Assembly: GCF_001975665.1 (NCBI RefSeq)
Contig: NZ_CP019419.1
Coordinates: forward strand, 124,001-188,000
DNA from: Polaribacter reichenbachii
Lineage (GTDB): Bacteria > Bacteroidota > Bacteroidia > Flavobacteriales > Flavobacteriaceae
Direction of reading: 5' to 3'
Length of the DNA stretch: 64,000 nt
In this document: positions 1-64,000 of the stretch, in pieces
Layout: each line of letters starts with the position of its first letter
Position numbering within the stretch: position 1 is the first letter of the stretch
The notes under the pieces: model-generated
Told to the model about the DNA's origin: nothing
Databases searched by the model: none
The model's input: the letters and a program-made list of their open reading frames with translations, nothing else
Program-made: the position numbers and the translations under genes

Positions 1-599
1 ACGCTACTTTAATTGCTGCTTTTTTAAACCTTTACGAGGTTACTTTAGATGAAAAATGGTTAGTTCAATCAAAAAAAATAATGGATTTTACATTATCAAA
101 CTTTTTTAATAAAGAGAATGGTATGTTCTATTTTACATCTAATAAAAACAACAACCTAATTTCTAGAAAAGTTAAGGTAATCGACAATGTTATAGCTTCA
201 TCAAACTCCATTTTAGCAAATAGTTTATTTAAACTTAGCCTTTATTATGCAGATGCAAACTACAATAATATTGCTCAACAAATGATGAGTAACCTATATA
301 CCGATGTTTTAGAAAGTCCTTCAGGTTATAGCAATTGGTTACACCTAATGACCAATTACACCAACCCTTTTTACGAGATAGCAACTGTTGGACAAGAAGC
401 ATTATTAAAAAACAATGACTTGCTAGATTTATATATTCCAAACGTAATTATTGCAGGAGACACTGCCACAAATAATACCATTCCATTATTAAAAGACAAG
501 TTTATTGAAGATGAAACTTACATCTATGTCTGTAATTTTGGAACTTGTAAATTGCCTCAAAAACAAATTAGCAAAGCCATTAAATTCATTAAAAAATAG
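1..599 (+). CDS. YyaL/DUF255 thioredoxin-domain protein, 3' part
   Basis: The reading frame is open to the left edge (first full codon at base 3), so this is the C-terminal ~200 residues of a longer gene. The remnant matches the end of the YyaL/SPATA20 family: an alpha-helical (alpha/alpha)6-barrel part with the edge motif AAFLNLYEVTLDEKWL, and a final segment, IYVCNFGTCKLP, that resembles the conserved IYVCxxxxCxxP family ending. The family normally has about 670-700 residues, with an N-terminal thioredoxin-like DUF255 domain that lies outside the window. Function is poorly defined. An ATG at 81 is internal and not the true start. Confidence 0.8.
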   Translation, partial: ATLIAAFLNLYEVTLDEKWLVQSKKIMDFTLSNFFNKENGMFYFTSNKNNNLISRKVKVIDNVIASSNSILANSLFKLSLYYADANYNNIAQQMMSNLYTDVLESPSGYSNWLHLMTNYTNPFYEIATVGQEALLKNNDLLDLYIPNVIIAGDTATNNTIPLLKDKFIEDETYIYVCNFGTCKLPQKQISKAIKFIKK

Positions 600-675
600 C
601 CTTTTATTAAAATTTCTTCATCCATCAATTTAAAACTTAACACACTTTAATTCAAAGATTTTTGATTGACAAAAT

Positions 676-722
676 AAAATGTTTAACTTATCTGTAAATA
701 AGTTAAACATTTTGTATCTTTG
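676..722 (+). promoter_or_regulatory. tetR promoter with 15-bp palindromic operator
   Basis: A perfect inverted repeat, AAAATGTTTAACTTA at 676-690 and its complement at 699-713, has an 8-base spacer. A Bacteroidota -7 box TATCTTTG follows at 715-722, with a -33-like TCTG at 691-694 (20-base spacing) inside the dyad. The arrangement is that of an autoregulatory TetR operator blocking the -33/-7 region. A second site with the same 28-base G-to-C spacing lies before the next operon (9184-9211). Confidence 0.75.
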
Positions 723-739
723 TTGTAAATAAATAAATT

Positions 740-1396
740 ATGGCTGCAGAAAATCAATTATCAAAAGAAAATATTATTTCCTCTTATATGGAATTTGTGT
801 TAGAAAACAATCATCAACCAAAATCTGTATTTAGTTTTGCTAAAGAAAATGATTTTGAAGAGAGTGATTTCTACAAGTTTTACACTTCTTTTGAAGCAAT
901 AGAAGAAGCTATATTTTCAGAATTTTTTCATCATACAATTCAAGTTTTAGCAAAAAGTGAGGATTATGAAAATTTTGATGCTAGAAACAAACTATTAAGT
1001 TTTTACTTTACTTTTTTCGAAATGTTAACAGCTAACAGAAGTTATGTTGTTTATGCTCTTGAAAACAGTAAAAAGGATTTTAAAAAATTAAAATCACTTA
1101 AAAAATTACGTCAAGATTTCATTACATATATCAACAATTTGGGAATTGAAAAACTAGATTTAAAGCAAGAAAAACTAGAAAAAATTCAGGATAAAACCAT
1201 TCAAGAATCTTCTTGGTTTCATTTATTAGTAACAATGAAATTTTGGTTAGATGACACCTCTGCATCCTTTGAAAAAACAGATCTTTTTATTGAAAAATCT
1301 ATCAATGCTCGTTTTGACTTAATGGATATAAAACCACTAAAAAGCATCATCGATTTTGGAAAATTCATCCTAAAAGAAAAAGTTAACTTTAATTAA
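740..1396 (+). CDS. TetR family transcriptional regulator
   Basis: A 218-residue protein with an N-terminal three-helix HTH (about residues 8-55, including the segment SVFSFAKENDFEESDFYKF) and a helical ligand-binding C-terminal domain of the type common in Bacteroidota TetR proteins. It is the first gene of a block of photolyase and redox genes, and the 30-odd-bp palindrome over its own promoter suggests autorepression. It has no recognisable ligand signature. The stop is only 6 bases before the next ATG, so it is cotranscribed with the ABC1 kinase gene. Inference: it is the local regulator of both photorepair operons, in the place that MerR-type LitR regulators hold in some other bacteria. 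Confidence 0.85.
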   Translation: MAAENQLSKENIISSYMEFVLENNHQPKSVFSFAKENDFEESDFYKFYTSFEAIEEAIFSEFFHHTIQVLAKSEDYENFDARNKLLSFYFTFFEMLTANRSYVVYALENSKKDFKKLKSLKKLRQDFITYINNLGIEKLDLKQEKLEKIQDKTIQESSWFHLLVTMKFWLDDTSASFEKTDLFIEKSINARFDLMDIKPLKSIIDFGKFILKEKVNFN

Positions 1397-1402
1397 AAGC
1401 CT

Positions 1403-2707
1403 ATGAAAACAATAGATTCTATACCAACTTCTAAAATACAAAGGGCTTCTAAATTGGTTACAACAGGAGCAAAAATTGGCGTGAATTACCTTAAATATTA
1501 TGGTGATAAAATGACCAAAACAGAAGATGAAGCCAAAGCAAAATTAAACGAAAATAATGCGGAAGATATTTATGATGGTTTAAAACAATTAAAAGGTAGT
1601 GCCTTAAAAGTTGCTCAAATGTTGAGTATGGAAAAAAGCATTTTACCACAGGCTTATGTAGAAAAATTTTCGCTCTCTCAGTTTTCTGTTCCTCCCCTAT
1701 CACCTGCTTTAGTTACCAAAACTTTTAAAAATTATTTTGGTAAAAATCCGAATGAAATTTATGATAAATTCAATTCAGTTTCTGTAAATGCTGCCAGTAT
1801 TGGTCAAGTACACAAAGCTGAAAAAGATGGCAAAAAATTGGCTGTTAAAATTCAATATCCTGGAGTTGCAGAAAGTATTGCATCAGATTTGGCTTTGGTA
1901 AAACCAATTGCCATTAAAATGTTTAATATTAAAGGAAAAGATTCTGATAAATATTTTAAAGAAGTAGAAAATAAATTAGTTGAAGAAACAAATTACGTTT
2001 TAGAAGTTGAGCAAAGCAAAGCCATTGTTGCAGCTTGTGCTCACATTCCTAATTTAAAATTCCCTAATTATTATGCTGATTTATCTTCGGATAGAATTAT
2101 AACTATGGATTGGATGAATGGTGTTCATTTATCTGAATTTTACACAGACAATCAAGAAGTTGCCAATAAATTAGGACAAGCTTTATGGGATTTTTATATG
2201 TTTCAAATCCATAAATTAAAGAAAGTGCACGCAGATCCACATCCTGGAAACTTTTTAATATCACCAGAAAACGAATTAATTGTAATTGATTTTGGCTGTA
2301 TGAAAACGATTCCAAATAGTTTTTATGTGCCTTATTTTGAATTGGCAAAACAAGAAAATATTTCTAATCCTACATATTTTGAAGAAAAATTATTTGAGTT
2401 AGAAATTTTACGCGAAGATGATTCTAAAGAAGAATTAGATTTTTTTAGAGCAATGTTCCACGAAATGTTAAGCTTATTTACGCAACCTTTTCAACAAGAA
2501 AAATTCGATTTTTCTGATGAAGTTTTCTTTGGCAAAATATCAGACTTAGGTCAGAAATATGCAAAAAGTACAGAGCTTAAAAATATGAATGGCAACAGAG
2601 GTTCTAAACATTTTATTTACATCAACAGAACATTTTTTGGGTTGTATAATTTAATGCACGATTTAAAAGCAAAAAATGTAATAATCAATAATTTTAATAA
2701 TTTATAA
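1403..2707 (+). CDS. ABC1/UbiB-type atypical protein kinase (AarF family)
   Basis: A 434-residue member of the ABC1/ADCK/UbiB family. Visible motifs are the family KxGQ-like segment KGSALKVAQ (residues 64-72, with V for G), the Ala-rich loop NAASIGQVH, the lysine in VKIQYPG, the catalytic-type loop HADPHPGNF and the metal-binding DFG in VIDFGCMK. Family members act in ubiquinone/isoprenoid metabolism or as lipid-linked ATPases; this organism would use menaquinone, so the substrate here is unknown. ABC1 kinases are often encoded beside photolyase clusters. The stop codon overlaps the next start (TAATG). Confidence 0.88.
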   Translation: MKTIDSIPTSKIQRASKLVTTGAKIGVNYLKYYGDKMTKTEDEAKAKLNENNAEDIYDGLKQLKGSALKVAQMLSMEKSILPQAYVEKFSLSQFSVPPLSPALVTKTFKNYFGKNPNEIYDKFNSVSVNAASIGQVHKAEKDGKKLAVKIQYPGVAESIASDLALVKPIAIKMFNIKGKDSDKYFKEVENKLVEETNYVLEVEQSKAIVAACAHIPNLKFPNYYADLSSDRIITMDWMNGVHLSEFYTDNQEVANKLGQALWDFYMFQIHKLKKVHADPHPGNFLISPENELIVIDFGCMKTIPNSFYVPYFELAKQENISNPTYFEEKLFELEILREDDSKEELDFFRAMFHEMLSLFTQPFQQEKFDFSDEVFFGKISDLGQKYAKSTELKNMNGNRGSKHFIYINRTFFGLYNLMHDLKAKNVIINNFNNL

Positions 2708-3336
2708 TGGCGTTTTTTAATTTTGATGACATCAATTCTTTAGAAAAAATTTATAAGATAAACCTTATAAACAGTTGCTCTGGCTTTAAATCTGCAAATT
2801 TAATTGGTTCAATTTCTAAAGATGGCAATACAAACGTAGCTGTATTTAGCTCTGTAACGCATTTGGGCTCAAATCCACCAACTTTAGGTTTTATTTTAAG
2901 ACCAACTACAGTTCCAAGAAATACACATCAAAATATAAAAGAGGTTGGTTATTTTACCATCAATCACATTTGGGAAGAAATTATTGAAGAAGCACATCAT
3001 ACTTCTGCAAAATATCCAAAAGAAATTTCTGAATTTGATATGACAAATTTAAAACCGGAATTTAAAGGCGAATTTAAAGCTCCTTTTGTAAAGAATGCGC
3101 CAGTACAAATGAATATGAAATTTGTAGAAGAAATTTATGTTCCTTCTAATGATATAATGTTGATTGTTGCGCAAATTCAGGAATTATATATCAATGATGA
3201 ATTGTTAGAAGAAGATGGTTTAATCAATTTATCTAAAGGAAATATTGCTGCAATAAATGGCTTAGATACGTATACAATTCCGAAGTTTAAAAAGCAACTT
3301 TCTTATCAAAGACCAAAATTAACAAACAGCTTATGA
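2707..3336 (+). CDS. Flavin reductase family protein (FMN-binding split barrel)
   Basis: A 209-residue protein with the split-barrel flavin reductase fold; the segment SGFKSANLIGSISKDG followed by NVAVFSSVTHLGSNPP is the typical FMN-phosphate-binding region. Such enzymes reduce or bind FMN using NAD(P)H. In a cluster of flavoprotein photoreceptors it could supply reduced flavin or act on a related chromophore; that is inference. It overlaps the preceding gene by one base and the following gene by four (ATGA), so translation is probably coupled. Confidence 0.85.
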   Translation: MAFFNFDDINSLEKIYKINLINSCSGFKSANLIGSISKDGNTNVAVFSSVTHLGSNPPTLGFILRPTTVPRNTHQNIKEVGYFTINHIWEEIIEEAHHTSAKYPKEISEFDMTNLKPEFKGEFKAPFVKNAPVQMNMKFVEEIYVPSNDIMLIVAQIQELYINDELLEEDGLINLSKGNIAAINGLDTYTIPKFKKQLSYQRPKLTNSL

Positions 3337-4754
3337 AAATTCTCGTAACAGGTGCAACTGGTTATATAGGTAAACGTTTAATTCCGTTATTATTAAACGA
3401 TAGCCATACCATTATATGCCCTGTTAGAGATAAAAAAAGAGCTGAAAATTATTACAAAGAACAAAAAAACATAGCGCTTTTTGAAGCTGATTTTTTAAAT
3501 ATAGAATCGTTAAAAAACATTCCTAAAGATATAGATGCTGCTTATTATTTAATTCATTCTATGTCTAATTCTGCAAAAGAATTTCACGTTTTAGAAGAAA
3601 AATGTGCCTTTAATTTTAAACGATTTGCAGAATCTACATCCATAAAACAAGTAATTTATTTAAGCGGAATTACAAATGACACAAAACTTTCTAAACACTT
3701 ATTATCAAGAAAAAATGTTGAAAACACTTTAGCTTCTAAAAAATATGCTTTAACCACTTTTAAAGCCGGAATTATTGTGGGTTCTGGGAGTTCATCTTTC
3801 GAAATTATTAGAGACTTGGTAGAAAAACTGCCAGCAATGATTGCACCTAAATGGTTAAATACCAAAACGCAACCTTTAGCCATAAGAGATGTTTTATCAT
3901 TCTTACACAAAGCTTTAGCTAAAAAAGAATTGTACAATACTTCTTACGATATTTTTGGCCCAGAAATTTTGACTTATAAAGAAATGCTCCTACAATTTGC
4001 AGCAGTTAGAAAACTAAAAAGATCGATTTTAACTGTACCTGTAATGACTGCAAAATTGTCTTCCTATTGGTTATATTTTGTAACCTCAACTTCATACAAA
4101 TTAGCATCTTCTTTAGTAAACTCAATGGGTGTAGAAGTTATTGGCAAGAAGAGTAACATCAATCAAATTCTCGACATCAACCCAATGTCTTACAAAAAAG
4201 CTGTACAGTTGGCTTTCAATAAAATTGAACAAAATAGCATTATTTCTAGCTGGAAAGATTCTTACATAAGTAGTGGAAAACTTAAAAATTACGTTGATGA
4301 ATTTATCAATGTTCCAAAATATGGATGTTTTAGAGATTTTAAGAAAAGAAATGTAAAAGACAAAGAGCGCGCTTTAAATAGAATTTGGGCAATTGGTGGA
4401 GAAACAGGCTGGTATTATGGCACTTTTCTTTGGAAAATTCGTGGTTTTTTCGATCAAATTTTTGGAGGCGCAGGTTTACGTAGAGGAAGAAGACATCCAA
4501 CAGAATTAAATGCTGGTGATGCTTTAGATTTTTGGCGCGTAATTTATGCAGATAAAGAAAAAGGCAAACTATTACTCTACGCAGAAATGATTTTACCAGG
4601 TGAAGCTTGGTTAGAATTTAAAATCGAAAAAGGAATTTTATACCAAACTGCCACTTTTAGACCGCGTGGTTTAGCAGGAAGATTGTATTGGTACGCAGTA
4701 ATGCCTTTTCATTGGTTTGTTTTTAACGGAATGATAAACAACATCAATAAATAA
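3333..4754 (+). CDS. NAD(P)-binding SDR protein with C-terminal DUF2867
   Basis: A 473-residue two-part protein. Residues 1-290 form an atypical extended SDR (NAD(P)-binding) domain that opens with the glycine motif TGATGYIG (residues 6-13) and contains a YLIHSM segment; residues about 340-470 are a DUF2867 domain with [17 protein letters not shown] and the LRRGRRHP motif, ending in [15 protein letters not shown]. This fusion is regularly found near photolyases in Bacteroidota and Proteobacteria. No substrate is known. It starts inside the preceding stop (ATGA), and the small DUF2256 gene follows after two bases. Confidence 0.85.
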
Positions 4755-4756
4755 TT

Positions 4757-4897
4757 TTGAAAAAAGAAAATCTTCCTTCTAAAGATTGCCCAGTTTGTAA
4801 CAGACCTTTTAACTGGCGCAAAAAGTGGGAAAAGAATTGGGAAAACGTTAAATATTGCAGCGAAAAATGCAGGAGAAACAAAACACAAATGGCTTAA
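4757..4897 (+). CDS. DUF2256 small zinc-finger-like protein (TTG start)
   Basis: A 46-residue protein with a TTG start two bases after the preceding stop. Its sequence has the DUF2256 pattern: [14 protein letters not shown] followed by [10 protein letters not shown], that is CxxC...CxxxC with a Trp/Arg/Lys-rich centre, probably a zinc-binding ribbon. DUF2256 genes are repeatedly found between SDR/DUF2867 and cryptochrome genes. Its 3' end overlaps the cryptochrome start at 4867 by 31 bases in another frame. It is easily missed because it lacks an ATG. The start is chosen because only this TTG gives the full N-terminus before the first CxxC. Confidence 0.85.
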
Positions 4898-6177
4898 TAT
4901 GGTTTCGTAATAATTTACGAACAACTGATAATGTTTCTTTACAAAAAGCTATTAATCAAAATAAAAAAGTAATTGCTGTCTATTTTTTTGATCCAAAATA
5001 TTTTAGTGTTGATTTCTTCGGATTTAAAAAAACTGAGAAATTTAGAGCGCAATTTTTAATTGAAACTATCAGCAATTTAAAACAAAGTTTAACCCAATTA
5101 AATATTACACTCCTTACCTATTTTGATGCTCCAGAAAATAAAATTTCTGCTTTGTGTGATGAATTTTCTGTGGATGCTATCTACACTCAAAAAGAATGGA
5201 CTACAGAAGAAGTTGACACCAATAATACCATCAAAAAAAGCATAAAAAGTGATGTGAAACTTATTGAAGATTTCGATCAGTTTTTATATCATCCAGAAAC
5301 AGTTTCTAACAATTCTACTAATATTCCTGATGTTTTTACGCAATTCAGAAAAAAGCTAGAAAAGTATGTTCGCATTCAAGAAGTTGTATGTGTTAATCCA
5401 CTTTCTGAAACAAATAAAATTGAAAATACAACTGAAATTCCGAGTTTAAAAGATTTGGGTTTTTCTAATTTTGAAATGCATCCTAAAACTGCTTTTTCTT
5501 TTAAAGGTGGAGAAACTGAAGCTTTAAAAAGATTAAACTACTATTTGTTTGATAGCAAAAAAGTAAGCTTTTACAAAAAAAATAGAAATGGTTTAGTAGG
5601 TAAAGATTATTCTACAAAATTTTCTCCTTGGTTGGCAAATGGTAGTTTATCAGCAAAAACAATTTATCATCAAGTAAAAAAATACGAAACCAAATTTGGC
5701 AAAAATCAATCTACTTATTGGGTAATTTTTGAGTTGATTTGGCGAGATTATTTCAAATATATTTCTTTAAAATACAATACTAAAATTTTTAAAATTGGCG
5801 GAATTCTAGACAGAAATTATCATTGGAATACCGATAAAAACAGCATACAAAATTGGATAAATGGAGAAACCAAAGACGATTTTGTAAACGCAAATATGCT
5901 AGAACTGAAAAACACAGGCTGGATGAGCAACAGAGGCAGACAAAATGTGGCTTCTTATTTTGCTAAAGAATTACTACAAGATTGGCGAATTGGAGCAGCC
6001 TATTTTGAATCTATGTTATTAGATTATGATGTGCACAGCAATTATGGTAATTGGATGTATGTTGCTGGCGTTGGTAATGACCCAAGAGACAGAAAATTCA
6101 ACACACAATTACAAGCAGAACGTTATGATGCCAGCTATAAATTTAGAAATTTATGGTTAGAAAAAACTTTGTTTTAA
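4867..6177 (+). CDS. DASH-family cryptochrome
   Basis: A 436-residue cryptochrome/photolyase protein. The N-terminal photolyase alpha/beta domain starts with [14 protein letters not shown]; the C-terminal FAD domain has the DASH signatures [42 protein letters not shown] and [23 protein letters not shown] cryptochromes repair CPDs in single-stranded or looped DNA and may also signal; they bind FAD and usually an MTHF antenna. I place the start at ATG 4867; a TTG 12 bases upstream is in frame but would lengthen the overlap with DUF2256. The next ATG immediately follows its stop. Confidence 0.93.
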
Positions 6178-7662
6178 ATGAATAATAAAGAAATACATAT
6201 TATTTTTCCTCATCAATTATTTAAAACTTCTGAAGTTCTAGATGTAGCTGATCACATCATTTTAGTTGAAGAATATTTGTTTTTTAATCAGTATAAATTT
6301 CATCAACAAAAAATTAGTTTTCATAGAGCTACAATGAAAGCTTATGAAAATTTTTTAATTGAATCTGGTAAAAAAGTTCAATACATAGAAGCCATAAACG
6401 AATTATCTGATATTAGAAAATTACTACCAAATCTAGAAAAAAAGGGTGTTACAAAAGTTCATTTTATAGACCCTACAGATAATTGGTTGCAGAAACACAT
6501 CCATCAAAAAAAAGGAAATTTAGAAATAGTTTGGTACAATAACCCTTTATTTATCAATACAAAAGAAGAATTAGCTAACTTTTTTAAACCATCAAAAAAG
6601 AAATATTTTCAAACTTCTTTTTACAAATCCGAAAGAAAAAAAAGAGATATTTTAATGGATGGAAAAAATCCTGCTGGTGGTAAATGGACGTTTGATGATG
6701 AAAACCGAAAAAAATATCCGAAAGGAAAAAATGCACCACATATTCAATTTCCTGCACAAAGCAAATATCATAAAGAAGCGATTGAATATGTAAACTTAAA
6801 TTTTGCTAATAATTATGGAAAATTTAGTGATTTTGTGGTGTATCCTGTTGATTTTAAATCCGCAGAAAAATGGTTGACTGATTTTTTTGAAATCCGTTTT
6901 CACGAATTTGGCAATTATGAAGATGCTATTGTTAAAGAAGAACATTTTTTAAATCACAGTTTGTTATCACCTTTAATTAATGTAGGCTTATTAAATCCGT
7001 TAGAAGTTATAGAAAAAGCAATTGAATTTGCTCATAAAAATGATATTCCTATCAATTCTACTGAAGGTTTTGTGCGTCAAATTTTAGGTTGGCGCGAATT
7101 TATTAGAGGCGTTTACGAAGCAAAAGGAACTGAAGAACGCACTAAAAATTTCTGGAAATTTTCTAGAAAAATTCCTAAATCGTTTTACAATGGCACAACA
7201 GGAATTTTACCTGTAGACAATGTTATTAAAAAAGTAAACAAAACTGCTTACGCACATCACATAGAACGTTTAATGATTTTAGGAAACTTTATGGTTTTGT
7301 GTGAGTTTGATCCTGATGAAGTGTACCAATGGTTTATGGAACTTTTTATTGATGCTTATGATTGGGTTATGGTGCCCAATGTATATGGAATGAGTTTGTT
7401 TGCAGATGGTGGTTTAATGAGCACAAAACCGTATATAAGCAGCAGTAATTATCTTATGAAAATGAGTAATTACAAAAAAGGTAGTTGGCAAGCTACTTGG
7501 GATGGTTTGTTTTGGACGTTTATGGACAAACACAGAACATTCTTTTTAAGCAACCCAAGATTAGGAATGCTAATTAGGACTTTCGACAAAATGGCACAAG
7601 ATAAAAAGGAAATACATTTTAATAATGCTGCCAAATTTTTTAAGCAATTAGACAATGAGTAA
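6178..7662 (+). CDS. PhrB/(6-4)-type photolyase-related protein lacking Fe-S cysteines
   Basis: A 494-residue member of the bacterial PhrB (FeS-BCP, prokaryotic (6-4) photolyase) family: N-terminal IHIIFPHQLF, then GFVRQILGWREFIRGVY (residues 297-313), AHHIERLMILGNF (359-371) and the conserved run FADGGLMSTKPYISS (408-422). Family members repair (6-4) photoproducts with FAD, a lumazine antenna and a [4Fe-4S] cluster. Here the usual cysteine-rich segment after the SSxxYxxxMSxY region reads NYKKGSWQATWDGLFW (431-446), and the only cysteine in the protein is C375. The cluster therefore appears absent. It directly abuts the DASH gene and overlaps the next gene by 8 bases. Confidence 0.88.
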   Translation: MNNKEIHIIFPHQLFKTSEVLDVADHIILVEEYLFFNQYKFHQQKISFHRATMKAYENFLIESGKKVQYIEAINELSDIRKLLPNLEKKGVTKVHFIDPTDNWLQKHIHQKKGNLEIVWYNNPLFINTKEELANFFKPSKKKYFQTSFYKSERKKRDILMDGKNPAGGKWTFDDENRKKYPKGKNAPHIQFPAQSKYHKEAIEYVNLNFANNYGKFSDFVVYPVDFKSAEKWLTDFFEIRFHEFGNYEDAIVKEEHFLNHSLLSPLINVGLLNPLEVIEKAIEFAHKNDIPINSTEGFVRQILGWREFIRGVYEAKGTEERTKNFWKFSRKIPKSFYNGTTGILPVDNVIKKVNKTAYAHHIERLMILGNFMVLCEFDPDEVYQWFMELFIDAYDWVMVPNVYGMSLFADGGLMSTKPYISSSNYLMKMSNYKKGSWQATWDGLFWTFMDKHRTFFLSNPRLGMLIRTFDKMAQDKKEIHFNNAAKFFKQLDNE

Positions 7663-9142
7663 CAGAGAAAAAATAAATATTGTTTGGTTAAAACGCGATT
7701 TACGTTTGCAAGATAATGAGGCAATTTACAATGCTTTACAGTCTAAAAAACGTGTTTTATGTATCTATGTTTTTGAGAATTCTTTAATTGATAATGCTCA
7801 TTACAGTAAACGTCATTGGGATTTTATAAAACAATCCATCATAGATCTTAATGAAGATTTAGAACAGTACAACACAAAAATTCTTGCGGTAAATTCAGAA
7901 GTAATTACGGTTTTTAATCAATTACAAAGTTATTTTAAAATAGATACTGTTTTTTCGCATCAAGAAACAGGATTATTAATTACTTATAATAGAGATAAAG
8001 ATTTTAAAAGATACTGCAGAAACAACAACATCAATTGGATAGAAAACAATAATAATGGTGTTTTAAGAGGATTATTAAACAGAGAAAATTGGTTTGAAAA
8101 ATGGGATGAATATATGAATTCGCCTGAGTTAAAATATACTTTTGATACAGAAAATTTAATCACTGTTGATGAAATAAAAGACTTAGAAAAAAGTTTTATT
8201 GTAACCAATTTACAAACCGAAAAACATCCGTATTTTCAAAAAGGAGGCACAAAAATGGCTTGGAGGTATGCCAATGGTTTTTTTAAAGAAAGGCATAAAA
8301 ACTATATGTACCATATTTCTAAACCAGCTTTATCTCGAGAAAGTTCTAGCAGGTTATCTCCTTATATAGCTTGGGGAAATGTTTCTATTCGTCAAATTTA
8401 TCAAAAAGCACAAGATATTATTACTGATGAAAACAAAAGACATTTAGGTGCATTTATTTCTAGATTAAGATGGCAGGCACATTTTATTCAAAAGTTTGAA
8501 ATGGAGCACACAATGGAAGAAGCAAGTGTAAATAAAGGCTATCATAAATTAAAGAAACATCTGTCTAAAGCCTATCAAAAAGCTTGGAAAGAAGGTCAAA
8601 CTGGATTCCCTTTAGTAGATGCGAGTATGCGTTGTTTGGTAGAAACTGGTTACTTAAATTTTAGAATGCGCTCTATGTTGGTTTCATTTTTTACACATAT
8701 TTTATGGCAACCTTGGCAAGATGCTACACATCATTTATCAAAACAATTTTTAGATTTTGAACCTGGTATACATTTTCCTCAATTACAAATGCAAGCTGCT
8801 GAAACAGGTATCAATAACATCAGAATTTACAATCCTATAAAAAATAGTTTAGAACACGATGCAGATGCCACTTTTATAAAAAAATGGGTACCAGAATTGG
8901 CAAATTTACCTTTGGCTTTTATTCACGAGCCTTATTTAATGACTCCTATGGATGAGCAATTCAATAATTTTAAATTGGGAGAAAATTACCCTTTTCCTAT
9001 TGTTGATGGCAAAACTGCCAGAAAAAAAGCAAGCGATGTTCTTTTTGCTATGCGAACAAATCCAGAGGTAATTTCAGAAAATTATAGGATTCTAAAAAAG
9101 CACACTTTATCCGACAGAAAAAGAATGCTAAACACAGATTAA
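7655..9142 (+). CDS. Cryptochrome/photolyase family protein, non-classical subgroup
   Basis: A 495-residue cryptochrome/photolyase homologue: NIVWLKRDLRLQDN at the N-terminus, then the FAD-domain motifs RLSPYIAWGNVSIRQIY (233-249), TGFPLVDASMRCL (316-328) and NFRMRSMLVSFF. At the position of the classical WQW motif (E. coli W382 and W384) it has Q378-M379-Q380 followed by AAETGINNIRIYNP. Thus the FAD-proximal Trp and the CPD-stacking Trp are both replaced, while Trp 311 and Trp 351/354 remain near the other triad positions. The QMQ variant belongs to a group of bacterial cryptochrome-like proteins of uncertain function. The ATG overlaps the preceding gene by 8 bases. Confidence 0.88.
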   Translation: MSNREKINIVWLKRDLRLQDNEAIYNALQSKKRVLCIYVFENSLIDNAHYSKRHWDFIKQSIIDLNEDLEQYNTKILAVNSEVITVFNQLQSYFKIDTVFSHQETGLLITYNRDKDFKRYCRNNNINWIENNNNGVLRGLLNRENWFEKWDEYMNSPELKYTFDTENLITVDEIKDLEKSFIVTNLQTEKHPYFQKGGTKMAWRYANGFFKERHKNYMYHISKPALSRESSSRLSPYIAWGNVSIRQIYQKAQDIITDENKRHLGAFISRLRWQAHFIQKFEMEHTMEEASVNKGYHKLKKHLSKAYQKAWKEGQTGFPLVDASMRCLVETGYLNFRMRSMLVSFFTHILWQPWQDATHHLSKQFLDFEPGIHFPQLQMQAAETGINNIRIYNPIKNSLEHDADATFIKKWVPELANLPLAFIHEPYLMTPMDEQFNNFKLGENYPFPIVDGKTARKKASDVLFAMRTNPEVISENYRILKKHTLSDRKRMLNTD

Positions 9143-9183
9143 CACAAAGTAATTGAACAAATTATAATGCTTTGTTAATTTTT

Positions 9184-9224
9184 GTTTAACTATTTGCTTA
9201 TTTTATTAAACATTATTATATTTG
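9184..9224 (+). promoter_or_regulatory. Promoter of second photorepair operon with second TetR-like operator
   Basis: A -33 TTTG (9193-9196), 20-base spacer and -7 TATATTTG (9217-9224) lie 8 bases before the ATG at 9233. Overlapping the promoter is a dyad GTTTAACT (from 9184) ... TTAAAC (to 9211). The distance from first G to last C is 28 bases, exactly as in the palindrome before tetR, and both sites end 5-6 bases before the -7 box. The match is strong in the outer half-sites and weak in the centre. Confidence 0.65.
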
Positions 9225-9232
9225 ATGTGTAA

Positions 9233-9667
9233 ATGATTTATAATACCACACATACAAATAAAGAAGCTAAAGCGATGTTTAATGATTTATTAGGCAAGCC
9301 TTTCTCGTTTTTACAATCGATAAAAATGAAAGGAACTGGTTCTAAAAGAATGATGATAGATGAAGTTAGCCCAAGTTTCTTAAAATATATGAATTCGGTT
9401 GCTGATATTAATTATGGAAACATTGAACTAAGAGAAAAAGGGATTTTATTACACATAAATAAAGGCTTGCAAAATTTTAGTTGGGCAATTCCTTTTTATC
9501 AATTACACACGTATAAAACTTCTGGTTTTAGCATTCACGCTCAAGGTAATTTTGTTCGTTTTAAAAACAATAAATTATTGAAAGAAAACAAGAAGTTTCT
9601 CGACAAAATAATCAACCTAAAAATAGAAAACGACAAAGAGTACGATTTCTATGATGTTATAAATTAA
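9233..9667 (+). CDS. Hypothetical protein, first gene of second photorepair operon
   Basis: A 144-residue protein that I do not recognise. It has no signal peptide, no clear membrane segment and no cysteine. It contains a basic N-terminal half with IKMKGTGSKRMM, a central strand-rich segment (NIELREKGILLHINKGLQNFSWAIPFYQL) and a lysine-rich helix near the C-terminus, which together suggest a small soluble alpha+beta protein. It begins about 8 bases after a strong TATATTTG box, so its mRNA may have almost no leader. Its position between the cryptochrome operon and TIGR03643 suggests a role in the same response. Confidence 0.7.
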   Translation: MIYNTTHTNKEAKAMFNDLLGKPFSFLQSIKMKGTGSKRMMIDEVSPSFLKYMNSVADINYGNIELREKGILLHINKGLQNFSWAIPFYQLHTYKTSGFSIHAQGNFVRFKNNKLLKENKKFLDKIINLKIENDKEYDFYDVIN

Positions 9668-9675
9668 TTCTATTG

Positions 9676-9951
9676 ATGATGAAGTTAGATGGAATAGCAA
9701 TTGATAGAATAATAGAGATGGCTTGGGAAGACCGCACAACTTTTGATGCCATTAAATTTCAATTCGGATTAAAAGAACAAGAAGTTATTGATTTAATGCG
9801 AAAAGAAATGAGAACCTCCAGTTTTAAAATGTGGAGGAAAAGAGTGCAAGGAAGAAAAACAAAACACGAAAAATTAAGAACATTTGCAAAAGGGAGATTT
9901 AAATGTTCTAGACAAAAATCAATATCAAATAACTCTATAGCAAAAAGATAA
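9676..9951 (+). CDS. TIGR03643 family protein
   Basis: A 91-residue basic protein with the full TIGR03643 signature: DRIIEMAWEDRTTFDAIKFQFGL, VIDLMRKEM, and SSFKMWRKRVQGRKTKH. The first half looks like a small HTH-like helical domain, and the C-terminal tail is rich in Lys/Arg and Ser. This family has a strong genomic association with cryptochromes and photolyases, but no biochemical role is established. Two ATGs (9676, 9679) follow a TTG at 9673; I choose 9676. A gap of 8 bases separates it from the preceding gene. Confidence 0.85.
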   Translation: MMKLDGIAIDRIIEMAWEDRTTFDAIKFQFGLKEQEVIDLMRKEMRTSSFKMWRKRVQGRKTKHEKLRTFAKGRFKCSRQKSISNNSIAKR

Positions 9952-10009
9952 AAACAGTGCTTTGCTTTTAAGATTAGGGTACTTAAAGACAGCACATTAA
10001 AAAGACAAA

Positions 10010-10711
10010 ATGATGATTACAGAAGTAGTACTTAAAGAAAAACAAACAGACCAAAAATTAAATGGCTTTTCGTTCGAACAAATTGGAGACGACCATTTAT
10101 ATACTGGTTTAGAAACCCCAATAAAAAAAGATGCTTTCTTACTTTCTAATGATGAAAAGAAAGAAAAAATTGCAGATTTATTTTCTGAAATTATGGATGT
10201 AATGGGTCTAGATTTAACGGATGATTCTTTACAAGGAACCCCAAAGAGAGTTGCGAAAATGTATATTGATGAAATTTTCTCAGGATTAAACCCTGCCAAT
10301 AAACCAAAAGTGGCATTGTTTGACAATAAATACCAGTACAATCAAATGTTGGTAGAAAAAAATATTACTTTTTATTCTAATTGCGAGCATCATTTTGTGC
10401 CCATTATTGGTAAAGCACACGTTGCTTATATTTCATCTGGTAAAGTTATTGGTTTATCAAAATTAAATAGAATTGTACAGTATTATGCCAAAAGACCACA
10501 AGTACAAGAACGATTAACAAATCAAATTGCAGAAGAATTAAAAAACATATTAGAAACAGAAGATGTTGCTGTTATTATAGACGCAAAACATCTATGTGTA
10601 TCATCTAGAGGCATTAAAGATGATACTTCATCCACAGTAACCTCTTACTTTGGTGGTAAATTTAACAACCAAGATAAAATTCTTGAATTACAAAACACAT
10701 TAAAATATTAA
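10010..10711 (+). CDS. folE: GTP cyclohydrolase I
   Basis: A 233-residue FolE: converts GTP to dihydroneopterin triphosphate, the entry to folate and pterin synthesis. Zinc ligands are visible as C125 and H128 in NCEHHFVP and C196 in HLCVSSRG; the motifs GTPKRVAKMY, GLSKLNRIVQYYAKRPQVQERLT and SSRGIKD are intact. The ~45-residue N-terminal extension before the catalytic domain is longer than the minimal bacterial form. Inference: within this operon it could provide pterin for the MTHF antenna of the four photolyase-type proteins, or a tetrahydropterin. The small paralogue pair follows after 3 bases. Confidence 0.95.
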   Translation: MMITEVVLKEKQTDQKLNGFSFEQIGDDHLYTGLETPIKKDAFLLSNDEKKEKIADLFSEIMDVMGLDLTDDSLQGTPKRVAKMYIDEIFSGLNPANKPKVALFDNKYQYNQMLVEKNITFYSNCEHHFVPIIGKAHVAYISSGKVIGLSKLNRIVQYYAKRPQVQERLTNQIAEELKNILETEDVAVIIDAKHLCVSSRGIKDDTSSTVTSYFGGKFNNQDKILELQNTLKY

Positions 10712-10714
10712 GTT

Positions 10715-10942
10715 ATGGAACTTATTGAAAAAGCACTAGAATTCGAAAAAAGAAAAATGAGATTCCCAACTACAAGCGACAGAATCTTAGCAGCAAGAGA
10801 AGCAAAATCTTTAATCTTAAATTTAAACGAAGTTTATAAAAAGAGTAAAGACAAAAATATAATGGACATTATGAAACGTTTAACAGCCATTAAGCAAAGA
10901 ATTGAAAAGCGTTTAAAAGGGAAACCACTTACTGCAGCATAA
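10715..10942 (+). CDS. Small conserved helical protein, paralogue A
   Basis: A 75-residue, highly charged, all-helical protein with no recognised domain: MELIEKALEFEKRKM, TTSDRILAAREAKSLIL, and a lysine/arginine-rich end IEKRLKGKP. It is followed 75 bases later by a close paralogue (11018-11233); about two thirds of positions are shared, including EFE-RK-F-TTSDRILA-RE-K-LIL-LNEVYK and IMKRLTA-KQ-IEKRLKG. It starts 3 bases after folE, so it is almost certainly cotranscribed. The function is unknown; basic charge and size would suit a nucleic-acid- or protein-binding accessory protein. Confidence 0.75.
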   Translation: MELIEKALEFEKRKMRFPTTSDRILAAREAKSLILNLNEVYKKSKDKNIMDIMKRLTAIKQRIEKRLKGKPLTAA

Positions 10943-10957
10943 TATTTTCAGATTTTC

Positions 10958-10988
10958 CTTGCAATTCTAACTTTTATAATTATATTGC
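10958..10988 (+). promoter_or_regulatory. Possible internal promoter before second small paralogue
   Basis: CTTG at 10958-10961, a 19-base spacer and a -7-like TATATTGC at 10981-10988 match the Bacteroidota promoter loosely (one mismatch in TAnnTTTG). It lies in the only intergenic gap of this part of the operon. Confidence 0.35.
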
Positions 10989-11017
10989 CAAATTAGATAA
11001 AAGAGAGAAACCAAAGA

Positions 11018-11233
11018 ATGAATTTATTAGAAAGAGCTGTAGAGTTTGAGAACAGAAAATTCTCATTTAAAACAACAAGTGATAGAATATTGGCCTCAAG
11101 AGAGGTTAAAGCTTTAATATTAGAGCTTAATGAAGTATACAAACAAGATAAAGATCCAGAAATAATGGATCAAATGAAGCGCTTAACCGCAGTTAAACAA
11201 AAAATTGAAAAGCGCTTAAAAGGAAGACCTTAG
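11018..11233 (+). CDS. Small conserved helical protein, paralogue B
   Basis: A 71-residue paralogue of the protein at 10715-10942, sharing the core TTSDRILASRE, LNEVYK and KRLTAVKQKIEKRLKG. It lacks the C-terminal PLTAA tail of its neighbour. The two genes arose by tandem duplication and are kept in the same orientation; conservation at the protein level is higher than at third codon positions, so both appear to be under selection. The function is unknown. An SDR gene follows after 5 bases. Confidence 0.75.
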   Translation: MNLLERAVEFENRKFSFKTTSDRILASREVKALILELNEVYKQDKDPEIMDQMKRLTAVKQKIEKRLKGRP

Positions 11234-11238
11234 AGCAA

Positions 11239-11922
11239 ATGAATAAAATTTTAATTATTGGAGGAAGCAAAGGAATTGGTAATTCAATTATCAATGCTTT
11301 GGTTAATGAAAACAAAATTATTAACATTAGCAGAACTGCGCCTTTGCAGCCTCACAGTAATTTAACACACCATCCGTGTGATATTCTTATAGATGATTTA
11401 CCAAATATAGAAGAAATAGATAAGTTAATCTATTGTCCTGGTAGTATCAATTTAAAACCAATTTCTAGACTAAAATTAGAGGATTTCAGAAGCGATTTTG
11501 AAATTAACGTAATTGGTGCTGTAAGAGCAATTCAACATTATTTACCTTCTTTAAAAAAAGGAAACAATCCTTCTATACTCTTGTTTAGCACAGTTGCTGC
11601 AAAATTAGGAATGCCTTTTCACGCAAGCGTTGCTGCAGCAAAATCTGCTGTAGAAGGTTTAACCAAATCTTTAGGTGCAGAATTTGCACCAACAATTCGT
11701 GTTAATGCAATTGCACCTACTGTAACTGATACAGATTTGGCTGCTAAATTATTACGTAACGAACGTTTAATAGATAGCATTAAAGAGCGTCATCCTCTTA
11801 AAAAATTCTTGGCTCCAAATGAAGTTGCAGATCTAGCTACTTTTTTAATTTCTGATAAAGCAAAATCTATATCTGGTCAAATTTTTGAGTTAGACTGTGG
11901 TATTGTAAGTTTTAAAATATAA
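11239..11922 (+). CDS. SDR family oxidoreductase with altered catalytic Tyr
   Basis: A 227-residue short-chain dehydrogenase/reductase: cofactor motif GGSKGIG (residues 8-14), N90 of the NVxG-type helix, S117 in LLFSTVA and the motif HASVAAAKSAVEGL. At the classical YxxxK site it reads V131-A-A-A-K135, so the catalytic Tyr is Val while Ser and Lys remain. The C-terminal half has VNAIAPTVTDTDLA and ISGQIFELDCG, as in FabG-like enzymes. The Tyr change may occur across the photolyase-linked SDR group; substrate unknown. It may be non-catalytic or use another residue. Confidence 0.85.
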   Translation: MNKILIIGGSKGIGNSIINALVNENKIINISRTAPLQPHSNLTHHPCDILIDDLPNIEEIDKLIYCPGSINLKPISRLKLEDFRSDFEINVIGAVRAIQHYLPSLKKGNNPSILLFSTVAAKLGMPFHASVAAAKSAVEGLTKSLGAEFAPTIRVNAIAPTVTDTDLAAKLLRNERLIDSIKERHPLKKFLAPNEVADLATFLISDKAKSISGQIFELDCGIVSFKI

Positions 11923-11930
11923 CAACATTT

Positions 11931-12404
11931 ATGACCGATATTTATAACATAGAGATGAATAGTCTCCAGAATAATCCTATACAATTATCAGATTTTAAAG
12001 GGAAATACATCTTATTTGTGAATGTGGCTTCTAAATGCGGATTTACACCTCAGTACAAAGATTTAGAAACATTGTCTCAAGAATTCAAAGACAAATTAGT
12101 TGTTATTGGAGTTCCTTGTAATCAATTTGGTAAACAAGAACCTGGAGAAGCTAATGAAATTGAAGAATTTTGTGAAGTAAATTACGGAGTTTCTTTCTTA
12201 ATAACAGAAAAAGTTGATGTTAAAGGTATTAACCAACATCCTTTATACAGCTGGCTAACAAATAAAGATTTTAATGGTAAAAAAAGTTCTTCTGTAAAAT
12301 GGAACTTCCAAAAATACTTGGTTTCTCCAGAAGGTAAATTAATTGATTATTATTTTTCAATTACAAAACCATTAAGTTCTAAAATTACAAAACACTTAAA
12401 ATAG
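11931..12404 (+). CDS. Glutathione-peroxidase-family thiol peroxidase
   Basis: A 157-residue Cys-type GPx homologue that reduces hydroperoxides, probably with thioredoxin as electron donor. The catalytic tetrad is visible: C36 in ASKCGFTPQY, Q69 in NQFGKQEP, W124 and N125 in VKWNFQKY. A second cysteine in EEFCEVNYG (C81) is a likely resolving residue, and C63 precedes NQFG. There is no signal peptide, so it acts in the cytoplasm. It lies 8 bases after the SDR gene; a peroxide-removing enzyme fits a light-stress operon. Confidence 0.92.
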   Translation: MTDIYNIEMNSLQNNPIQLSDFKGKYILFVNVASKCGFTPQYKDLETLSQEFKDKLVVIGVPCNQFGKQEPGEANEIEEFCEVNYGVSFLITEKVDVKGINQHPLYSWLTNKDFNGKKSSSVKWNFQKYLVSPEGKLIDYYFSITKPLSSKITKHLK

Positions 12405-12409
12405 TAAGA

Positions 12410-12580
12410 ATGTTTGGCTTATTTAAAAAGAAATCAGAAATAGAAAAGCTTCAAGAAAAATATAAAAAATTGATGGAAGAAGCCTTTAAATTACAATCAA
12501 TAAATAGAAGCGATAGCGATCAAAAATATTTAGAAGCAGATCAACTTTTAAAGAAAATAGAAGTTTTACAAGCAAAATAA
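12410..12580 (+). CDS. Lacal_2735 family small protein
   Basis: A 56-residue protein starting at ATG 12410 with MFGLFKKKSEIEKLQEKYKK, followed by an amphipathic helix, NRSDSDQKYLEAD and a terminal coiled-coil-like helix. This matches the flavobacterial Lacal_2735 family, which has no known function. The hydrophobic MFGLF head with lysines could attach to the membrane surface. It lies 5 bases after the peroxidase and 2 bases before tspO, well inside the operon. Confidence 0.8.
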   Translation: MFGLFKKKSEIEKLQEKYKKLMEEAFKLQSINRSDSDQKYLEADQLLKKIEVLQAK

Positions 12581-12582
12581 GT

Positions 12583-13044
12583 ATGAAACAATTAAAACTT
12601 ACTTTTTTATTTTTAGTGATTAATTTTGGAGGATTAGCAATTGGTAGTTGGTTAATGAATAATGGCCCAACTTCAGATTGGTACACGAATTTAAATCAAG
12701 CTCCTTGGACACCTCCAGGTTGGGCTTTTGGTGTAGCTTGGACTCTAATAATGATTTTTTTCTCTATTTATTTATCCAAACTATTTATTAAGGAAAATTC
12801 TTTGAAAATGAAAATTATTTTTCTTTTTCAATTTATTTTAAATGTAAGTTGGAACTACATTTTCTTTAATAAACATCTAGTACTGTTTGGCTTAATTACC
12901 ATTATGTTATTAACGGCTCTACTATTTAATTATTTTTTTAAATTGAGTACTAAAGTTAGTAATTATAAATATTTACTTTTACCCTATATGATTTGGTTGT
13001 GCATTGCCAATTCTTTAAATCTTTACATTTTAATTCATAATTAA
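12583..13044 (+). CDS. tspO: TspO/MBR family protein
   Basis: A 153-residue, five-helix, tryptophan-rich membrane protein of the TspO (translocator/benzodiazepine receptor) family. The conserved loop after helix 1 is clear: NNGPTSDWYTNLNQAPWTPPG, then WAFGVAWTLIMI, and FNVSW-type NVSWNYIFF in helix 3. TspO proteins bind porphyrins; in Rhodobacter TspO is an oxygen- and light-related regulator, and TspO can degrade porphyrin in the light. Inference: protection from photosensitising tetrapyrroles fits this operon. The DUF3050 gene begins at the next base. Confidence 0.92.
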   Translation: MKQLKLTFLFLVINFGGLAIGSWLMNNGPTSDWYTNLNQAPWTPPGWAFGVAWTLIMIFFSIYLSKLFIKENSLKMKIIFLFQFILNVSWNYIFFNKHLVLFGLITIMLLTALLFNYFFKLSTKVSNYKYLLLPYMIWLCIANSLNLYILIHN

Positions 13045-13857
13045 ATGATAAAAAGTAGTATGAATAACGTACAAAATATTGAAAATAATATAGCTGATTT
13101 AAGAACAAAACTTAAAGAACATAAACTCTATAAAAACTTAAATTCTTTAGATGATATTAAGATTTTTATGGAAAACCACGTGTATGCTGTTTGGGACTTT
13201 ATGTCGCTTTTAAAAAGTTTACAAAACCATTTAACTAATGTCGATATTCCTTGGACACCACCAAAAAATCCGACTTTATCTCGTTTTATAAACGAAATTG
13301 TTCGAGAAGAAGAAAGTGATGTAAATGAAAATGGAGTACCTAAAAGTCATTTTGAGATGTACATTGATGCCATGCAGCAAATTGGTGCAAAAACGGATAA
13401 AATAGATACTTTTATAAACTTAATTTCTGAGGGTAATCCATTAACTTATACATTTAGTGAAACACAGTTAAATCAAAAAGTGGTAGATTTTTTAAAATTC
13501 ACATTTTCTATTATTGATACTAAAGAACCACATTTAATAGCTGCAGCTTTTACTTTTGGTAGAGAAGATATTATACCAGATATGTTTATAGAAATTCTAC
13601 AAAATGCTGATGCAGAAAATAAATTATACTACAAATTAAAGTATTATTTAAAAAGGCATATTGAACTTGATGGAGATGAACACGGACCACTTTCTTTAAA
13701 AATGGTTGCAGAACTTTGTGGTAATGATAATGAAAAATGGAAAAATGCAACTATTGTTGCTAGAAAAGCTTTATTAAAAAGAATTGAACTTTGGGACGGA
13801 ATTAACGATTTAATTAAAAATCAAGAATCGAATAATACCAAACCCATTTTAAAATAA
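13045..13857 (+). CDS. DUF3050 protein (heme-oxygenase-like fold)
   Basis: A 270-residue soluble protein of the DUF3050 family, which is predicted to have the heme-oxygenase-like helical fold. Typical segments are [57 protein letters not shown] and [15 protein letters not shown]; the conserved His/Glu/Asp positions resemble a metal-binding helical core. Substrate unknown. Its place directly after tspO makes a tetrapyrrole- or metal-linked function plausible. A second ATG lies four codons downstream of the first. Confidence 0.85.
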
Positions 13858-13863
13858 ACAACA

Positions 13864-14331
13864 TTGAAAATCTATACCTTACATAAGAAACAAAACTTAC
13901 CAATTTCTTTAGAAAAAGCTTGGGAATTTTTATCAAGCCCAAAAAATCTAAAAACAATTACGCCAAATTATATGAGTTTTGATATTATTTCTGATATAGA
14001 TAAACCTATGTATTCTGGACAAATTATTCAATATATTGTTACTCCAATTCTTGGAATAAAAACAAAATGGGTTACCGAAATTACACACGTAAAAGAACTA
14101 AAATATTTTGTAGATGAGCAACGTTTTGGACCTTATGCTTTATGGCATCACAAACATTTTATCAATAAAATTGATGGTGGTGTAGAAATGGAAGATATTA
14201 TAGATTACAAAGTACCTATGGGCATTTTAGGGCAAATGGTGCAACCTTTTTTAGTAAAACCAAAATTGGAAGAAATATTTGCATATCGTCAAAAAAAATT
14301 AGTTGAACTTTTTGGGGAATACAAACAATAA
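13864..14331 (+). CDS. SRPBCC family protein (TTG start)
   Basis: A 155-residue START/Bet v 1-like ligand-binding protein: N-terminal HKKQNLPISLEKAWEFLSSPKNL, a central QIIQYIVTPILGIKTKWVTEITH strand pair, and C-terminal VKPKLEEIFAYRQKKLVELFG helix. Similar SRPBCC genes commonly lie beside photolyases and SDR/DUF2867 genes. The ligand is unknown. No ATG is available near the required N-terminus; the TTG at 13864, 6 bases after the preceding stop, gives the family-length protein. Confidence 0.85.
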   Translation: MKIYTLHKKQNLPISLEKAWEFLSSPKNLKTITPNYMSFDIISDIDKPMYSGQIIQYIVTPILGIKTKWVTEITHVKELKYFVDEQRFGPYALWHHKHFINKIDGGVEMEDIIDYKVPMGILGQMVQPFLVKPKLEEIFAYRQKKLVELFGEYKQ

Positions 14332-14350
14332 TTTCTGTAAAAAATTTAAA

Positions 14351-15652
14351 ATGAAATCAGCAATTACTATCTTTTGGTTTAGAAGAGATTTACGTTTAAA
14401 TGATAACTGCGGATTATATCACGCATTAAAATCAAGTAAAAACGTTTTACCTATTTTTATTTTTGATGATGATATTTTATCAAAATTACCAAAAGATGAT
14501 GCTCGTGTAACTTTTATTCATCAAGAGTTAGAAAACATCAATAATCATTTAAAAAAAGTTGGAAGTTCTTTGGCTGTTTTTAAAGGAAAACCAAAAGAAA
14601 TTTATCAAAAATTATCCGCAAAATATAATATTGATAGTGTTTTTACAAACCACGATTATGAACCTTATGCTAAAACTAGAGATTTAGAAATTAAAGACTT
14701 TTTAGCATCAAAAAAAATTGATTTTAAAACTTACAAAGACCAAGTAATTTTTGAAAGAAACGAGATTGTAAAACAAGATGGAACAGCGTACAAAGTTTAC
14801 ACTCCTTATTCTAAAAAATGGTTAGAAGCGCTTCAATTTAAAGGACTTCAATTTTATCCGTCAGAAGAAAATTTAGGCAATTTTATCAAAAATGAAAATC
14901 ATTCTTTTTTAAGTTTATCAGATATTGGTTTTACAAAATCTAACATCAAAGTAGCTTCTTTCAAAGTCTCATCAAAATTAATTGATGATTATGAAGAAAC
15001 TAGAAATTTCCCAGCAAAAGATGCTACATCAAAATTAGGTACACATTTACGTTTTGGTACTGTTAGTATCAGAAAAATGGTAGAAAAGGGGCAAAAAAGT
15101 AATAATATTACTTTCTTAAAAGAATTAATTTGGCGCGAATTTTTTATGCAAATTCTATGGCATTTTCCACATACTGTAAACGCTAGTTTTAAACCAAAAT
15201 ACGATAGAATTATTTGGCGAAATAATGAGACAGAATTTAATGCTTGGTGCAAAGGAAAAACTGGTTATCCATTGGTTGATGCTGGTATGCGTGAGTTGAA
15301 CAAAACTGGTTTTATGCACAATAGAGTGCGCATGTTAGTAGGTAGTTTTTTATGCAAACATTTGCTAATTGATTGGAAATGGGGCGAAGCTTATTTTGCA
15401 GAAAAATTACACGATTACGAAATGGCAAGTAACATTGGTAATTGGCAATGGGTTGCTGGTTCTGGTGTAGATGCTTCTCCTTATTTTAGAATTTTTAACC
15501 CAACAACACAAATTAAAAAGTTTGATAAAGACTTACAATACATTAAAAAATGGGTGCCAGAATTTGAAGAATTAACATACGCTAAAGAAATTGTAGAACA
15601 TAAAGCAGCTAGAGAACGTTGCTTAAAAGTGTATAAAGAAGCTGTTTCTTAA
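14351..15652 (+). CDS. phrB: Class I CPD photolyase (deoxyribodipyrimidine photo-lyase)
   Basis: A 433-residue photolyase that splits cyclobutane pyrimidine dimers with blue light. FAD-domain motifs are intact: THLRFGTVSIRKM, ELIWREFFMQI, TGYPLVDAGMREL, HNRVRMLVGSFL and NWQWVAGSGVDASPYFRIFNP. The electron-transfer tryptophans align as W299, W342 and W365, and the substrate Trp as W367. The start is ATG 14351; upstream in-frame TTG at 14303 lies within the SRPBCC gene and adds an unrelated tail. It is the last gene of the operon and the only clearly classical CPD photolyase here. Confidence 0.95.
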   Translation: MKSAITIFWFRRDLRLNDNCGLYHALKSSKNVLPIFIFDDDILSKLPKDDARVTFIHQELENINNHLKKVGSSLAVFKGKPKEIYQKLSAKYNIDSVFTNHDYEPYAKTRDLEIKDFLASKKIDFKTYKDQVIFERNEIVKQDGTAYKVYTPYSKKWLEALQFKGLQFYPSEENLGNFIKNENHSFLSLSDIGFTKSNIKVASFKVSSKLIDDYEETRNFPAKDATSKLGTHLRFGTVSIRKMVEKGQKSNNITFLKELIWREFFMQILWHFPHTVNASFKPKYDRIIWRNNETEFNAWCKGKTGYPLVDAGMRELNKTGFMHNRVRMLVGSFLCKHLLIDWKWGEAYFAEKLHDYEMASNIGNWQWVAGSGVDASPYFRIFNPTTQIKKFDKDLQYIKKWVPEFEELTYAKEIVEHKAARERCLKVYKEAVS

Positions 15653-15765
15653 TGAACTGAAATGCTTAAAATTGTCATTTTTTTAAATAAATAAAACTAA
15701 CAATTATTTAAACTTTTATATTTCATTTTTTTATAACTTTAAGCAATCACTAAAAACTTAAAATT

Positions 15766-16128
15766 ATGAATACATTAGAAGTAGCAAAAAAATGGCAGCA
15801 AATGTGCCAAGAAGGTAAAAATTTAGAATGCATAGAAGAACTTTATGCAGATAATATTGTTAGTAAAGAAATGCCTGGTGTACCTTATGGTGAAGTACTT
15901 ACAGGCAAAAAAGAGGTTTTAGAGAAAAGCAAACAGTGGTTAGATGATGTTATTGAATTTCATAGTGGAGAAATTTCTGATCCTGTTGTTGCTGATAACT
16001 ATTTTACCAGTAAAATGAGCTTTGATGTGACATTTAAAAGCAGAGGTAGACAACAAATGGAAGAAGTTTGCGTTTTTAGTGTAGAAGATGGCAAAATTGT
16101 TACGGAGCAATTTTTCTATTCGATGTAA
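15766..16128 (+). CDS. NTF2-like/SnoaL-like protein
   Basis: A 120-residue protein with the cone-shaped NTF2-like fold: helix MNTLEVAKKWQQMCQEG, then ECIEELYADNIVSKEMPG, a GKKEVLEKSKQWLDD helix and strands ending in VCVFSVEDGKIVTEQFFY. SnoaL-like proteins bind small hydrophobic ligands or serve as isomerases and polyketide-cyclase-like enzymes; this one has no diagnostic catalytic set. It is separated from phrB by 113 bases with a weak TAACTTTA (15734-15741) box, so it has its own promoter, and a strong hairpin terminator follows. Confidence 0.8.
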   Translation: MNTLEVAKKWQQMCQEGKNLECIEELYADNIVSKEMPGVPYGEVLTGKKEVLEKSKQWLDDVIEFHSGEISDPVVADNYFTSKMSFDVTFKSRGRQQMEEVCVFSVEDGKIVTEQFFYSM

Positions 16129-16147
16129 AAATTATTATTCTTGACTT

Positions 16148-16178
16148 AAAAAGCTTCAATTTCTTGAAGCTTTTTTTT
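16148..16178. terminator. Bidirectional rho-independent terminator
   Basis: A 12-bp stem AAAAAGCTTCAA / TTGAAGCTTTTT with loop TTTC, followed by further Ts to 16178 and preceded by As, so it can stop transcripts from both the plus-strand NTF2-like gene and, less strongly, the minus-strand DUF6428 gene. Confidence 0.9.
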
Positions 16179-16222
16179 ATACTTTTTATTAAAATTTTAA
16201 ACTAAATTACAGTAGTTATCAA

Positions 16223-16690
16223 CTAACAACAACCAGAACTAGGGCTACAACAAGAACTTTGTATTTCTGCTAACTTTACTTTAGGTTTAGCTTCAGGAAT
16301 TCCGCAAGCATCTAATGCCAAACAAGCTGTAATTTTTGAGGTTAATAAAAAGTTTTTACCATCAAAATCTAAATTGTATTTGCCAATAGTTTCTTTGCCT
16401 TGGTATTCTACTTCAATTTCTAAATCATCAAACTTAAAAATACGTTCAGACAATTCAATAATTTTAACTAATTTCTCTGGATGCAATCTGTGATCATAAT
16501 CATTTTCTTCCCAAAGTTGAAAATTAATAACAGTTTCGGTTCTTACTTTACCTCCACAATCTATAAAATCTTTTGTTATTCTACCCACTTCTGTTACGTG
16601 AAAATGTGCAGGAACTAACTCTCCATTTGGTAATTGAAAACCAATAGTTTTTAAGTTTTTTAGGTGATGTTTAATTTCTGATAATTTCAT
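16223..16690 (-). CDS. DUF6428 family protein
   Basis: A 155-residue protein matching DUF6428: MKLSEIKHHLKNLKTIGFQLPNG, VPAHFHVTEVGRI, FIDCGGKVR, FQLWEENDYDHRL and a central GKYNLDFDGKNFLLT segment. It ends with the cysteine-rich tail SSCCSPSSGCC, which could bind thiophilic metal or metalloid. This family is usually encoded next to ArsR regulators, as here (19 bases downstream of arsR, same operon). The function is not established; an arsenic- or metal-linked role is inferred from context. Confidence 0.8.
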   Translation of the reverse strand: MKLSEIKHHLKNLKTIGFQLPNGELVPAHFHVTEVGRITKDFIDCGGKVRTETVINFQLWEENDYDHRLHPEKLVKIIELSERIFKFDDLEIEVEYQGKETIGKYNLDFDGKNFLLTSKITACLALDACGIPEAKPKVKLAEIQSSCCSPSSGCC

Positions 16691-16709
16691 AATTTATTTT
16701 TTTAATTTT

Positions 16710-17036
16710 TTAACAACAACTTTCAGTTGGATTTTTACTTAAAAATTTACTCAATTTATTATTTATTTCTTTCCAATTTTCATCATCTATACAATAACAA
16801 ACACTTGTACCTTCTATGGTTCCTTTTAAAATTCCTACTTTTTTTAATTCTTTTAAATGCTGAGAAATAGTGGGTTGTGCTAAACCAATTTCTTTTACTA
16901 AATCTCCACAAACACAAGATTTTAATTTGATGATATAATCTAAAATTGCAATTCTTGCTGGGTGTCCTAATACCTTTGCAATGGCTGCAATTTCATTTTG
17001 TTCGTCTGTAAATATTTCTGATTTAGTTAAGCCCAT
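16710..17036 (-). CDS. ArsR/SmtB family metal(loid)-responsive repressor
   Basis: A 108-residue winged-helix repressor: KVLGHPARIAILDYI, the alpha3 metal box with C41 and C43 in KSCVCGDLV, the recognition helix AQPTISQHLKELKKVGI and wing GTIEGTSVCYCID. It ends in a vicinal Cys pair (C107, C108) that could complete a thiol site. Such proteins release DNA when As(III), Sb(III) or a soft metal binds. It heads a two-gene operon with DUF6428; no arsenite pump or reductase is adjacent. Confidence 0.9.
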   Translation of the reverse strand: MGLTKSEIFTDEQNEIAAIAKVLGHPARIAILDYIIKLKSCVCGDLVKEIGLAQPTISQHLKELKKVGILKGTIEGTSVCYCIDDENWKEINNKLSKFLSKNPTESCC

Positions 17037-17052
17037 ACTACTACATTTATTT

Positions 17053-17068
17053 ATTGCAATATTACGAT
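17053..17068 (-). promoter_or_regulatory. Probable ArsR operator/promoter
   Basis: On the plus strand ATTGCAATATTACGAT is an imperfect dyad (ATnGnAATATTnCnAT) 16 bases upstream of the arsR start. The minus-strand -7-like TAATATTG lies inside it, as expected for autorepression. Confidence 0.5.
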
Positions 17069-17094
17069 TAAGTAGATAAATAAAAAAATAAATC

Positions 17095-18012
17095 CTATTT
17101 TTTATTTAAATCAAACATATATCCCACAGAAATATTAAAAAAACTTGTTGTATTTAATTCTGTCTCGTTGGTAAATGCTTTCGGTAAATTTAAATTATAC
17201 CCCAACTCAAAATCCCAAGAATTGGTAGAAATTGATAAAGGAATTGAAATTTGAGTGTTTAATAAATTAAAAACATCTTGTGTGTAAGTAAATGTTCTAA
17301 AACCAGAAGGAGTTAACCTTCTAACATCGAAACTAACAGTCTGATTTGCAATAATAAAACTAATATTTGGTCTAAGTCTTAAAGCAAAATTTGGTTTTCT
17401 TTTTAAATTGATATTGCCAAAAGTGTTAGAAACAAGTTGATAAGATTTATCTGTGCCAAATATATAAGAAGCTGCTAAAGTGCTACCTATTGTGCGTTTT
17501 GTGTTTCTGATTCCTAAACTAACATCAAAAGAATTTGTAAAAACATTGTAACCATCAGCATAAAAAAATCGAGTATAACCTAAATTATAGCTAACATTTT
17601 TAGTTTTACCTAGGGTATTAAAATAGCCTAAAGAAAGGCTGGTAAAATCCCAACTTGGGGCAAAATTTTGATAATAAATTCCGGAAATACTGGCATTAAA
17701 ACCAGAAGAATGATAATAAGAAATTTGCGGAATTATATGAAACTGATCTGTGCCAGAATCTCTACCAGAAAAATAAGTATTGCTGTTGTAAGAAAGAGAT
17801 GTGTATAAAAAATTATAAGAAAAATCACTCTCTAATAATTCGTCTAAAAATTGTTGATCATTAAAAAAAAGTTCATCAATTAAACCATCTAAATCGTCTA
17901 GATTATCTAAATTTTTATCTTGTGCATAAGAACAAAAAGAGGTTGCCATTGAAAACAATAGCAACCCATATACTTGTAAAGTTGTTTTTAATCCTTGATA
18001 TAAATGCACCAT
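17095..18012 (-). CDS. Outer-membrane beta-barrel protein, last gene of ECF sigma operon
   Basis: A 305-residue protein with an N-terminal signal (hydrophobic VYGLLLFSMATSFCSYA, cleavage before QDKN), an acidic linker (NLDNLDDLDGLIDELFF) and a long series of alternating aromatic/polar strands ending in VGYMFDLNKK, typical of an outer-membrane barrel of 10-14 strands. I do not recognise a named family. It is the last of five genes read from the sigma factor; the acidic linker may face the periplasm. A 16-base gap separates it from the gene upstream. Confidence 0.7.
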   Translation of the reverse strand: MVHLYQGLKTTLQVYGLLLFSMATSFCSYAQDKNLDNLDDLDGLIDELFFNDQQFLDELLESDFSYNFLYTSLSYNSNTYFSGRDSGTDQFHIIPQISYYHSSGFNASISGIYYQNFAPSWDFTSLSLGYFNTLGKTKNVSYNLGYTRFFYADGYNVFTNSFDVSLGIRNTKRTIGSTLAASYIFGTDKSYQLVSNTFGNINLKRKPNFALRLRPNISFIIANQTVSFDVRRLTPSGFRTFTYTQDVFNLLNTQISIPLSISTNSWDFELGYNLNLPKAFTNETELNTTSFFNISVGYMFDLNKK

Positions 18013-18028
18013 AAATACCTAAAAGTTA

Positions 18029-18502
18029 TTATATCCCCCGATTTCTAACTTTTTTATCTTTTTCGTTATTTATTCTTGGTCCATCTTTCAATTCTCCTCT
18101 ATCTTTAGAATTTCTGATTTTATCAATTCGTTCTTTTAGCATTTTTCTTTGCTCGCTAGTTAAAGTCTTTCTAAAACTTTCTCTAGTTTTTCTTAAACGA
18201 ACCTGCTGACTCTGAACCATATTTTTTTGATCTGCAGAAAAAGTAGCTACTAAACGTTGTTTCATTTCTGTTTTAGAAATAGTTTTATCTTTTAAAATAG
18301 CCAATTGTTCTGTGGTTAAAGATGCTTTAAAAGCCTCGCGATTTGTTTTCATTACTTCTCTTTCTTTCTGCAACAAATCAATTTGCTTTTGTGTAAGCTC
18401 TTTTTTAATCAAATTATAATTAGAATCTTGAGCAAAAAGTGTTGTATTAAATAGCATCAAACCTAAAAAGCTAACTGTTAATATGATGTTTTTTAATTTC
18501 AT
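18029..18502 (-). CDS. Periplasmic Spy/CpxP-like protein
   Basis: A 157-residue secreted protein with a signal peptide (IILTVSFLGLMLFNTTLFAQ). The mature part is highly charged and helical and has several LTxxQ-like motifs: LTQKQ, LTTEQ, FSADQ and LTSEQ, in the manner of Spy/CpxP chaperones and metal-sensing RcnB/CnrX-like adaptors. The C-terminus is very basic. In an ECF sigma operon it could sense envelope stress or metal, or act as an effector chaperone; which of these is not decidable from sequence. Confidence 0.7.
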   Translation of the reverse strand: MKLKNIILTVSFLGLMLFNTTLFAQDSNYNLIKKELTQKQIDLLQKEREVMKTNREAFKASLTTEQLAILKDKTISKTEMKQRLVATFSADQKNMVQSQQVRLRKTRESFRKTLTSEQRKMLKERIDKIRNSKDRGELKDGPRINNEKDKKVRNRGI

Positions 18503-18547
18503 TTTTTTATTTTACACTACAAAAAATCTAAAGTACAAATTTACAAA

Positions 18548-19420
18548 TTAAATTGAACAACTGTCTTTAGCAGCTTCATAAGCTGTTTCATCTGCAATTG
18601 TTTCTATTGTACCATCTCTATATTCAATATCTAATGGAAAAATTTTGGCTGGTTTTACAGTTGAATCTGGATTTGCTTTTTTCCATTCTCTTAATAATTT
18701 ATAATCAGCTCTTTCTGTAACTTCGATTACTGTTCCATCTTCCATAGTAAAACTTACTGGCAATACCAATTTAAAACATTTTCTTCTGTCTTTACCTTTT
18801 TTACAAGAAGATCTTACAGAGGCTAACTCATCACTATCTAATAACGTTTGCACAGTATCATCTTCTAAAGTAACATCTACTGGGTATACCAATTCTGGTC
18901 TTTCAGTAGCATCTGGATTTGCTGCATACCAATCTTTCTTTAAACTCCAATCGTCTGCACTATTTAAAGTGATAGAAGAATCATCTGGCATTATTAAATC
19001 AATAGGATAAACAAACTCAAAACATTTACTTCTATGTTTTCCTCTTTTAGAACTTGTACTATTTAATTGACGGCCTTGTAAAGAAAAGAAAACATCAGTT
19101 TTTGTTTCTTCAAAAGAAAGATTATCAGAAACCAAAGCAACTTGATAACCTAATTCAGTAGCTAATTGTACAGTTTCTACAAAACTATCTGCTAAATCTC
19201 CATTTAATACTGATGACGTTGCTGAAGGTAAACTTGCTTCTTCTATTGTTGTTTTATCTGCACTTTCTATTTTTTCGATTAATTCTTCATCATCACTAAC
19301 TACTACACTTTCAGTATCTGAACAAGATGTAAATAATAATGCTGATAAAATAAAAGCAGTTATTGTAAAAAACAAAATGCTAGATTTTAAAATGCTTTCT
19401 TTAGAAATTGTGGTCTTCAT
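18548..19420 (-). CDS. Lipoprotein with two 80-residue disulfide-type repeats
   Basis: A 290-residue lipoprotein: lipobox LLFTSC with C33. Residues 127-206 and 209-288 are two tandem repeats of exactly 80 residues. Each opens with GK(H/D)R-KCF, has NPD(A/S)T--P in the middle, and ends in a Cys (C133/C206 and C215/C288), which suggests one disulfide per repeat. Each repeat itself has two copies of the pattern P(I/V/L)(D/S)x5D(D/S/G)(S/T). I do not recognise the domain. Context within an ECF operon suggests an exported surface or periplasmic target. Confidence 0.75.
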   Translation of the reverse strand: MKTTISKESILKSSILFFTITAFILSALLFTSCSDTESVVVSDDEELIEKIESADKTTIEEASLPSATSSVLNGDLADSFVETVQLATELGYQVALVSDNLSFEETKTDVFFSLQGRQLNSTSSKRGKHRSKCFEFVYPIDLIMPDDSSITLNSADDWSLKKDWYAANPDATERPELVYPVDVTLEDDTVQTLLDSDELASVRSSCKKGKDRRKCFKLVLPVSFTMEDGTVIEVTERADYKLLREWKKANPDSTVKPAKIFPLDIEYRDGTIETIADETAYEAAKDSCSI

Positions 19421-19501
19421 AATTTTAGTTTTTAATTAATTTTTGTTTCTAATTATTTAGAACTACAATTTTTAAAATAGTTTGAAAATTTTTTATTTTT
19501 T

Positions 19502-20035
19502 TTACAAGATGATGGTTTCCAATAATTCATAATCTATATAATTATCTAATAATGAATCTTCTACAATAAGTGAATTTAAAATTAAATTATCCATTTTTTG
19601 TTCAGTAAGTTCTGCTTTTACCACAATTTCATTAAATAATGTTGCATCTGTAAAAGCATCTATTTCTGAATCTTCAATTAATAAAGAGTTGATTAAAACA
19701 TCATCAGAAAAAGTTAGTTCTTCTAAATTTGTTTCAATTATTACATTTGCATTGTTACTATTTTGCAACCAAACTGTAAGACTTAATATAAAAACTAAAG
19801 TTGCTGCAGCAATGTATTTAAACTGAGGTTGTAGATAAAAAACCATTTGTTTTTTTGGCTCCTCTTCTAGTCTAGCTTCTTCTTTAATTTTATCTAAAAT
19901 TGAGATTTTAGATTGTGCAAAATAATCTTTAGGAATAGTTGTACCTAAATATTCTTTATGATGTTTAGAAATATCACCTTGTAAACCTTCTTTTAAAAAG
20001 TTTGGTTTGTTATTATTTTCTGTTGATTTTTCCAT
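19502..20035 (-). CDS. Single-pass membrane protein, probable anti-sigma factor
   Basis: A 177-residue protein directly downstream of the sigma gene: cytoplasmic N-terminus of ~70 residues, one membrane helix (YIAAATLVFILSLTVWL, about residues 74-90) and an acidic outer part with two 29-residue repeats (111-139 and 149-177; shared pattern D-LI-NSL-(I/V)EDS--D---D--L-E-I). The topology is that of an anti-sigma factor, although no zinc-binding HxxxCxxC motif is present. Such proteins are common in Bacteroidota sigma operons. The identification is from topology and position. Confidence 0.6.
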   Translation of the reverse strand: MEKSTENNNKPNFLKEGLQGDISKHHKEYLGTTIPKDYFAQSKISILDKIKEEARLEEEPKKQMVFYLQPQFKYIAAATLVFILSLTVWLQNSNNANVIIETNLEELTFSDDVLINSLLIEDSEIDAFTDATLFNEIVVKAELTEQKMDNLILNSLIVEDSLLDNYIDYELLETIIL

Positions 20036-20078
20036 AATATATAATTCTTAGACCTTGCTAATTTTATTTAGTTGATTA

Positions 20079-20618
20079 TTACAAAAATATTTTTTGTTCA
20101 ATAATTTTAACGGCTGCATAATAGATAGATTTTAGTGTACTTTCAGACACGTCTAAAACCTCAGAAATTTGCCTGAAACTTAAATCATCAAAATATTTCA
20201 TTTGAAAAACACGTTTTTGTTTCTCTTTAAATCCGTCTATAATTGTATTTAATTTTTTCTGAATTTCATCACCATCAAAATATTCATCTTCAAACAAAAC
20301 TTGTAAAGTAGTTTCTGAAACTGTTTCTAAATTTTGATGACTTCTTTTTTTATTTTTATCTAAAAAACGGATAGATTCATTATAGGCAATTCTGTACATC
20401 CAAGTATGTAAACTACTCTTTTCTTGAAAATTAGCTATACTTTTATAAATTCTGATAAAAGTATTCTGCAAAACATCATCTGCGTTTTCATGGGTACCCA
20501 CAATTTTTCTGATATGCCAATACAAACGTTCTTGATAGACGTTAAGCAACTCACTAAAAGCTGTATCTTTTAGTGCAGGATTCTTCAACTTTTTTACAAG
20601 CTCAGCGTCTTTACTCAA
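20079..20618 (-). CDS. ECF-type sigma-70 family RNA polymerase sigma factor
   Basis: A 179-residue ECF sigma factor: region 2 with LYWHIRKIVGTHENADDVLQNTFIRIYKSI and HTWMYRIAYNESIRFL (about residues 24-95), then region 4 with KQKRVFQMKYFDDLSFRQISEVLDVSESTLKSIYY (about 132-168). It starts a five-gene operon (sigma, membrane protein, lipoprotein, Spy-like protein, barrel). No standard TAnnTTTG box was found just upstream, so the operon may be autoregulated through a different promoter class. Confidence 0.92.
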   Translation of the reverse strand: MSKDAELVKKLKNPALKDTAFSELLNVYQERLYWHIRKIVGTHENADDVLQNTFIRIYKSIANFQEKSSLHTWMYRIAYNESIRFLDKNKKRSHQNLETVSETTLQVLFEDEYFDGDEIQKKLNTIIDGFKEKQKRVFQMKYFDDLSFRQISEVLDVSESTLKSIYYAAVKIIEQKIFL

Positions 20619-20753
20619 GTTATTTTTGGTTGATTACTATTCTTTAGACCTAAGATAAATGAAATAGTTTGATTTTAAAGGTCAGAAAAAAACAAACTGA
20701 TTAAATCTGATAAATTTTTCAAATAGTTTTATCAATATAAATTGATCTGTTTA

Positions 20754-20785
20754 CTTGAGAAATTTTAGAAACCTTAGTATTTTTA
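20754..20785 (+). promoter_or_regulatory. yaaA promoter
   Basis: CTTG at 20754-20757, 20-base spacer, TATTTTTA at 20778-20785; 19 bases upstream of the ATG. It fits the Bacteroidota consensus TTTG-N19-23-TAnnTTTG with one mismatch in each element. Confidence 0.5.
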
Positions 20786-20804
20786 CATTAGAAAATTATA
20801 ACAA

Positions 20805-21563
20805 ATGAAAATCATTATATCTCCAGCAAAATCTTTAGATTTCGAAAGTAAAGTACCAACAAGTTTACATACACAACCTCGTTTTTTAGAGCAATCTGAA
20901 AAACTGAATAAGAAACTTAAAACACTTTCTAAAAAGAAGCTTTCTGACTTAATGAAAATTTCTGATGATTTAGCGAGTTTAAACTACGAACGTAATCAAA
21001 CTTGGGAAACGCCTTTCAATCCTGAAAATTCGAAACAAGCCATTTATGCATTTACTGGCGCAGTTTTTCAAGGTATTGATGTAAATTCTATACCCGAAGA
21101 AAAATTGCCACTTTTGCAAGATAGATTACGAATTTTATCGGGTTTATATGGCTTATTAAAACCTTTAGATTTGATTCAGCCTTACAGATTAGAAATGGGT
21201 ACAAAATTAAAAGTAGGCAGAAGAGATAATTTATATAAATTTTGGGACGATACTTTAGCTAAATCTTTAAATGATGAATTAGAAGATAATGAAATTTTAA
21301 TTAATTTAGCAAGTGCAGAATATTTTAAAGCTTTGCCTAAAAAGGTTTTAAAAGTACCAATGATTACACCTGTTTTTAAAGATTTTAAAAACGGACAATA
21401 TAAAACCATAATGACCTACGCTAAAATTGCTCGTGGTTTAATGGTTCGTTATATTATAGAAAATAACGTAAAAACCATAGACGATTTAAAAGGTTTTAAT
21501 GTTGATAAATACCGTTTTTCTGAAGAAATGTCTACGGATACAGAATTGGTTTTTACTAGATAA
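20805..21563 (+). CDS. yaaA: YaaA family peroxide-stress protein
   Basis: A 252-residue protein of the YaaA/UPF0246 family: MKIIISPAKSLDF, TGAVFQGID, RILSGLYGLLKPLDLIQPYRLEMGTKL and the C-terminal MTYAKIARGLMVRYI. In E. coli YaaA limits intracellular iron during hydrogen peroxide stress and binds DNA. Full family length, no oddity. The next gene starts 2 bases after the stop, so the two form an operon. Confidence 0.93.
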   Translation: MKIIISPAKSLDFESKVPTSLHTQPRFLEQSEKLNKKLKTLSKKKLSDLMKISDDLASLNYERNQTWETPFNPENSKQAIYAFTGAVFQGIDVNSIPEEKLPLLQDRLRILSGLYGLLKPLDLIQPYRLEMGTKLKVGRRDNLYKFWDDTLAKSLNDELEDNEILINLASAEYFKALPKKVLKVPMITPVFKDFKNGQYKTIMTYAKIARGLMVRYIIENNVKTIDDLKGFNVDKYRFSEEMSTDTELVFTR

Positions 21564-21565
21564 TA

Positions 21566-22210
21566 ATGAAAAAATTGGTTTTTAAATCATTAAAGATTTT
21601 ACTTTTTTTTGGTCTGTTTTGTTTAATTAGTATATTCATTTCTAATGCAATTATAGAAAAAAATGCAACTGAAAAAGTTTTTTCAGAAACTAAATATATG
21701 CCTGCAAATAAAGTAGGATTAATTTTAGGAACAGCTAAAGAACTGAGTAATGGTAGAATAAATCTATATTACAAATACAGGTTAGAAGCTGCAATTCAAC
21801 TATTTAATTCTGGTAAAATTAAATTTATTGTAATTAGTGGTGATAATGGTTCTAAAAGTTATGATGAACCCACAGATTTTAAAAATGACTTATTAAAAGC
21901 AGGAATACCTGAAAATAAAATATTTTTAGATTATGCAGGTTTTAGAACTTTAGATTCTGTTGTTAGAATAAAAGAAATATTTGGTCAAAATTCAGTAACT
22001 ATTATATCGCAAAGATTCCATAATGAAAGAGCTATTTATTTAGCTGAGCACTACGATATTAAAGCAATTGGATTCAATGCAAAAGATGTTAATGGAAAAT
22101 CAGGAATTAAAGTTGAAATAAGAGAATATCTTGCAAGAGTTAAAGTTTTTGTTGATATTATTTTTAATATAAAACCCAAATTTTTAGGAGATCAAATAGA
22201 AATCAAATAA
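21566..22210 (+). CDS. SanA/YdcF/ElyC-type membrane protein
   Basis: A 214-residue protein with one N-terminal membrane helix (ILLFFGLFCLISIFISNAII) and a DUF218 domain: GLILGTAKELSNGRINLYYKYRLEAA, IVISGDNGSKSYDEP, AGFRTLDSVVRIKEIFG and ISQRFHNERAIYLAEHYDI. SanA/ElyC homologues in enterobacteria affect envelope barrier function and peptidoglycan-precursor recycling. It follows yaaA after 2 bases. Confidence 0.88.
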   Translation: MKKLVFKSLKILLFFGLFCLISIFISNAIIEKNATEKVFSETKYMPANKVGLILGTAKELSNGRINLYYKYRLEAAIQLFNSGKIKFIVISGDNGSKSYDEPTDFKNDLLKAGIPENKIFLDYAGFRTLDSVVRIKEIFGQNSVTIISQRFHNERAIYLAEHYDIKAIGFNAKDVNGKSGIKVEIREYLARVKVFVDIIFNIKPKFLGDQIEIK

Positions 22211-22259
22211 GAGACTGCTTCTTAAACTAACAGTAGTGTTTTTTATAATGTAAACTGTT

Positions 22260-22293
22260 ACTGCTCACTGAATACTGCAAACTGAACACTAAC
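22260..22293 (-). repeat. CAG-heptad repeat at sdaA 3' end
   Basis: On the minus strand the sdaA stop TAG (22291-22289) is followed at once by heptads TGTTCAG, TTTGCAG, TATTCAG, TGAGCAG (the first begins with the last two bases of the stop region). The same heptad type occurs at 42729-42822, again just after a stop codon. Confidence 0.65.
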
Positions 22294-23713
22294 AATCTGC
22301 TAAACCAACATTTATAGCCAAACCACCTTCTGAAGTTTCTTTATAATTCTTGTGCATATCTTTTGCTGTTTCCCACATAGTATCAATTACTTTATCTAAT
22401 GGCACTTTTACTTCTTTTGGATTGGTTTCTAAAGCCATTTCTGCAGCGTTAATTGCTTTTATGGCTCCCATAGAATTACGCTCTATACAAGGTACTTGTA
22501 CCAAACCTCCTATAGGATCGCAGGTTAATCCTAAATGATGTTCCATTGCGATTTCTGCAGCTACTAAAGATTGAGCTGGTGTACCACCTAATAATTCTGT
22601 TAAAGCTGCTGCAGCCATTGCAGAAGATACACCTATTTCTGCTTGGCAACCACCCATTGCTGCAGATATTGTAGCATTTTTCTTAAAGATACTACCAATT
22701 TCACCAGCTGTTAATAAGAATTGTTTTATTTCTTTAAAACCTGCTTCGTGATTTTCTATCACCAAATAATACATTAAAACAGCTGGTATAACCCCTGCAC
22801 TTCCATTGGTTGGTGCAGTTACTACCCTACCTAAAGATGCATTAACTTCATTTACAGAAAGCGCAAAACAGCTTACCCATTTTAAAATTTCTCTAAATTT
22901 TACTTCAGAACTTCTTATGGCAGTAATCCATTCTTTAGGATTTGTATATGCTGCATCTTTTATCAATTTTTCTTGAATATCAAAAGCCCTACGTTTTACA
23001 TTTAAACCTCCAGGAAGTATGCCTTTTGTATGGCAACCAATGTACATACATTCTAACATTGTATCCCAAATTCTGTGCAATTCAAAATCAATTTTTTCTT
23101 CTGTATTGATTTCTAATTCATTTTTAAAAACAATATCAGAAATTAATAAATTCTCTTTTTCACAATACTCTTCTAATTGCTTAGCTCTATTTATAGGAAA
23201 AGGGAAATTTTGTTTGTTAATTTCTATTTCATCCTCTAAATTATTATCCTCTTGAATAATAAAACCACCTCCAATAGAATAATACGTTTCTGTTAATACT
23301 TCTATTCCATCAGAAAAACCTCTAAAAGTGACCCCATTAGAATGAAAAGGCAAAAAATCTCGATTAAAAACGATAGAATTTTTATAAAAAGGGATTTTTT
23401 TACCACCTTTAAAATAGATTTCTTCTTGAGTATTAATACGATCTACAATAATAGCAATATCTTCTATGGGTATATATTCAGGATCAGCTTCGCTTAAACC
23501 CAATAGAATAGCTAAATCAGTTGCGTGCCCTTTACCTGTTAAAGATAAAGAACCATATAAATCTACTTTTACAGCATCAATTTTATCAAACAAACTAGTT
23601 GTTCTTAATTTATGAACCCATTCTTGGGCAGCTCTCCAAGGACCTAATGTATGCGAACTTGATGGACCAACACCAATTTTAAGCATATCAAACACACTAA
23701 TAAATTGCGACAT
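22289..23713 (-). CDS. sdaA: L-serine ammonia-lyase (single-chain, Fe-S)
   Basis: A 474-residue L-serine dehydratase that deaminates serine to pyruvate. It has the beta domain with SVFDMLKIGVGPSSSHTLGPW, and the alpha domain with CHTKGILPGGLNVKRRA, GSAGVIPAVLMYYL, GCQAEIGVSSAMAAAAL and CDPIGGLVQVPCIERN, where cysteines serve the [4Fe-4S] site. I place the start at MSQFISVFD (23713); an in-frame ATG at 23758 lies in the stem of the terminator of the upstream gene and would add a non-family tail. No -7 box is evident, so part of its transcription may be readthrough. Confidence 0.95.
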   Translation of the reverse strand: MSQFISVFDMLKIGVGPSSSHTLGPWRAAQEWVHKLRTTSLFDKIDAVKVDLYGSLSLTGKGHATDLAILLGLSEADPEYIPIEDIAIIVDRINTQEEIYFKGGKKIPFYKNSIVFNRDFLPFHSNGVTFRGFSDGIEVLTETYYSIGGGFIIQEDNNLEDEIEINKQNFPFPINRAKQLEEYCEKENLLISDIVFKNELEINTEEKIDFELHRIWDTMLECMYIGCHTKGILPGGLNVKRRAFDIQEKLIKDAAYTNPKEWITAIRSSEVKFREILKWVSCFALSVNEVNASLGRVVTAPTNGSAGVIPAVLMYYLVIENHEAGFKEIKQFLLTAGEIGSIFKKNATISAAMGGCQAEIGVSSAMAAAALTELLGGTPAQSLVAAEIAMEHHLGLTCDPIGGLVQVPCIERNSMGAIKAINAAEMALETNPKEVKVPLDKVIDTMWETAKDMHKNYKETSEGGLAINVGLADC

Positions 23714-23747
23714 TCGTAAAAACGATTTAATTTTAGGGTGTAAAAAT

Positions 23748-23778
23748 AAAAAATCCAACTCAATGAGTTGGATTTTTT
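23748..23778 (-). terminator. Rho-independent terminator of DUF2853 gene
   Basis: A 14-bp stem AAAAAATCCAACTC / GAGTTGGATTTTTT with loop AAT, located 22 bases after the DUF2853 stop on the minus strand, with the U-run supplied by the minus-strand end of the A/T arms. It is symmetric enough to act in both directions. Confidence 0.85.
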
Positions 23779-23800
23779 ATAATAATTATAAAGCTCTATT

Positions 23801-24139
23801 TTAGCTATAGATAGATTCTTTACCAAATTCAACAGCTAACATATAGTATACAACAGCTCTGTATTTACTTCTTTCCGATTTTCCAATAGCTTCAATTACT
23901 TTTGCAATGGCTTCATCTAAAGCAGGTGTATCTTCTAAACCTAACTTTTTCATTAAAAAATTCTTTTTTACAGTGGCTAATTCTTTAGCATCTGAACCAG
24001 ATACAGTCTCAGCATCTCTTTTGTAGATAGATGGACCTAAACCTTTTGTTACAGCTTTTAATAAGTCTGCATCATACTTTAGCCCTTTTTCATCCATAAA
24101 TTTAGAATACTGTGCTACTTTCTCGTCAAATTTACTCAT
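23801..24139 (-). CDS. DUF2853 family protein
   Basis: A 112-residue soluble helical protein of family DUF2853: FDEKVAQYSKFMDEKGLKYDADLLKAVTKGLGPSIYKRDAE is its N-terminal part, then ELATVKKNFLMKKLGL and a C-terminal SERSKYRAVVYYMLAVEFGK. The known structure of a family member is a small helical bundle; the function is unknown. It has a clear -7 box upstream and its own terminator, so it is a single-gene unit divergent from dnaK. Confidence 0.88.
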   Translation of the reverse strand: MSKFDEKVAQYSKFMDEKGLKYDADLLKAVTKGLGPSIYKRDAETVSGSDAKELATVKKNFLMKKLGLEDTPALDEAIAKVIEAIGKSERSKYRAVVYYMLAVEFGKESIYS

Positions 24140-24190
24140 CGTTATTTATTTAAGTTAATTATAGGATTCTTTAATTCCTTAAGAATTACT

Positions 24191-24198
24191 CAAATATA
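24191..24198 (-). promoter_or_regulatory. -7 box of DUF2853 gene
   Basis: Plus-strand CAAATATA reads TATATTTG on the minus strand, a perfect Bacteroidota -7 element, 52 bases before the start codon. No clear -33 TTTG was found at 19-23 bases. Confidence 0.55.
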
Positions 24199-24320
24199 TA
24201 AAAATAAATGATTTAAGTAAAGTAGAATTCGTTGAGTTGTAGGATTTACAAGTTGTGTCATATTGTCATAACTATGAATGTCTTTTAAAAAAAAACTGAC
24301 AATTTCTATGTAAAAAGCGG

Positions 24321-24337
24321 TTGGCATAGCCTTTGAC
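24321..24337 (+). promoter_or_regulatory. Possible sigma-54 (-24/-12) promoter of dnaK
   Basis: TTGGCA at 24321-24326, a 6-base interval, and TTGAC from 24333 match YTGGCAcgNNNNTTGcW with exact -24/-12 spacing (two core deviations in cg and one at c). It lies 50 bases before the dnaK ATG. Upstream, TGTCATATTGTCATA and CTGACAA (about 24256-24300) could be activator or stress-regulator sites. Confidence 0.5.
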
Positions 24338-24387
24338 TAATACACATTGTAAAATTGAATTTAAAAAATTAATATAAAATAATTATT

Positions 24388-26295
24388 ATGAGTAAAATAA
24401 TTGGAATCGATTTAGGAACAACGAACTCTTGTGTTTCTGTAATGGAAGGAAATGAGCCAGTTGTAATTCCTAATGCTGAAGGAAAAAGAACGACACCATC
24501 TATTGTTGCCTTTGTAGAAGGAGGAGAACGTAAAATTGGTGATCCTGCAAAAAGACAAGCAGTTACAAACCCAACAAAAACAGTTTATTCTATTAAACGT
24601 TTTATGGGTAATAAATTCTCTGAATCTTCTCAAGAAGTAAAAAGAGTACCTTACAAAGTTGTAAAGGGTGATAATGATACGCCTAGAGTAGATATTGATG
24701 GTCGTTTATATACACCTCAAGAAATTTCTGCAATGGTGTTACAAAAAATGAAAAAAACTGCAGAAGACTATTTAGGTACTGATGTATCTGCTGCTGTAAT
24801 TACTGTACCTGCTTACTTTAACGATGCACAAAGACAAGCTACAAAAGAAGCTGGTGAAATTGCTGGTTTAAAAGTAGAAAGAATTATAAATGAGCCAACT
24901 GCTGCTGCATTAGCTTATGGAATGGACAAAGCAAATGACGATAAGAAAATTGTTGTTTTTGATTTTGGTGGTGGTACACATGATGTTTCTATCTTAGAAT
25001 TAGGAGATGGAGTTTTTGAAGTATTAGCTACTGATGGAGATACGCATTTAGGTGGTGATGATGTTGATGAGAAAATCATTAACTGGTTAGCTAGCGAATT
25101 TGAAGCTGAAGAAAGTATAGATTTACGTAAAGACCCAATGGCTTTACAACGTTTAAAAGAAGCTGCAGAAAAAGCGAAGATAGAATTATCTAGTTCTTCT
25201 TCTACAGAAATTAACTTACCTTATGTTACAGCAACTGCTAGCGGACCAAAACACTTGGTAAGAACTTTATCTAGAGCTAAATTTGAGCAATTAATCGATG
25301 ATTTAATCAAAAGAACAATTGAGCCTTGTAAAACTGCATTAAAAAATGCTGATTTATCAACTTCAGAAATTGATGAAATTATCTTAGTTGGTGGTTCTAC
25401 AAGAATACCTGCAATTCAAGAAGCTGTAGAAAAATTCTTTGGTAAAGCACCAAGTAAAGGTGTAAATCCTGATGAAGTTGTTTCTTTAGGAGCTGCAATT
25501 CAAGGTGGAGTTTTAACTGGTGATGTAAAAGATGTATTGTTATTAGACGTTACACCTTTATCATTAGGTATTGAAACTATGGGTAATGTTTTTACAAAAT
25601 TAATTGATGCAAACACAACAATCCCAACAAAAAAATCTCAAGTATTTTCAACTGCTGTAGATAATCAACCTTCTGTAGAAATTCACGTTTTACAAGGAGA
25701 AAGAGCAATGGCTGCAGATAATAATACAATTGGTCGTTTCCATTTAGATGGTTTACCACCAGCACAAAGAGGAGTTCCTCAAATTGAAGTAACTTTTGAT
25801 ATTGATGCCAATGGTATTATTAAAGTTTCTGCTTTAGATAAAGGAACAAACAAGTCTCACGAGATTAGAATCGAAGCTTCTTCTGGTTTATCTGAAGAAG
25901 AAATCGAAAAAATGAAGCAAGATGCAGAAGCAAATGCTGATGCTGATAAAGCGGCTAAAGAAACTGCAGAAAAAGTAAATGGAGCTGACTCTATGATTTT
26001 TCAAACAGAAAAGCAATTAAAAGAATTTGGTGATAAATTATCTGCGGATAAAAAAGACCCAATTGAAGCTGCTTTAGTAGAATTAAAAGCTGCTCACGAA
26101 TCTAAAGACTTAGCACAAATTGATGCTGCTATGGAAAAGATTAATGAAGCTTGGAAAGTTGCCTCAGAAGAAATGTATGCTGCAGAACAAGCTGCAGGAG
26201 GAGGTAATCCTGGTGCAGAAGCTCAAGGACAACCAGAAGCTGGTGCAGACCAAGGAGATAATGTAGAAGATGTAGATTTCGAAGAAGTAAAATAA
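24388..26295 (+). CDS. dnaK: Molecular chaperone DnaK (Hsp70)
   Basis: A 635-residue Hsp70: [17 protein letters not shown] at the N-terminus, phosphate-2 motif [11 protein letters not shown], adenosine motif [13 protein letters not shown], linker [15 protein letters not shown], substrate domain and the acidic tail ending DVDFEEVK. It refolds proteins with DnaJ and GrpE, neither of which is adjacent. It is a single-gene unit: long leader with a possible sigma-54 promoter and a strong terminator about 100 bases after the stop. The gap after the gene also holds a small hairpin (ATCCTAAA/TTTAGGAT, 26338-26358). Confidence 0.98.
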
Positions 26296-26395
26296 GCAGA
26301 GCAACAAAGTTTCTATAGAAATTTGTGTGAATCGCTAATCCTAAACAAGTTTTAGGATCTTGAATATCACTTATCTCATTAAAAAGAGAATATTA

Positions 26396-26429
26396 AAAAA
26401 CCCATTGCAAATATTTGCAATGGGTTTTT
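26396..26429. terminator. dnaK terminator
   Basis: A perfect 34-base palindrome with arms AAAAACCCATTGCAAAT and its complement, ending in TTTTT; 100 bases after the dnaK stop. Confidence 0.88.
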
Positions 26430-26448
26430 CTATTATTAATTACTTTTG
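26414..26448 (+). promoter_or_regulatory. Promoter of LytS/LytTR operon
   Basis: TACTTTTG at 26441-26448 is a perfect TAnnTTTG -7 box, 22 bases before the ATG. TTTG at 26414-26417 lies 23 bases upstream but sits in the dnaK terminator stem, so the -33 element is less sure. Confidence 0.5.
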
Positions 26449-26470
26449 GTTCTGTTGTTTTTAAAACATT

Positions 26471-29362
26471 ATGAAAAAACTTACACTATTTCTAATTTTC
26501 AGTTTTATATTTCTTTCAATAAAACTTGAAGCTCAACATCCTGTTTTTTATCATTTAACAGAAAAAGACGGATTACCAGATATTGAGTTTTATGATATTT
26601 TAGAAGATAGCCAAGGTTTTATTTGGTTAGCTGCAGATAAAGGCCTTTTTCGTTACGATGGTAAAGTATTTAAAAACTACACACATCCAGAAAAAAGAGG
26701 ACTTTCTGTATTTGGCTTAAAAAAAGATAATAAAGGTAGAATTTGGTGTAACAATATATCTGGTCAGATTTTCTTTGTCGAAAATGATAAATTAAATCTT
26801 TTTCTAGATTTAGGAAGTGAAACAAACGGAATATTAGCTTCTTTTACGTTATATCAAAATAAAATATTGATAAATACTATGAATGGTATTTATACATACC
26901 TAAGAGATAACCCTAATGTAGAAAAGGAATTTCAAAAAGGTTTTTTAATAAAAAATAAAAAAAAGACAGATACTTTATACACCTTTATAGATAATAAAAT
27001 AATTGTATCCACAAAAGACAAAGAACCAAAAATTAAATACAATTTAGAGGCTTACAAAGAGTTAGGTTACAACAGATGGTCTATTGATTCTTATCAAAAT
27101 AAAGATTTGATATATGCTCATAATCCAAGTATGGCTAAAGTAAAACCTAAATTATTTTATCAAACTAAAAAAGAATTAAAAGAAATAAAATTACCAAAAA
27201 TATTTGATAATAATGAAATCATTAATATTTATGAGGTAAATAATCAAATTTGGTTTTGCACTTATATCGGCGTTTTTACGTATACCTTAAATAACGAAAA
27301 ATTAAAACATATAAAAACCTATTTTACAGATAAAGATGTTGGAGGGTTGTTAAAAGATAGAGATGATAATTATTGGTTTATAACTTTAAGAAACGGAATA
27401 TATATAATGCCCAATTTATATATAGAAAAATACGATATTCCAGAAGATAAAGCCAATATAAGTGCAATGTCTAAATTAGACAAAGACAAATTATTTTTAG
27501 GTTCTGTTACAGGTGATTTAGCTATACTAAATACAAAAAATGATAATTTAGATTTCCTAAAAAAAAGGTTTACAGAAAAAATATATGCCATAGATCAAAA
27601 CAAAGAAAATGTATTTTTAAGCTTTAATAATTTCTCATATGTTTATGATAAGAAAAACAAGCAGTTTTCCAGAAATGATTTTTTAAAAAACGCTAAAGAT
27701 TTAATTGTTTTAGATAATAACCATATCCTTAACGCATTACACAATACTGCCAGAATTACCAATATTTACACAAAAAAAAGAAAAGATTTAAGAAAAACTA
27801 GAGCCTACACTACTCATTATAGCCAAAAGAAAGAAATATTTGTAGGTTACGTAGATGGGGTAGAAAAGCATATTGAAAATAAAGATGGTGTAAAATTAAA
27901 GTTTAAAAACAAACCAATAATAGCTATAGATATAGATGAAACTAATAATGATATTATTTGGATATCTACATTAAAAGATGGAATAATTGGTATTAAAAAT
28001 AATAAACCTATATTTAATTATACTGTTAAAAATGGCTTGCTTTCTAACCAAGCCGGTAAAATAAAAGGTGATGGTATTTTTCTTTGGGTTACCACAGACA
28101 AAGGATTACAATTATTAAATACTGAAACTGAAAAATTTAAAAACATTACGATAAAAGATGGTTTAAACTCGTTTAATATTTCAGAAATAATTCCGTTTAA
28201 AAATCAAATTTATTTTAGTTCTAATAAAGGCTTATTTAAAATTGATAAAGGAAAGGTTTTTATCACCAGAAAAATTTTAGATTTCTTTTTTACATCCATT
28301 TTTATCAATGATAAAAAAGTGGTAGAGAAAGAAAAATATGAGCTAAAATTCGAAGAAAAAAAAATAAAAATAAACTTTCAAACTAATGGGTTTTTAGGTG
28401 ATAATGATATTATTTATTCCTATAAATTATTAGATGATTCTATTGATAATAATTGGAATAATATTGAAAAAGGAGTAAATCAAATTACATTTAACAATTT
28501 AGCACCTGGTAATTATATTATTAAAATTAAAGCAACCAGATTAAGTGCAGAAAAAGAATCTATTGTAAAAAACATAACACTAAATATAAAAGCCCCTTAT
28601 TACAAACAAATCTGGTTTATGTTTTTAATGCCAATTTTATTATTTGGTATATTTTGGTTTATAATTTCAAAAAATCTTAGAAAAAAACAAAAAATACAAA
28701 AACAAACTTTAGAAAAAGAAAGAATGCAAAAAGAGCTTATCACCTCTAAATTAGAAACTTTACAATCACAAATGAATCCTCATTTTACGTTTAATGCATT
28801 AAATTCTATACAAAACTTAGTATTAAAAGGCCAAAAACAAGACGCTTATAATTACCTCACAAAATTTTCATCATTGTTAAGAGAAAATTTAATGTTAAGC
28901 TCAAAGAGTTTTGTTTATTTTGATGAAGAATTATCAATCATAAAAAAATATTTAGAATTAGAGAAATTAAGATTTAAAGAGGGATTTGCCTATAAAATAA
29001 CTGGAGCAGAGCTCATAGATAATGTAAAAATACCAACTATGATTATTCAACCTTTTATAGAAAATGCCATAAATCACGGCTTGTTGCATAAAACAGATGG
29101 TATTGGAAAAATTGAAATTGAATTTTATTTAGAAGATACTTTAAAATGTATCATTATTGATAATGGTATAGGAATTGAAGCTGCAACTACAATAAACAAC
29201 AAAAGAAATAATACTAAAAAATCTTTTTCTACAAAATCAATAAGTAGTAAACTAAAAATTTTGAAAGATTATTATAAAACAGATATTGGTTACACTTTTG
29301 AAAAATTGAAGAGCGGAACCAAAGTAATTTTAAAAATACCATACACTTTTTCTGATGACTAA
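26471..29362 (+). CDS. LytS-type sensor histidine kinase with reg_prop beta-propeller
   Basis: A 963-residue membrane kinase: signal peptide, then a periplasmic reg_prop-type propeller (first blade LTEKDGLPDIEFYDILEDSQG; blades continue to about residue 600), a Y_Y_Y-like Ig domain (about 620-705), one membrane helix (about 714-734) and a His_kinase/HATPase pair. The phospho-acceptor is H771 in QSQMNPHFTFNALNSIQNL; the ATP-binding N box is PFIENAINHGLLHK. Such sensors usually detect extracellular carbohydrates or cell-envelope signals. The next gene overlaps by 8 bases and is its cognate regulator. Confidence 0.93.
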   Translation: MKKLTLFLIFSFIFLSIKLEAQHPVFYHLTEKDGLPDIEFYDILEDSQGFIWLAADKGLFRYDGKVFKNYTHPEKRGLSVFGLKKDNKGRIWCNNISGQIFFVENDKLNLFLDLGSETNGILASFTLYQNKILINTMNGIYTYLRDNPNVEKEFQKGFLIKNKKKTDTLYTFIDNKIIVSTKDKEPKIKYNLEAYKELGYNRWSIDSYQNKDLIYAHNPSMAKVKPKLFYQTKKELKEIKLPKIFDNNEIINIYEVNNQIWFCTYIGVFTYTLNNEKLKHIKTYFTDKDVGGLLKDRDDNYWFITLRNGIYIMPNLYIEKYDIPEDKANISAMSKLDKDKLFLGSVTGDLAILNTKNDNLDFLKKRFTEKIYAIDQNKENVFLSFNNFSYVYDKKNKQFSRNDFLKNAKDLIVLDNNHILNALHNTARITNIYTKKRKDLRKTRAYTTHYSQKKEIFVGYVDGVEKHIENKDGVKLKFKNKPIIAIDIDETNNDIIWISTLKDGIIGIKNNKPIFNYTVKNGLLSNQAGKIKGDGIFLWVTTDKGLQLLNTETEKFKNITIKDGLNSFNISEIIPFKNQIYFSSNKGLFKIDKGKVFITRKILDFFFTSIFINDKKVVEKEKYELKFEEKKIKINFQTNGFLGDNDIIYSYKLLDDSIDNNWNNIEKGVNQITFNNLAPGNYIIKIKATRLSAEKESIVKNITLNIKAPYYKQIWFMFLMPILLFGIFWFIISKNLRKKQKIQKQTLEKERMQKELITSKLETLQSQMNPHFTFNALNSIQNLVLKGQKQDAYNYLTKFSSLLRENLMLSSKSFVYFDEELSIIKKYLELEKLRFKEGFAYKITGAELIDNVKIPTMIIQPFIENAINHGLLHKTDGIGKIEIEFYLEDTLKCIIIDNGIGIEAATTINNKRNNTKKSFSTKSISSKLKILKDYYKTDIGYTFEKLKSGTKVILKIPYTFSDD

Positions 29363-30095
29363 TATTAAAGCCATACTTGTTGATGATGAAATTAATGCGA
29401 GAGAAAACTTACGTTTTTTGTTAAATGATTTTTGTACCAACATAAATATTTTAGCAGAAGCCTCTAATGTAAATGATGCAGTTTTATTAATAAAAGCTCA
29501 CAAACCAGATGTTGTTTTTTTAGACATACAAATGCCGCAGAAAAATGGTTTTCAGTTATTAGAAGAATTCGACGAAATTAACTTTCAAGTAATATTCGTT
29601 ACTGCTTACGATAATTATGCTATTAGAGCATTTCAAGTTGCAGCATTAGATTATTTATTAAAACCAATAGATGTAGATTTACTTAAAGAAGCTATTGGTA
29701 AAGTAGAAAAAAACATAAACAACTACAACTCTATTCATCGTTATAAATTATTAGAAGAAAAGAATAAAAAATTAGCTATACCTTATAAAAATGATTATGT
29801 TATTGTAAAAGTAAACAACATTTTGTGTATCGAAGCAGATAGAATGTATTCTAAAATACATATGTTAGATGATAAAACTTTTTTAGTTACCAAAAAACTA
29901 AGTTATTATGAAAACCTGTTTTTGGATGACAATAGCTTTGTTAGATCTCATAGATCTTGGATAATTAACATCAATAAAATTAAAACATATTCAAAAAAAG
30001 ATAGAGAAGCTATATTAATTAACAACGTTAAAATACCAATTAGTAGAGGCTATAAAGAAGATTTTGAAGACTCATTTTCAAATCGCATTCACTAA
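29355..30095 (+). CDS. LytTR family response regulator
   Basis: A 246-residue regulator: receiver domain (residues 1-120) with acidic pair D10-D11, phospho-acceptor D57 in VVFLDIQMP, T84-like FVTAYD and K in LLKPID; then a LytTR DNA-binding domain (about 140-240) with RMYSKIHMLDDKTFLVTKKLSYYE and FVRSHRSWIININKI. It overlaps the sensor gene by 8 bases, so the two are translated together. Target sites are not evident nearby. Confidence 0.95.
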   Translation: MTNIKAILVDDEINARENLRFLLNDFCTNINILAEASNVNDAVLLIKAHKPDVVFLDIQMPQKNGFQLLEEFDEINFQVIFVTAYDNYAIRAFQVAALDYLLKPIDVDLLKEAIGKVEKNINNYNSIHRYKLLEEKNKKLAIPYKNDYVIVKVNNILCIEADRMYSKIHMLDDKTFLVTKKLSYYENLFLDDNSFVRSHRSWIININKIKTYSKKDREAILINNVKIPISRGYKEDFEDSFSNRIH

Positions 30096-30183
30096 AAATT
30101 TAAGTATATTTCTTAAAAATTAAATTCGGAAAGTATTATTTACAGTTGGGAAAGTATTACATTTTTAACACTCATAAAACAAT

Positions 30184-30288
30184 TATTTTTGTAAAAAAAA
30201 TTGAATACATAGATTTTTTGAATATTCTATTGGGGGATAGCTTATTTAAAATGATAACCGAATTGTTACTTAACGATTCGGTTTTTTT
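30184..30288 (+). ncRNA. Candidate small RNA (promoter-to-terminator unit)
   Basis: In the 300-base gap after the LytTR gene, a perfect -7 box TATTTTTG (30184-30191) is followed about 65 bases later by a strong terminator: AACCGAATTGTTA / TAACGATTCGGTT stem (30256-30283, one T-G pair) and a T-run to 30288. The interval has no start-codon-led ORF, but contains the G-run ATTGGGGGATAG. A transcript of about 90 nt is predicted. It could also be a truncated leader of the next gene. Similarity to known flavobacterial RNA motifs cannot be tested here. Confidence 0.4.
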
Positions 30289-30333
30289 GTTTAAAAAAGA
30301 AAACAAATCGATTTAAGAAGATATCAATTAATA

Positions 30334-30364
30334 ACGCAATCATTAATTTAATTGCGTATTTTTT
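30334..30364 (+). terminator. Second hairpin terminator in the LytTR-phosphoesterase gap
   Basis: Stem ACGCAAT / ATTGCGT (30334-30340 and 30351-30357), AT-rich loop, then ATTTTTTT-like run. Together with the unit at 30184-30288 and the promoter at 30369 it fills the 300-base region without a protein gene. Confidence 0.6.
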
Positions 30365-30368
30365 GATA

Positions 30369-30376
30369 TATATTTG
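30369..30376 (+). promoter_or_regulatory. -7 box of metallophosphoesterase gene
   Basis: TATATTTG, a perfect consensus -7 box, 19 bases before ATG 30396 and directly after the second hairpin. It rules out an ATG-like upstream extension beginning at 30363. Confidence 0.6.
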
Positions 30377-30395
30377 TTATCGAAAATGCAAAAAA

Positions 30396-31283
30396 ATGAA
30401 AAAACTAATCCTATTATTTGTTACAGTAATAACAATTAAATTTTGTATAAAACCAAAAGATAATTCGTTTAAAATTGGTGTAATTTCTGATTGCCAATAT
30501 TGTAATTGCGAAATAAAATGGGATAGATATTACAAAAAATCTCCACAAAGATTAAAAAAAGCAGTTGCTACGTTAAATAAAGACTCCTTAAGTTACACTA
30601 TTCATTTAGGCGATTTTATTGATCAAAAAATGGCTAGTTTAGATAGCATACTACCAACTTGGAACAATTTAAAATCTAAATCTTATCACGTTTTAGGAAA
30701 CCATGACTTTGATGTTGGTGAGGCAAACAAAAATAAAATTATTGCTAAACTAAATTTAAAAGAAAGGTACTATAGCTTCACCAAAAATGATTGGAGATTT
30801 ATAGTTTTAGATGGCAATGATTTAAGTTTTTATGGTGCAATTTCTTCGGATAAGAAACAGCAAACAGACTCATTATTCAATCTTTTAAAAGACAAAAACT
30901 TGCCTTATCTAAAAAAATATAATGGTGCTTTAAGTAACACACAATTAAAGTGGATAAAATCTGAATTAGATTTGGCTGTTAAAGAAAACCAGAAAGTCGG
31001 CTTTTACTGCCACTTTCCTATTTACCCTATAGATCAGCATAATATCTGGAATAGAGAGCAATTTTTATCGCTAATAAAACCTTATAAAAACGTAAAGTTA
31101 TATTTTAATGGCCATAATCATGCTGGTGCTTATGAAATAGTTGACAATGTACATTACCTTACTTTTAAAGGAATGGTAGATACAGAAAATACTTCTGCTT
31201 TTGCCAAAGTAAAATTCGACAAAGACACTGTTTTTGTTGAAGGTTTTGAGAGAGAACCGTCTAGGAAATTAGTGATTCAATAA
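30396..31283 (+). CDS. Mn-dependent ADP-ribose/CDP-alcohol diphosphatase-like metallophosphoesterase
   Basis: A 295-residue calcineurin-like phosphoesterase. The first motif, GVISDCQYCNCE with D32 and Q34, plus RYYKKSPQRLKKAV is the signature of the ADPRibase-Mn (ADPRM) subgroup, which hydrolyses ADP-ribose, CDP-alcohols and cyclic ADP-ribose. Other metal motifs: HLGDFID (D73), LGNHDF (N102, H103), CHFPIYP and FNGHNHAGAY. An N-terminal hydrophobic segment (LILLFVTVITIKFC) points to export or membrane anchoring; the C17 context is not a canonical lipobox. A protein of unknown function starts at the next base. Confidence 0.82.
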   Translation: MKKLILLFVTVITIKFCIKPKDNSFKIGVISDCQYCNCEIKWDRYYKKSPQRLKKAVATLNKDSLSYTIHLGDFIDQKMASLDSILPTWNNLKSKSYHVLGNHDFDVGEANKNKIIAKLNLKERYYSFTKNDWRFIVLDGNDLSFYGAISSDKKQQTDSLFNLLKDKNLPYLKKYNGALSNTQLKWIKSELDLAVKENQKVGFYCHFPIYPIDQHNIWNREQFLSLIKPYKNVKLYFNGHNHAGAYEIVDNVHYLTFKGMVDTENTSAFAKVKFDKDTVFVEGFEREPSRKLVIQ

Positions 31284-31817
31284 ATGCTTTCATCAAAAAA
31301 ATACAATTCGACCAACTTTTTTAAACACACTTTCTGTGAATTTCAACAAATTGATGACTTTAAGTTTCCAGAAAATTCAAACTATAAAAGTAAATCAGAT
31401 AGTCTTTATTATTATACCAAAGAAGGTGTTTACAGAAAATCGAATCATTGGGGAAGAGTTGCCAATTGCAGATGGAAATTAATTGCTGATAATAATTACA
31501 AAAATCAAAATATAGTAACTGCTTTTGCAAAATGGACAGGCTTTTATCCTATTAATTCATCAGAAAAATTCTTTTTTATTTCTGTTGATTTTAAGAAAAA
31601 AACAGCTAAAATTCAATCTGAAAAAGAAGCTACAAAACACTTTTTATTTACCTACTCAGAAGCACAAAAAAGAATAAAACAGATAAATAATTTACTGAAA
31701 GAGAATAAATGGGCAACTTATTTTGATTTACCAATCAAAGATTTACGTTTTAAAATAATATCTAAAATTATTTCTTCGGATAACACTGTAGAAGAAATTA
31801 AAAGAAAATTGAAATAA
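31284..31817 (+). CDS. Hypothetical protein paired with ADPRM-like gene
   Basis: A 177-residue soluble protein that I do not recognise. The centre has a Trp/Arg-rich strand region (GVYRKSNHWGRVANCRWKL) and FAKWTGFYP, followed by strands FFFISVDFKKKTAKIQ and a helical C-terminus. There is no signal peptide, so the product is probably cytoplasmic, unlike the phosphoesterase upstream. The ATG follows the preceding stop with no gap, so the genes are cotranscribed and probably translationally coupled. Confidence 0.65.
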   Translation: MLSSKKYNSTNFFKHTFCEFQQIDDFKFPENSNYKSKSDSLYYYTKEGVYRKSNHWGRVANCRWKLIADNNYKNQNIVTAFAKWTGFYPINSSEKFFFISVDFKKKTAKIQSEKEATKHFLFTYSEAQKRIKQINNLLKENKWATYFDLPIKDLRFKIISKIISSDNTVEEIKRKLK

Positions 31818-31840
31818 TTCTAAGACTATAAAATTACCTT

Positions 31841-32659
31841 TTAGTCATTATTTAAAACCGCAACAATTCTTAAAGGACCACCAGAACCACCTTCAATTTT
31901 CATAGGCAAAGCCATAATATCAAAGTTTTTAGTTGGTAGTTTCTCTAAATTCATAAGATTTTCGAAAGCAGGAATATTTTCTGAAAGCAATAATACATGT
32001 GTTTTAAATAGCTTAGACTGCCCATAATCTATACTTGGTGTATCTAAACCAATAGATTTTATAGACCTATTTTCAATAAGCCATTTTGCAGCTTCAGGAG
32101 ATAATCCTGGAAAATGTAAGTCTTTTACAGCTTCCTCTCCTCGCTCTTCAGTTCCTAAATATTTCTTTTTATCAGCATAATATTTAGAATGCCCTGTTTG
32201 TAATAAGATAATACTTCCATCAGGAATTTGCATTTTTTCTGAAGTTTCCCAGTCTAAAAAATCTTGAATCGTAATTAAATAATCTACATTATTAAGGGCT
32301 TTTTTAGAAACATCTACTTTTATAGCTTTACCCACTAAGTTTTCTAAAGGAATTTGATCTACAGTATGTTTATCTTTTGCAAAATGAATTGGAGCATCTA
32401 TATGTGTACCTCCATGTTCTGCAGTTTCAAAATTATTTGCAGCATAAAAATAGCCATTATCTGTTTCTCCTTTTGCCACAACTTCTAACTCAAATTCTTT
32501 TGCTGTAACCCAATAGATACTTTCTCTAGAAAAAGAATGTGTTAAGTCTATTAATTTTTTATTTTTAAAAATATCAACGTTATTAAAATCTTTCTCTTTA
32601 GTAGCAGAACAAGAAAAAAATATCATTGCATTAAGAATTAAAAAGAAGATTTTTTTCAT
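31841..32659 (-). CDS. Cyclase-family lipoprotein (kynurenine-formamidase-like fold)
   Basis: A 272-residue member of the cyclase (Cyclase_2/KynB-like) superfamily of metal-dependent amidohydrolases. The metal motif HxGTHxDxPxHF is complete: H82, H86, D88 and H92 in AEHGGTHIDAPIHF; the later IDLTH start, LLQTGHS and GLDTPSIDYG segments also fit. It has a lipoprotein signal (FFSC, C17), which is unusual for a formamidase. The substrate is unknown; a role in opening N-formylkynurenine can be imagined because kynurenine genes are in the window, but they are 10 kb away. Confidence 0.8.
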   Translation of the reverse strand: MKKIFFLILNAMIFFSCSATKEKDFNNVDIFKNKKLIDLTHSFSRESIYWVTAKEFELEVVAKGETDNGYFYAANNFETAEHGGTHIDAPIHFAKDKHTVDQIPLENLVGKAIKVDVSKKALNNVDYLITIQDFLDWETSEKMQIPDGSIILLQTGHSKYYADKKKYLGTEERGEEAVKDLHFPGLSPEAAKWLIENRSIKSIGLDTPSIDYGQSKLFKTHVLLLSENIPAFENLMNLEKLPTKNFDIMALPMKIEGGSGGPLRIVAVLNND

Positions 32660-32688
32660 AATATTTTATTTAACATACTGGTTTAGAC

Positions 32689-32696
32689 AAAAATAA
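32689..32696 (-). promoter_or_regulatory. -7 box of cyclase lipoprotein gene
   Basis: Plus-strand CAAAAATA reads TATTTTTG on the minus strand, 29 bases before the start codon. No clear -33 element. Confidence 0.45.
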
Positions 32697-32805
32697 CACA
32701 AATTTTATATTATAACTACTATTCATCTAAACAGACTTTTAAGTTAAAGTATTTCTTTAAATTTGCTATTAAATTTATATCCATTTCTATTCCTAAAAAT
32801 CAAAT

Positions 32806-34095
32806 ATGAATATTCCACAGTCAAGTTTTCCTAGAGTCGTAATTATTGGTGGTGGTTTTGCAGGTTTGGCTGCAGCAAAAGGTTTAGAAAAACAAGAATT
32901 ACAAGTTGTTTTAATAGACAAACACAATTATCATACTTTTCAGCCTTTGTTATATCAAGTTGCAACTGGTGGTTTAGAGCCAGATTCTATTGCTTTTCCG
33001 TTAAGAAAACGTTTTAACGATGTTGAGAACTTTTATTTTAGATTGGCTAATGTTATTAAAATTAATCCTGATAAAAACGGAATTGAAACTTCTATTGGTA
33101 ATATAGATTATGACGAATTAATTATTGCGACAGGTTCTACAACCAACTTTTTTGGAAACACGAACATTCAAAAGCATACAATGGAAATGAAATCTGTACC
33201 TCAATCTTTAAACATTAGAAGTTTAATTTTAGAAAATTTTGAGGAAGCTCTTTTAACATCAAACTTAGAAGAAAGAAAAGCTTTAATGAACTTTGTAATT
33301 GTTGGTGGTGGACCAACAGGTGTAGAATTGGCAGGTGCTTTAGCAGAAATGAAAAAAGGTATTTTACCTAAAGATTATCCTGATTTAGACATTAGGCAAA
33401 TGCACATTAACTTAATACAAAGTTCTGGTGAAATCTTAAAAGGAATGAGCGCAAAAGCTTCTGAAAAAGCAGAAGATTTTTTAATTAAATTAGGCGTAAA
33501 TGTTTGGAAAAACTTGCGTGTTTTAGATTATGATGGAAAAGTTGTAACCACGAATGGCGAAGATAACTTTAGAGCAGAAACCGTTATTTGGGCTGCTGGT
33601 GTTAAAGGAGAAATGGTAGATGGTTTACAAGCTGAATGTGTTATAGAGCGTGCTGCAAGAATTAAAGTTAACGAATTTAATCAAGTTGTAAATCATCCTA
33701 ATATTTATGCAATTGGTGATATTGCTTGTATGGCATCTAAAGAAAATCCTTATGGGCATCCAATGATGGCACAACCTGCAATTCAACAAGGTAAATTATT
33801 AGCAAAAAACATTTTGGCTAAATTGGCTAACAAAAAACAGAACGCTTTTATCTATAATGATAAAGGTTCTATGGCTACAATTGGTAGAAATAAAGCTGTT
33901 GTAGATTTACCAAAATGGAAATTTCAAGGAGTTTTTGCTTGGTTTGTTTGGATGTTTGTACATCTATTTTCTTTAATTGGTTTTAGAAACAGAGCTATTG
34001 TATTTTTAAATTGGGTTTATAATTACATTCGTTTTGATAGAGAAACTCGATTAATTATTCGTCCTTTTAAAAAGAAACATAGTGCAAATTCATAA
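32806..34095 (+). CDS. ndh: Type II NADH dehydrogenase (NDH-2)
   Basis: A 429-residue FAD enzyme that passes electrons from NADH to menaquinone without pumping protons. FAD motif VIIGGGFAGLAAAKGL near residue 13, YHTFQPLLYQVATGGLEPD (quinone-side signature), NADH motif VVGGGPTGVELAGAL and the second FAD motif IYAIGDIACM. The C-terminal region GVFAWFVWMFVHLFSLIGFRNRA is a membrane-binding segment. Full length for the family. The LytTR gene downstream overlaps it by 14 bases. Confidence 0.92.
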   Translation: MNIPQSSFPRVVIIGGGFAGLAAAKGLEKQELQVVLIDKHNYHTFQPLLYQVATGGLEPDSIAFPLRKRFNDVENFYFRLANVIKINPDKNGIETSIGNIDYDELIIATGSTTNFFGNTNIQKHTMEMKSVPQSLNIRSLILENFEEALLTSNLEERKALMNFVIVGGGPTGVELAGALAEMKKGILPKDYPDLDIRQMHINLIQSSGEILKGMSAKASEKAEDFLIKLGVNVWKNLRVLDYDGKVVTTNGEDNFRAETVIWAAGVKGEMVDGLQAECVIERAARIKVNEFNQVVNHPNIYAIGDIACMASKENPYGHPMMAQPAIQQGKLLAKNILAKLANKKQNAFIYNDKGSMATIGRNKAVVDLPKWKFQGVFAWFVWMFVHLFSLIGFRNRAIVFLNWVYNYIRFDRETRLIIRPFKKKHSANS

Positions 34096-34939
34096 TTACT
34101 TTAATCAACTTTATCCATTTTATTACAGAAATAGAAAGAATTTATTTATCATATTATTACTATTTTCTTTTATAAGTTTTTTATTTTCTTATTTGTTTCA
34201 ACCTTTTGAAGTTAATATTGCAGAACATAAAATAAATTCTAATTTCATTTTATTAATCCATGCATTTATTCCTCTACCTATTGTATATATTTATTTTTGG
34301 TTTGTAAATAAAAACGTAAAAAACGAAACTTCATGGACAATTGGAAAAGAAATTTTTCATTTATCCATAGTTCTTTTATTAATTGGAATTTCAGATTTTT
34401 TAATAAGAGATTTTATTTACACAAATCCAGATAATTGGTCTTTTAAATATTTCTTTGAAGAAATTAGAAATACTTTTCTTGTTGGCGTGCTTTTACTTTT
34501 AATAATCTTACCTCTAAATCTTCAGCGTTTATTAAAAATATATCAGAAAAGAGCAACTAAATTAAATATAAAAAAAGTCTCTAATTCCCAAAATTTAGAT
34601 TCAGTTTATATCAACTCTTCTATTAATTCAGAAAATTTTAATTTACATATACATTCATTTCTCTTTGCTAAAGTTGATGGTAATTACGCAGAAATCTACA
34701 CTAAATCTAAAAATAATTTTAACAAAAAACTCATTCGTTTGTCATTAAAAGAACTAGAAGTGCAGTTAAAGGATTTTAACTTTATTTTTAAAACACATCG
34801 CTCTTATTTGGTAAACTTAAACCAGATTAAAACTGTTAACGGAAACGCACAAGGATACAAAATTAAATTACATAATTTTACTTCAGAAATACCTGTTTCT
34901 CGTTCAAAAATTAAAGAATTTGATTCTCTTTTAACCTAA
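34082..34939 (+). CDS. Membrane-bound LytTR DNA-binding regulator
   Basis: A 285-residue one-component regulator: four predicted membrane helices (about residues 21-39, 54-75, 90-106, 130-147) and a C-terminal LytTR domain (about 185-285) with FAKVDGNYAEIYTKS, LIRLSLKELEVQL and FIFKTHRSYLVNLNQI. It has no receiver domain. The start is GTG 34082, 14 bases inside ndh; no suitable ATG exists before the first helix. It is followed by an acyltransferase membrane protein, a pairing that suggests local control. Confidence 0.85.
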   Translation: MQIHNYFNQLYPFYYRNRKNLFIILLLFSFISFLFSYLFQPFEVNIAEHKINSNFILLIHAFIPLPIVYIYFWFVNKNVKNETSWTIGKEIFHLSIVLLLIGISDFLIRDFIYTNPDNWSFKYFFEEIRNTFLVGVLLLLIILPLNLQRLLKIYQKRATKLNIKKVSNSQNLDSVYINSSINSENFNLHIHSFLFAKVDGNYAEIYTKSKNNFNKKLIRLSLKELEVQLKDFNFIFKTHRSYLVNLNQIKTVNGNAQGYKIKLHNFTSEIPVSRSKIKEFDSLLT

Positions 34940-35009
34940 TTTTAGCTTGTATTTCATCACATTGCTTTGTTATTGATAACATTCAAAAAAAACAATTGAC
35001 TCTTTGTTT

Positions 35010-35017
35010 TAGGTTTG
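35010..35017 (+). promoter_or_regulatory. -7 box of acyltransferase gene
   Basis: TAGGTTTG matches TAnnTTTG exactly. Transcription would begin near 35024, which argues that the translation start is the TTG at 35045 and not the in-frame TTG at 35015. No good -33 was seen, consistent with activator dependence. Confidence 0.45.
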
Positions 35018-35044
35018 CATTTGAATTTTAAAAATAATACTATT

Positions 35045-36148
35045 TTGAACACAGCAAGAAGATACGATATTGATTGGTTACGAGTAATTTCTATAGTAGC
35101 TGTTTACTTTCATCATCTTGGAATGCCTTTTAATGGTGATAACTTCCATATTATGAATAATGAATCTAGTAAGTTATTAGATGATATTATGGTTTATTTT
35201 GAACAATTTAGATTGCCTTTATTGTTTTTAGTTTCTGGAACAGGAACCGTTTTTGCTTTCTCAAAAAGAAATTGGCTACAGTTTTTAAAAGAAAGAAGTT
35301 ATAGATTAATAATCCCTTTAATATTTGGAATACTTTTTATTGTGCCACCGCAAACTTTTTATGAAAAAAAGGATACATACAATTCGTTTTTTCAAGTATA
35401 TCAAAATTTAGATTTTAGTGAAAATCACTTATGGTTTATAGGCAACTTGTTTATTATTTCTGTAGTTGTAATTCCGTTTATATTACTAATAAAATCAGGA
35501 AAAATTAGTTTTATTATACGTTTTATCGAAAAAATAACTGCTAAAAAATATGGTTTATTTTTAATCGTAGTTTTTCTAGTACTAATTAAAATTATCACTA
35601 AAAAAATAAATCCTAGTGACTCTAAAGATATTACAAATATTTCTTCAACAGCTTTTTACGGATTTTACTTTTTAGCAGGAATTATAATTGCTTCTTCTAA
35701 AGAAATTTGGAAGAATTTAAAAAAATATCGAAAAACTAATTTTTTCATCCTTATTTTTTCATCACTATTATTTTACACATATTATTACTTACCTAATAGA
35801 TTTTTAACGCCATATTTATCAACAGAAAATCTTTGGGATATTTGGTATTTAGTTTGCTGCCTAGTAAGTTGGTCTGCCATAATTACGTTATTGGGTTTCG
35901 CACAAATTTGGTTTACTAAAAAAAGTAAAATACTTACAAAAAGTAACGAAGCTATTTATCCTTTTTATATTTTACATCAAACAGTTTTAATAGTCTTTGG
36001 ATTTTATATAATTAAACTAAACATCAATATTCCATTTAAAATTTTACTCTTATTTGTTGCTTCTTTTCCTATTATTCTATTAATTTATAGATATTTAATA
36101 TATCCTTATAAAATACCAAGAATGTTATTTGGTATGAAGCGTAAATAA
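35045..36148 (+). CDS. Acyltransferase-3 family membrane protein
   Basis: A ~367-residue integral membrane acyltransferase (OafA/OpgC-type) with about ten helices. It opens with RRYDIDWLRVISIVAVYFHHLGMPF, in which the His pair after the first helix is the usual catalytic position, followed by FEQFRLPLLFLVSG and LKERSYRLIIPLIFGIL. These enzymes acylate surface glycans or small secreted molecules. No ATG is available; TTG 35045 (NTARRYDIDWL) is preferred. Upstream in-frame TTG codons at 35015 and 35021 overlap the -7 box. Confidence 0.85.
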   Translation: MNTARRYDIDWLRVISIVAVYFHHLGMPFNGDNFHIMNNESSKLLDDIMVYFEQFRLPLLFLVSGTGTVFAFSKRNWLQFLKERSYRLIIPLIFGILFIVPPQTFYEKKDTYNSFFQVYQNLDFSENHLWFIGNLFIISVVVIPFILLIKSGKISFIIRFIEKITAKKYGLFLIVVFLVLIKIITKKINPSDSKDITNISSTAFYGFYFLAGIIIASSKEIWKNLKKYRKTNFFILIFSSLLFYTYYYLPNRFLTPYLSTENLWDIWYLVCCLVSWSAIITLLGFAQIWFTKKSKILTKSNEAIYPFYILHQTVLIVFGFYIIKLNINIPFKILLLFVASFPIILLIYRYLIYPYKIPRMLFGMKRK

Positions 36149-36189
36149 ATTAATGTTATTTTATATCTTAGATCCTAAAATAAACCTTG

Positions 36190-36495
36190 ATGGAAGAAAA
36201 AACCATTAAATGTCCAAATTGCGGCACTTTAAACACTGGTAAAAAATACTGTACAAATTGCAACAAATCTCTTTCTCAAGAAATACTTTTACAAAAGAAA
36301 TTAGAGAAAATAAAACAACAAGAAATTGATAAAGTAATTTACGAGAGAGAAAATCCGAATTTTACAGAGCGATTAAAGAAACATCCATTTTTTTTATATC
36401 GTATTTTTGGATGGATTTTGTATTCTGGATACGTTGTTGCATCTGCTATTGGTGCTGGTTTAGCTTGGTTTATTGCAATGGTTGCAGCTGGTTAA
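36190..36495 (+). CDS. Small zinc-ribbon membrane protein
   Basis: A 101-residue protein. An N-terminal zinc ribbon has C8/C11 and C21/C24 (CPNCG and CTNCN), then a charged coiled helix, and a C-terminal hydrophobic region (FGWILYSGYVVASAIGAGLAWFIAMVAA) forming one or two membrane helices. I do not know a function. A TTG directly precedes the ATG at 36190. The next gene follows after one base. Confidence 0.75.
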   Translation: MEEKTIKCPNCGTLNTGKKYCTNCNKSLSQEILLQKKLEKIKQQEIDKVIYERENPNFTERLKKHPFFLYRIFGWILYSGYVVASAIGAGLAWFIAMVAAG

Positions 36496-36496
36496 A

Positions 36497-36850
36497 ATGA
36501 ATAAAAAACTATCTATTTATTGTATTTCATCAATTCTTTTAGGTATAACTATTTACCTTTTTCAATATTTTAATATTTCTTTACCAAAAATCATTAATAA
36601 TTATTTGAATGATTTTTTAATTATAGCCATTGTACTTTATATAAGTTTATTGTTTTTAAGATGGTCTAGAAACAACTCTAATTTTACATTAACACTATCC
36701 ATAATTTTATATGTTTGTTTTATGTATAGTATACTTTTCGAATTTGTTTTCCCTAATTATTTAGCAAGATATACCAAAGATTACGTAGATATTATTTTAT
36801 ATTTTGCAAGCGGATATATTTTCTACAAACTACAAAATAAACTAGATTGA
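36497..36850 (+). CDS. Small integral membrane protein
   Basis: A 117-residue protein with four predicted membrane helices and little else: helix 1 YCISSILLGITIYLF, then PKIINNYLNDFLIIAIVLYISLLFLRW, SIILYVCFMYSILFEFVF and YVDIILYFASGYIFY. It resembles small Bacteroidota membrane proteins often labelled magnesium-citrate transporter-like, but that label has little support. The start is ATG 36497 (MNKKLSIY). The AraC gene begins within its stop codon. Confidence 0.65.
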   Translation: MNKKLSIYCISSILLGITIYLFQYFNISLPKIINNYLNDFLIIAIVLYISLLFLRWSRNNSNFTLTLSIILYVCFMYSILFEFVFPNYLARYTKDYVDIILYFASGYIFYKLQNKLD

Positions 36851-37767
36851 ATACACAACATAAAATCTCAAACACCACTATTACCAGAATTTGTGATGCG
36901 ATTGTGTATGTTGAAGAAAATTTAGATAAAAAACTATCTTTAGCAAAAGTTGCTCAAAAAGCCTTTTTTTCTCCTTACCATTTTCATAGATTATTTAGAG
37001 TTGTTACTAATGAAACTTTACAAAATTTCATAAATAGAAAACGAATAGAAAAAGCAGCTTCTTATTTATTACATCAAAAAGAAAAATCTGTAACAGAAGT
37101 TTCAGAACTTGTAGGTTATACTAATTTATCATCATTTTCTAAATCTTTTAAAAAATTCTACGGAATTTCGCCAACCAATTTCAAAGAAATTAGTCCAAAT
37201 AAATTTAGCAAGATTAGCAAAATAGAAAGCAAGAAAGGACAAATTAAAATTAGTTTCGAGCAATATATTTGCAATATCAATAACGCATTAAATTGGTTAA
37301 AAATGAATACAAAACCGGCAATAAAAACAACGCCAAGATTAGATTTAGCATACATTTCTCATAAAGGTAAAATTGAAGCAATTGGCAGTGTCTATAATAA
37401 ATTAGTAAAATGGGCCACTCCAAAAGGTTTAATAAGTGAGCAAACTAAAATGGTTACCATTTATCACGACAGCCCAAAAATTACAGATCCAAATAATATA
37501 CGAATGAGTGCTTGTATTGTTTTAAATGATCCTATTGATTTAGATGATTCTGTAAATTTAAGAATACTAAGTCCAACAAAATGCATCGTTTCTCGATTCG
37601 AAATCACACCTTTTCAATTTCAACAAGCTTGGGAATCTTCCTTTGTTTGGATGACCGAAAATGGCTACAAAAAAGCCGATAATGATCCTTTTGAAATTTA
37701 CCATAATAATGCTGCAGAACATCCAGAAAACAAGTTTATTGTAGATTTTTGTATTCCTATTTTATAA
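36847..37767 (+). CDS. AraC family regulator with GyrI-like effector domain
   Basis: A 306-residue regulator in the Rob/SoxS style: N-terminal AraC double HTH (residues about 15-110, with FFSPYHFHRLFRVVTNETLQNFINRKRIEKAA and VGYTNLSSFSKSFKKFYGISP) and a C-terminal GyrI-like (SHOCT/BmrR-type) ligand domain (about 155-305), ending YHNNAAEHPENKFIVDFCIPI. The start is TTG 36847, overlapping the preceding stop. It may respond to a hydrophobic cation or drug and control the TonB gene downstream. Confidence 0.88.
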   Translation: MNTQHKISNTTITRICDAIVYVEENLDKKLSLAKVAQKAFFSPYHFHRLFRVVTNETLQNFINRKRIEKAASYLLHQKEKSVTEVSELVGYTNLSSFSKSFKKFYGISPTNFKEISPNKFSKISKIESKKGQIKISFEQYICNINNALNWLKMNTKPAIKTTPRLDLAYISHKGKIEAIGSVYNKLVKWATPKGLISEQTKMVTIYHDSPKITDPNNIRMSACIVLNDPIDLDDSVNLRILSPTKCIVSRFEITPFQFQQAWESSFVWMTENGYKKADNDPFEIYHNNAAEHPENKFIVDFCIPIL

Positions 37768-37859
37768 AATACAACTCATCAACCAAAACTTACAACTCAG
37801 TATTTCTTTTTATTTTTTTATCTAGCATCGTTACATCTTTGTATCATCAAAAATTAATA

Positions 37860-40019
37860 ATGATGAAACGAATTTTATTTTTACTATTTACTATAACTCA
37901 ATTTTCTTTACTAGCCCAAACCACAATTTCTGGTAAAGTTACAGATTCTAAAAAACAACCAATTTTAGGAGCAAGTGTATATTTAGAAGGCACTTACGAT
38001 GGAACATCAACCAACGAAAAAGGCGAATTTTTATTTACATCAGAAGAAACAGGAACCCAAACATTAGTCATTTCTTTTGTTTCTTTCGAAACTTTTGTTA
38101 AAATAGATGATGTTTCTGCATTCAAAAATTTACAAGTAAAACTAAGAGATGATGTTAATTCATTAGATGCAGTAACTATAAACGCGGGTACTTTTAAAGC
38201 CGGAGAAAAAGCAAAAGTAACTGTTTTAAAACCTTTAGATATTGTTACAACTGCAAGTGCAGTTGGCGATGTTTTAGGCGCCTTACAAACCTTACCAGGA
38301 ACCTCTTCTGCAGCAGAAGATGGTCGTCTTTTTGTAAGAGGTGGTAATGCAGAAGAAACGCAAATTTTTATAGATGGTGTTCGTGTTTTTACACCTTACA
38401 GTCCATCACCAAACAACGCTCCAACTCGTGGTCGTTATTCACCCTTTTTATTCAAAGGAATTACATTTTCTACTGGCGGTTATTCTGCTGAATATGGGCA
38501 AGCTTTATCTGGAGTTTTAGATTTAACAACTATAGACAAACCAGATCAAGAGAAAACAGATATTTCTTTAATGACTGTTGGTGTTGGAGTTGGTAATACA
38601 CAAATTTGGGGTAAAAATTCATTAAGTGTAAATGCTTCTTATATTAATTTAGATCCTTATACAGCAGCTTTTCCAGATAGAAATCAATGGTTAAAACCTT
38701 ACCAAGCTGCAAGTGGAGAAGCCGTTTACAGACATAGTTTTAAAGACGATTCTATGTTAAAAATTTATGGAGCATTTAGTTATACTGATTTAGATGTAAT
38801 TCAAGATGATATTAATTTCGAAGACGGATTTCGTTTTGGTTTGCAAAACAGAAACCTCTACATAAACAGTACCTACAAAAACAAATTTGGCAACAATTGG
38901 AAAATAGAAAGTGGTGTAAGTTTTACCAATGATAATTCTACCGTAAAAATTATTGATGATGTTGTAAACAACACTGAAAATTCGGCACATTTTAAAGCAA
39001 AAATTAAAAAACAATTTTCTAGCAGATTTAGAATAGCTTTTGGTTCTGAATATTTTATCACAGATTTTAATGAAGATTATACACCAATCAACCATCAAAA
39101 ATTTGCTTATGGTTTCAATAATAATCTATTTGCATCTTTTGCAGAAACAGACATCTTTTTCTCTAAAAATTTAGCAGCAAAAATAGGAGTTAGAGCAGAA
39201 AACTCAGATTTATTAAACCAATTTACAATTTCACCTAGAGCTTCTTTATCCTATAAATCTGGTAAAAATTCGCAATTATCGTTGGCTTATGGTCAGTTTT
39301 ACCAAAATCCGAATAACAGTTATTTAAAATTTAATCAAGATTTTAAAGCTGAAAATACCACACATTTAATTGCCAATTATCAGCATACAAAAAAGAACCA
39401 AATCTTTAGAATTGAGGCCTATTACAAAGACTATAAAGATTTAGTAAAATACGATTCAGAAATAGCTAATTTCGATTCTAATTTCTCAAATAACGGTTCA
39501 GCTTATGCAAAAGGTATAGATATTTTCTGGAGACAAAATCAAAAAATTAAAAACACAGATTATTGGGTTTCTTACTCATTTTTAGACACAGAAAGGGATT
39601 ACAGAAACTACACAACCTCAGCAACACCAAATTTTGCCTCTGCTCATAATTTATCTATTGTGGGTAAACATTGGATCGAAAAATTAAAAAGTCAGGTTGG
39701 TATTACCTATAATTTTGCTTCTGGTAGAACGTACACAAACCCAAATGAACCCGGTTTTTTAAACAATAAAACTAAAAGTTACAATTCTGTAAGTTTAAAC
39801 TGGGCCTATTTAATAGACCAACAAAAGATTTTATATTTCTCTGTAAACAACGCTTTAGGTACCAAAAATGTGTTTGGATACAACTATAAAAACACACCAA
39901 ATGTTAACGGAAATTTCGACAGACAAGCAGTTGTACCTAATGCCGATCGCTTCTTTTTTGTAGGCTTTTTCTGGACTATAAGTACAGACAAAAAATCGAA
40001 TCAATTAAATAATCTATAA
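37860..40019 (+). CDS. TonB-dependent outer-membrane receptor
   Basis: A 719-residue receptor: signal peptide (ILFLLFTITQFSLLAQ), carboxypeptidase-regulatory-like domain (ISGKVTDSKKQPILGASVYLEGT, about residues 20-105), plug domain (GDVLGALQTLPGTSSAAEDGRLFVRGGNAEETQIFIDGV) and a 22-strand barrel, without SusD partner downstream. It probably imports a siderophore-, vitamin- or ion-like substrate. I choose ATG 37860/37863; an in-frame start at 37749 lies in the AraC gene and has no signal sequence. A CATCTTTG (37834-37841) near-consensus -7 box precedes it. Confidence 0.9.
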   Translation: MMKRILFLLFTITQFSLLAQTTISGKVTDSKKQPILGASVYLEGTYDGTSTNEKGEFLFTSEETGTQTLVISFVSFETFVKIDDVSAFKNLQVKLRDDVNSLDAVTINAGTFKAGEKAKVTVLKPLDIVTTASAVGDVLGALQTLPGTSSAAEDGRLFVRGGNAEETQIFIDGVRVFTPYSPSPNNAPTRGRYSPFLFKGITFSTGGYSAEYGQALSGVLDLTTIDKPDQEKTDISLMTVGVGVGNTQIWGKNSLSVNASYINLDPYTAAFPDRNQWLKPYQAASGEAVYRHSFKDDSMLKIYGAFSYTDLDVIQDDINFEDGFRFGLQNRNLYINSTYKNKFGNNWKIESGVSFTNDNSTVKIIDDVVNNTENSAHFKAKIKKQFSSRFRIAFGSEYFITDFNEDYTPINHQKFAYGFNNNLFASFAETDIFFSKNLAAKIGVRAENSDLLNQFTISPRASLSYKSGKNSQLSLAYGQFYQNPNNSYLKFNQDFKAENTTHLIANYQHTKKNQIFRIEAYYKDYKDLVKYDSEIANFDSNFSNNGSAYAKGIDIFWRQNQKIKNTDYWVSYSFLDTERDYRNYTTSATPNFASAHNLSIVGKHWIEKLKSQVGITYNFASGRTYTNPNEPGFLNNKTKSYNSVSLNWAYLIDQQKILYFSVNNALGTKNVFGYNYKNTPNVNGNFDRQAVVPNADRFFFVGFFWTISTDKKSNQLNNL

Positions 40020-40026
40020 TTTTTTT

Positions 40027-40116
40027 GTAGCTATTACCTGCTTTCAGCACTCGCTTTTTTTCTGAAAAAGAAAAAAGAGCTCAAACAAATGCTTCAATCA
40101 GGGCTAAACTTATTTG
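40027..40116 (+). repeat. Dispersed ~90-bp intergenic element, copy 1
   Basis: Starts 8 bases after the TonB gene stop. It reads GTAGCTATT...CTTTCAGCACTCGC...GAGCTCAAACAAA...GGGCTAAACTT and matches copy 2 (44646-44740, other strand) at most positions, in the same orientation relative to the gene it follows. Confidence 0.75.
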
Positions 40117-40158
40117 CAAACCAATAGCTTAAAAACTAATTATTATAAATTTTAAATA

Positions 40159-40959
40159 ATGAAAACATTTACCACAATCTTATTTCTATTTCTTATTCAA
40201 TATACTAACGCACAATTCGAAGATCGATTTTATTACCCAAGTAAAAAGTTGAAAAAAATTGAAATTCCGCATACAGAAGAATTTATATCCGTAGAAAAAG
40301 ACAGTTTACACACTATTTTTTTTCAACCTAAAAAATCAGCAAAAGCAACCATTTTATTTTTTCACGGAGCAGGGGGTAATATTTCTAGTTATCAATTTAT
40401 GATAGCGCCTTTGGTTAAAAATGGCTATCAAGTTTATGCTGTAGATTTTAGAGGTTATGGTAAATCTACAGGAAATGCAACTCATATTAATGTAGCAACA
40501 GATAGTGAAATCGTGTTTTCGAAAATGAAAGAACACAAAGCCATAAAAAACAAAAAACTCATTGTTTATGGTGCTTCTCTAGGTTGCCAAATTGCAACTC
40601 ACCTTACAAATAAGCATCAAAAAGAAATAGATGCTTTAATTTTAGATGGTGGTTTTTCATCTTTTGCAGATATTGCTAAAGAGAATGCACCAGAACAAGT
40701 ACATAATTATATAGACAATGTATTAGGTAAAATGTATCCTTCTAAAGAAGAAATAAAATCAATAATAAATATTCCAAAATTAATTATTCATAGTACAGAA
40801 GATACATCTATAGCTATACAACATTCTAAAATTGTTTTTAAAAATGCTACAGAACCAAAAGTTTTTTTCACTTCTAAAAAAGATCATTTACTAGCTATAA
40901 CTTACGAAACTGAAGCTGTTTTATCAAAAATTAATAGTTTATTTACAATTCAGGAATAA
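40159..40959 (+). CDS. Exported alpha/beta hydrolase
   Basis: A 266-residue protein with a signal peptide (TTILFLFLIQYTNAQ) and an alpha/beta-hydrolase fold: oxyanion region ILFFHGAGGNISSY, DFRGYGKSTG, nucleophile elbow VYGASLGCQ, Asp in IHSTEDTSIAI and His in KKDHLLAI. It resembles BEM46/FrsA-like serine hydrolases. The substrate is unknown. The gene stands alone between an intergenic repeat and the DUF2141 operon. Confidence 0.85.
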   Translation: MKTFTTILFLFLIQYTNAQFEDRFYYPSKKLKKIEIPHTEEFISVEKDSLHTIFFQPKKSAKATILFFHGAGGNISSYQFMIAPLVKNGYQVYAVDFRGYGKSTGNATHINVATDSEIVFSKMKEHKAIKNKKLIVYGASLGCQIATHLTNKHQKEIDALILDGGFSSFADIAKENAPEQVHNYIDNVLGKMYPSKEEIKSIINIPKLIIHSTEDTSIAIQHSKIVFKNATEPKVFFTSKKDHLLAITYETEAVLSKINSLFTIQE

Positions 40960-40975
40960 AAAATTACAATTGGGT

Positions 40976-41005
40976 ATGTTTCTTGTTTTAAAACCCTAGA
41001 AACAT
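40976..41005 (+). promoter_or_regulatory. Dyad symmetry before DUF2141 operon
   Basis: ATGTTTCT (40976-40983) and AGAAACAT (40998-41005) form an inverted repeat around an inner TTTTAAAA. A -7-like GATATTTG (41009-41016) follows at once, so the dyad is placed like an operator. No regulator gene is adjacent. Confidence 0.35.
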
Positions 41006-41049
41006 CAGATATTTGAATCATCAAACAAAAACAATAAAAAAATAACAAT

Positions 41050-41472
41050 ATGAAAAAAATACTTTTAATAGCAACTTTTATCATCAGCGGAATTTTATCA
41101 GTTAATGCACAAGATCAAGAAACTTTTAATTTAAAAATAGAAATAGAAGGTATAAAAACCAATAAAGGTAAAATCTATATTGCTATCTATGATAATGAGG
41201 CTTCTTTTCTTAAAAGTTCTAAAGGAGTTATTGCAGAAATTAACGATTTAAAATCTACTGCAATTATTAAAAATTTGAAAAAAGGTGAATATGCAATTTC
41301 TTTATTTCAGGATGTAAACGAAAATAAAAAAATGGACACTAAAATATTCGGAATTCCGAAAGAACCTTATGGTTTTTCTAATGATGCTACTGGTTTTATG
41401 GGACCTCCAAAATATAATGATGCCAAATTTAATTTAGATGCAAACAAGACAATAACTATAAATATAAACTAA
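41050..41472 (+). CDS. DUF2141 domain periplasmic protein
   Basis: A 140-residue secreted protein: signal peptide (ILLIATFIISGILSVNAQ), then a single DUF2141 domain with IEIEGIKTNKGKIYIAIYDNEASFL, GEYAISLFQDVNENKKMDTKIFGIPKEPYGFSND. This beta-rich family is common in Bacteroidota and Proteobacteria; its role is unknown. It overlaps the following DUF2306 gene by one base (TAATG), so the two are coupled. Confidence 0.9.
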   Translation: MKKILLIATFIISGILSVNAQDQETFNLKIEIEGIKTNKGKIYIAIYDNEASFLKSSKGVIAEINDLKSTAIIKNLKKGEYAISLFQDVNENKKMDTKIFGIPKEPYGFSNDATGFMGPPKYNDAKFNLDANKTITININ

Positions 41473-42092
41473 TGTTACTTAAAAAAACATCTTATTATTT
41501 AATTGCCTTTTGTGGAATTTTAATAGGTTTATATCCTTCTGCATATTTTATAGTATCTGATAGAAAATTCGGATTACTTGCAAGTAAATCTACAGAGCTT
41601 CTTGCAGATAATTTATGGAACACAATGTTTTATATTCATATTGTTTTAGGAGGTATAGCTTTATTTATAGGATGGCTTCAATTCAATAAAAAATTTAGAA
41701 ACAAGTATTTAAAACGTCATAAAAACATAGGAAAAATATATATCTTTTCTGTATTACTAAGTTCAATATCAGGACTTTATATTGGTTACTTTGCTACAGG
41801 TGGTATTATTGCTAAATCTGGTTTTATGACGATGGCAATTGCTTGGTTTTTAACAACACTATTTGCTTTTACCTCAGTAAAAAAAGGGGATATTAAAAAA
41901 CATCAAAAACTTATGACTTATAGTTATGCAATTTGTTTTGCAGCTGTAACATTAAGAATTTATTTACCAATATTCACTCCACTTTTTGGCGGCTTTTTAC
42001 CAGCATACAAACTAATTGCTTGGTTGTGTTGGCTGCCAAATATTCTAGTCGCTTACTTTATTAACAAACAACAATTTAAAACAATAAATTAA
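41472..42092 (+). CDS. DUF2306 membrane protein
   Basis: A 206-residue integral membrane protein with about six helices and family features: IHIVLGGIALFIGWLQF, RHKNIGKIYIFSVLLSSISGLYIGY, KKHQKLMTYSYAICFAAVTLR. The paired histidines within helices (IHIV, RHKN, KHQK) recall a heme-b or metal site, but this is not established. It is cotranscribed with DUF2141 and the TPR-like gene that follows after 11 bases. Confidence 0.85.
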   Translation: MLLKKTSYYLIAFCGILIGLYPSAYFIVSDRKFGLLASKSTELLADNLWNTMFYIHIVLGGIALFIGWLQFNKKFRNKYLKRHKNIGKIYIFSVLLSSISGLYIGYFATGGIIAKSGFMTMAIAWFLTTLFAFTSVKKGDIKKHQKLMTYSYAICFAAVTLRIYLPIFTPLFGGFLPAYKLIAWLCWLPNILVAYFINKQQFKTIN

Positions 42093-42103
42093 ACATTAAC
42101 ATT

Positions 42104-42727
42104 ATGAAAAAAGTATTATTTATTATCGCAATTTTCATTGCGACAGGGATTTCTGCGCAAACAAAATATCAAACAGGAATGCAAAAAGCATTTGGTTTAT
42201 GGCAACAAAATAAATTAACTGAAGCATCGCAATTATTTGAACGTATTTCTAAAGCTGAACCAGACAACTGGTTACCTGCTTATTATGCTGCAACCGTTGA
42301 AATTATTGGAAGTTTTGGCATGAAAGATGAAGCTGCTTTAACAGCCAAACTAACAAAAGCTCAAGAATTTGTAGATGTTGCAAAAGCGATCTCAGCAAAT
42401 AATCCTGAAATTATAATTACACAAGCATTCTTAAATTTAGGATATATTGCTTTTGATGGTCAAAAATATGGGATGACTTTAGGAGGAAAAAACAGTATGT
42501 TATATGCTAAAGCACTAGAAATTTCACCTGAAAACCCAAGGGTTATTTTAGCTAATGCAGAATGGAATATGGGTTCAGCTAAATTCTTTGGAAAATCTAC
42601 GAAACCTTATTGTGCAGAAATTGAAAGAGCAATAGAGTTAGGAAAAAAAGAAAAAATTGAGCAAGAATTTTATCCAAAATTTCAAGTAAAAAGAGCGGAA
42701 GAAGTTTTAAAGCAATGCCAAGGATAG
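42104..42727 (+). CDS. Periplasmic TPR-like protein
   Basis: A 207-residue exported protein: signal peptide (VLFIIAIFIATGISAQ) then helical repeats with TPR character (FGLWQQNKLTEASQLFERISKAEPDNWLPAYYAATVEII and NSMLYAKALEISPENPRVILANAEWNMG). It has a conserved C-terminal part ending VKRAEEVLKQCQG. Function unknown; it probably scaffolds a complex together with the DUF2141/DUF2306 products. A large hairpin repeat begins one base after its stop. Confidence 0.75.
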   Translation: MKKVLFIIAIFIATGISAQTKYQTGMQKAFGLWQQNKLTEASQLFERISKAEPDNWLPAYYAATVEIIGSFGMKDEAALTAKLTKAQEFVDVAKAISANNPEIIITQAFLNLGYIAFDGQKYGMTLGGKNSMLYAKALEISPENPRVILANAEWNMGSAKFFGKSTKPYCAEIERAIELGKKEKIEQEFYPKFQVKRAEEVLKQCQG

Positions 42728-42728
42728 T

Positions 42729-42822
42729 TTAGTTTTCAGTTTTCAGTATTCAGTATTCAGTCGCAGTTGGCAGTAATTTAAGAACTGCTACTGAATACTG
42801 AATACTGAAAACTGAGAACTAA
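42729..42822. repeat. 94-nt near-perfect hairpin made of CAG heptads
   Basis: Arms of 32 bases (42729-42760 and 42791-42822) pair with one mismatch; the inner part pairs again (GCAGTT/AACTGC). Each arm is built of 7-base units such as TTTTCAG, TATTCAG, TATTCAG. It lies between convergent genes and contains the stop codon of the minus-strand decarboxylase gene. Confidence 0.8.
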
Positions 42823-43904
42823 CTAAGAATTTTATTCACTAAATCTTGTTTCGCTTTTTCATCATCACCAAAAAGCCATTGCAAGACATTTTCTTCCCAA
42901 ATTTGTCCTTTTTCTACTTCAGTAATTATATTTTTTTCGATGGCTAAATCTAAAATTTTACCAGGATAAGAAGATTGTTTATCACTCTCCATTTCTCCTA
43001 AAGGATAAGGATCATCTAAGCCCATTAAAACTTGCTTGGTTCCTTGCCTTTGTAACATCAATTTTAACGAATCTGTATCATGTACTAAAGTATCAAAAAA
43101 GATATTTTTATGTCCCACAGCTTTTCTTGGATGATATTTGCCTTCAAACAAATCTGGTCTTCCATCAAAACCTTGAATTCTTCTACCTAAATTCATTTGC
43201 GCTAACTGACCTCCATGAGCAAAACAGGTTCTAATATTTTTAAAACGCTCTTGCATTCCGTTTAACGTGTAAAAATGATAAGCATCTCCACATTGAGCTA
43301 ACATCCAAATTAAATGAAAACGCCAATTGGTGTTTTCTAATTTTATCATTTTATCTCCATCATAAGGATGAATTTCAATCGCCAATTTATATTGATCTGC
43401 CAATTCAAAAATGCGGTCATTTTCTTTATCAAAAACACACCTCCATTGCCCAATGGAATCCATAAAATGCGTTGGCAAACACAATACTTTTAACTCTAAT
43501 TCTTCTACACAACGTTTAATTTCATCTAAAGCACCATAAATAAAACCAGGATGCACTACAAAACCACATGTAAATTTACTTGGATGATTTTTTTGAATCT
43601 TTGCATTAAAATCATTTTGAAAACGCAACGCTTTTTTCATTTCTTCTAAACGCAAACCATTACCATACAATTGAGAAAGATTAAGCACAACAGCGTGATC
43701 TAACTTATTTCTTTCCATCCATTTTAGTTTTTCATCTAAAAAGAAACTAGAATCTGTTACTGGTCTTTTCCAACCTTTTTGTAACATATGTTTGCGTTCA
43801 TCATCTACCCAAAAAATTTCTTTTTCCTTCATAAACTGAGGAATTTCTTCTGGATAAGGCAATAAATGCGAATGTCCGTTAATGCGTAATTTTCTGTTTT
43901 TCAT
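42819..43904 (-). CDS. nbaD: ACMS decarboxylase-type amidohydrolase
   Basis: A 361-residue amidohydrolase of the 2-amino-3-carboxymuconate-6-semialdehyde decarboxylase (ACMSD) group, which diverts ACMS from quinolinate (NAD synthesis) to catabolism. The metal motif is HSH in NGHSHLLPYP; further features are GFVVHPG, CLPTHF, EIHPYDG, FAHGGQ and LMGLDDPYPLGEM, the ACMSD-specific Asp region. It lies downstream of 3-hydroxyanthranilate dioxygenase, as in other kyn clusters. A minus-strand TACGTTTG box (43981-43988) could give it its own promoter. Confidence 0.88.
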   Translation of the reverse strand: MKNRKLRINGHSHLLPYPEEIPQFMKEKEIFWVDDERKHMLQKGWKRPVTDSSFFLDEKLKWMERNKLDHAVVLNLSQLYGNGLRLEEMKKALRFQNDFNAKIQKNHPSKFTCGFVVHPGFIYGALDEIKRCVEELELKVLCLPTHFMDSIGQWRCVFDKENDRIFELADQYKLAIEIHPYDGDKMIKLENTNWRFHLIWMLAQCGDAYHFYTLNGMQERFKNIRTCFAHGGQLAQMNLGRRIQGFDGRPDLFEGKYHPRKAVGHKNIFFDTLVHDTDSLKLMLQRQGTKQVLMGLDDPYPLGEMESDKQSSYPGKILDLAIEKNIITEVEKGQIWEENVLQWLFGDDEKAKQDLVNKILS

Positions 43905-43980
43905 AATTTAAATGATTGTAAGCTACAAGCCTTAACAATATTTTATTAAGAGATTACTTTGTTATTCTTGTTCGTAGAAA

Positions 43981-43988
43981 CAAACGTA
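43981..43988 (-). promoter_or_regulatory. Possible -7 box before ACMSD gene
   Basis: Plus-strand CAAACGTA reads TACGTTTG on the minus strand, 76 bases before the ACMSD start and just after the dioxygenase stop. It would create a 70-base leader. Confidence 0.35.
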
Positions 43989-43990
43989 AT

Positions 43991-44521
43991 TTATTTAATT
44001 TTTCGAGGTTTTTGCATAACAGTTCCGCAATTACTACATGTACATTTTTCTTTATCAGAATAAAACTTATCGAAAATAATTGGCATATCTGTTTCTATAT
44101 TATCGAGTTTAAATTCTTCTCTATACAATTGATTTCCACATTTTTCGCAATACCATTCTAAGGCATCTAACATACTTTCTGAACGTGGATATTCGATGAC
44201 CAAACCTACCGTATTTTCTTTTCTTTGTGGCGAATGTGGTACTTTACCTGGCAGTAAATAAATATCGCCTTCATTAATTTCTACATCAATTTGTTTGCCT
44301 TTATCATCTATGATTTTTAAAATCATATCGCCTTCTAATTGATAGAAAAATTCTGGTGTTTCGTTATAATGATAATCTTTTCTGTTGTTTGGCCCACCAA
44401 CAACCATAACAATATATTCTCCATTATCCCAAACTTGTTTGTTACCTACAGGTGGTTTTAATAAATGACGATGTTCATCAATCCATTTTTTAAAATTTAT
44501 GGGTTGTACTAGTTTGCTCAT
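43991..44521 (-). CDS. nbaC: 3-Hydroxyanthranilate 3,4-dioxygenase
   Basis: A 176-residue cupin enzyme that opens 3-hydroxyanthranilate to ACMS. Metal ligands appear in YHYNETPEFFYQLEGD (His and Glu) and LPGKVPHSPQR (His). The C-terminal rubredoxin-like iron site has two CxxC pairs, YCEKCGNQLY and CTCSNCGTV, as in bacterial (homodimeric) enzymes. Full family length. It belongs to the minus-strand kynurenine cluster and is separated from the SDR gene upstream by 218 bases carrying repeat copy 2. Confidence 0.95.
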   Translation of the reverse strand: MSKLVQPINFKKWIDEHRHLLKPPVGNKQVWDNGEYIVMVVGGPNNRKDYHYNETPEFFYQLEGDMILKIIDDKGKQIDVEINEGDIYLLPGKVPHSPQRKENTVGLVIEYPRSESMLDALEWYCEKCGNQLYREEFKLDNIETDMPIIFDKFYSDKEKCTCSNCGTVMQKPRKIK

Positions 44522-44645
44522 TTCTTTTAATATTTAGATGTTTAGATTTAAGAACCAAGACTCTAGAATCTAACCTTAAAATTACTGATTTATATACTTC
44601 TATAAATTATCTTATTGTTAGCCTTTTATAACTGATTTTACCAAA

Positions 44646-44740
44646 CAAGTTTAGCCCAGATTGAACGATTTGTTTGAGCTCTTTTTTGTTTTTCACAAAA
44701 AAAGCGAGTAGTGAAAGCTGGAAATAGCTTCTAAAGCTAC
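44646..44740 (-). repeat. Dispersed ~90-bp intergenic element, copy 2
   Basis: Read on the minus strand it begins at the SDR stop codon (TAG, 44742-44740): TAGCTTTAGAAGCTATTTCC...CTTTCACTACTCGC...GAGCTCAAACAAA...GGGCTAAACTT. It matches copy 1 (40027-40116) closely apart from a short gap near the start and scattered changes. The rest of the 218-base gap (44522-44645) shows only AT-rich sequence with a short ACTCTAGAATC palindrome. Confidence 0.75.
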
Positions 44741-45516
44741 TACAAACTTTTTGTTCTTCCACCATCTACAGGTACGTTAATTCCGTTAATATAACTTGCT
44801 TTTTCACTTGCCAAAAACACAATAGCATTTGCAATTTCTTCTGGTTTTGCAAAACGTTTGGCCGGTGAAGCATTCATCATAATTTCTGCAACTTTTTCTA
44901 TAGGTAAACCTATTTTTTTAGCTTTATTTTTAATAATTTCATTTAACCTTTCTGTGTTGGTTGCACCTGGTAAAACGTTATTTACAGTTATGCCAAATTC
45001 GCCCAATTCATTAGCCATAGTTTTAGACCAACTTGCAACTGCACCACGAATGGTGTTGCTTACACCTAAACCATCTAAGGGCTGCTTTACAGAGGTTGAT
45101 ATTACATTAATAACTCTACCAAAACACTTAGTTTTCATAAAAGGAGCAACCGTTTGTACTAAAATATGGTTGCATTTTAAATGTTGGGTAAATGCTCTTT
45201 CGAACTCGCCAATTTCTGCATTAAAAATTGGGCCTCCTGCAGGACCACCTGTATTATTTACTAAAATATGAAACTGTAAACTTGATGTTTCTAATACTCT
45301 TTTTAACTCTTCTGGTTTCGAAAAATCTGCTACTAAATAATTGTGTTTTTGGTCTGAATTTGGTAGTTCTGCTAAAACTGATTGTAATTTTTCTTCGTTT
45401 CTGGCTAACAATGTGATATTTGCACCTTCTGCTGCCAATAAAATTGCTGTTGCTTTACCTATACCTTGTGTGCTTCCACAAACTAATGCGTTTTTATTTT
45501 TTAGTTGTAAATTCAT
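44740..45516 (-). CDS. SDR family oxidoreductase in kynurenine cluster
   Basis: A 258-residue FabG-like SDR: VCGSTQGIGKA (cofactor loop), VADFSKPEEL, NNTGGPAGGP, VISTSVKQP (Ser) and GVSNTIRGAVASWSKTMA. At the YxxxK site it has S153-N-T-I-R157, so both Tyr and Lys are changed; related SDRs with an SNxxR motif form a recognised subgroup. The C-terminal PEEIANAIVFLASEKASYINGINVPVDGG is typical. In flavobacterial kyn clusters such an SDR is often present, but its reaction is not defined. Confidence 0.85.
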   Translation of the reverse strand: MNLQLKNKNALVCGSTQGIGKATAILLAAEGANITLLARNEEKLQSVLAELPNSDQKHNYLVADFSKPEELKRVLETSSLQFHILVNNTGGPAGGPIFNAEIGEFERAFTQHLKCNHILVQTVAPFMKTKCFGRVINVISTSVKQPLDGLGVSNTIRGAVASWSKTMANELGEFGITVNNVLPGATNTERLNEIIKNKAKKIGLPIEKVAEIMMNASPAKRFAKPEEIANAIVFLASEKASYINGINVPVDGGRTKSL

Positions 45517-45576
45517 AATTATAACTGATGAAAGAATATAGAAAAAAGATCCTAGATATTCAATCTTTTTCTTTTC

Positions 45577-45592
45577 TCTTGATTCTTGATTC
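45577..45592 (-). repeat. Short heptad repeat after DUF6500 stop
   Basis: On the minus strand the TAA stop (45595-45593) is followed directly by two GAATCAA heptads plus a third imperfect one. It resembles the CAG-heptad sites in position but differs in sequence. Confidence 0.5.
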
Positions 45593-45811
45593 TTATTTAC
45601 TATCCAAAATCATTTGTTTAATCTTAACTGCTTTTTCAAAATGATCTAATTGATGGGTTTCAATCCACCAAGTGGCAACTTGCATTAATAATTTTGGGTT
45701 ATCGTTTTTATTCTTGAAAAATGCGTAAAAAGACAAACCAACGTTGTCTCCTTTTTTAGCTATTTTATCATCACAAACTTGAATGATTTTTTCATTTATT
45801 TCTTTATTCAT
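45593..45811 (-). CDS. DUF6500-like small protein
   Basis: A 72-residue soluble protein: MNKEINEKIIQVCDDKIAKKGDNVGLSFYAFFKNKND, then PKLLMQVATWWIETHQLDHFEKAVKIKQMI. This resembles the family DUF6500, small helical proteins of unknown function often found next to aldehyde dehydrogenase genes. Its start (45811) overlaps the end of the dehydrogenase gene by 8 bases, so it is translationally coupled to it. Confidence 0.75.
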   Translation of the reverse strand: MNKEINEKIIQVCDDKIAKKGDNVGLSFYAFFKNKNDNPKLLMQVATWWIETHQLDHFEKAVKIKQMILDSK

Positions 45812-47246
45812 ATTGTATGCAAATATTTTTTGGTTCTGTAAAAAAACGTAAAGCTTCAAAACCACCTTCTCTTCCTACTCCACTATTTTTAACTCCACCA
45901 AATGCTGTTCTTAAATCACGTAACATCCAAGTATTTACCCAAACAATTCCGGTTTGTAATTGTTTAGAAAATTGCATTGTTCTGTTTAAATTGTTTGTCC
46001 AAACTGTTGCTGCTAATCCGTATTTGGTATCATTTGCTAAAGTTAAGGCTTCTTCATCAGTTTTAAAAGACATTATAGTTACAACTGGCCCAAAAATTTC
46101 TTCTTGATTCAGTTTACATTTATTATCAGAAACTTCAATAATTGTAGGTTGCAAATAATAGCCATTTTTGGAATTTTCTACTTCAACTTTGTTTCCTCCA
46201 AAAAGAATTTTACCACCTTCTTTTTCAGCAATATCAATAAAACTTTTTACTTTTTCTAAATGTTCTTTTGAAACTAAAGCACCTAAATCTGTATTTTCTT
46301 CCGATGGATGACCAACTTTTAATTCTGATACTTTTTTGATAAAATCTTTTTTAAATTTCTCATAGATAGTTTCTTCTATCAAAATTCGGCTACCACACAA
46401 ACAAATCTGACCTTGATTTGAAAATGATGAACGCACTGTTGTTGCTAACATTTTTTGATAATCGCAATCTGCAAAAATGATGTTCGGATTTTTACCACCC
46501 AATTCTAAAGACAATTTCTTAAACATTGGTGCAGCAATTTTAGCTATATGAGCACCTGTTTTTGTACCACCTGTAAATGAAATTGCTTTTATTTTTGGAT
46601 GTTCTATAATTGCTTGTCCTGTTGATGTTCCTAAACCGTGAACAATATTTAAAACTCCTTTTGGAAGGCCAGCTTCTGTACAAATTTCGCCTAATAAATA
46701 TGCAGTTGCTGGTGTAATTTCGCTTGGTTTTGCAACTACACAATTTCCTGCAGCTATTGCCGGAGCGATTTTCCATGTAAATAAATATAGAGGTAAGTTC
46801 CAAGGAGAAATACAACCAACAATTCCTATCGATTGTCTTAAAGTAAAATTAATTGCATTTAATCCTACGCTTTCGTGGGCTTCTGATGAAAACTGAGTTA
46901 TGGCATTTGCAAAAAACTTAAAGTTGCTTGCTGCTCTTGGTATATCTACTTTTTTTGCTAAACGGATTGGTTTTCCATTGTCTTTGGATTCAGCCTCAGC
47001 CAAAATATCTATTTTATCTAAAATTAAATCTGCAATCTTTGATAAAATTTTACTTCTTTTCTCTAAACTAGTATTAGACCATTTTGGAAAAGCTTCTGCT
47101 GCTGCTTTATATGCTTCTTCTACATCTTCTTTAGTAGAATTAGGTGTTTGTCCATAAACTTCACCAATTGCTGGGTTGTAATTATTTAACCAATTACCTT
47201 TAATTGGGTTTACAAATTTACCATTGATGTAGTTTTGTATTTTCAA
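45804..47246 (-). CDS. Aldehyde dehydrogenase, probably 2-aminomuconate-6-semialdehyde dehydrogenase
   Basis: A 480-residue ALDH of the hydroxymuconic/aminomuconic semialdehyde group: ISPWNLPLYLFTWKIAPAIA, FTGGTKTGAHIA, catalytic Glu in LELGGKNPNIIF and catalytic Cys in NQGQICLCGSRI; the end GGVKNSGVGREGGFEALRFFTEPKNICI is typical. It oxidises 2-aminomuconate semialdehyde with NAD+. Placement after ACMSD/HAO-type genes in the kyn cluster supports this rather than general aldehyde oxidation. Confidence 0.88.
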   Translation of the reverse strand: MKIQNYINGKFVNPIKGNWLNNYNPAIGEVYGQTPNSTKEDVEEAYKAAAEAFPKWSNTSLEKRSKILSKIADLILDKIDILAEAESKDNGKPIRLAKKVDIPRAASNFKFFANAITQFSSEAHESVGLNAINFTLRQSIGIVGCISPWNLPLYLFTWKIAPAIAAGNCVVAKPSEITPATAYLLGEICTEAGLPKGVLNIVHGLGTSTGQAIIEHPKIKAISFTGGTKTGAHIAKIAAPMFKKLSLELGGKNPNIIFADCDYQKMLATTVRSSFSNQGQICLCGSRILIEETIYEKFKKDFIKKVSELKVGHPSEENTDLGALVSKEHLEKVKSFIDIAEKEGGKILFGGNKVEVENSKNGYYLQPTIIEVSDNKCKLNQEEIFGPVVTIMSFKTDEEALTLANDTKYGLAATVWTNNLNRTMQFSKQLQTGIVWVNTWMLRDLRTAFGGVKNSGVGREGGFEALRFFTEPKNICIQYE

Positions 47247-47260
47247 TTGAATATTAAAAT

Positions 47261-47962
47261 TTAATTATAATTAAAGTATTTTTTTTCTAACCATTCCATA
47301 GGAATTTCTTGATTACAAAATTCTAAATGAATAACTCTTCTATCATTTTCTGAAATTGACTTTTGCGACGAATGCAACAATAAAGGTTTCATTAACATTA
47401 TACCTCCTTTACCTACATCACAAACTACTTCTTCTAACTCTTTAGATTCAAAAAAACAATTATCTAATCTGATTATTCCTTTTTTATGTGATTTAGAAAT
47501 TACTTTTAAAACTCCATTTGTTTTATCTGTTTTGTCTAAATGAATTCTAAAAGTTACTATATTTTTTAAAATATTTAAAGGTGGAATAACTCCTAATTGT
47601 CCTTTTTTATTTGTCCAACTATTAAAACCTTCTTCTTCTATTTTATTTTTTACACTAATGCTCAAATCTTGATGATAACTAACAAACCAATTCGATTTTG
47701 GTGGTTTGTTAAAGTAAATCGCTTTAGACAAAAAGTAACTTTCTTCACATATTGTTCTAAATAATTTCTTGAAATTATCGTTTTCAAAAATCAATTTTTC
47801 AATCTCTGGAAACCTATTTAATAATTGTCTTTCTGAAAAATTAAAATTATTATTTTCAACTATTCTGATAATTTTCCTCAAGACTTTTTCGCTAAAACAG
47901 TTTTCAATAATTGAAAATCCATTTTCATCTAAAGCTTTTTTATGTTGATAAAAATTTCTCAT
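47261..47962 (-). CDS. PhyH-like Fe(II)/2-oxoglutarate dioxygenase
   Basis: A 233-residue protein of the phytanoyl-CoA dioxygenase family. The iron facial triad is visible as H-x-D in SYHQDLSI and the distal His in MKPLLLHSSQKS; the 2-oxoglutarate Arg is probably in ENDRRVIHLEF. The N-terminus has the family start YQHKKALDENGFSIIENCFS. Substrate unknown. It is 14 bases upstream of the ALDH gene and in the same orientation, but is not a known kynurenine enzyme. Confidence 0.8.
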   Translation of the reverse strand: MRNFYQHKKALDENGFSIIENCFSEKVLRKIIRIVENNNFNFSERQLLNRFPEIEKLIFENDNFKKLFRTICEESYFLSKAIYFNKPPKSNWFVSYHQDLSISVKNKIEEEGFNSWTNKKGQLGVIPPLNILKNIVTFRIHLDKTDKTNGVLKVISKSHKKGIIRLDNCFFESKELEEVVCDVGKGGIMLMKPLLLHSSQKSISENDRRVIHLEFCNQEIPMEWLEKKYFNYN

Positions 47963-48024
47963 AAATTCGACACTTTTAATATTTAATAATAAAAAATTGT
48001 CTTGATGCCTGTTTCCAACTAATT

Positions 48025-48432
48025 CTATTTTTCTTTTTTATAAGCAGTTACCTTTATCTCCACAACCAAATCTGGGTGTGGTAATTGATGTACTGCAACT
48101 GTAGTTCTTGTTGGGCCTGTTTCCTTGTCAAAAAATTCTGCATAAGCTTTATTATAATCAGCAAAATCGTTCATATTTACTAAAAAACTAGAAACATCTA
48201 CTACATCATTTATACTTGCACCAACAGTTTTTAAATTTTTATCGATGTTTTTTAAAACTTCTTTTGTTTGTAAATAAGCATCTAATTTTTTTGTACCCAT
48301 TTCATCAATAATTACAACTCCAGCAATGGTATTATCTGCTTTTCTTGAACTTGTACCCGAAACAAAAATAAAATCTCCAACTACTTTTACGTGTGGATAT
48401 GCGCCTCTTGGTGTTACTTTTTTTTCTGACAT
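48025..48432 (-). CDS. RidA family deaminase, probably 2-aminomuconate deaminase-like
   Basis: A 135-residue Rid/YjgF/UK114 protein: [53 protein letters not shown], and [27 protein letters not shown], where the Arg is the imine-binding residue. Classic RidA deaminates 2-aminoacrylate; in kyn clusters the paralogue deaminates 2-aminomuconate, and its longer C-terminus fits that group. It is the last enzyme of the upstream half of the kyn cluster before the repeat-rich insertion. Confidence 0.85.
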
Positions 48433-48450
48433 ATTACTTTTTATAAATAA

Positions 48451-48481
48451 ACCTCACAGGTATTAAAAGCTTGTGTGGTCT
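48451..48481. repeat. Degenerate REP palindrome downstream of RAYT gene
   Basis: ACCTCACAGGT...AGCTTGTGTGGTCT, a decayed copy of the perfect palindrome at 49073-49105. It ends 7 bases from the RAYT stop codon. Confidence 0.7.
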
Positions 48482-48488
48482 AAATTAA

Positions 48489-49058
48489 TTATTCTAATAT
48501 TAATTCCTTTAATTTCTCGTCAAATTCTAATTTTTTATGAGCTAAATGATATTCAAAGTTTTCTAAATCTCCAAATAATAAAAGTACTTCTTCTCTTTTT
48601 AATAGTGTACTTTTTTCTGATAGTAAGGCTAAATATGAAGAATGCTTATATTGATTTAATTCTGTTACAAACTGATGATAAATTGGATTTAAATTAATAT
48701 AAATTATTAACTTTTTTAAGTATTCTTCATTTTCTACTTTAATTCTTTTAAATCTATCTCTAAATAAACTACCTGTTCTATTATACTTTTTATTAATCGA
48801 TTTTGAATACGCATTAAAAAAGTTAGAAAATGATTTAGATATTAATTTTTGGTCATCAATATCTTTGATTTGGATTAAAAAATGAAAATGATTTTTCAAT
48901 AAACAATAAGATAAAATCGATGCTATTGGATGAATATATTTCTTTGTCAATACTAAAAAATATGAATAATTTATGTCCTCACAAAAAATATTCTCGCCAT
49001 TATTTCCTTGATTGAAAATATGATAATAATTATTTGATTCTAGTACTTCGTATTTCAT
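48489..49058 (-). CDS. REP-associated tyrosine transposase (RAYT, Y1_Tnp)
   Basis: A 189-residue IS200/IS605-like transposase: YYHIFNQGNNGENIF at the N-terminus, the HUH motif H57-F-H59 in NHFHFLIQI, the GSLFRDRFKRI motif (97-107) and Tyr residues 113 and 120 in EEYLKKLIIYINLNP, one of which would be the nucleophile. The C-terminus after 145 is variable. It is flanked by REP palindromes 14 bases before the start and 7 bases after the stop, and appears intact. The domestication of RAYTs makes it single-copy in most genomes. Confidence 0.88.
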   Translation of the reverse strand: MKYEVLESNNYYHIFNQGNNGENIFCEDINYSYFLVLTKKYIHPIASILSYCLLKNHFHFLIQIKDIDDQKLISKSFSNFFNAYSKSINKKYNRTGSLFRDRFKRIKVENEEYLKKLIIYINLNPIYHQFVTELNQYKHSSYLALLSEKSTLLKREEVLLLFGDLENFEYHLAHKKLEFDEKLKELILE

Positions 49059-49072
49059 ATCCTTTATTTGGT

Positions 49073-49105
49073 AGACCTCACAGGTTTCAAAAACCTGTGA
49101 GGTCT
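49073..49105. repeat. Intact REP palindrome
   Basis: Perfect 15-base arms AGACCTCACAGGTTT / AAACCTGTGAGGTCT with loop CAA. It lies between the RAYT start and the DUF1697 gene, whose last codons and stop are part of it. Confidence 0.85.
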
Positions 49106-49620
49106 TTTGATAACTCTAATAATTTTAAAGTTGTTCTTAAATTTCTTGTTGTTGCAGTTACTTTTAATTTTTTTTCGATGCTATTATTTGTCAGTTTTGT
49201 TTTTGCAAATGTTGATGGGCAATTTAAATACACAACATCTCCATTTATTTTATATTTATCTTCTCCAATATTATTGATTTCAATTTCTGTAATTTCTGAT
49301 GCTTTGTCTAAAAAAGTAAAGGCAACTATTTTTTCGTTTTCTGTTGAAAACGGATAATTTTCAATTGCTTTTTTCCACTCTGGAATTGTTCTTGCAATTA
49401 CAGGAACATTAAACCCAAATTTATCTTTAATTGCGTCTCTTATAGTGTTACAAGTTGCTGATTTTGTTTTACTTGATTCTAAAATAATATTTCCACTTTG
49501 GATATATGTTTTTACATTTTGAAAACCTAAGCTGTTTAATAATTCTCGTAAATCTAACATTGGAATTTTGTTTTTTCCTGATACATTTATGCCGCGTAAT
49601 AATATGATAAATCTTTTCAT
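49087..49620 (-). CDS. DUF1697 family protein
   Basis: A 177-residue soluble protein of family DUF1697: MKRFIILLRGINVSGKNKIPMLDLRELLNSLGF, KTYIQSGNIILESS, VPVIARTIPEWKKAIENYPF, and TTRNLRTTLKLLELSKD. The family fold is related to ferredoxin-like alpha+beta proteins; function unknown. The final residues LTGF and the TGA stop are encoded by the right arm and loop of the REP palindrome (49087-49105), so the natural C-terminus was altered by the insertion of the repeat. Confidence 0.85.
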   Translation of the reverse strand: MKRFIILLRGINVSGKNKIPMLDLRELLNSLGFQNVKTYIQSGNIILESSKTKSATCNTIRDAIKDKFGFNVPVIARTIPEWKKAIENYPFSTENEKIVAFTFLDKASEITEIEINNIGEDKYKINGDVVYLNCPSTFAKTKLTNNSIEKKLKVTATTRNLRTTLKLLELSKDLTGF

Positions 49621-49639
49621 TAATTTACTTATTTTGTCT

Positions 49640-49659
49640 GTTCGAGCGCAGTCGAGAAC
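49640..49659. repeat. GIY-YIG-associated bulged palindrome, copy A
   Basis: On the minus strand GTTCTCGACTGCGCTCGAAC, whose first G is the last base of the GIY-YIG TAG stop. It is in inverse orientation to copy B. Confidence 0.8.
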
Positions 49660-49979
49660 TATTTATTATAAGGTTTATATTTATGATGAGTAACATTTCT
49701 ACATTCAGCTAAAATTTGTAGCATATCAAAATCATTGTTTGCTAAAGCTAATTTTTTCTTTGAACTCCATTTTTTTATTTTCTTTTCAAAATAAATTGCT
49801 TGTTCTACATCATTAAAAACTTGATGAAAAATTAATTCTAAAGGTCTTCTTTTAAAAGTAAAACAACCTTTGTTTAATCCATTTTGATGTTCTTCAAAAC
49901 GTCTTGCCATATTATTTGTAATTCCTACATAAAGCAAGTTATCCGAGCATTTTAATATGTATACATAATACGTTTTCAT
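49659..49979 (-). CDS. GIY-YIG nuclease family protein
   Basis: A 106-residue single-domain GIY-YIG protein (UPF0213/YhbQ-like): YYVYILKCSDNLLYVGITNNMARRFEEH gives the GIY-YIG core with the catalytic Tyr and Arg, and the metal Glu is in AIYFEKKIKKW. A basic C-terminal tail NVTHHKYKPYNK follows. Single-domain forms are common in flavobacteria, and their role is unknown. Palindrome B ends 6 bases before the start codon region and palindrome A touches the stop, so the gene has no room for other regulatory DNA. Confidence 0.9.
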   Translation of the reverse strand: MKTYYVYILKCSDNLLYVGITNNMARRFEEHQNGLNKGCFTFKRRPLELIFHQVFNDVEQAIYFEKKIKKWSSKKKLALANNDFDMLQILAECRNVTHHKYKPYNK

Positions 49980-49985
49980 AATTAA

Positions 49986-50005
49986 CCTCTCGACTGCGCT
50001 CGAGG
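49986..50005. repeat. GIY-YIG-associated bulged palindrome, copy B
   Basis: CCTCTCGACTGCGCTCGAGG on the plus strand; shares the 16-base core TCTCGACTGCGCTCGA with copy A. It is located just upstream of the GIY-YIG start codon. Confidence 0.8.
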
Positions 50006-50037
50006 AGACACTTTATATTGATTATTACTTTTTTCAT

Positions 50038-50057
50038 CCTCTCGACTGCACTTGAGG
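50038..50057. repeat. GIY-YIG-associated bulged palindrome, copy C
   Basis: CCTCTCGACTGCACTTGAGG, two differences from copy B within the 20 bases, same orientation. It lies 16 bases after the KMO stop codon on the minus strand. Confidence 0.75.
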
Positions 50058-50073
50058 TGACTCATAATTTGAC

Positions 50074-51486
50074 TTACAAACCTGCAATTTTATCTTCTTG
50101 CAAAATTTTATCTGTTTCGTGAATTACTTTATCTAAAATGCTTCTTAATTCTTCTTTTGTCATATTTAAATGGGTGTGTACTTCATCATCTACAATTAAA
50201 TTTAACAAGGCTTTGTCTTGGGCTCTACCTCTTTTCATTGCTTCATTATAAACAATATTTTCATTGAATGTAACTAATGAATATTTAGAAAAATATTGAT
50301 TAGGAAAGGTCTTTTCTAAATCCATTTCTATTTTTCTTTTTTCTTTAAACAACGGATTTGCAACGTGATCTCTCATTTCATAAAAGTTATCAATCGCTAA
50401 ATCTGCAATGGCATCTGTGTCTTTTTTTCTTGCTTTTTCGTAAGCTTTAAAAACAGATTTCCAATCTGATAATTCTTGGTTTAATATTTCATCGAACACA
50501 AAAACATCTTCGAAAGAAGCGTTCATTCCTTGTCCATAAAAAGGAACAATTGCGTGAGCTGCATCTCCAATTAACAGTGTTTTATTGAGATAAGACCAAG
50601 GAGAACATTTTACAGTGCCTAAAGCACCTGTTGGATTTTGTGAAAACTCCTTTTTTATATTCGGAATTAAAGCCAAAGCATCTGGAAATTCTTTTTCGAA
50701 AAACTCATTAATCTTTTCTGTAGTTGTTAAATTCTCGAAATTATATTCACCTTCATTGTAACTTAAAAATAGTGTTACTGTAAAACTACCATCTAAATTT
50801 GGTAAGGCAATTAACATAAAATCGCCTCTTGGCCAAATATGTAAATGACTTTTGCTTATTTGGTGATTTCCTGAATTATCAGCAGGAATTTCTAATTCTT
50901 TATAGCCGTGATTTAAATAGTTTTGCGAATAACTAAACAAGAATTTACGCTCAGAAATATAGCTTTTTCTTAAAGCAGAACCTGCACCATCTGCGCCAAA
51001 AATAACATCGGCTTTTACAAAAAACTTTCTTTTACTTTTATAATCTTTAAAATGAGCAATTGTATTTTCAATATCTACATTTTCGCAACTACTATTAAAA
51101 TGAATATTTACATTTTCGTGTTTTTCTGCTTCATCTAACAAAATGGCATTTAAATCGCCTCTAGAAATTGAATTGATGTACTCACCTTCTCTACCAGAAT
51201 AATTCGACTCAAAAGTATTGCCTTCTTTGTCGTGCATAAATCTGCCATACATTGGTATGCTAATTTCTTTTGCTTTTTTTTCCATTCCACATAATCGTAA
51301 GGCTTTTAAACCTCTATCTGATAATGCTAAATTTATAGATCTTCCTGCAGAAATATCAACCTTTCTTAAATCAGGTCTGCTTTCGTACAATTCTATTTTA
51401 TAGCCTCTTTGTGCCAATCTTAAAGCTAGTAAAGAGCCACATAAACCTGCTCCTATAATTAGTATTTTATCTTGTTTATTCATCAA
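50074..51486 (-). CDS. kmo: Kynurenine 3-monooxygenase
   Basis: A 470-residue FAD monooxygenase that makes 3-hydroxykynurenine from kynurenine with NADPH. FAD motif ILIIGAGLCGSLLALRLAQRG, then AGRSINLALSDRGLKALR (KMO-specific), ISRGDLNAILL, FGADGAGSALR and the second FAD motif LLIGDAAHAIVPFYGQGMNASFEDV. The C-terminal membrane-type helix region found in eukaryotes is replaced by a soluble end. It overlaps the S41 peptidase gene by 11 bases. Full length for bacterial KMO. Confidence 0.95.
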   Translation of the reverse strand: MMNKQDKILIIGAGLCGSLLALRLAQRGYKIELYESRPDLRKVDISAGRSINLALSDRGLKALRLCGMEKKAKEISIPMYGRFMHDKEGNTFESNYSGREGEYINSISRGDLNAILLDEAEKHENVNIHFNSSCENVDIENTIAHFKDYKSKRKFFVKADVIFGADGAGSALRKSYISERKFLFSYSQNYLNHGYKELEIPADNSGNHQISKSHLHIWPRGDFMLIALPNLDGSFTVTLFLSYNEGEYNFENLTTTEKINEFFEKEFPDALALIPNIKKEFSQNPTGALGTVKCSPWSYLNKTLLIGDAAHAIVPFYGQGMNASFEDVFVFDEILNQELSDWKSVFKAYEKARKKDTDAIADLAIDNFYEMRDHVANPLFKEKRKIEMDLEKTFPNQYFSKYSLVTFNENIVYNEAMKRGRAQDKALLNLIVDDEVHTHLNMTKEELRSILDKVIHETDKILQEDKIAGL

Positions 51487-52690
51487 TTAATTCTAATGCT
51501 TTTAAATACGTTTCTTTATAACTATTTGTTGTAAAATCGGGTTTAAAATGTTCTCTAGGTAAACCATTTACATTGTATAATTTCTCAAAAGGATAGCAAA
51601 ACCGAATTCCTGAATTCTGCAATTGTTTACACTTAATTGCTCCTAATAATTTTGCCATTGTTGTACCTACAACTGTTACATTTTCCATATTAGAAAAACC
51701 TTGAGCTATGGCTTCTCCTACTGAACCTGTCCATCTACTTACCAAAACATAAACTGGTTTTTTATATGGATTTTTAAGTGGTGATAATAGTTCTATATAT
51801 TTTCTTTTGATGCCAAACGCCCTTTCTAAACCTACTCTTTCGTGAATTTGATAAGGCATTTCTTCTTTTATAAATTTGCCCATTATTGACTTTGCAACAT
51901 CTGTATTGCCACCATTTGCAGTGTTTCTTAAATCGATTATGATGGCTTTACTGTTGTGCAGACTGTTGTGCAGACTGTCTACTGCCTTTGGAAATTGTTG
52001 AATTAAATTATTATTACCTAAAGAATTATTGATTCTAATATAACCAATATTTCCTGACAATAATTTATAATCTAAAAGTTTTGAATTGTATTTTTTAAGA
52101 TTAGGTTTTGGCAGTTTTAAAGTGATGAATTTACCTTTGCGTAAAACTTTAATTTTTCTAGGTTGATTATGCCTGCCAGCAAAAATCAAATTAGCAAAAT
52201 ATTCTTTTACTTTATTGTCTGGTTTTTTTATAGAAATTGGTAGATTTTTTTTTACCAAATCTTTAAATGATGTATCATTTACTACTATAAGTTCATCGTC
52301 AATTTTTAGATTAAATTTTTTAATTGTATAATTATCTCTGATGTCTGTAATATAATATTTATTATTTTTTAGGGATACAAAAGCATCTACATCATTAGGA
52401 ATTAAACGAAATGAAAACGCAAGATTTTTATTTAATGTAAAATGAGCATCATAAAGTTCGTGTTTCATTAGCTCGATTAAATAGGTAAACTCCCAATCTT
52501 CTTTTATCGAATTTAGACGTTTGCTATATACCTCTTTTACCTTCTGCCAATTGGTTTGTTTTGCATCAAAATAGGCATATTCTGTATTTATGGTTTCCCA
52601 GAAATAATTGAAATCAGACAAATATTTACTTTGAGAAAAAGCAGCAAAAGACTGTAAAATTAGGCAAATAGCAATGATGTTCTTTCTCAT
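51476..52690 (-). CDS. Exported S41 family peptidase between KMO and kynureninase
   Basis: A 404-residue protein with a signal peptide (NIIAICLILQSFAAFSQ), an N-terminal helical IRBP-like region (about 22-105), a PDZ-like part (about 115-170) and a C-terminal S41 catalytic core with YIRINNSLG, IIDLRNTANGGNTDVA, and Ser in SRWTGSVGEAIAQGF. A nine-base duplication gives SLHNSLHNS. It overlaps kynU by four bases (ATGA) and kmo by 11, so it is a full member of the operon although not a known kynurenine enzyme. Its substrate is unknown. Confidence 0.85.
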   Translation of the reverse strand: MRKNIIAICLILQSFAAFSQSKYLSDFNYFWETINTEYAYFDAKQTNWQKVKEVYSKRLNSIKEDWEFTYLIELMKHELYDAHFTLNKNLAFSFRLIPNDVDAFVSLKNNKYYITDIRDNYTIKKFNLKIDDELIVVNDTSFKDLVKKNLPISIKKPDNKVKEYFANLIFAGRHNQPRKIKVLRKGKFITLKLPKPNLKKYNSKLLDYKLLSGNIGYIRINNSLGNNNLIQQFPKAVDSLHNSLHNSKAIIIDLRNTANGGNTDVAKSIMGKFIKEEMPYQIHERVGLERAFGIKRKYIELLSPLKNPYKKPVYVLVSRWTGSVGEAIAQGFSNMENVTVVGTTMAKLLGAIKCKQLQNSGIRFCYPFEKLYNVNGLPREHFKPDFTTNSYKETYLKALELIDE

Positions 52691-53946
52691 AAAATACCCT
52701 TTAAAATTGAAACCATTTTATAAACATCTTCAAAGGAATTATACATTGGTGTTGGTGCACAACGAATTACATCTGGTTCTCGCCAATCTGTGATAATATT
52801 TTTTTCTGTTAATTTTTGATGCAAACTTTTATCGGTATTTTTTACTTGTATAGACAATTGACAACCTCTTTCTTTGGGATTTTTTGGAGTGATAATTTTA
52901 ATGTCTTCAGCACCAATTTCATCAATTAAAAACTCAAAATAACCTGTTAGTTTTTCTGATTTTTCTCGTAAAGCATCCATTCCAATTTCATCAAACAAAT
53001 CTAAAGATGCTTTTATGGCTGCCATTGATAATATTGGCGGATTTGACAATTGCCAACCTTCTGCACCTTCCATTACATCAAAAGGCATTCGCATATTAAA
53101 ACGTGTGGATTTGTTATGATTCCACCAACCTGCAAAACGTGGTAAATCTTTATTTTTAGCATGTTTTTCGTGCACAAACAAACCTGCTAAACTTCCAGGA
53201 CCAGAGTTTAAATATTTGTACGTGCACCAAGCTGCAAAATCGACACCAGAATCGTGTAAATTGGGTTGAATATTTCCTGCTCCGTGAGCTAAATCTATAC
53301 CAACAACACAATCTTTTGAATGCCCTATTTCTGCGATTCTTTTAAGATCTAAATACTGACCTGTGTAATAATTTACGCCTCCAATTAATAGCAATGCTAT
53401 TTCATCTCCTTGATTTTCAACAATTTTTTCTAAATCATCAATATTTAATAATGCTGACCCTTTTCTTGGTTTCCATTCAATGACATCATCCTCAGAAAAA
53501 CCGTGGAATTTTAATTGTGATTGCACTGCATATCTATCTGATGGAAAAGCATCTGACTCAATTACAATTTTATATTTAGATTTTGTTGGTCTGTAAAACG
53601 AAACCATTAGCAAATGTAAATTTGTTGTAAGCGTATTCATAACCACAACTTCTACGGGTTTTGCACCAACAATTTTTGCCATTTTATCCGTTAAATATTC
53701 GTGATAATGCAACCACGGATTTTTAGCTTCAAAATGACCTTCTACGCCTAAATTTGCCCAATCTTCTAATTCTTGATTGATATATTCTTTTGTAGATTTT
53801 GGCTGTAAACCCAAAGAATTTCCTGTAAAATACAACCAATCATTTCCGTTTTTATCTTTAGGAATGTAAAATTGATTTCTTAAATAAGCTAGTTGGTCTT
53901 CTTTATCTAATTGTTGGGCAAAAGCCAATGAATTTTTGTATTTCAT
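52687..53946 (-). CDS. kynU: Kynureninase
   Basis: A 419-residue PLP enzyme that cleaves (3-hydroxy)kynurenine to (3-hydroxy)anthranilate and alanine. Family motifs: YFTGNSLGLQPKST, NTLTTNLHLLMVSFYRPT, DLAHGAGN, PLP lysine in WCTYKYLNSGPGS and FAGWWNHN, and WQLSNPPILSMAA. It is the first gene of the operon and has a good promoter upstream. Full length; the start is supported by the -7 box 23 bases before it. Confidence 0.97.
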   Translation of the reverse strand: MKYKNSLAFAQQLDKEDQLAYLRNQFYIPKDKNGNDWLYFTGNSLGLQPKSTKEYINQELEDWANLGVEGHFEAKNPWLHYHEYLTDKMAKIVGAKPVEVVVMNTLTTNLHLLMVSFYRPTKSKYKIVIESDAFPSDRYAVQSQLKFHGFSEDDVIEWKPRKGSALLNIDDLEKIVENQGDEIALLLIGGVNYYTGQYLDLKRIAEIGHSKDCVVGIDLAHGAGNIQPNLHDSGVDFAAWCTYKYLNSGPGSLAGLFVHEKHAKNKDLPRFAGWWNHNKSTRFNMRMPFDVMEGAEGWQLSNPPILSMAAIKASLDLFDEIGMDALREKSEKLTGYFEFLIDEIGAEDIKIITPKNPKERGCQLSIQVKNTDKSLHQKLTEKNIITDWREPDVIRCAPTPMYNSFEDVYKMVSILKGIL

Positions 53947-53956
53947 TAATAAAAAA

Positions 53957-54000
53957 TAGGATTGTTCTCAAATATAAAACAATCCTAATTCAATTTCAAT
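53957..54000 (-). promoter_or_regulatory. kynU promoter with 10-bp dyad operator
   Basis: On the minus strand a -33 ATTG (53997-54000), 20 bases, and -7 TATATTTG (53969-53976). The -7 box lies in the spacer of a perfect inverted repeat TAGGATTGTT (53957-53966) / AACAATCCTA (53978-53987). The 21-base centre-to-centre distance is two helical turns, as for a dimeric repressor. Confidence 0.65.
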
Positions 54001-54039
54001 TTTTTAAGTTTTGTTTTTTTGTATTTTCGCTTAAACTTA

Positions 54040-55233
54040 ATGAAAATGAAATCCTTAAAATACACGTTACTTTCTGTTCTAATCTTATTTATTTCTTGTG
54101 ATAACAAGGAGGAAGAATTAAAAAAGATACAACAATATGCTTCGTTATTAAAAATGACAGAAACTCCAGATCAGAGAGTAGCTCTATTTGATGTAGATAT
54201 TAATTATGAAGAGGATAAAATTAAACTTGAAGGAATAACAACTACTAAGGCAGCTATGTTTAAATTAATGAACAGTATTAGTAGAAAAAAAATAAAATAC
54301 ATAAACGAAATTAGAGTTTTACCAGATACTGCTGTTGGTGATTTAAAATATGCAATTGCCAGAAATTCTGTAATTAACGTTCGTTCTCAACCCAAACATT
54401 CTGCAGAATTAGGCACACAAGGTTTATTAGGAATGCCTTTAAAAGTATTAGATAAAAAAGGCGATTTTTATAGAGTTCAGACTCCTGACAATTACATTTC
54501 TTGGGTTGATAAAGGTGGAATTACAAGAATGAACAAAACCGATTTTGATGCTTGGAATAATGAAAAAAAAGTAATTTTCACTAAAACCTTTGGAGCCGTT
54601 TTTAGCCATAAAAGTGATAAATCTGAAATTATTTCTGATATAACTTTAGGTGGAGTTTTAAAATATAAAGCTTTACATAAAGATTTTATTGAAGTTGAAT
54701 ATCCAGATAAAAGAATAGGATTTGTAAAAAGAGATGAAGCTACTTTATATGAATCTTGGCTTACTAATTTACAAGTTTCTCAATCTAATATTGAGAAGAT
54801 TGCTAAATCTATGGATGGTTTCCCTTATTTATGGGGAGGAACTTCGAGCAAAGGAATGGATTGTAGTGGGTTTACAAAAATGGTGTATTTAATGAATGGT
54901 TTTATTATTCCTAGAGATGCTTCACAACAAGTGCATGCTGGACAAATTGTGGATCCTGAATTAAAGTTTGAAGGTTTAGAAAAAGGTGATTTATTGTTTT
55001 TTGGTAAAAAAGCAACAGCTGAAAAAGGAAAAAAAGTAACACATGTTGGTATTTGGCTTGGTAATGGAAAAGGTGAATTTATCCATGCTTCTGGTAATGT
55101 ACATATTAGTTCTATAGATGATTATCAACCTAATTACGACGAATTTAATAAAAACCGTTATTTAGGTAGTAGACGTTATTTAGGTGTTGAGGATAAAAAG
55201 ATCATCAACCTAAAAGAAAAAATTAAGCTATAA
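54040..55233 (+). CDS. NlpC/P60 (C40) lipoprotein with SH3 domains
   Basis: A 397-residue lipoprotein peptidase: lipobox LFISC (C20), an N-terminal helical part, two SH3b-like domains (about residues 100-160 and 180-235) and a C-terminal NlpC/P60 domain with the catalytic Cys C275 in GMDCSGFT, His in THVGIWL and the third residue in FIHASGNV. It probably cleaves peptidoglycan stem peptides (gamma-D-Glu-mDap). Start ATG 54040 gives the proper lipoprotein signal; upstream TTG 54019 is within the TATTTTCG-like -7 box region. Confidence 0.9.
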   Translation: MKMKSLKYTLLSVLILFISCDNKEEELKKIQQYASLLKMTETPDQRVALFDVDINYEEDKIKLEGITTTKAAMFKLMNSISRKKIKYINEIRVLPDTAVGDLKYAIARNSVINVRSQPKHSAELGTQGLLGMPLKVLDKKGDFYRVQTPDNYISWVDKGGITRMNKTDFDAWNNEKKVIFTKTFGAVFSHKSDKSEIISDITLGGVLKYKALHKDFIEVEYPDKRIGFVKRDEATLYESWLTNLQVSQSNIEKIAKSMDGFPYLWGGTSSKGMDCSGFTKMVYLMNGFIIPRDASQQVHAGQIVDPELKFEGLEKGDLLFFGKKATAEKGKKVTHVGIWLGNGKGEFIHASGNVHISSIDDYQPNYDEFNKNRYLGSRRYLGVEDKKIINLKEKIKL

Positions 55234-55237
55234 AAGT

Positions 55238-56965
55238 TTACAATAAATTAAATTGCTTAAAGTGATGCGTAAAATGTTTTACGTGAAATTTTTTCCAGTA
55301 TTCATAATCTAATTCGCCAAAAAACGGATGATTTTCGGTTGTAGTTTCTGTAAAATGATTTTTAAAATCATTAATTTGTACTACTAAATCATCAATTGCT
55401 TCTTGAATAGAATTAAATTTTTCTGGAGTAGGTTCATCAGATAAAATAGCGGCTCTAAAGCCAATATGCAATTCGCCATCTGTATCTAAAAATGGTTTTC
55501 TTCTAGCTGTTTTTTCATCAGAAACATAATAATCAGCATCAATTTTTCCATTAGAAATTTGCATCAACAAACTTAAATGTTCAATAACTTGTTGCCCATT
55601 CATTTTACCAAAAACAGGTTTTGTTATTTTGGTTAAAGTGTTTAATCTTTCAGAAATATCATCAATATTTAAAAAATTAATCCAATTTATTTTTGGTTTT
55701 CTTAATTCATTAAATTGAGTAACCACAGCAGAATGAGATACAGTTCTGGTTTCGAAATATTTGATAATTTTTTCTTTTTCTTGCTCATTAGCACCTAACT
55801 GATTTAAAATATTTTGCAAGTGCATTTTCATATGCCCATGCTGAATTCCTTTGGTTGTTAATGCTCTTAAAGCTGCAAAATTTTGTGCTAAACCTGCTGC
55901 AGCCATAATTTGCATTAAAGTTCTTGCAGATGGTTTTTGCAACATTTCTAAAGACAATTTAGCCATAGGATGCAAAGCTGTTAAACCACCAACAGTACCT
56001 AATGCTAACGGAATTTCTATCCAAAATTTAAAAACTCCATCATCAATAGAACAATGAGACAAACTCGAATACGAACCATTTCTAGAGGCATAAGCATGTG
56101 CACCAGCTTCTACTGCTCTAAAATCGTTACCAGTTGCTAAAACTACAGCATCAATTCCGTTCATAATTCCCTTATTATGTGTAACTGCTCTATAAGGTTC
56201 TATTTCTGCAATTTGTACAGCTTGATGAAATTTTTCTGCAAATTTCTGCGGGTTTTCTCCACCCAATTCTTCAATTTTACAACTCACTTCTGCCCTAACC
56301 AAACATTCAGGAACGTAGTTAGATAAGATACTCATTACAATTTCTATATCGTCTTTTTCAAACTTTTTAGCAATGGCTTCTAAACAAGAATTAATAAAAT
56401 TTGCACCCATTGAATCTTTCGTTTCAAAAGTTACGTGCAATTGATAATAATTGGCAAGTTTAGCTGTTTTATCAATCAATTTTATATCTAAAATTCCTCC
56501 ACCTCGTTTTTTCATATTTTTGGTGATGGAAGCAGTTGCCGCAAATAATTCTGTTTTATTTTGATTAAAATAAGTTTCTAAATCATTTTTATTGCCAGCG
56601 AACATAAAATGAACTTGCCCAATTTTAGTAGTAGAAATTACAGTTGTTTTAAAACCACCTCTTGTGCTCCAAAATTTACCTACTAAAGAAGCTGCTGCAA
56701 CTACAGAACTTTCTTCTACAACCATAGGAATTACGTAGGTTCTGTCATTAATCACAAAATTAGGCGCAACACCAAATGGCATATAAAAATTAGAAATTGT
56801 GTTTTCTATAAAATCGTCATGCAGTTCTTGTAATTTGGTATCAACATTCCAATATTGTTTAATAATATTTACAGTTTCTGTTTGGTTGTGGAAATAGTTT
56901 TCTGTTAACCAATTAATTTTTTCTTCTTTGGTAAACTTCGAAAAACCAGATATAATTTTACTCAT
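55238..56965 (-). CDS. Class II HMG-CoA reductase fused to DUF1569 domain
   Basis: A 575-residue fusion. Residues 1-~430 are a class II 3-hydroxy-3-methylglutaryl-CoA reductase (NAD(P)H-dependent, mevalonate pathway): catalytic Glu in MVVEESSVVAAAS (E84/E85), Lys in THNKGIMNGIDAV, Asp in GNDFRAVEAGAHAYA and His in GHMKMHLQN. Residues about 440-575 form a DUF1569 (DinB-like helical) domain with MNGQQVIEHLSLLMQISNGK and HPFFGELDYEYWKKFHVKHFTHHFKQF. No frameshift or internal stop separates the parts. Flavobacteria use the mevalonate route, so the reductase is biosynthetic. Confidence 0.9.
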   Translation of the reverse strand: MSKIISGFSKFTKEEKINWLTENYFHNQTETVNIIKQYWNVDTKLQELHDDFIENTISNFYMPFGVAPNFVINDRTYVIPMVVEESSVVAAASLVGKFWSTRGGFKTTVISTTKIGQVHFMFAGNKNDLETYFNQNKTELFAATASITKNMKKRGGGILDIKLIDKTAKLANYYQLHVTFETKDSMGANFINSCLEAIAKKFEKDDIEIVMSILSNYVPECLVRAEVSCKIEELGGENPQKFAEKFHQAVQIAEIEPYRAVTHNKGIMNGIDAVVLATGNDFRAVEAGAHAYASRNGSYSSLSHCSIDDGVFKFWIEIPLALGTVGGLTALHPMAKLSLEMLQKPSARTLMQIMAAAGLAQNFAALRALTTKGIQHGHMKMHLQNILNQLGANEQEKEKIIKYFETRTVSHSAVVTQFNELRKPKINWINFLNIDDISERLNTLTKITKPVFGKMNGQQVIEHLSLLMQISNGKIDADYYVSDEKTARRKPFLDTDGELHIGFRAAILSDEPTPEKFNSIQEAIDDLVVQINDFKNHFTETTTENHPFFGELDYEYWKKFHVKHFTHHFKQFNLL

Positions 56966-56990
56966 TTAAGTATCTATAAGCTATAAAGAA

Positions 56991-56998
56991 CAAATATA
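56991..56998 (-). promoter_or_regulatory. -7 box of HMG-CoA reductase gene
   Basis: Plus-strand CAAATATA reads TATATTTG on the minus strand, 25 bases before the start codon. No -33 at standard distance. Confidence 0.55.
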
Positions 56999-57108
56999 AA
57001 TGAAACCTTTCAAAAAATATGATATAATCAAGTTTTATGGTTTTTTAAGATATTTTTTGCTGATTTTTCCGTAAACTTGGCAAATCTTTATTAAAAACAA
57101 AGTCTCAA

Positions 57109-59295
57109 ATGAAAAAAAGCCTCATTTTAGTAACAATTTTCACATTGATAACTTCTATAAATTACTCTCAACAAGATTCAAAAAACACTTCTGGCACCAA
57201 AGAAATTACCCTCGAAGAAATTTGGGATGGTACTTTTTCTGCAAAGAGAATGAACTCTTTAAACTCTATGAACGGAGATTTTTATTCGCTCTTAAATAGG
57301 GATAAAGACAGAAATACCTCTGTTGATAAATATAGTTATGCCACTTTAGAAAAAGTGGAAACCATTGTAAATAGTAAAGATTTACCAGAAATTGATGGTT
57401 TTCAATCTTACAGTTTTAATAATGACGAAACTAAAATTATTTTAGGTACAAATTTTAAAAAGATTTATAGACATTCTTATACAGGTACTTATTATGCTTA
57501 TGATGTTGCCACTAAAAAAGTAACTTTAATAGGTGAAGACATTCAAGAACCTATTTTTTCTCCTGATAACAAAAAAGTAGCTTACGCAAAAAACAACGAT
57601 CTTTTTATCAAAGATTTTTCTGAAAACAAAATTATCCAGGTTACTAAAGATGGAAAAAAGAATAGTATTATTAATGGTATTACAGATTGGGTTTACGAAG
57701 AAGAATTTGCTTTTGTAAGAGCTTTTGAATGGAGTAATAACAGCGAATATTTAGCTTTTTTACGTTTCGATGAAAGTAAAGTACCTACTTTTTCTATGGA
57801 TATTGTTGGTAAAGAATTGTACCCAAGCCAACAAGTTTTTAAATATCCAAAAGCCGGAGAAAAAAATGCTGATGTAACTTTACATATGTACACTATTGCA
57901 TCAGAAAATAGTAAAAAAATTGCTTTAGGTGATTATGAATATATACCAAGAATAAAATGGTCTAATGATGATAAAATTTTAATAGCAACTACTTTAAATC
58001 GTCATCAAAATGATTTAAAATTACATAAAGTTGATGCTGTAAAAAATACAACTTCTGTATTATTAAACGAAACCGATAAAGCTTATATAGATATTACAGA
58101 CAACCTAACTTTTTTAGTTGATAATTCTTTTATCTGGACAAGCGAAAAAGATGGATACAATCATATTTATCATTATGATTTTGATGGAAAATTAATCAAT
58201 CAAATTACAAAAGGAAATTGGGAAGTAACTCGTTATTATGGTTTTAACGAATCTAAAAAAACAATTTATTATCAATCTGTAGAAAACGGATCGATTAATA
58301 GAGGTGTTTATTCTATCAAACTAAATGGAAAAAACAAAAAGCTTTTAAGTAATGAAGATGGACAAAATTCAGCTGCTTTTAGTACTAATTTAAACTACTT
58401 TATCAATACGTTTTCATCCGCAGAAATTCCGCCAATTTATTCTTTATACAATGCTAAAGGTAAAATGCTGAAAGTAATTAAAGACAATGGAGAATTAAAG
58501 GAAGAATTAGCAGCATATAAAATGAGTCCGAAAGAATTTTCTACCATCAACATAAATGGTAATGATTTAAATATGTGGATGATAAAACCTGTAGATTTTG
58601 ATGAAAGTAAAACTTACCCAATGTTTATGTTTCAATATTCAGGTCCAGGTTCTCAGCAAGTAGGTAATAAATGGAATGCCGCCAATGATTATTGGCACAA
58701 TATGTTAGCCCAAAAAGGGATGATTGTAGTTTGTATTGATGGAAGAGGAACTGGTTTAAAAGGAGCAGAATTTAAAAAAATTACTCAAAAAGAATTAGGT
58801 AAATTTGAAGTTGAAGATCAAATAGCAGCTGCTAAAAAATTGGCTGAACGTTCTTATATTGATAAAAATAATATTGGTATTTGGGGTTGGTCTTATGGCG
58901 GATTTATGAGTACGAACGTATTGCTAAAAGGTAATGATATTTTTACAACTGCAATTGCTGTAGCACCAGTTACTTCTTGGCGTTTTTACGACACTGTATA
59001 CACAGAACGCTATATGCAAACTCCGCAAGAAAATGCAAGTGGTTATGATGACAATTCACCAATAAATTATGCAGATAAGCTAGAAGGAAACTACTTATTA
59101 GTTCACGGAACAGGAGATGATAATGTACACGTACAAAACTCAATGAGAATGATAAATTCTTTAATTGAAGCCAACAAACAATTTGATATGTTTATTGTGC
59201 CAGACAGAACCCACGGAATTTACAAAGGAAGAAATACTAGATTAAATTTATACACCAAAATGACTAATTTTGTTGTAGAACATTTATTAAACTAA
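57109..59295 (+). CDS. S9 family peptidase (dipeptidyl peptidase IV)
   Basis: A 728-residue exported prolyl oligopeptidase-family enzyme: signal peptide (SLILVTIFTLITSINYSQQ), DPPIV beta-propeller (about 50-480; with WVYEEEFAFVRAFEWSNN containing the EE pair that binds the substrate N-terminus) and a hydrolase domain with S595 in GWSYGGFM, D670/D671 in GTGDDNVH and H702 in RTHGIY. It releases X-Pro dipeptides from extracellular peptides. A peptide POT transporter follows 32 bases downstream, which gives a peptide-uptake pair. Confidence 0.94.
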   Translation: MKKSLILVTIFTLITSINYSQQDSKNTSGTKEITLEEIWDGTFSAKRMNSLNSMNGDFYSLLNRDKDRNTSVDKYSYATLEKVETIVNSKDLPEIDGFQSYSFNNDETKIILGTNFKKIYRHSYTGTYYAYDVATKKVTLIGEDIQEPIFSPDNKKVAYAKNNDLFIKDFSENKIIQVTKDGKKNSIINGITDWVYEEEFAFVRAFEWSNNSEYLAFLRFDESKVPTFSMDIVGKELYPSQQVFKYPKAGEKNADVTLHMYTIASENSKKIALGDYEYIPRIKWSNDDKILIATTLNRHQNDLKLHKVDAVKNTTSVLLNETDKAYIDITDNLTFLVDNSFIWTSEKDGYNHIYHYDFDGKLINQITKGNWEVTRYYGFNESKKTIYYQSVENGSINRGVYSIKLNGKNKKLLSNEDGQNSAAFSTNLNYFINTFSSAEIPPIYSLYNAKGKMLKVIKDNGELKEELAAYKMSPKEFSTININGNDLNMWMIKPVDFDESKTYPMFMFQYSGPGSQQVGNKWNAANDYWHNMLAQKGMIVVCIDGRGTGLKGAEFKKITQKELGKFEVEDQIAAAKKLAERSYIDKNNIGIWGWSYGGFMSTNVLLKGNDIFTTAIAVAPVTSWRFYDTVYTERYMQTPQENASGYDDNSPINYADKLEGNYLLVHGTGDDNVHVQNSMRMINSLIEANKQFDMFIVPDRTHGIYKGRNTRLNLYTKMTNFVVEHLLN

Positions 59296-59327
59296 TCGAA
59301 TAAACCTTAAGAAATAAAAGTAGAATT

Positions 59328-60842
59328 ATGTTAGATAAAGGAGTTAGCACAACTGTTGAAGAACCACAAATGTTTGGACATCCAAAAGGATTGTTCTATT
59401 TATTTTTTGCTGAATTATGGGAGCGTTTTAGTTTCTATGGAATGAGAGCATTACTTACGCTCTATATGGTTGAAAAAATATTTGCTGCAATTACAGAAAG
59501 AGATACAGCTACAGCTGTTGTTTACGCTTCCTATGGTTCTTTAGTGTATGCTTCTACAGTGATTGGAGGTCAAATTTCTGATAAAATTCTTGGTATGAGA
59601 GCCTCTATTTTTTTAGGAGGAATTTTAATGTCTTTAGGTCATTTTGTTTTAGCAATTGAAAATGATATCGCTTTCTTTTTGGCTTTAGCTTTTATTGTAG
59701 TTGGTAATGGTTTTTTTAAACCTAATATATCAACATTTGTAGGTGCTTTATATAAAGATGGTGATGTAAGAAAAGATTCTGGTTTTACCATTTTCTATAT
59801 GGGTATTAATATTGGTGGTATGGTTGCACCTTTTTTGTGTGGTTTATTAGCTGTTAAATATGGGTATCATTATGGCTTTGGTTTAGCAGGAATTGGAATG
59901 TTAGCTGGTTTGATTTTTTTTTGGAGTGGAATTAAAAAAAATGTATTTGGAGACAAAGGTATGCCACCAAGTAAAGACGTTTATGAGAAAAAAATAATTG
60001 GAGTTCCTCAAAAAACATTAATTCCTATTGTTGCTTTTTTATGTGCTCCTGCTATTGCATGGTTATTATCTTCTTGGCAAGATAATTATGTTACAGGTAT
60101 TTTTAAATTTATTGGTGTTGCTGTATTAGTATATCTTGGATATATTATATATAATTTAAAAACAAATGAAGCTAGAAAAAAGTTATTTATGGCTGTTTTA
60201 ATTACATTTTTTATGACGCTTTTTTGGGGTTTCCATGAATTATCTGGAAGTGTAATTACCTTATTTGCCTCTAGAAATGTAGATTTAGAAGGTATAATGA
60301 CTGCTGGTCAAACCAATGGGTTAAACTCTATGTTTATCATCATTTTAGCAATCCCAATTTCTTTATTATGGGGTTATTTATCTAAAAAAGGTATGAACCC
60401 AAGAACTCCCTATAAATTTGGTTTAGGATTACTTTTTGCAGGTTTAAGTTTTTATATTCTTTCAATAAGTGGAGCTAGTGCTAATGAAAACGGATTAGTT
60501 CCTTTTTATTATTTATTTGCAATGTATTTAATCATTTCTATTGGAGAGTTATTTATGTCACCTGTAGGTTTATCTAAAATCACAGATTTATCACCTAAAA
60601 ACATTGTAGCTTTTATGATGGGAGTTTGGTTTTTATCATCCGCATTTGCTTTTCAAATAGTAGGATTTATTTCTGAACAATTAGCCATTGAAAATGTTCC
60701 AGGACAAGTTATTAACCCATTAGATACATTAGGTGTTTATACAGATGGTTTTAACCTAATAGCTATGTACGCTCTTGGTGCAGGAGCAATTGTTCTTTTA
60801 TTTTCTCCATTAATGAAGAAATTATTAGGAAACGTGCATTAA
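59328..60842 (+). CDS. Peptide MFS transporter (POT/PTR family)
   Basis: A 504-residue proton-coupled oligopeptide transporter with about 14 helices. The POT signature ExxERFxFYG is present as ELWERFSFYG (residues 29-38), followed by the YASYGSLVYASTVIGGQISDKILGMR loop and GNGFFKPNISTFVGALY and MGINIGGMVAPFLCG. It imports di- and tripeptides. The DPPIV gene directly upstream supplies its likely substrates (X-Pro dipeptides). Confidence 0.95.
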   Translation: MLDKGVSTTVEEPQMFGHPKGLFYLFFAELWERFSFYGMRALLTLYMVEKIFAAITERDTATAVVYASYGSLVYASTVIGGQISDKILGMRASIFLGGILMSLGHFVLAIENDIAFFLALAFIVVGNGFFKPNISTFVGALYKDGDVRKDSGFTIFYMGINIGGMVAPFLCGLLAVKYGYHYGFGLAGIGMLAGLIFFWSGIKKNVFGDKGMPPSKDVYEKKIIGVPQKTLIPIVAFLCAPAIAWLLSSWQDNYVTGIFKFIGVAVLVYLGYIIYNLKTNEARKKLFMAVLITFFMTLFWGFHELSGSVITLFASRNVDLEGIMTAGQTNGLNSMFIIILAIPISLLWGYLSKKGMNPRTPYKFGLGLLFAGLSFYILSISGASANENGLVPFYYLFAMYLIISIGELFMSPVGLSKITDLSPKNIVAFMMGVWFLSSAFAFQIVGFISEQLAIENVPGQVINPLDTLGVYTDGFNLIAMYALGAGAIVLLFSPLMKKLLGNVH

Positions 60843-60863
60843 TTTTTAAGGAGAAAATAAAAT

Positions 60864-60871
60864 TAACTTTG
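60864..60871 (+). promoter_or_regulatory. -7 box of thioredoxin-like gene
   Basis: TAACTTTG, perfect TAnnTTTG, 25 bases before the ATG at 60897; no clear -33. Confidence 0.5.
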
Positions 60872-60896
60872 GCATATCATTTGTAAATGTTTCAAT

Positions 60897-61421
60897 ATGA
60901 AAAAAACATTTTTATTATTACTTATAATATTCGCTAGTTTTTCAACTAACGCTCAAGATGAAATTAAATGGCTTTCTTTCGAAAAAGCAATCGCTTTAAA
61001 CAAAGAAAACCCGAAACCAATTTTAATTGATGTGTATACAGATTGGTGTGGTTATTGTAAAAAAATGGATAAAGAAACCTATGCCAATAAAGTAATTATC
61101 GATTATATAAATAAAAACTTTTATGCCATAAAATTAGATGGTGAAGGCAAAGAAGATATTGAATACAAAGGCTATACTTTTAAATATAAAAAGGAAGGTA
61201 GATCTGAATATCACGAATTATCTGCTGCTTTGCTAGAAGGACAATTATCATATCCTTCAACCGTTTTTATGTCTGATAAAGAAGAAATGCTTCAAAAGGT
61301 TCCTGGTTATTTATCAGCAGAACGCTTTGAAAAAATACTCGCTTTTTTTAATACAAAAGCATACAAAGATCAAGAATGGGTTAATTTTGAAAAAGATTTT
61401 AAAAGCAATATAAAACCTTAA
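60897..61421 (+). CDS. Periplasmic thioredoxin-family protein
   Basis: A 174-residue exported thioredoxin-fold protein: signal peptide (TFLLLLIIFASFSTNAQ), active site C51-G-Y-C54 in TDWCGYCKKMDKE, cis-Pro in SYPSTVFM. It belongs to the DUF255-like/thioredoxin_7 group that helps thiol redox in the periplasm. In flavobacteria it is commonly next to ComEC and the POT transporter. Its stop overlaps the convergent comEC stop by four bases. Confidence 0.9.
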   Translation: MKKTFLLLLIIFASFSTNAQDEIKWLSFEKAIALNKENPKPILIDVYTDWCGYCKKMDKETYANKVIIDYINKNFYAIKLDGEGKEDIEYKGYTFKYKKEGRSEYHELSAALLEGQLSYPSTVFMSDKEEMLQKVPGYLSAERFEKILAFFNTKAYKDQEWVNFEKDFKSNIKP

Positions 61422-63436
61422 TTACTTAAAATATAAGCTCCTTTTTTTGCAGTGTCATGAAAAGGAGTTTTTTTATTCTCGGCTGTTTGCTGCCATCTTT
61501 TTACATAACTTTTATAGTTAGAACCATCTGCAATAATTTGTTTAGGTTTTAATTGCATTATCAATCTTTCTAAGTTGATTTTAGGTGATTGTTGCAACAA
61601 AACAATCGGATTTTTTAAATCATTTAACTGATAAATTCCTAAACTATCTACCACCAAAATAATTTCATTTTTAAATTGATAAATATTTGAAACATCATTA
61701 TTTAAAGTCTGATGTATATTTTCTCCAATTCTATAAGAACTTAACAAACCTAAATTTTGGATATTGATACTATCTAAATCGTGATGAATTTCAACTTGTT
61801 CTCCTACTCTATTGCCAAGAATTGAATTTCTACTTTTATGAAAAACAATAAATTCTTCTTTTGTTTTCTTTTGATGTTTATGAACCAAAAAAACACTCTG
61901 AATAACTAAAATTGAACTAAGAAAATATATCAATCTTTTGGGTGATTTTTTCATTAAAAAAAGAACTCCAATAAACGTTGCTGTGTAAGTTGCTAACATC
62001 ATAAAAAATGATAGCGAAATCTCTTTAAATAAAAATTGTTCTTGATGAGAAATCCAACTTACAAAACTGTTCATTACAGAAATAACATAACCATAGCAAT
62101 TTGCCAAAAACTGTGGTAAAACTCCTATTAAAGCTAAGAATATTACTAAAATCCCTGCAACTAAAATAGCACCTAAAAACGGAATGATTATTAAATTAGA
62201 AAGCATAAACAAACCCGGAAACTGATGAAAATAGAATAAACTTAAAGGCAAAACTCCTATTTGAGCAGCAATTGAAACTGATGCTAATTGCCAAATTTTT
62301 TCATCAACTATAAATCTTGGCTTGTAAATTATATACAATTTCGGTTGAATTAAAATAATACCGAAAACCGCTAAATAACTCATTTGAAAACCTACATCAA
62401 ATAAAAACATAGGTTTAAAAATCAATAATAAAAACATAGACGATATTAACGAAAACACAGAAACATTTTTCTGATTAAAAGACATACCAATCGCCAAAAA
62501 AGTAAACATAGTTACAGCTCTTGTTACAGATGCAGATAAACCTGCTATAAAAGCAAACATCCAAAGAAATAAAACAATACAGATTATTTTTATGAATTTT
62601 CCTTTTTTTAATCGTTCTAAAGGTTTTAACAACCAAGTTAAAATCAATAAAATAATACCAACGTGCAAACCAGATACAGCTAAAATATGTATGGCTCCTG
62701 CTTTAGAATAGTTTGCCAAAAGTTCTTTAGATATTTCTTGCCTTTGCCCTAATAACAAAGCGTTTATTACTGCTAATTCATCGTTTTTAAATTGATATTT
62801 TTGTAGCGATTCTTGTATTTTAGTTCTAAATTTTGCAGATAAACCTACCAATGAAAAGGGTTTAAAACCTAGTCTTATAAAATTATTTTTGCTAATAAAT
62901 AGTTGTTGATGAATACCCTGTTTAGCTAAGTAAAACCGATAATCAAATTGATGTGGATTTAAAGGTTTATTAATTGCTTTAAAAGGTGATTTTACATAAA
63001 GGAGTTCATCAACTTTAAAAGGTTTAGCAACACTATCTTTTGATAAGTTTAATAATACTCTACCCCTAGTTTTTAGGCTATCTATTTGCAAAACTTCTGC
63101 TTCAAATTTATGGTGATATAAACTTGATTTTAGAACTTTATCAATCTTTAAAATAGCAGTAGAAGTACTAGTTAATTGTTTTTGATAATAGTTCTCATAA
63201 TTCAAATCGTTGTTTACAAAAACAGAAAAAATCCCTAAAAAAAAGAAAAAAACAAACGCTAAAACAGTTCTTATAATTCTATTGTTGAGCAATAATATAA
63301 AACCTAAAAGAACAGAAAGTAATACCCCTATTTTAGTAAAACTAAAATGGCAAATTTTGATATAAAATTGTAAAACTATTCCTAGAATTATAGAAATAAC
63401 AAAATGTAGAGGTAAATAACCTAGTATCTTTTTCAT
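61418..63436 (-). CDS. comEC: ComEC/Rec2 family DNA-uptake channel
   Basis: A 672-residue membrane protein: N-terminal helices and DUF4131-type OB domain (about 30-190), then the Competence domain with INALLLGQRQEISKELLANYSKAGAIHILAVSGLHVGI (the HxLAVSGLHV signature) and about ten helices to residue 515. The C-terminal ~150 residues occupy the beta-lactamase-like domain place, but the metal HxHxDH motif is absent, as in other short Bacteroidota ComEC proteins. It would carry transforming DNA across the inner membrane. Confidence 0.92.
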   Translation of the reverse strand: MKKILGYLPLHFVISIILGIVLQFYIKICHFSFTKIGVLLSVLLGFILLLNNRIIRTVLAFVFFFFLGIFSVFVNNDLNYENYYQKQLTSTSTAILKIDKVLKSSLYHHKFEAEVLQIDSLKTRGRVLLNLSKDSVAKPFKVDELLYVKSPFKAINKPLNPHQFDYRFYLAKQGIHQQLFISKNNFIRLGFKPFSLVGLSAKFRTKIQESLQKYQFKNDELAVINALLLGQRQEISKELLANYSKAGAIHILAVSGLHVGIILLILTWLLKPLERLKKGKFIKIICIVLFLWMFAFIAGLSASVTRAVTMFTFLAIGMSFNQKNVSVFSLISSMFLLLIFKPMFLFDVGFQMSYLAVFGIILIQPKLYIIYKPRFIVDEKIWQLASVSIAAQIGVLPLSLFYFHQFPGLFMLSNLIIIPFLGAILVAGILVIFLALIGVLPQFLANCYGYVISVMNSFVSWISHQEQFLFKEISLSFFMMLATYTATFIGVLFLMKKSPKRLIYFLSSILVIQSVFLVHKHQKKTKEEFIVFHKSRNSILGNRVGEQVEIHHDLDSINIQNLGLLSSYRIGENIHQTLNNDVSNIYQFKNEIILVVDSLGIYQLNDLKNPIVLLQQSPKINLERLIMQLKPKQIIADGSNYKSYVKRWQQTAENKKTPFHDTAKKGAYILSN

Positions 63437-63479
63437 ATAGCATGATAAAGATACTAAAAAAAAAAATCAAACCACTTAT

Positions 63480-63956
63480 TTACAATACATTAGAAGCTTT
63501 CACAAACGTATTCTTCCAATATTTTTCTGACATCGAAGAGACAATTACACCTCTAGAAGTTGTAGCATGAATAAAAAATATTTGTCCGTTTTTAATCTCA
63601 GTTACCAAACCAACGTGATTAATTTGATTTGACCTTCGGCTTATTTTAAAGAATAATAAATCGCCTTTTTTCACTTTAGCTAAAGCAATTTTTTTACCCT
63701 CTTTTGCCATGTATCTAGAAGATCTAGGTAATGCAATATTTTCTTCGCCAAAAGAAACAAACACGACTCCAGAACAATCCATCCCTTTTCTTGTTGTGCC
63801 TCCGTATTTGTATTTTACACCTTTATATTTTAGTGCATTTGCAACAACTATATCTGCTTTTGATATTTTATTTTTTGTGTAATTTACAGCACTCGCAGAA
63901 GAAAAACAAGAACTTAAAACAAAGGTTAACATTATAAAAAGTAGTTTTTTCTTCAT
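63480..63956 (-). CDS. Small NlpC/P60 (C40) lipoprotein
   Basis: A 158-residue lipoprotein peptidase: lipobox VLSSC (C17) and one NlpC/P60 domain with catalytic C61 in KGMDCSGVVF, His in NHVGLVTEI and the third polar residue in FIHATTS. It is probably a D,L-endopeptidase of peptidoglycan. It lies 43 bases upstream of comEC and may be cotranscribed; this order is seen in other Flavobacteriaceae. Confidence 0.9.
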   Translation of the reverse strand: MKKKLLFIMLTFVLSSCFSSASAVNYTKNKISKADIVVANALKYKGVKYKYGGTTRKGMDCSGVVFVSFGEENIALPRSSRYMAKEGKKIALAKVKKGDLLFFKISRRSNQINHVGLVTEIKNGQIFFIHATTSRGVIVSSMSEKYWKNTFVKASNVL

Positions 63957-63960
63957 ACGC

Positions 63961-64000
63961 TTAAGGCTTTAAATTTTCTATAATAAGTTTTGCTGTTTTT
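63961..64000 (-). CDS. 3' end of an upstream gene, possibly lpxB
   Basis: The last 12 codons of a minus-strand gene enter the window: KTAKLIIENLKP then TAA. The end and the flavobacterial order lpxB - C40 peptidase - comEC suggest lipid-A-disaccharide synthase, but this short piece cannot prove it. The C40 gene starts 4 bases after the stop. Confidence 0.35.
   Translation of the reverse strand, partial: KTAKLIIENLKP

Follow-up and report, generated by a model that had tools for sequence, protein, structure and literature searches.

The window, a 64-kb stretch of DNA covering positions 124001-188000 of a 4.125-Mb single-contig genome (G000), carries a small GIY-YIG nuclease gene set between two inverted copies of a palindromic repeat, with a third, degraded copy beyond the 5' end of the gene. 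These features are located as follows.

49635..49659, minus strand: palindromic repeat A (class a), forming the unit's outer end 3' of the gene; it consists of TGTC (49635-49638 on the plus strand), one nucleotide, outer pairs GT/AC, a TCGA/TCGA stem, a six-base loop and a two-nucleotide bulge, TC.
49659..49979, minus strand: gene for a GIY-YIG nuclease of 106 aa, UPF0213/COG2827-like, identified as an ORF with a domain match.
49986..50010, plus strand: palindromic repeat B (class a), inverted relative to A and forming the unit's outer end 5' of the gene; outer pairs CC/GG, tag GACA at 50007-50010.
50038..50062, plus strand: extra copy C, decayed, a direct repeat of B; core with two mismatches, tag GACT.

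The pattern TCTCGACTGCGCTCGA matches A (49642-49657, minus strand) and B (49988-50003, plus strand) without mismatches and C (50040-50055, plus strand) with two. At up to three mismatches, only 0.02 matches are expected per 64 kb and three copies were reached in none of 100 shuffles, which rules out a chance origin of the three palindromes. A and B form inverted arms (49635-49657 and 49988-50010) whose match runs out to TGTC and GACA, and we therefore take the unit to span 49635-50010 (376 bp). One base of the stop codon is shared with the outer pair of A, while the outer pair of B (49986-49987) lies six bases upstream of the start, so that the preliminary description of this DNA, which had A touching the stop and B in inverse orientation six bases before the start, was accurate. 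It had also placed three hairpin copies around the gene; all three are present, but C has a broken stem and GACT in place of GACA. Oriented like B, C is probably a relic.

The unit lies among kynurenine-pathway-looking genes (45804-53946), some of which flank it in several other genomes. We take these neighbors to encode an aldehyde dehydrogenase (45804-47246), a RidA-like protein (48025-48432), a kynurenine monooxygenase-like protein (50074-51486) and a kynureninase-like protein (52687-53946). A Y1_Tnp/RAYT-like gene (48489-49058, minus strand; region 48436-49104) is located 600 bp from the GIY-YIG unit and has an inverted palindrome of its own, ACCTCACAGGTTT..AAACCTGTGAGGT, at 49072-49105, with a decayed copy at 48448-48481. 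It looks inserted, as its flanking genes are adjacent without it in a genome of the same genus (G131). We ruled it out as the source of the class-a palindromes, from which its ACCTCACAGGTTT palindromes differ.

A profile search identified the 106-aa ORF as PF01541 (GIY-YIG; E = 1e-19), in agreement with the gene first proposed. PF01541 was its sole domain match: the Y1/HUH transposase domain (PF01797/NF047646) was absent from the gene, and NCBIfam models gave no matches to it. Residues Y7, Y17, G19, R27, H31 and E65 (window numbering), most of which are presumably the catalytic positions of GIY-YIG enzymes, are kept in 143 to 146 of 146 aligned proteins, and all are intact in the window gene. 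The structure predicted for the window protein (pLDDT 89) has its nearest solved folds in the UPF0213 proteins BH0048 (1zg2; E = 2.6e-5) and EF2693 (1ywl; E = 1.2e-3). Fold, length and motif residues are common to the window protein and these members of UPF0213/COG2827, whose solved structures are titled hypothetical or UPF0213. The next match, a weak one (E = 7.5e-3 and up), was Slx1, a eukaryotic structure-specific nuclease that is larger than the window protein and was solved with Slx4; its entry titles name branched DNA and 5' flap substrates, which would suit a hairpin or cruciform.

Class-a repeats are dispersed in the window's own genome, with 20 matches at up to two mismatches and none to a reversed control pattern. 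We examined covariation in 116 class-a copies that came from the fetched class-a loci and were distinct by their 40-bp context. The two pairs next outward from the TC bulge, -1/+1 and -2/+2, are complementary in 113 of 116 copies each (44 and 55 expected if independent) and use GC, CG, AT and TA, so the covariation suspected from the window holds well beyond its three copies; in the same sample, positions -3 and -4 do not pair. One free base 3' of the hairpin is followed by a tag, GACA, at +4 to +7 (112, 112, 109 and 109 of the 116 copies), which the preliminary description had missed while correctly recognizing a bulged hairpin. The tag of class a is thus GACA/TGTC and not GTAG, and it leaves TGTC facing outward on both A and B. 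As the outer pairs covary and are followed by a free base and GACA, we describe the class-a repeat as TGTC-N-bulged hairpin, an architecture of the tagged-REP kind. It is covariation that supports the stem and not folding energy, since A, B and C, folded singly as free single-stranded DNA, do no better than shuffles.

The repeats also occur in pairs. In nine genomes with fully listed places (for G000, 19 of 20 places entered, the omitted one having no neighbor within 100 bp), 38 class-a pairs lie within 100 bp, with both tags outward in 30, both inward in 3 and a direct arrangement in 5. The outward pairs have spacers of 13 to 33 bp, a REPIN-like arrangement with the same geometry as the gene unit. 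Inward of the dispersed G000 copies, by eye, the sequence is unshared beyond the repeat save for about 10 nt in one copy. A reading of the palindromes as terminators only was rejected: the downstream copy could terminate, but the inverted upstream copy and the dispersal would stay unexplained.

This anatomy is that of REP/RAYT systems and REPINs, in which a bulged hairpin with a tag likewise flanks a small gene in inverted copies and recurs around the genome, alone or in inverted dimers, with compensatory changes in the stem and few gene copies per genome. The REP/RAYT-like layout with a GIY-YIG enzyme, suggested at the outset, is therefore borne out by the inverted tagged repeats and the dimers. 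The differences are the enzyme, GIY-YIG without a Y1 domain, and the tag, TGTC/CGTC versus GTAG; hence the window gene is not a RAYT, and is RAYT-like by anatomy. With insertion sequences and MITEs, the GIY-YIG units share terminal inverted repeats.

The family survey comprised 149 genomes, 71 of which encode a GIY-YIG protein at E ≤ 1e-10 and 68 of which carry a class-a repeat (at most one mismatch); the reversed control pattern matched once across all 149. Bracketing was scored, with no motif assumed, by comparing the 200 bp before a gene with the 200 bp after it and taking the best inverted repeat; the cutoff was a score of at least 13. Of the family's 72 small GIY-YIG genes, 35 reached the cutoff and 37 failed it; in control windows displaced by 600 bp at the same loci, it was reached in 2 of 140 (Fisher test, 1.4e-17). 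At a score of at least 12, 41 of the 72 genes were bracketed.

Besides class a, the flanking palindromes comprise classes c1 (TGTCATTCCTGC..GCAGGAATCT, also given as TGTCATTCCTGC..GCAGGAATCCA), c2 (CGTCACCCTGAACTTGTTTCAGGGT), c3 (the GTCACTGCGCAC type), d (TGTCACCCTGAGCTTGTCGAAGGG), a2 (CTGAGCGCAGTCGAAG) and b (the long TGTCANTTCGAGTG..TTCTCGATACAA type). With labels assigned at up to two mismatches per side and orientation scored except for class b (16 genes), an identical class stands on both sides of 50 of the 69 genes whose proteins have at least 80 aa (19 of 69 unlabeled), so it is not the case that the gene usually lacks flanking palindromes. Placed on the protein tree, the seven classes require six changes, which is the minimum, compared with a mean of 28.8 for shuffled labels (none of 200 shuffles as low); one class per protein clade could partly reflect plain coinheritance. 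In G000 itself, each of the three small GIY-YIG genes has a class of its own (a, b and c1).

Bracketing extends to relatives in other phyla. From 578 confirmed loci we took the best 80, fetched with an alignment of c1/c2/c3 proteins and hence, the query being c1-like, biased to c1-like proteins; one (L158) was too short and was omitted. Among these best 80 of 578, 48 of 79 relatives scored at least 13 and 31 failed the cutoff, versus 1 of 289 shifted windows (Fisher test, 8e-38). Of 192 neighboring ORFs, five reached the same score, two of them GIY-YIG genes themselves, so that the comparison with non-GIY neighbors stands at 48 of 79 versus 3 of 190 (Fisher test, 3e-28). As these three also lie between such repeats, bracketing alone can be chance in repeat-rich DNA. 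The motif [CT]GTC stands at the outer ends of both arms in 30 of the 48 bracketed relatives among the best 80 of 578 and of at least one arm in 35, compared with 2 and 3, respectively, for the inner ends; genes bracketed without the tag include those of a Gastranaerophilales (L191), an Oscillospiraceae (L206) and a Clostridia (L210) record. By record title, bracketed genes come from, among others, Bacteroidetes genera, Bradyrhizobium and other alpha-, beta-, gamma- and deltaproteobacteria, Chloroflexi, Omnitrophus, LCP-89, Doudnabacteria, Gracilibacteria, Ignavibacteriaceae and Calditrichaeota. Three plasmid-borne genes were examined; those of Azospirillum lipoferum and Novosphingobium aromaticivorans lie between CGTC repeats, and that of Rhizobium sp. 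K1/93 has repeats on the downstream side only.

Repeat and gene also co-occur across genomes. Of the 19 genomes that have a clade-a gene (a few of these genes being broken), 18 carry class a, versus 44 of 121 without the gene (Fisher test, 1e-6); it occurs at three or more copies in 18 of 19 versus 29 of 121 (3e-9), so the palindrome is not equally frequent in genomes lacking the gene; nine genomes of the a2 clade, six of them with the repeat, were set aside in this comparison. Genomes with a clade-a gene have a median of 13 class-a copies and up to 116. For class c1, the corresponding counts are 18 of 19 versus 48 of 130 genomes (Fisher test, 1.2e-6).

Di Nocera et al. (2013, PMC3733652) divide REPs into a GTAG and a CGTC superfamily. 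According to that paper, the CGTC tag frequently reads TGTC or CCTC, dimers are predominantly head to head, and the superfamily takes in Neisseria dRS3 and Rickettsia RPE-4 and RPE-6; the CGTC repeats flank none of the tyrosine transposase genes examined and "apparently lack a dedicated transposase." The paper assigns no enzyme to CGTC repeats, and the word GIY-YIG is absent from it. Its CGTC hosts include A. lipoferum, Sinorhizobium meliloti, N. aromaticivorans and Neisseria, and we found c1-like GIY-YIG matches in all four. The unpaired CGTC/TGTC/CCTC end is shared by class a and by the arms of the relatives, and head-to-head predominance is shared in that 30 of 38 class-a pairs have their tags outward, if, as we read the description, this equals head to head. 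The superfamily is further described by a stem of 8 to 9 bp opening with A-T pairs, a loop of 4 to 5 nt and a CCA tail; these are not found in class a, whereas class c1 and some proteobacterial arms resemble that description by eye. As its stem is shorter, bulged and without the first A-T pairs, class a is at most a further family of the CGTC superfamily. Elsewhere, PMC9465073 mentions GIY-YIG (in a gene table) and REP apart and unlinked, and PMC6006769 cites Di Nocera for CGTC only. In the open-access library searched, no paper listed connects GIY-YIG genes with REPs in its title or the opening of its abstract, and a prior description in subscription papers or preprints is possible.

The association of gene and palindrome is firmly supported, and the activity is a prediction. 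The best explanation, in our view, is that these GIY-YIG genes do for TGTC/CGTC repeats what RAYTs are thought to do for GTAG repeats, by an unrelated chemistry. We consider it likely that the GIY-YIG unit is an autonomous "REPtron" of TGTC/CGTC repeats, its gene encoding a small structure-specific nuclease dedicated to its own palindrome. From the sequences we infer binding, nicking, copying and mobilization, as well as this protein as their agent. The palindrome would be extruded as a hairpin on the lagging-strand template or as a cruciform, and the GIY-YIG protein would recognize hairpin, bulge and TGTC tag and nick at or beside the tag. The nick might then start the excision or copying of a single repeat, a repeat pair (a REPIN-like dimer whose tags face outward) or, in rare cases, the entire gene unit, and the copy would be placed elsewhere, mostly in intergenic DNA, through repair and ligation by the host. 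More broadly, we lean slightly toward the proposal that small stand-alone GIY-YIG nucleases constitute a second, chemically unrelated class of REP-mobilizing enzymes, the missing enzymes of the whole CGTC/TGTC superfamily in many bacterial phyla, in which each clade would coevolve with its hairpin and a GIY-YIG enzyme would carry out transposition on DNA hairpins.

Comparisons between close relatives bear on mobility. On plasmid AZO_p3 of A. lipoferum (L213), a GIY-YIG gene between complete CGTC repeat dimers parts sufB from sufC by 617 bp. In Azospirillum ramasamyi, Azospirillum oryzae and Azospirillum sp. B510 (96.5, 95.9 and 95.4% identity, respectively, of aligned sequence to A. lipoferum), sufB and sufC are 87 to 129 bp apart, without the A. 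lipoferum repeats (B510 has another hairpin there), and the span is similarly short in eight more Azospirillum rows. The preliminary description had suggested looking for empty sites in close strains; the A. lipoferum unit is absent from three relatives, but none of the sites is base exact. The sufB-sufC spacer is too diverged for exact insertion boundaries, and neither a target-site duplication nor a base-exact empty site was obtained from the Azospirillum, S. meliloti, Rhizobium and purL comparisons. For a dimer on S. meliloti pSymB, 125 records were compared; the top 59 rows (S. meliloti, S. kummerowiae and S. medicae; alignments not individually inspected) covered the query to 99 to 100% without gaps, and row 60, Sinorhizobium sp. 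K101, aligned poorly and gave no clean empty site. Next to its GIY-YIG gene, Rhizobium sp. K1/93 exceeds L51/94 by one dimer, and the surroundings differ too. The Novosphingobium pNL2 unit had no relatives in the plasmid collection. On Rhizobium plasmids (L212 and L219) we observed, adjoining the GIY-YIG gene, long CCTC-tagged dimers of about 135 bp with a conserved spacer, whose number varies between close plasmids.

That the A. lipoferum gene is flanked by dimers, not single repeats, counts against our best explanation. A rival reading is a homing endonuclease, which we regard as improbable. Here, a free-standing homing gene would invade the spacer of existing repeat dimers, REP-REP being the empty and REP-gene-REP the filled site, while another agent spreads the repeats. 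GIY-YIG is a homing-nuclease fold, the unit has dimer geometry with the gene replacing the 13- to 33-bp spacer, and target specificity would account for each clade having its class. However, homing should fill many dimers, and gene copies are few (two matches in G131 with its 116 repeats; three in G000, of different classes). In addition, complete dimers stand on both sides of the A. lipoferum gene, three relatives retain no such repeat at sufB-sufC, and an enzyme for the repeats would still be needed, none having been found.

The dedicated-nuclease explanation must also accommodate the stability of the class-a unit. It is syntenic in G131, and a match to the gene at 45804-47246 stands beside the unit in 6 of 29 loci compared; as neighboring genes are kept in several genera, the unit looks long resident, as has been said of RAYTs. 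Such conserved surroundings would also suit a domesticated, host-side nuclease that processes hairpins or acts against repeats, with the palindromes as autoregulatory or terminator sites. In most class-a units the upstream core ends 7 to 29 bp before the start and the downstream core begins at or near the stop, so the palindromes may well affect expression. We nevertheless hold a host-side role to be quite doubtful, given that copies of these palindromes lie scattered and in pairs at other places in the genome and that a unit and a dimer are present or absent between relatives.

Other enzyme types served as controls. Among 30 fetched Y1_Tnp loci of the family, 23 were tested; 7 of these scored at least 13, and none of the 7 has the tag at the outer end of its upstream arm. 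A GIY-YIG control set of 18 small and 15 larger loci gave 15 and 6 results, respectively: 8 of the 15 small genes are bracketed (three of the 15 control loci, L229, L240 and L244, are already among the 72 family genes) and none of the 6 others (144 to 401 aa), UvrC-like genes of about 600 aa, too long for the fetched stretch, falling outside the testable set.

Some genomes have repeats and no matching gene. At least five class-a copies are present in 21 of the 121 genomes without a clade-a gene. A PF01541 check of 16 repeat-bearing genomes found the small GIY-YIG gene absent from G080 (38 copies), G097 (17 copies) and G015 (9 copies; 84% complete) and only a 72-aa GIY-YIG fragment in G021 (6 class-a copies). 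G084 has 35 class-a repeats and 10 outward dimers and yet only a c-type GIY-YIG gene. A c1-clade protein at E ≤ 1e-20 is absent from G096 (21 c1 copies) and G131 (17), and G006 has a c-type match with six stops along with 22 c1 repeats. The repeats in gene-less genomes may be relics after gene loss or may be served by another enzyme; the interrupted match in G006 suggests the former. That another transposase, a RAYT or some other, moves the repeats and the small GIY-YIG genes are passengers in repeat-rich gaps is very unlikely, despite repeat-rich genomes such as G080, G097 and G015, given that neighboring genes are rarely bracketed (3 of 190), that each clade has its own class, that none of the seven inverted repeats among the 23 Y1_Tnp loci is so tagged, and that PMC3733652 reports no association of CGTC repeats with transposase genes.

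If correct, the dedicated-nuclease explanation would provide a concrete small enzyme candidate for CGTC repeats, including dRS3 and RPE-4/6, and would predict, genome by genome, which protein belongs to which palindrome, so that a few oligonucleotides and some purified protein would suffice to test it. It would also mean that the REP lifestyle, in which a resident enzyme is accompanied by many tiny hairpins, evolved on two occasions with nucleases that are not related, and would give a function to the widespread small "GIY-YIG nuclease family proteins."

Several repeats lie inside coding sequence or arrays. Four class-a repeats (L010, at G000:C1:3788289-3788304, and L004, L005 and L007) are in frame within long ORFs of G000. 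One of the four lies in the linker of a protein that we take to be PurL; in G153, of the window's genus, this linker instead holds a palindromic dimer of a different type (TGTC..GACA), likewise in frame. As the linker length varies, this looks like replacement, not a clean insertion. In L033 (G002:C12, about 574765-575064), a GIY-YIG gene lies inside a regular repeat array with a spacing of about 60 bp on both sides. In Neisseria gonorrhoeae NZ_CP119140.1 (L312), a small GIY-YIG gene without a listed feature lies inside a dRS3-type array (CGTCATTCCCGC..GCGGGAATC), and hence the same pairing may explain dRS3.
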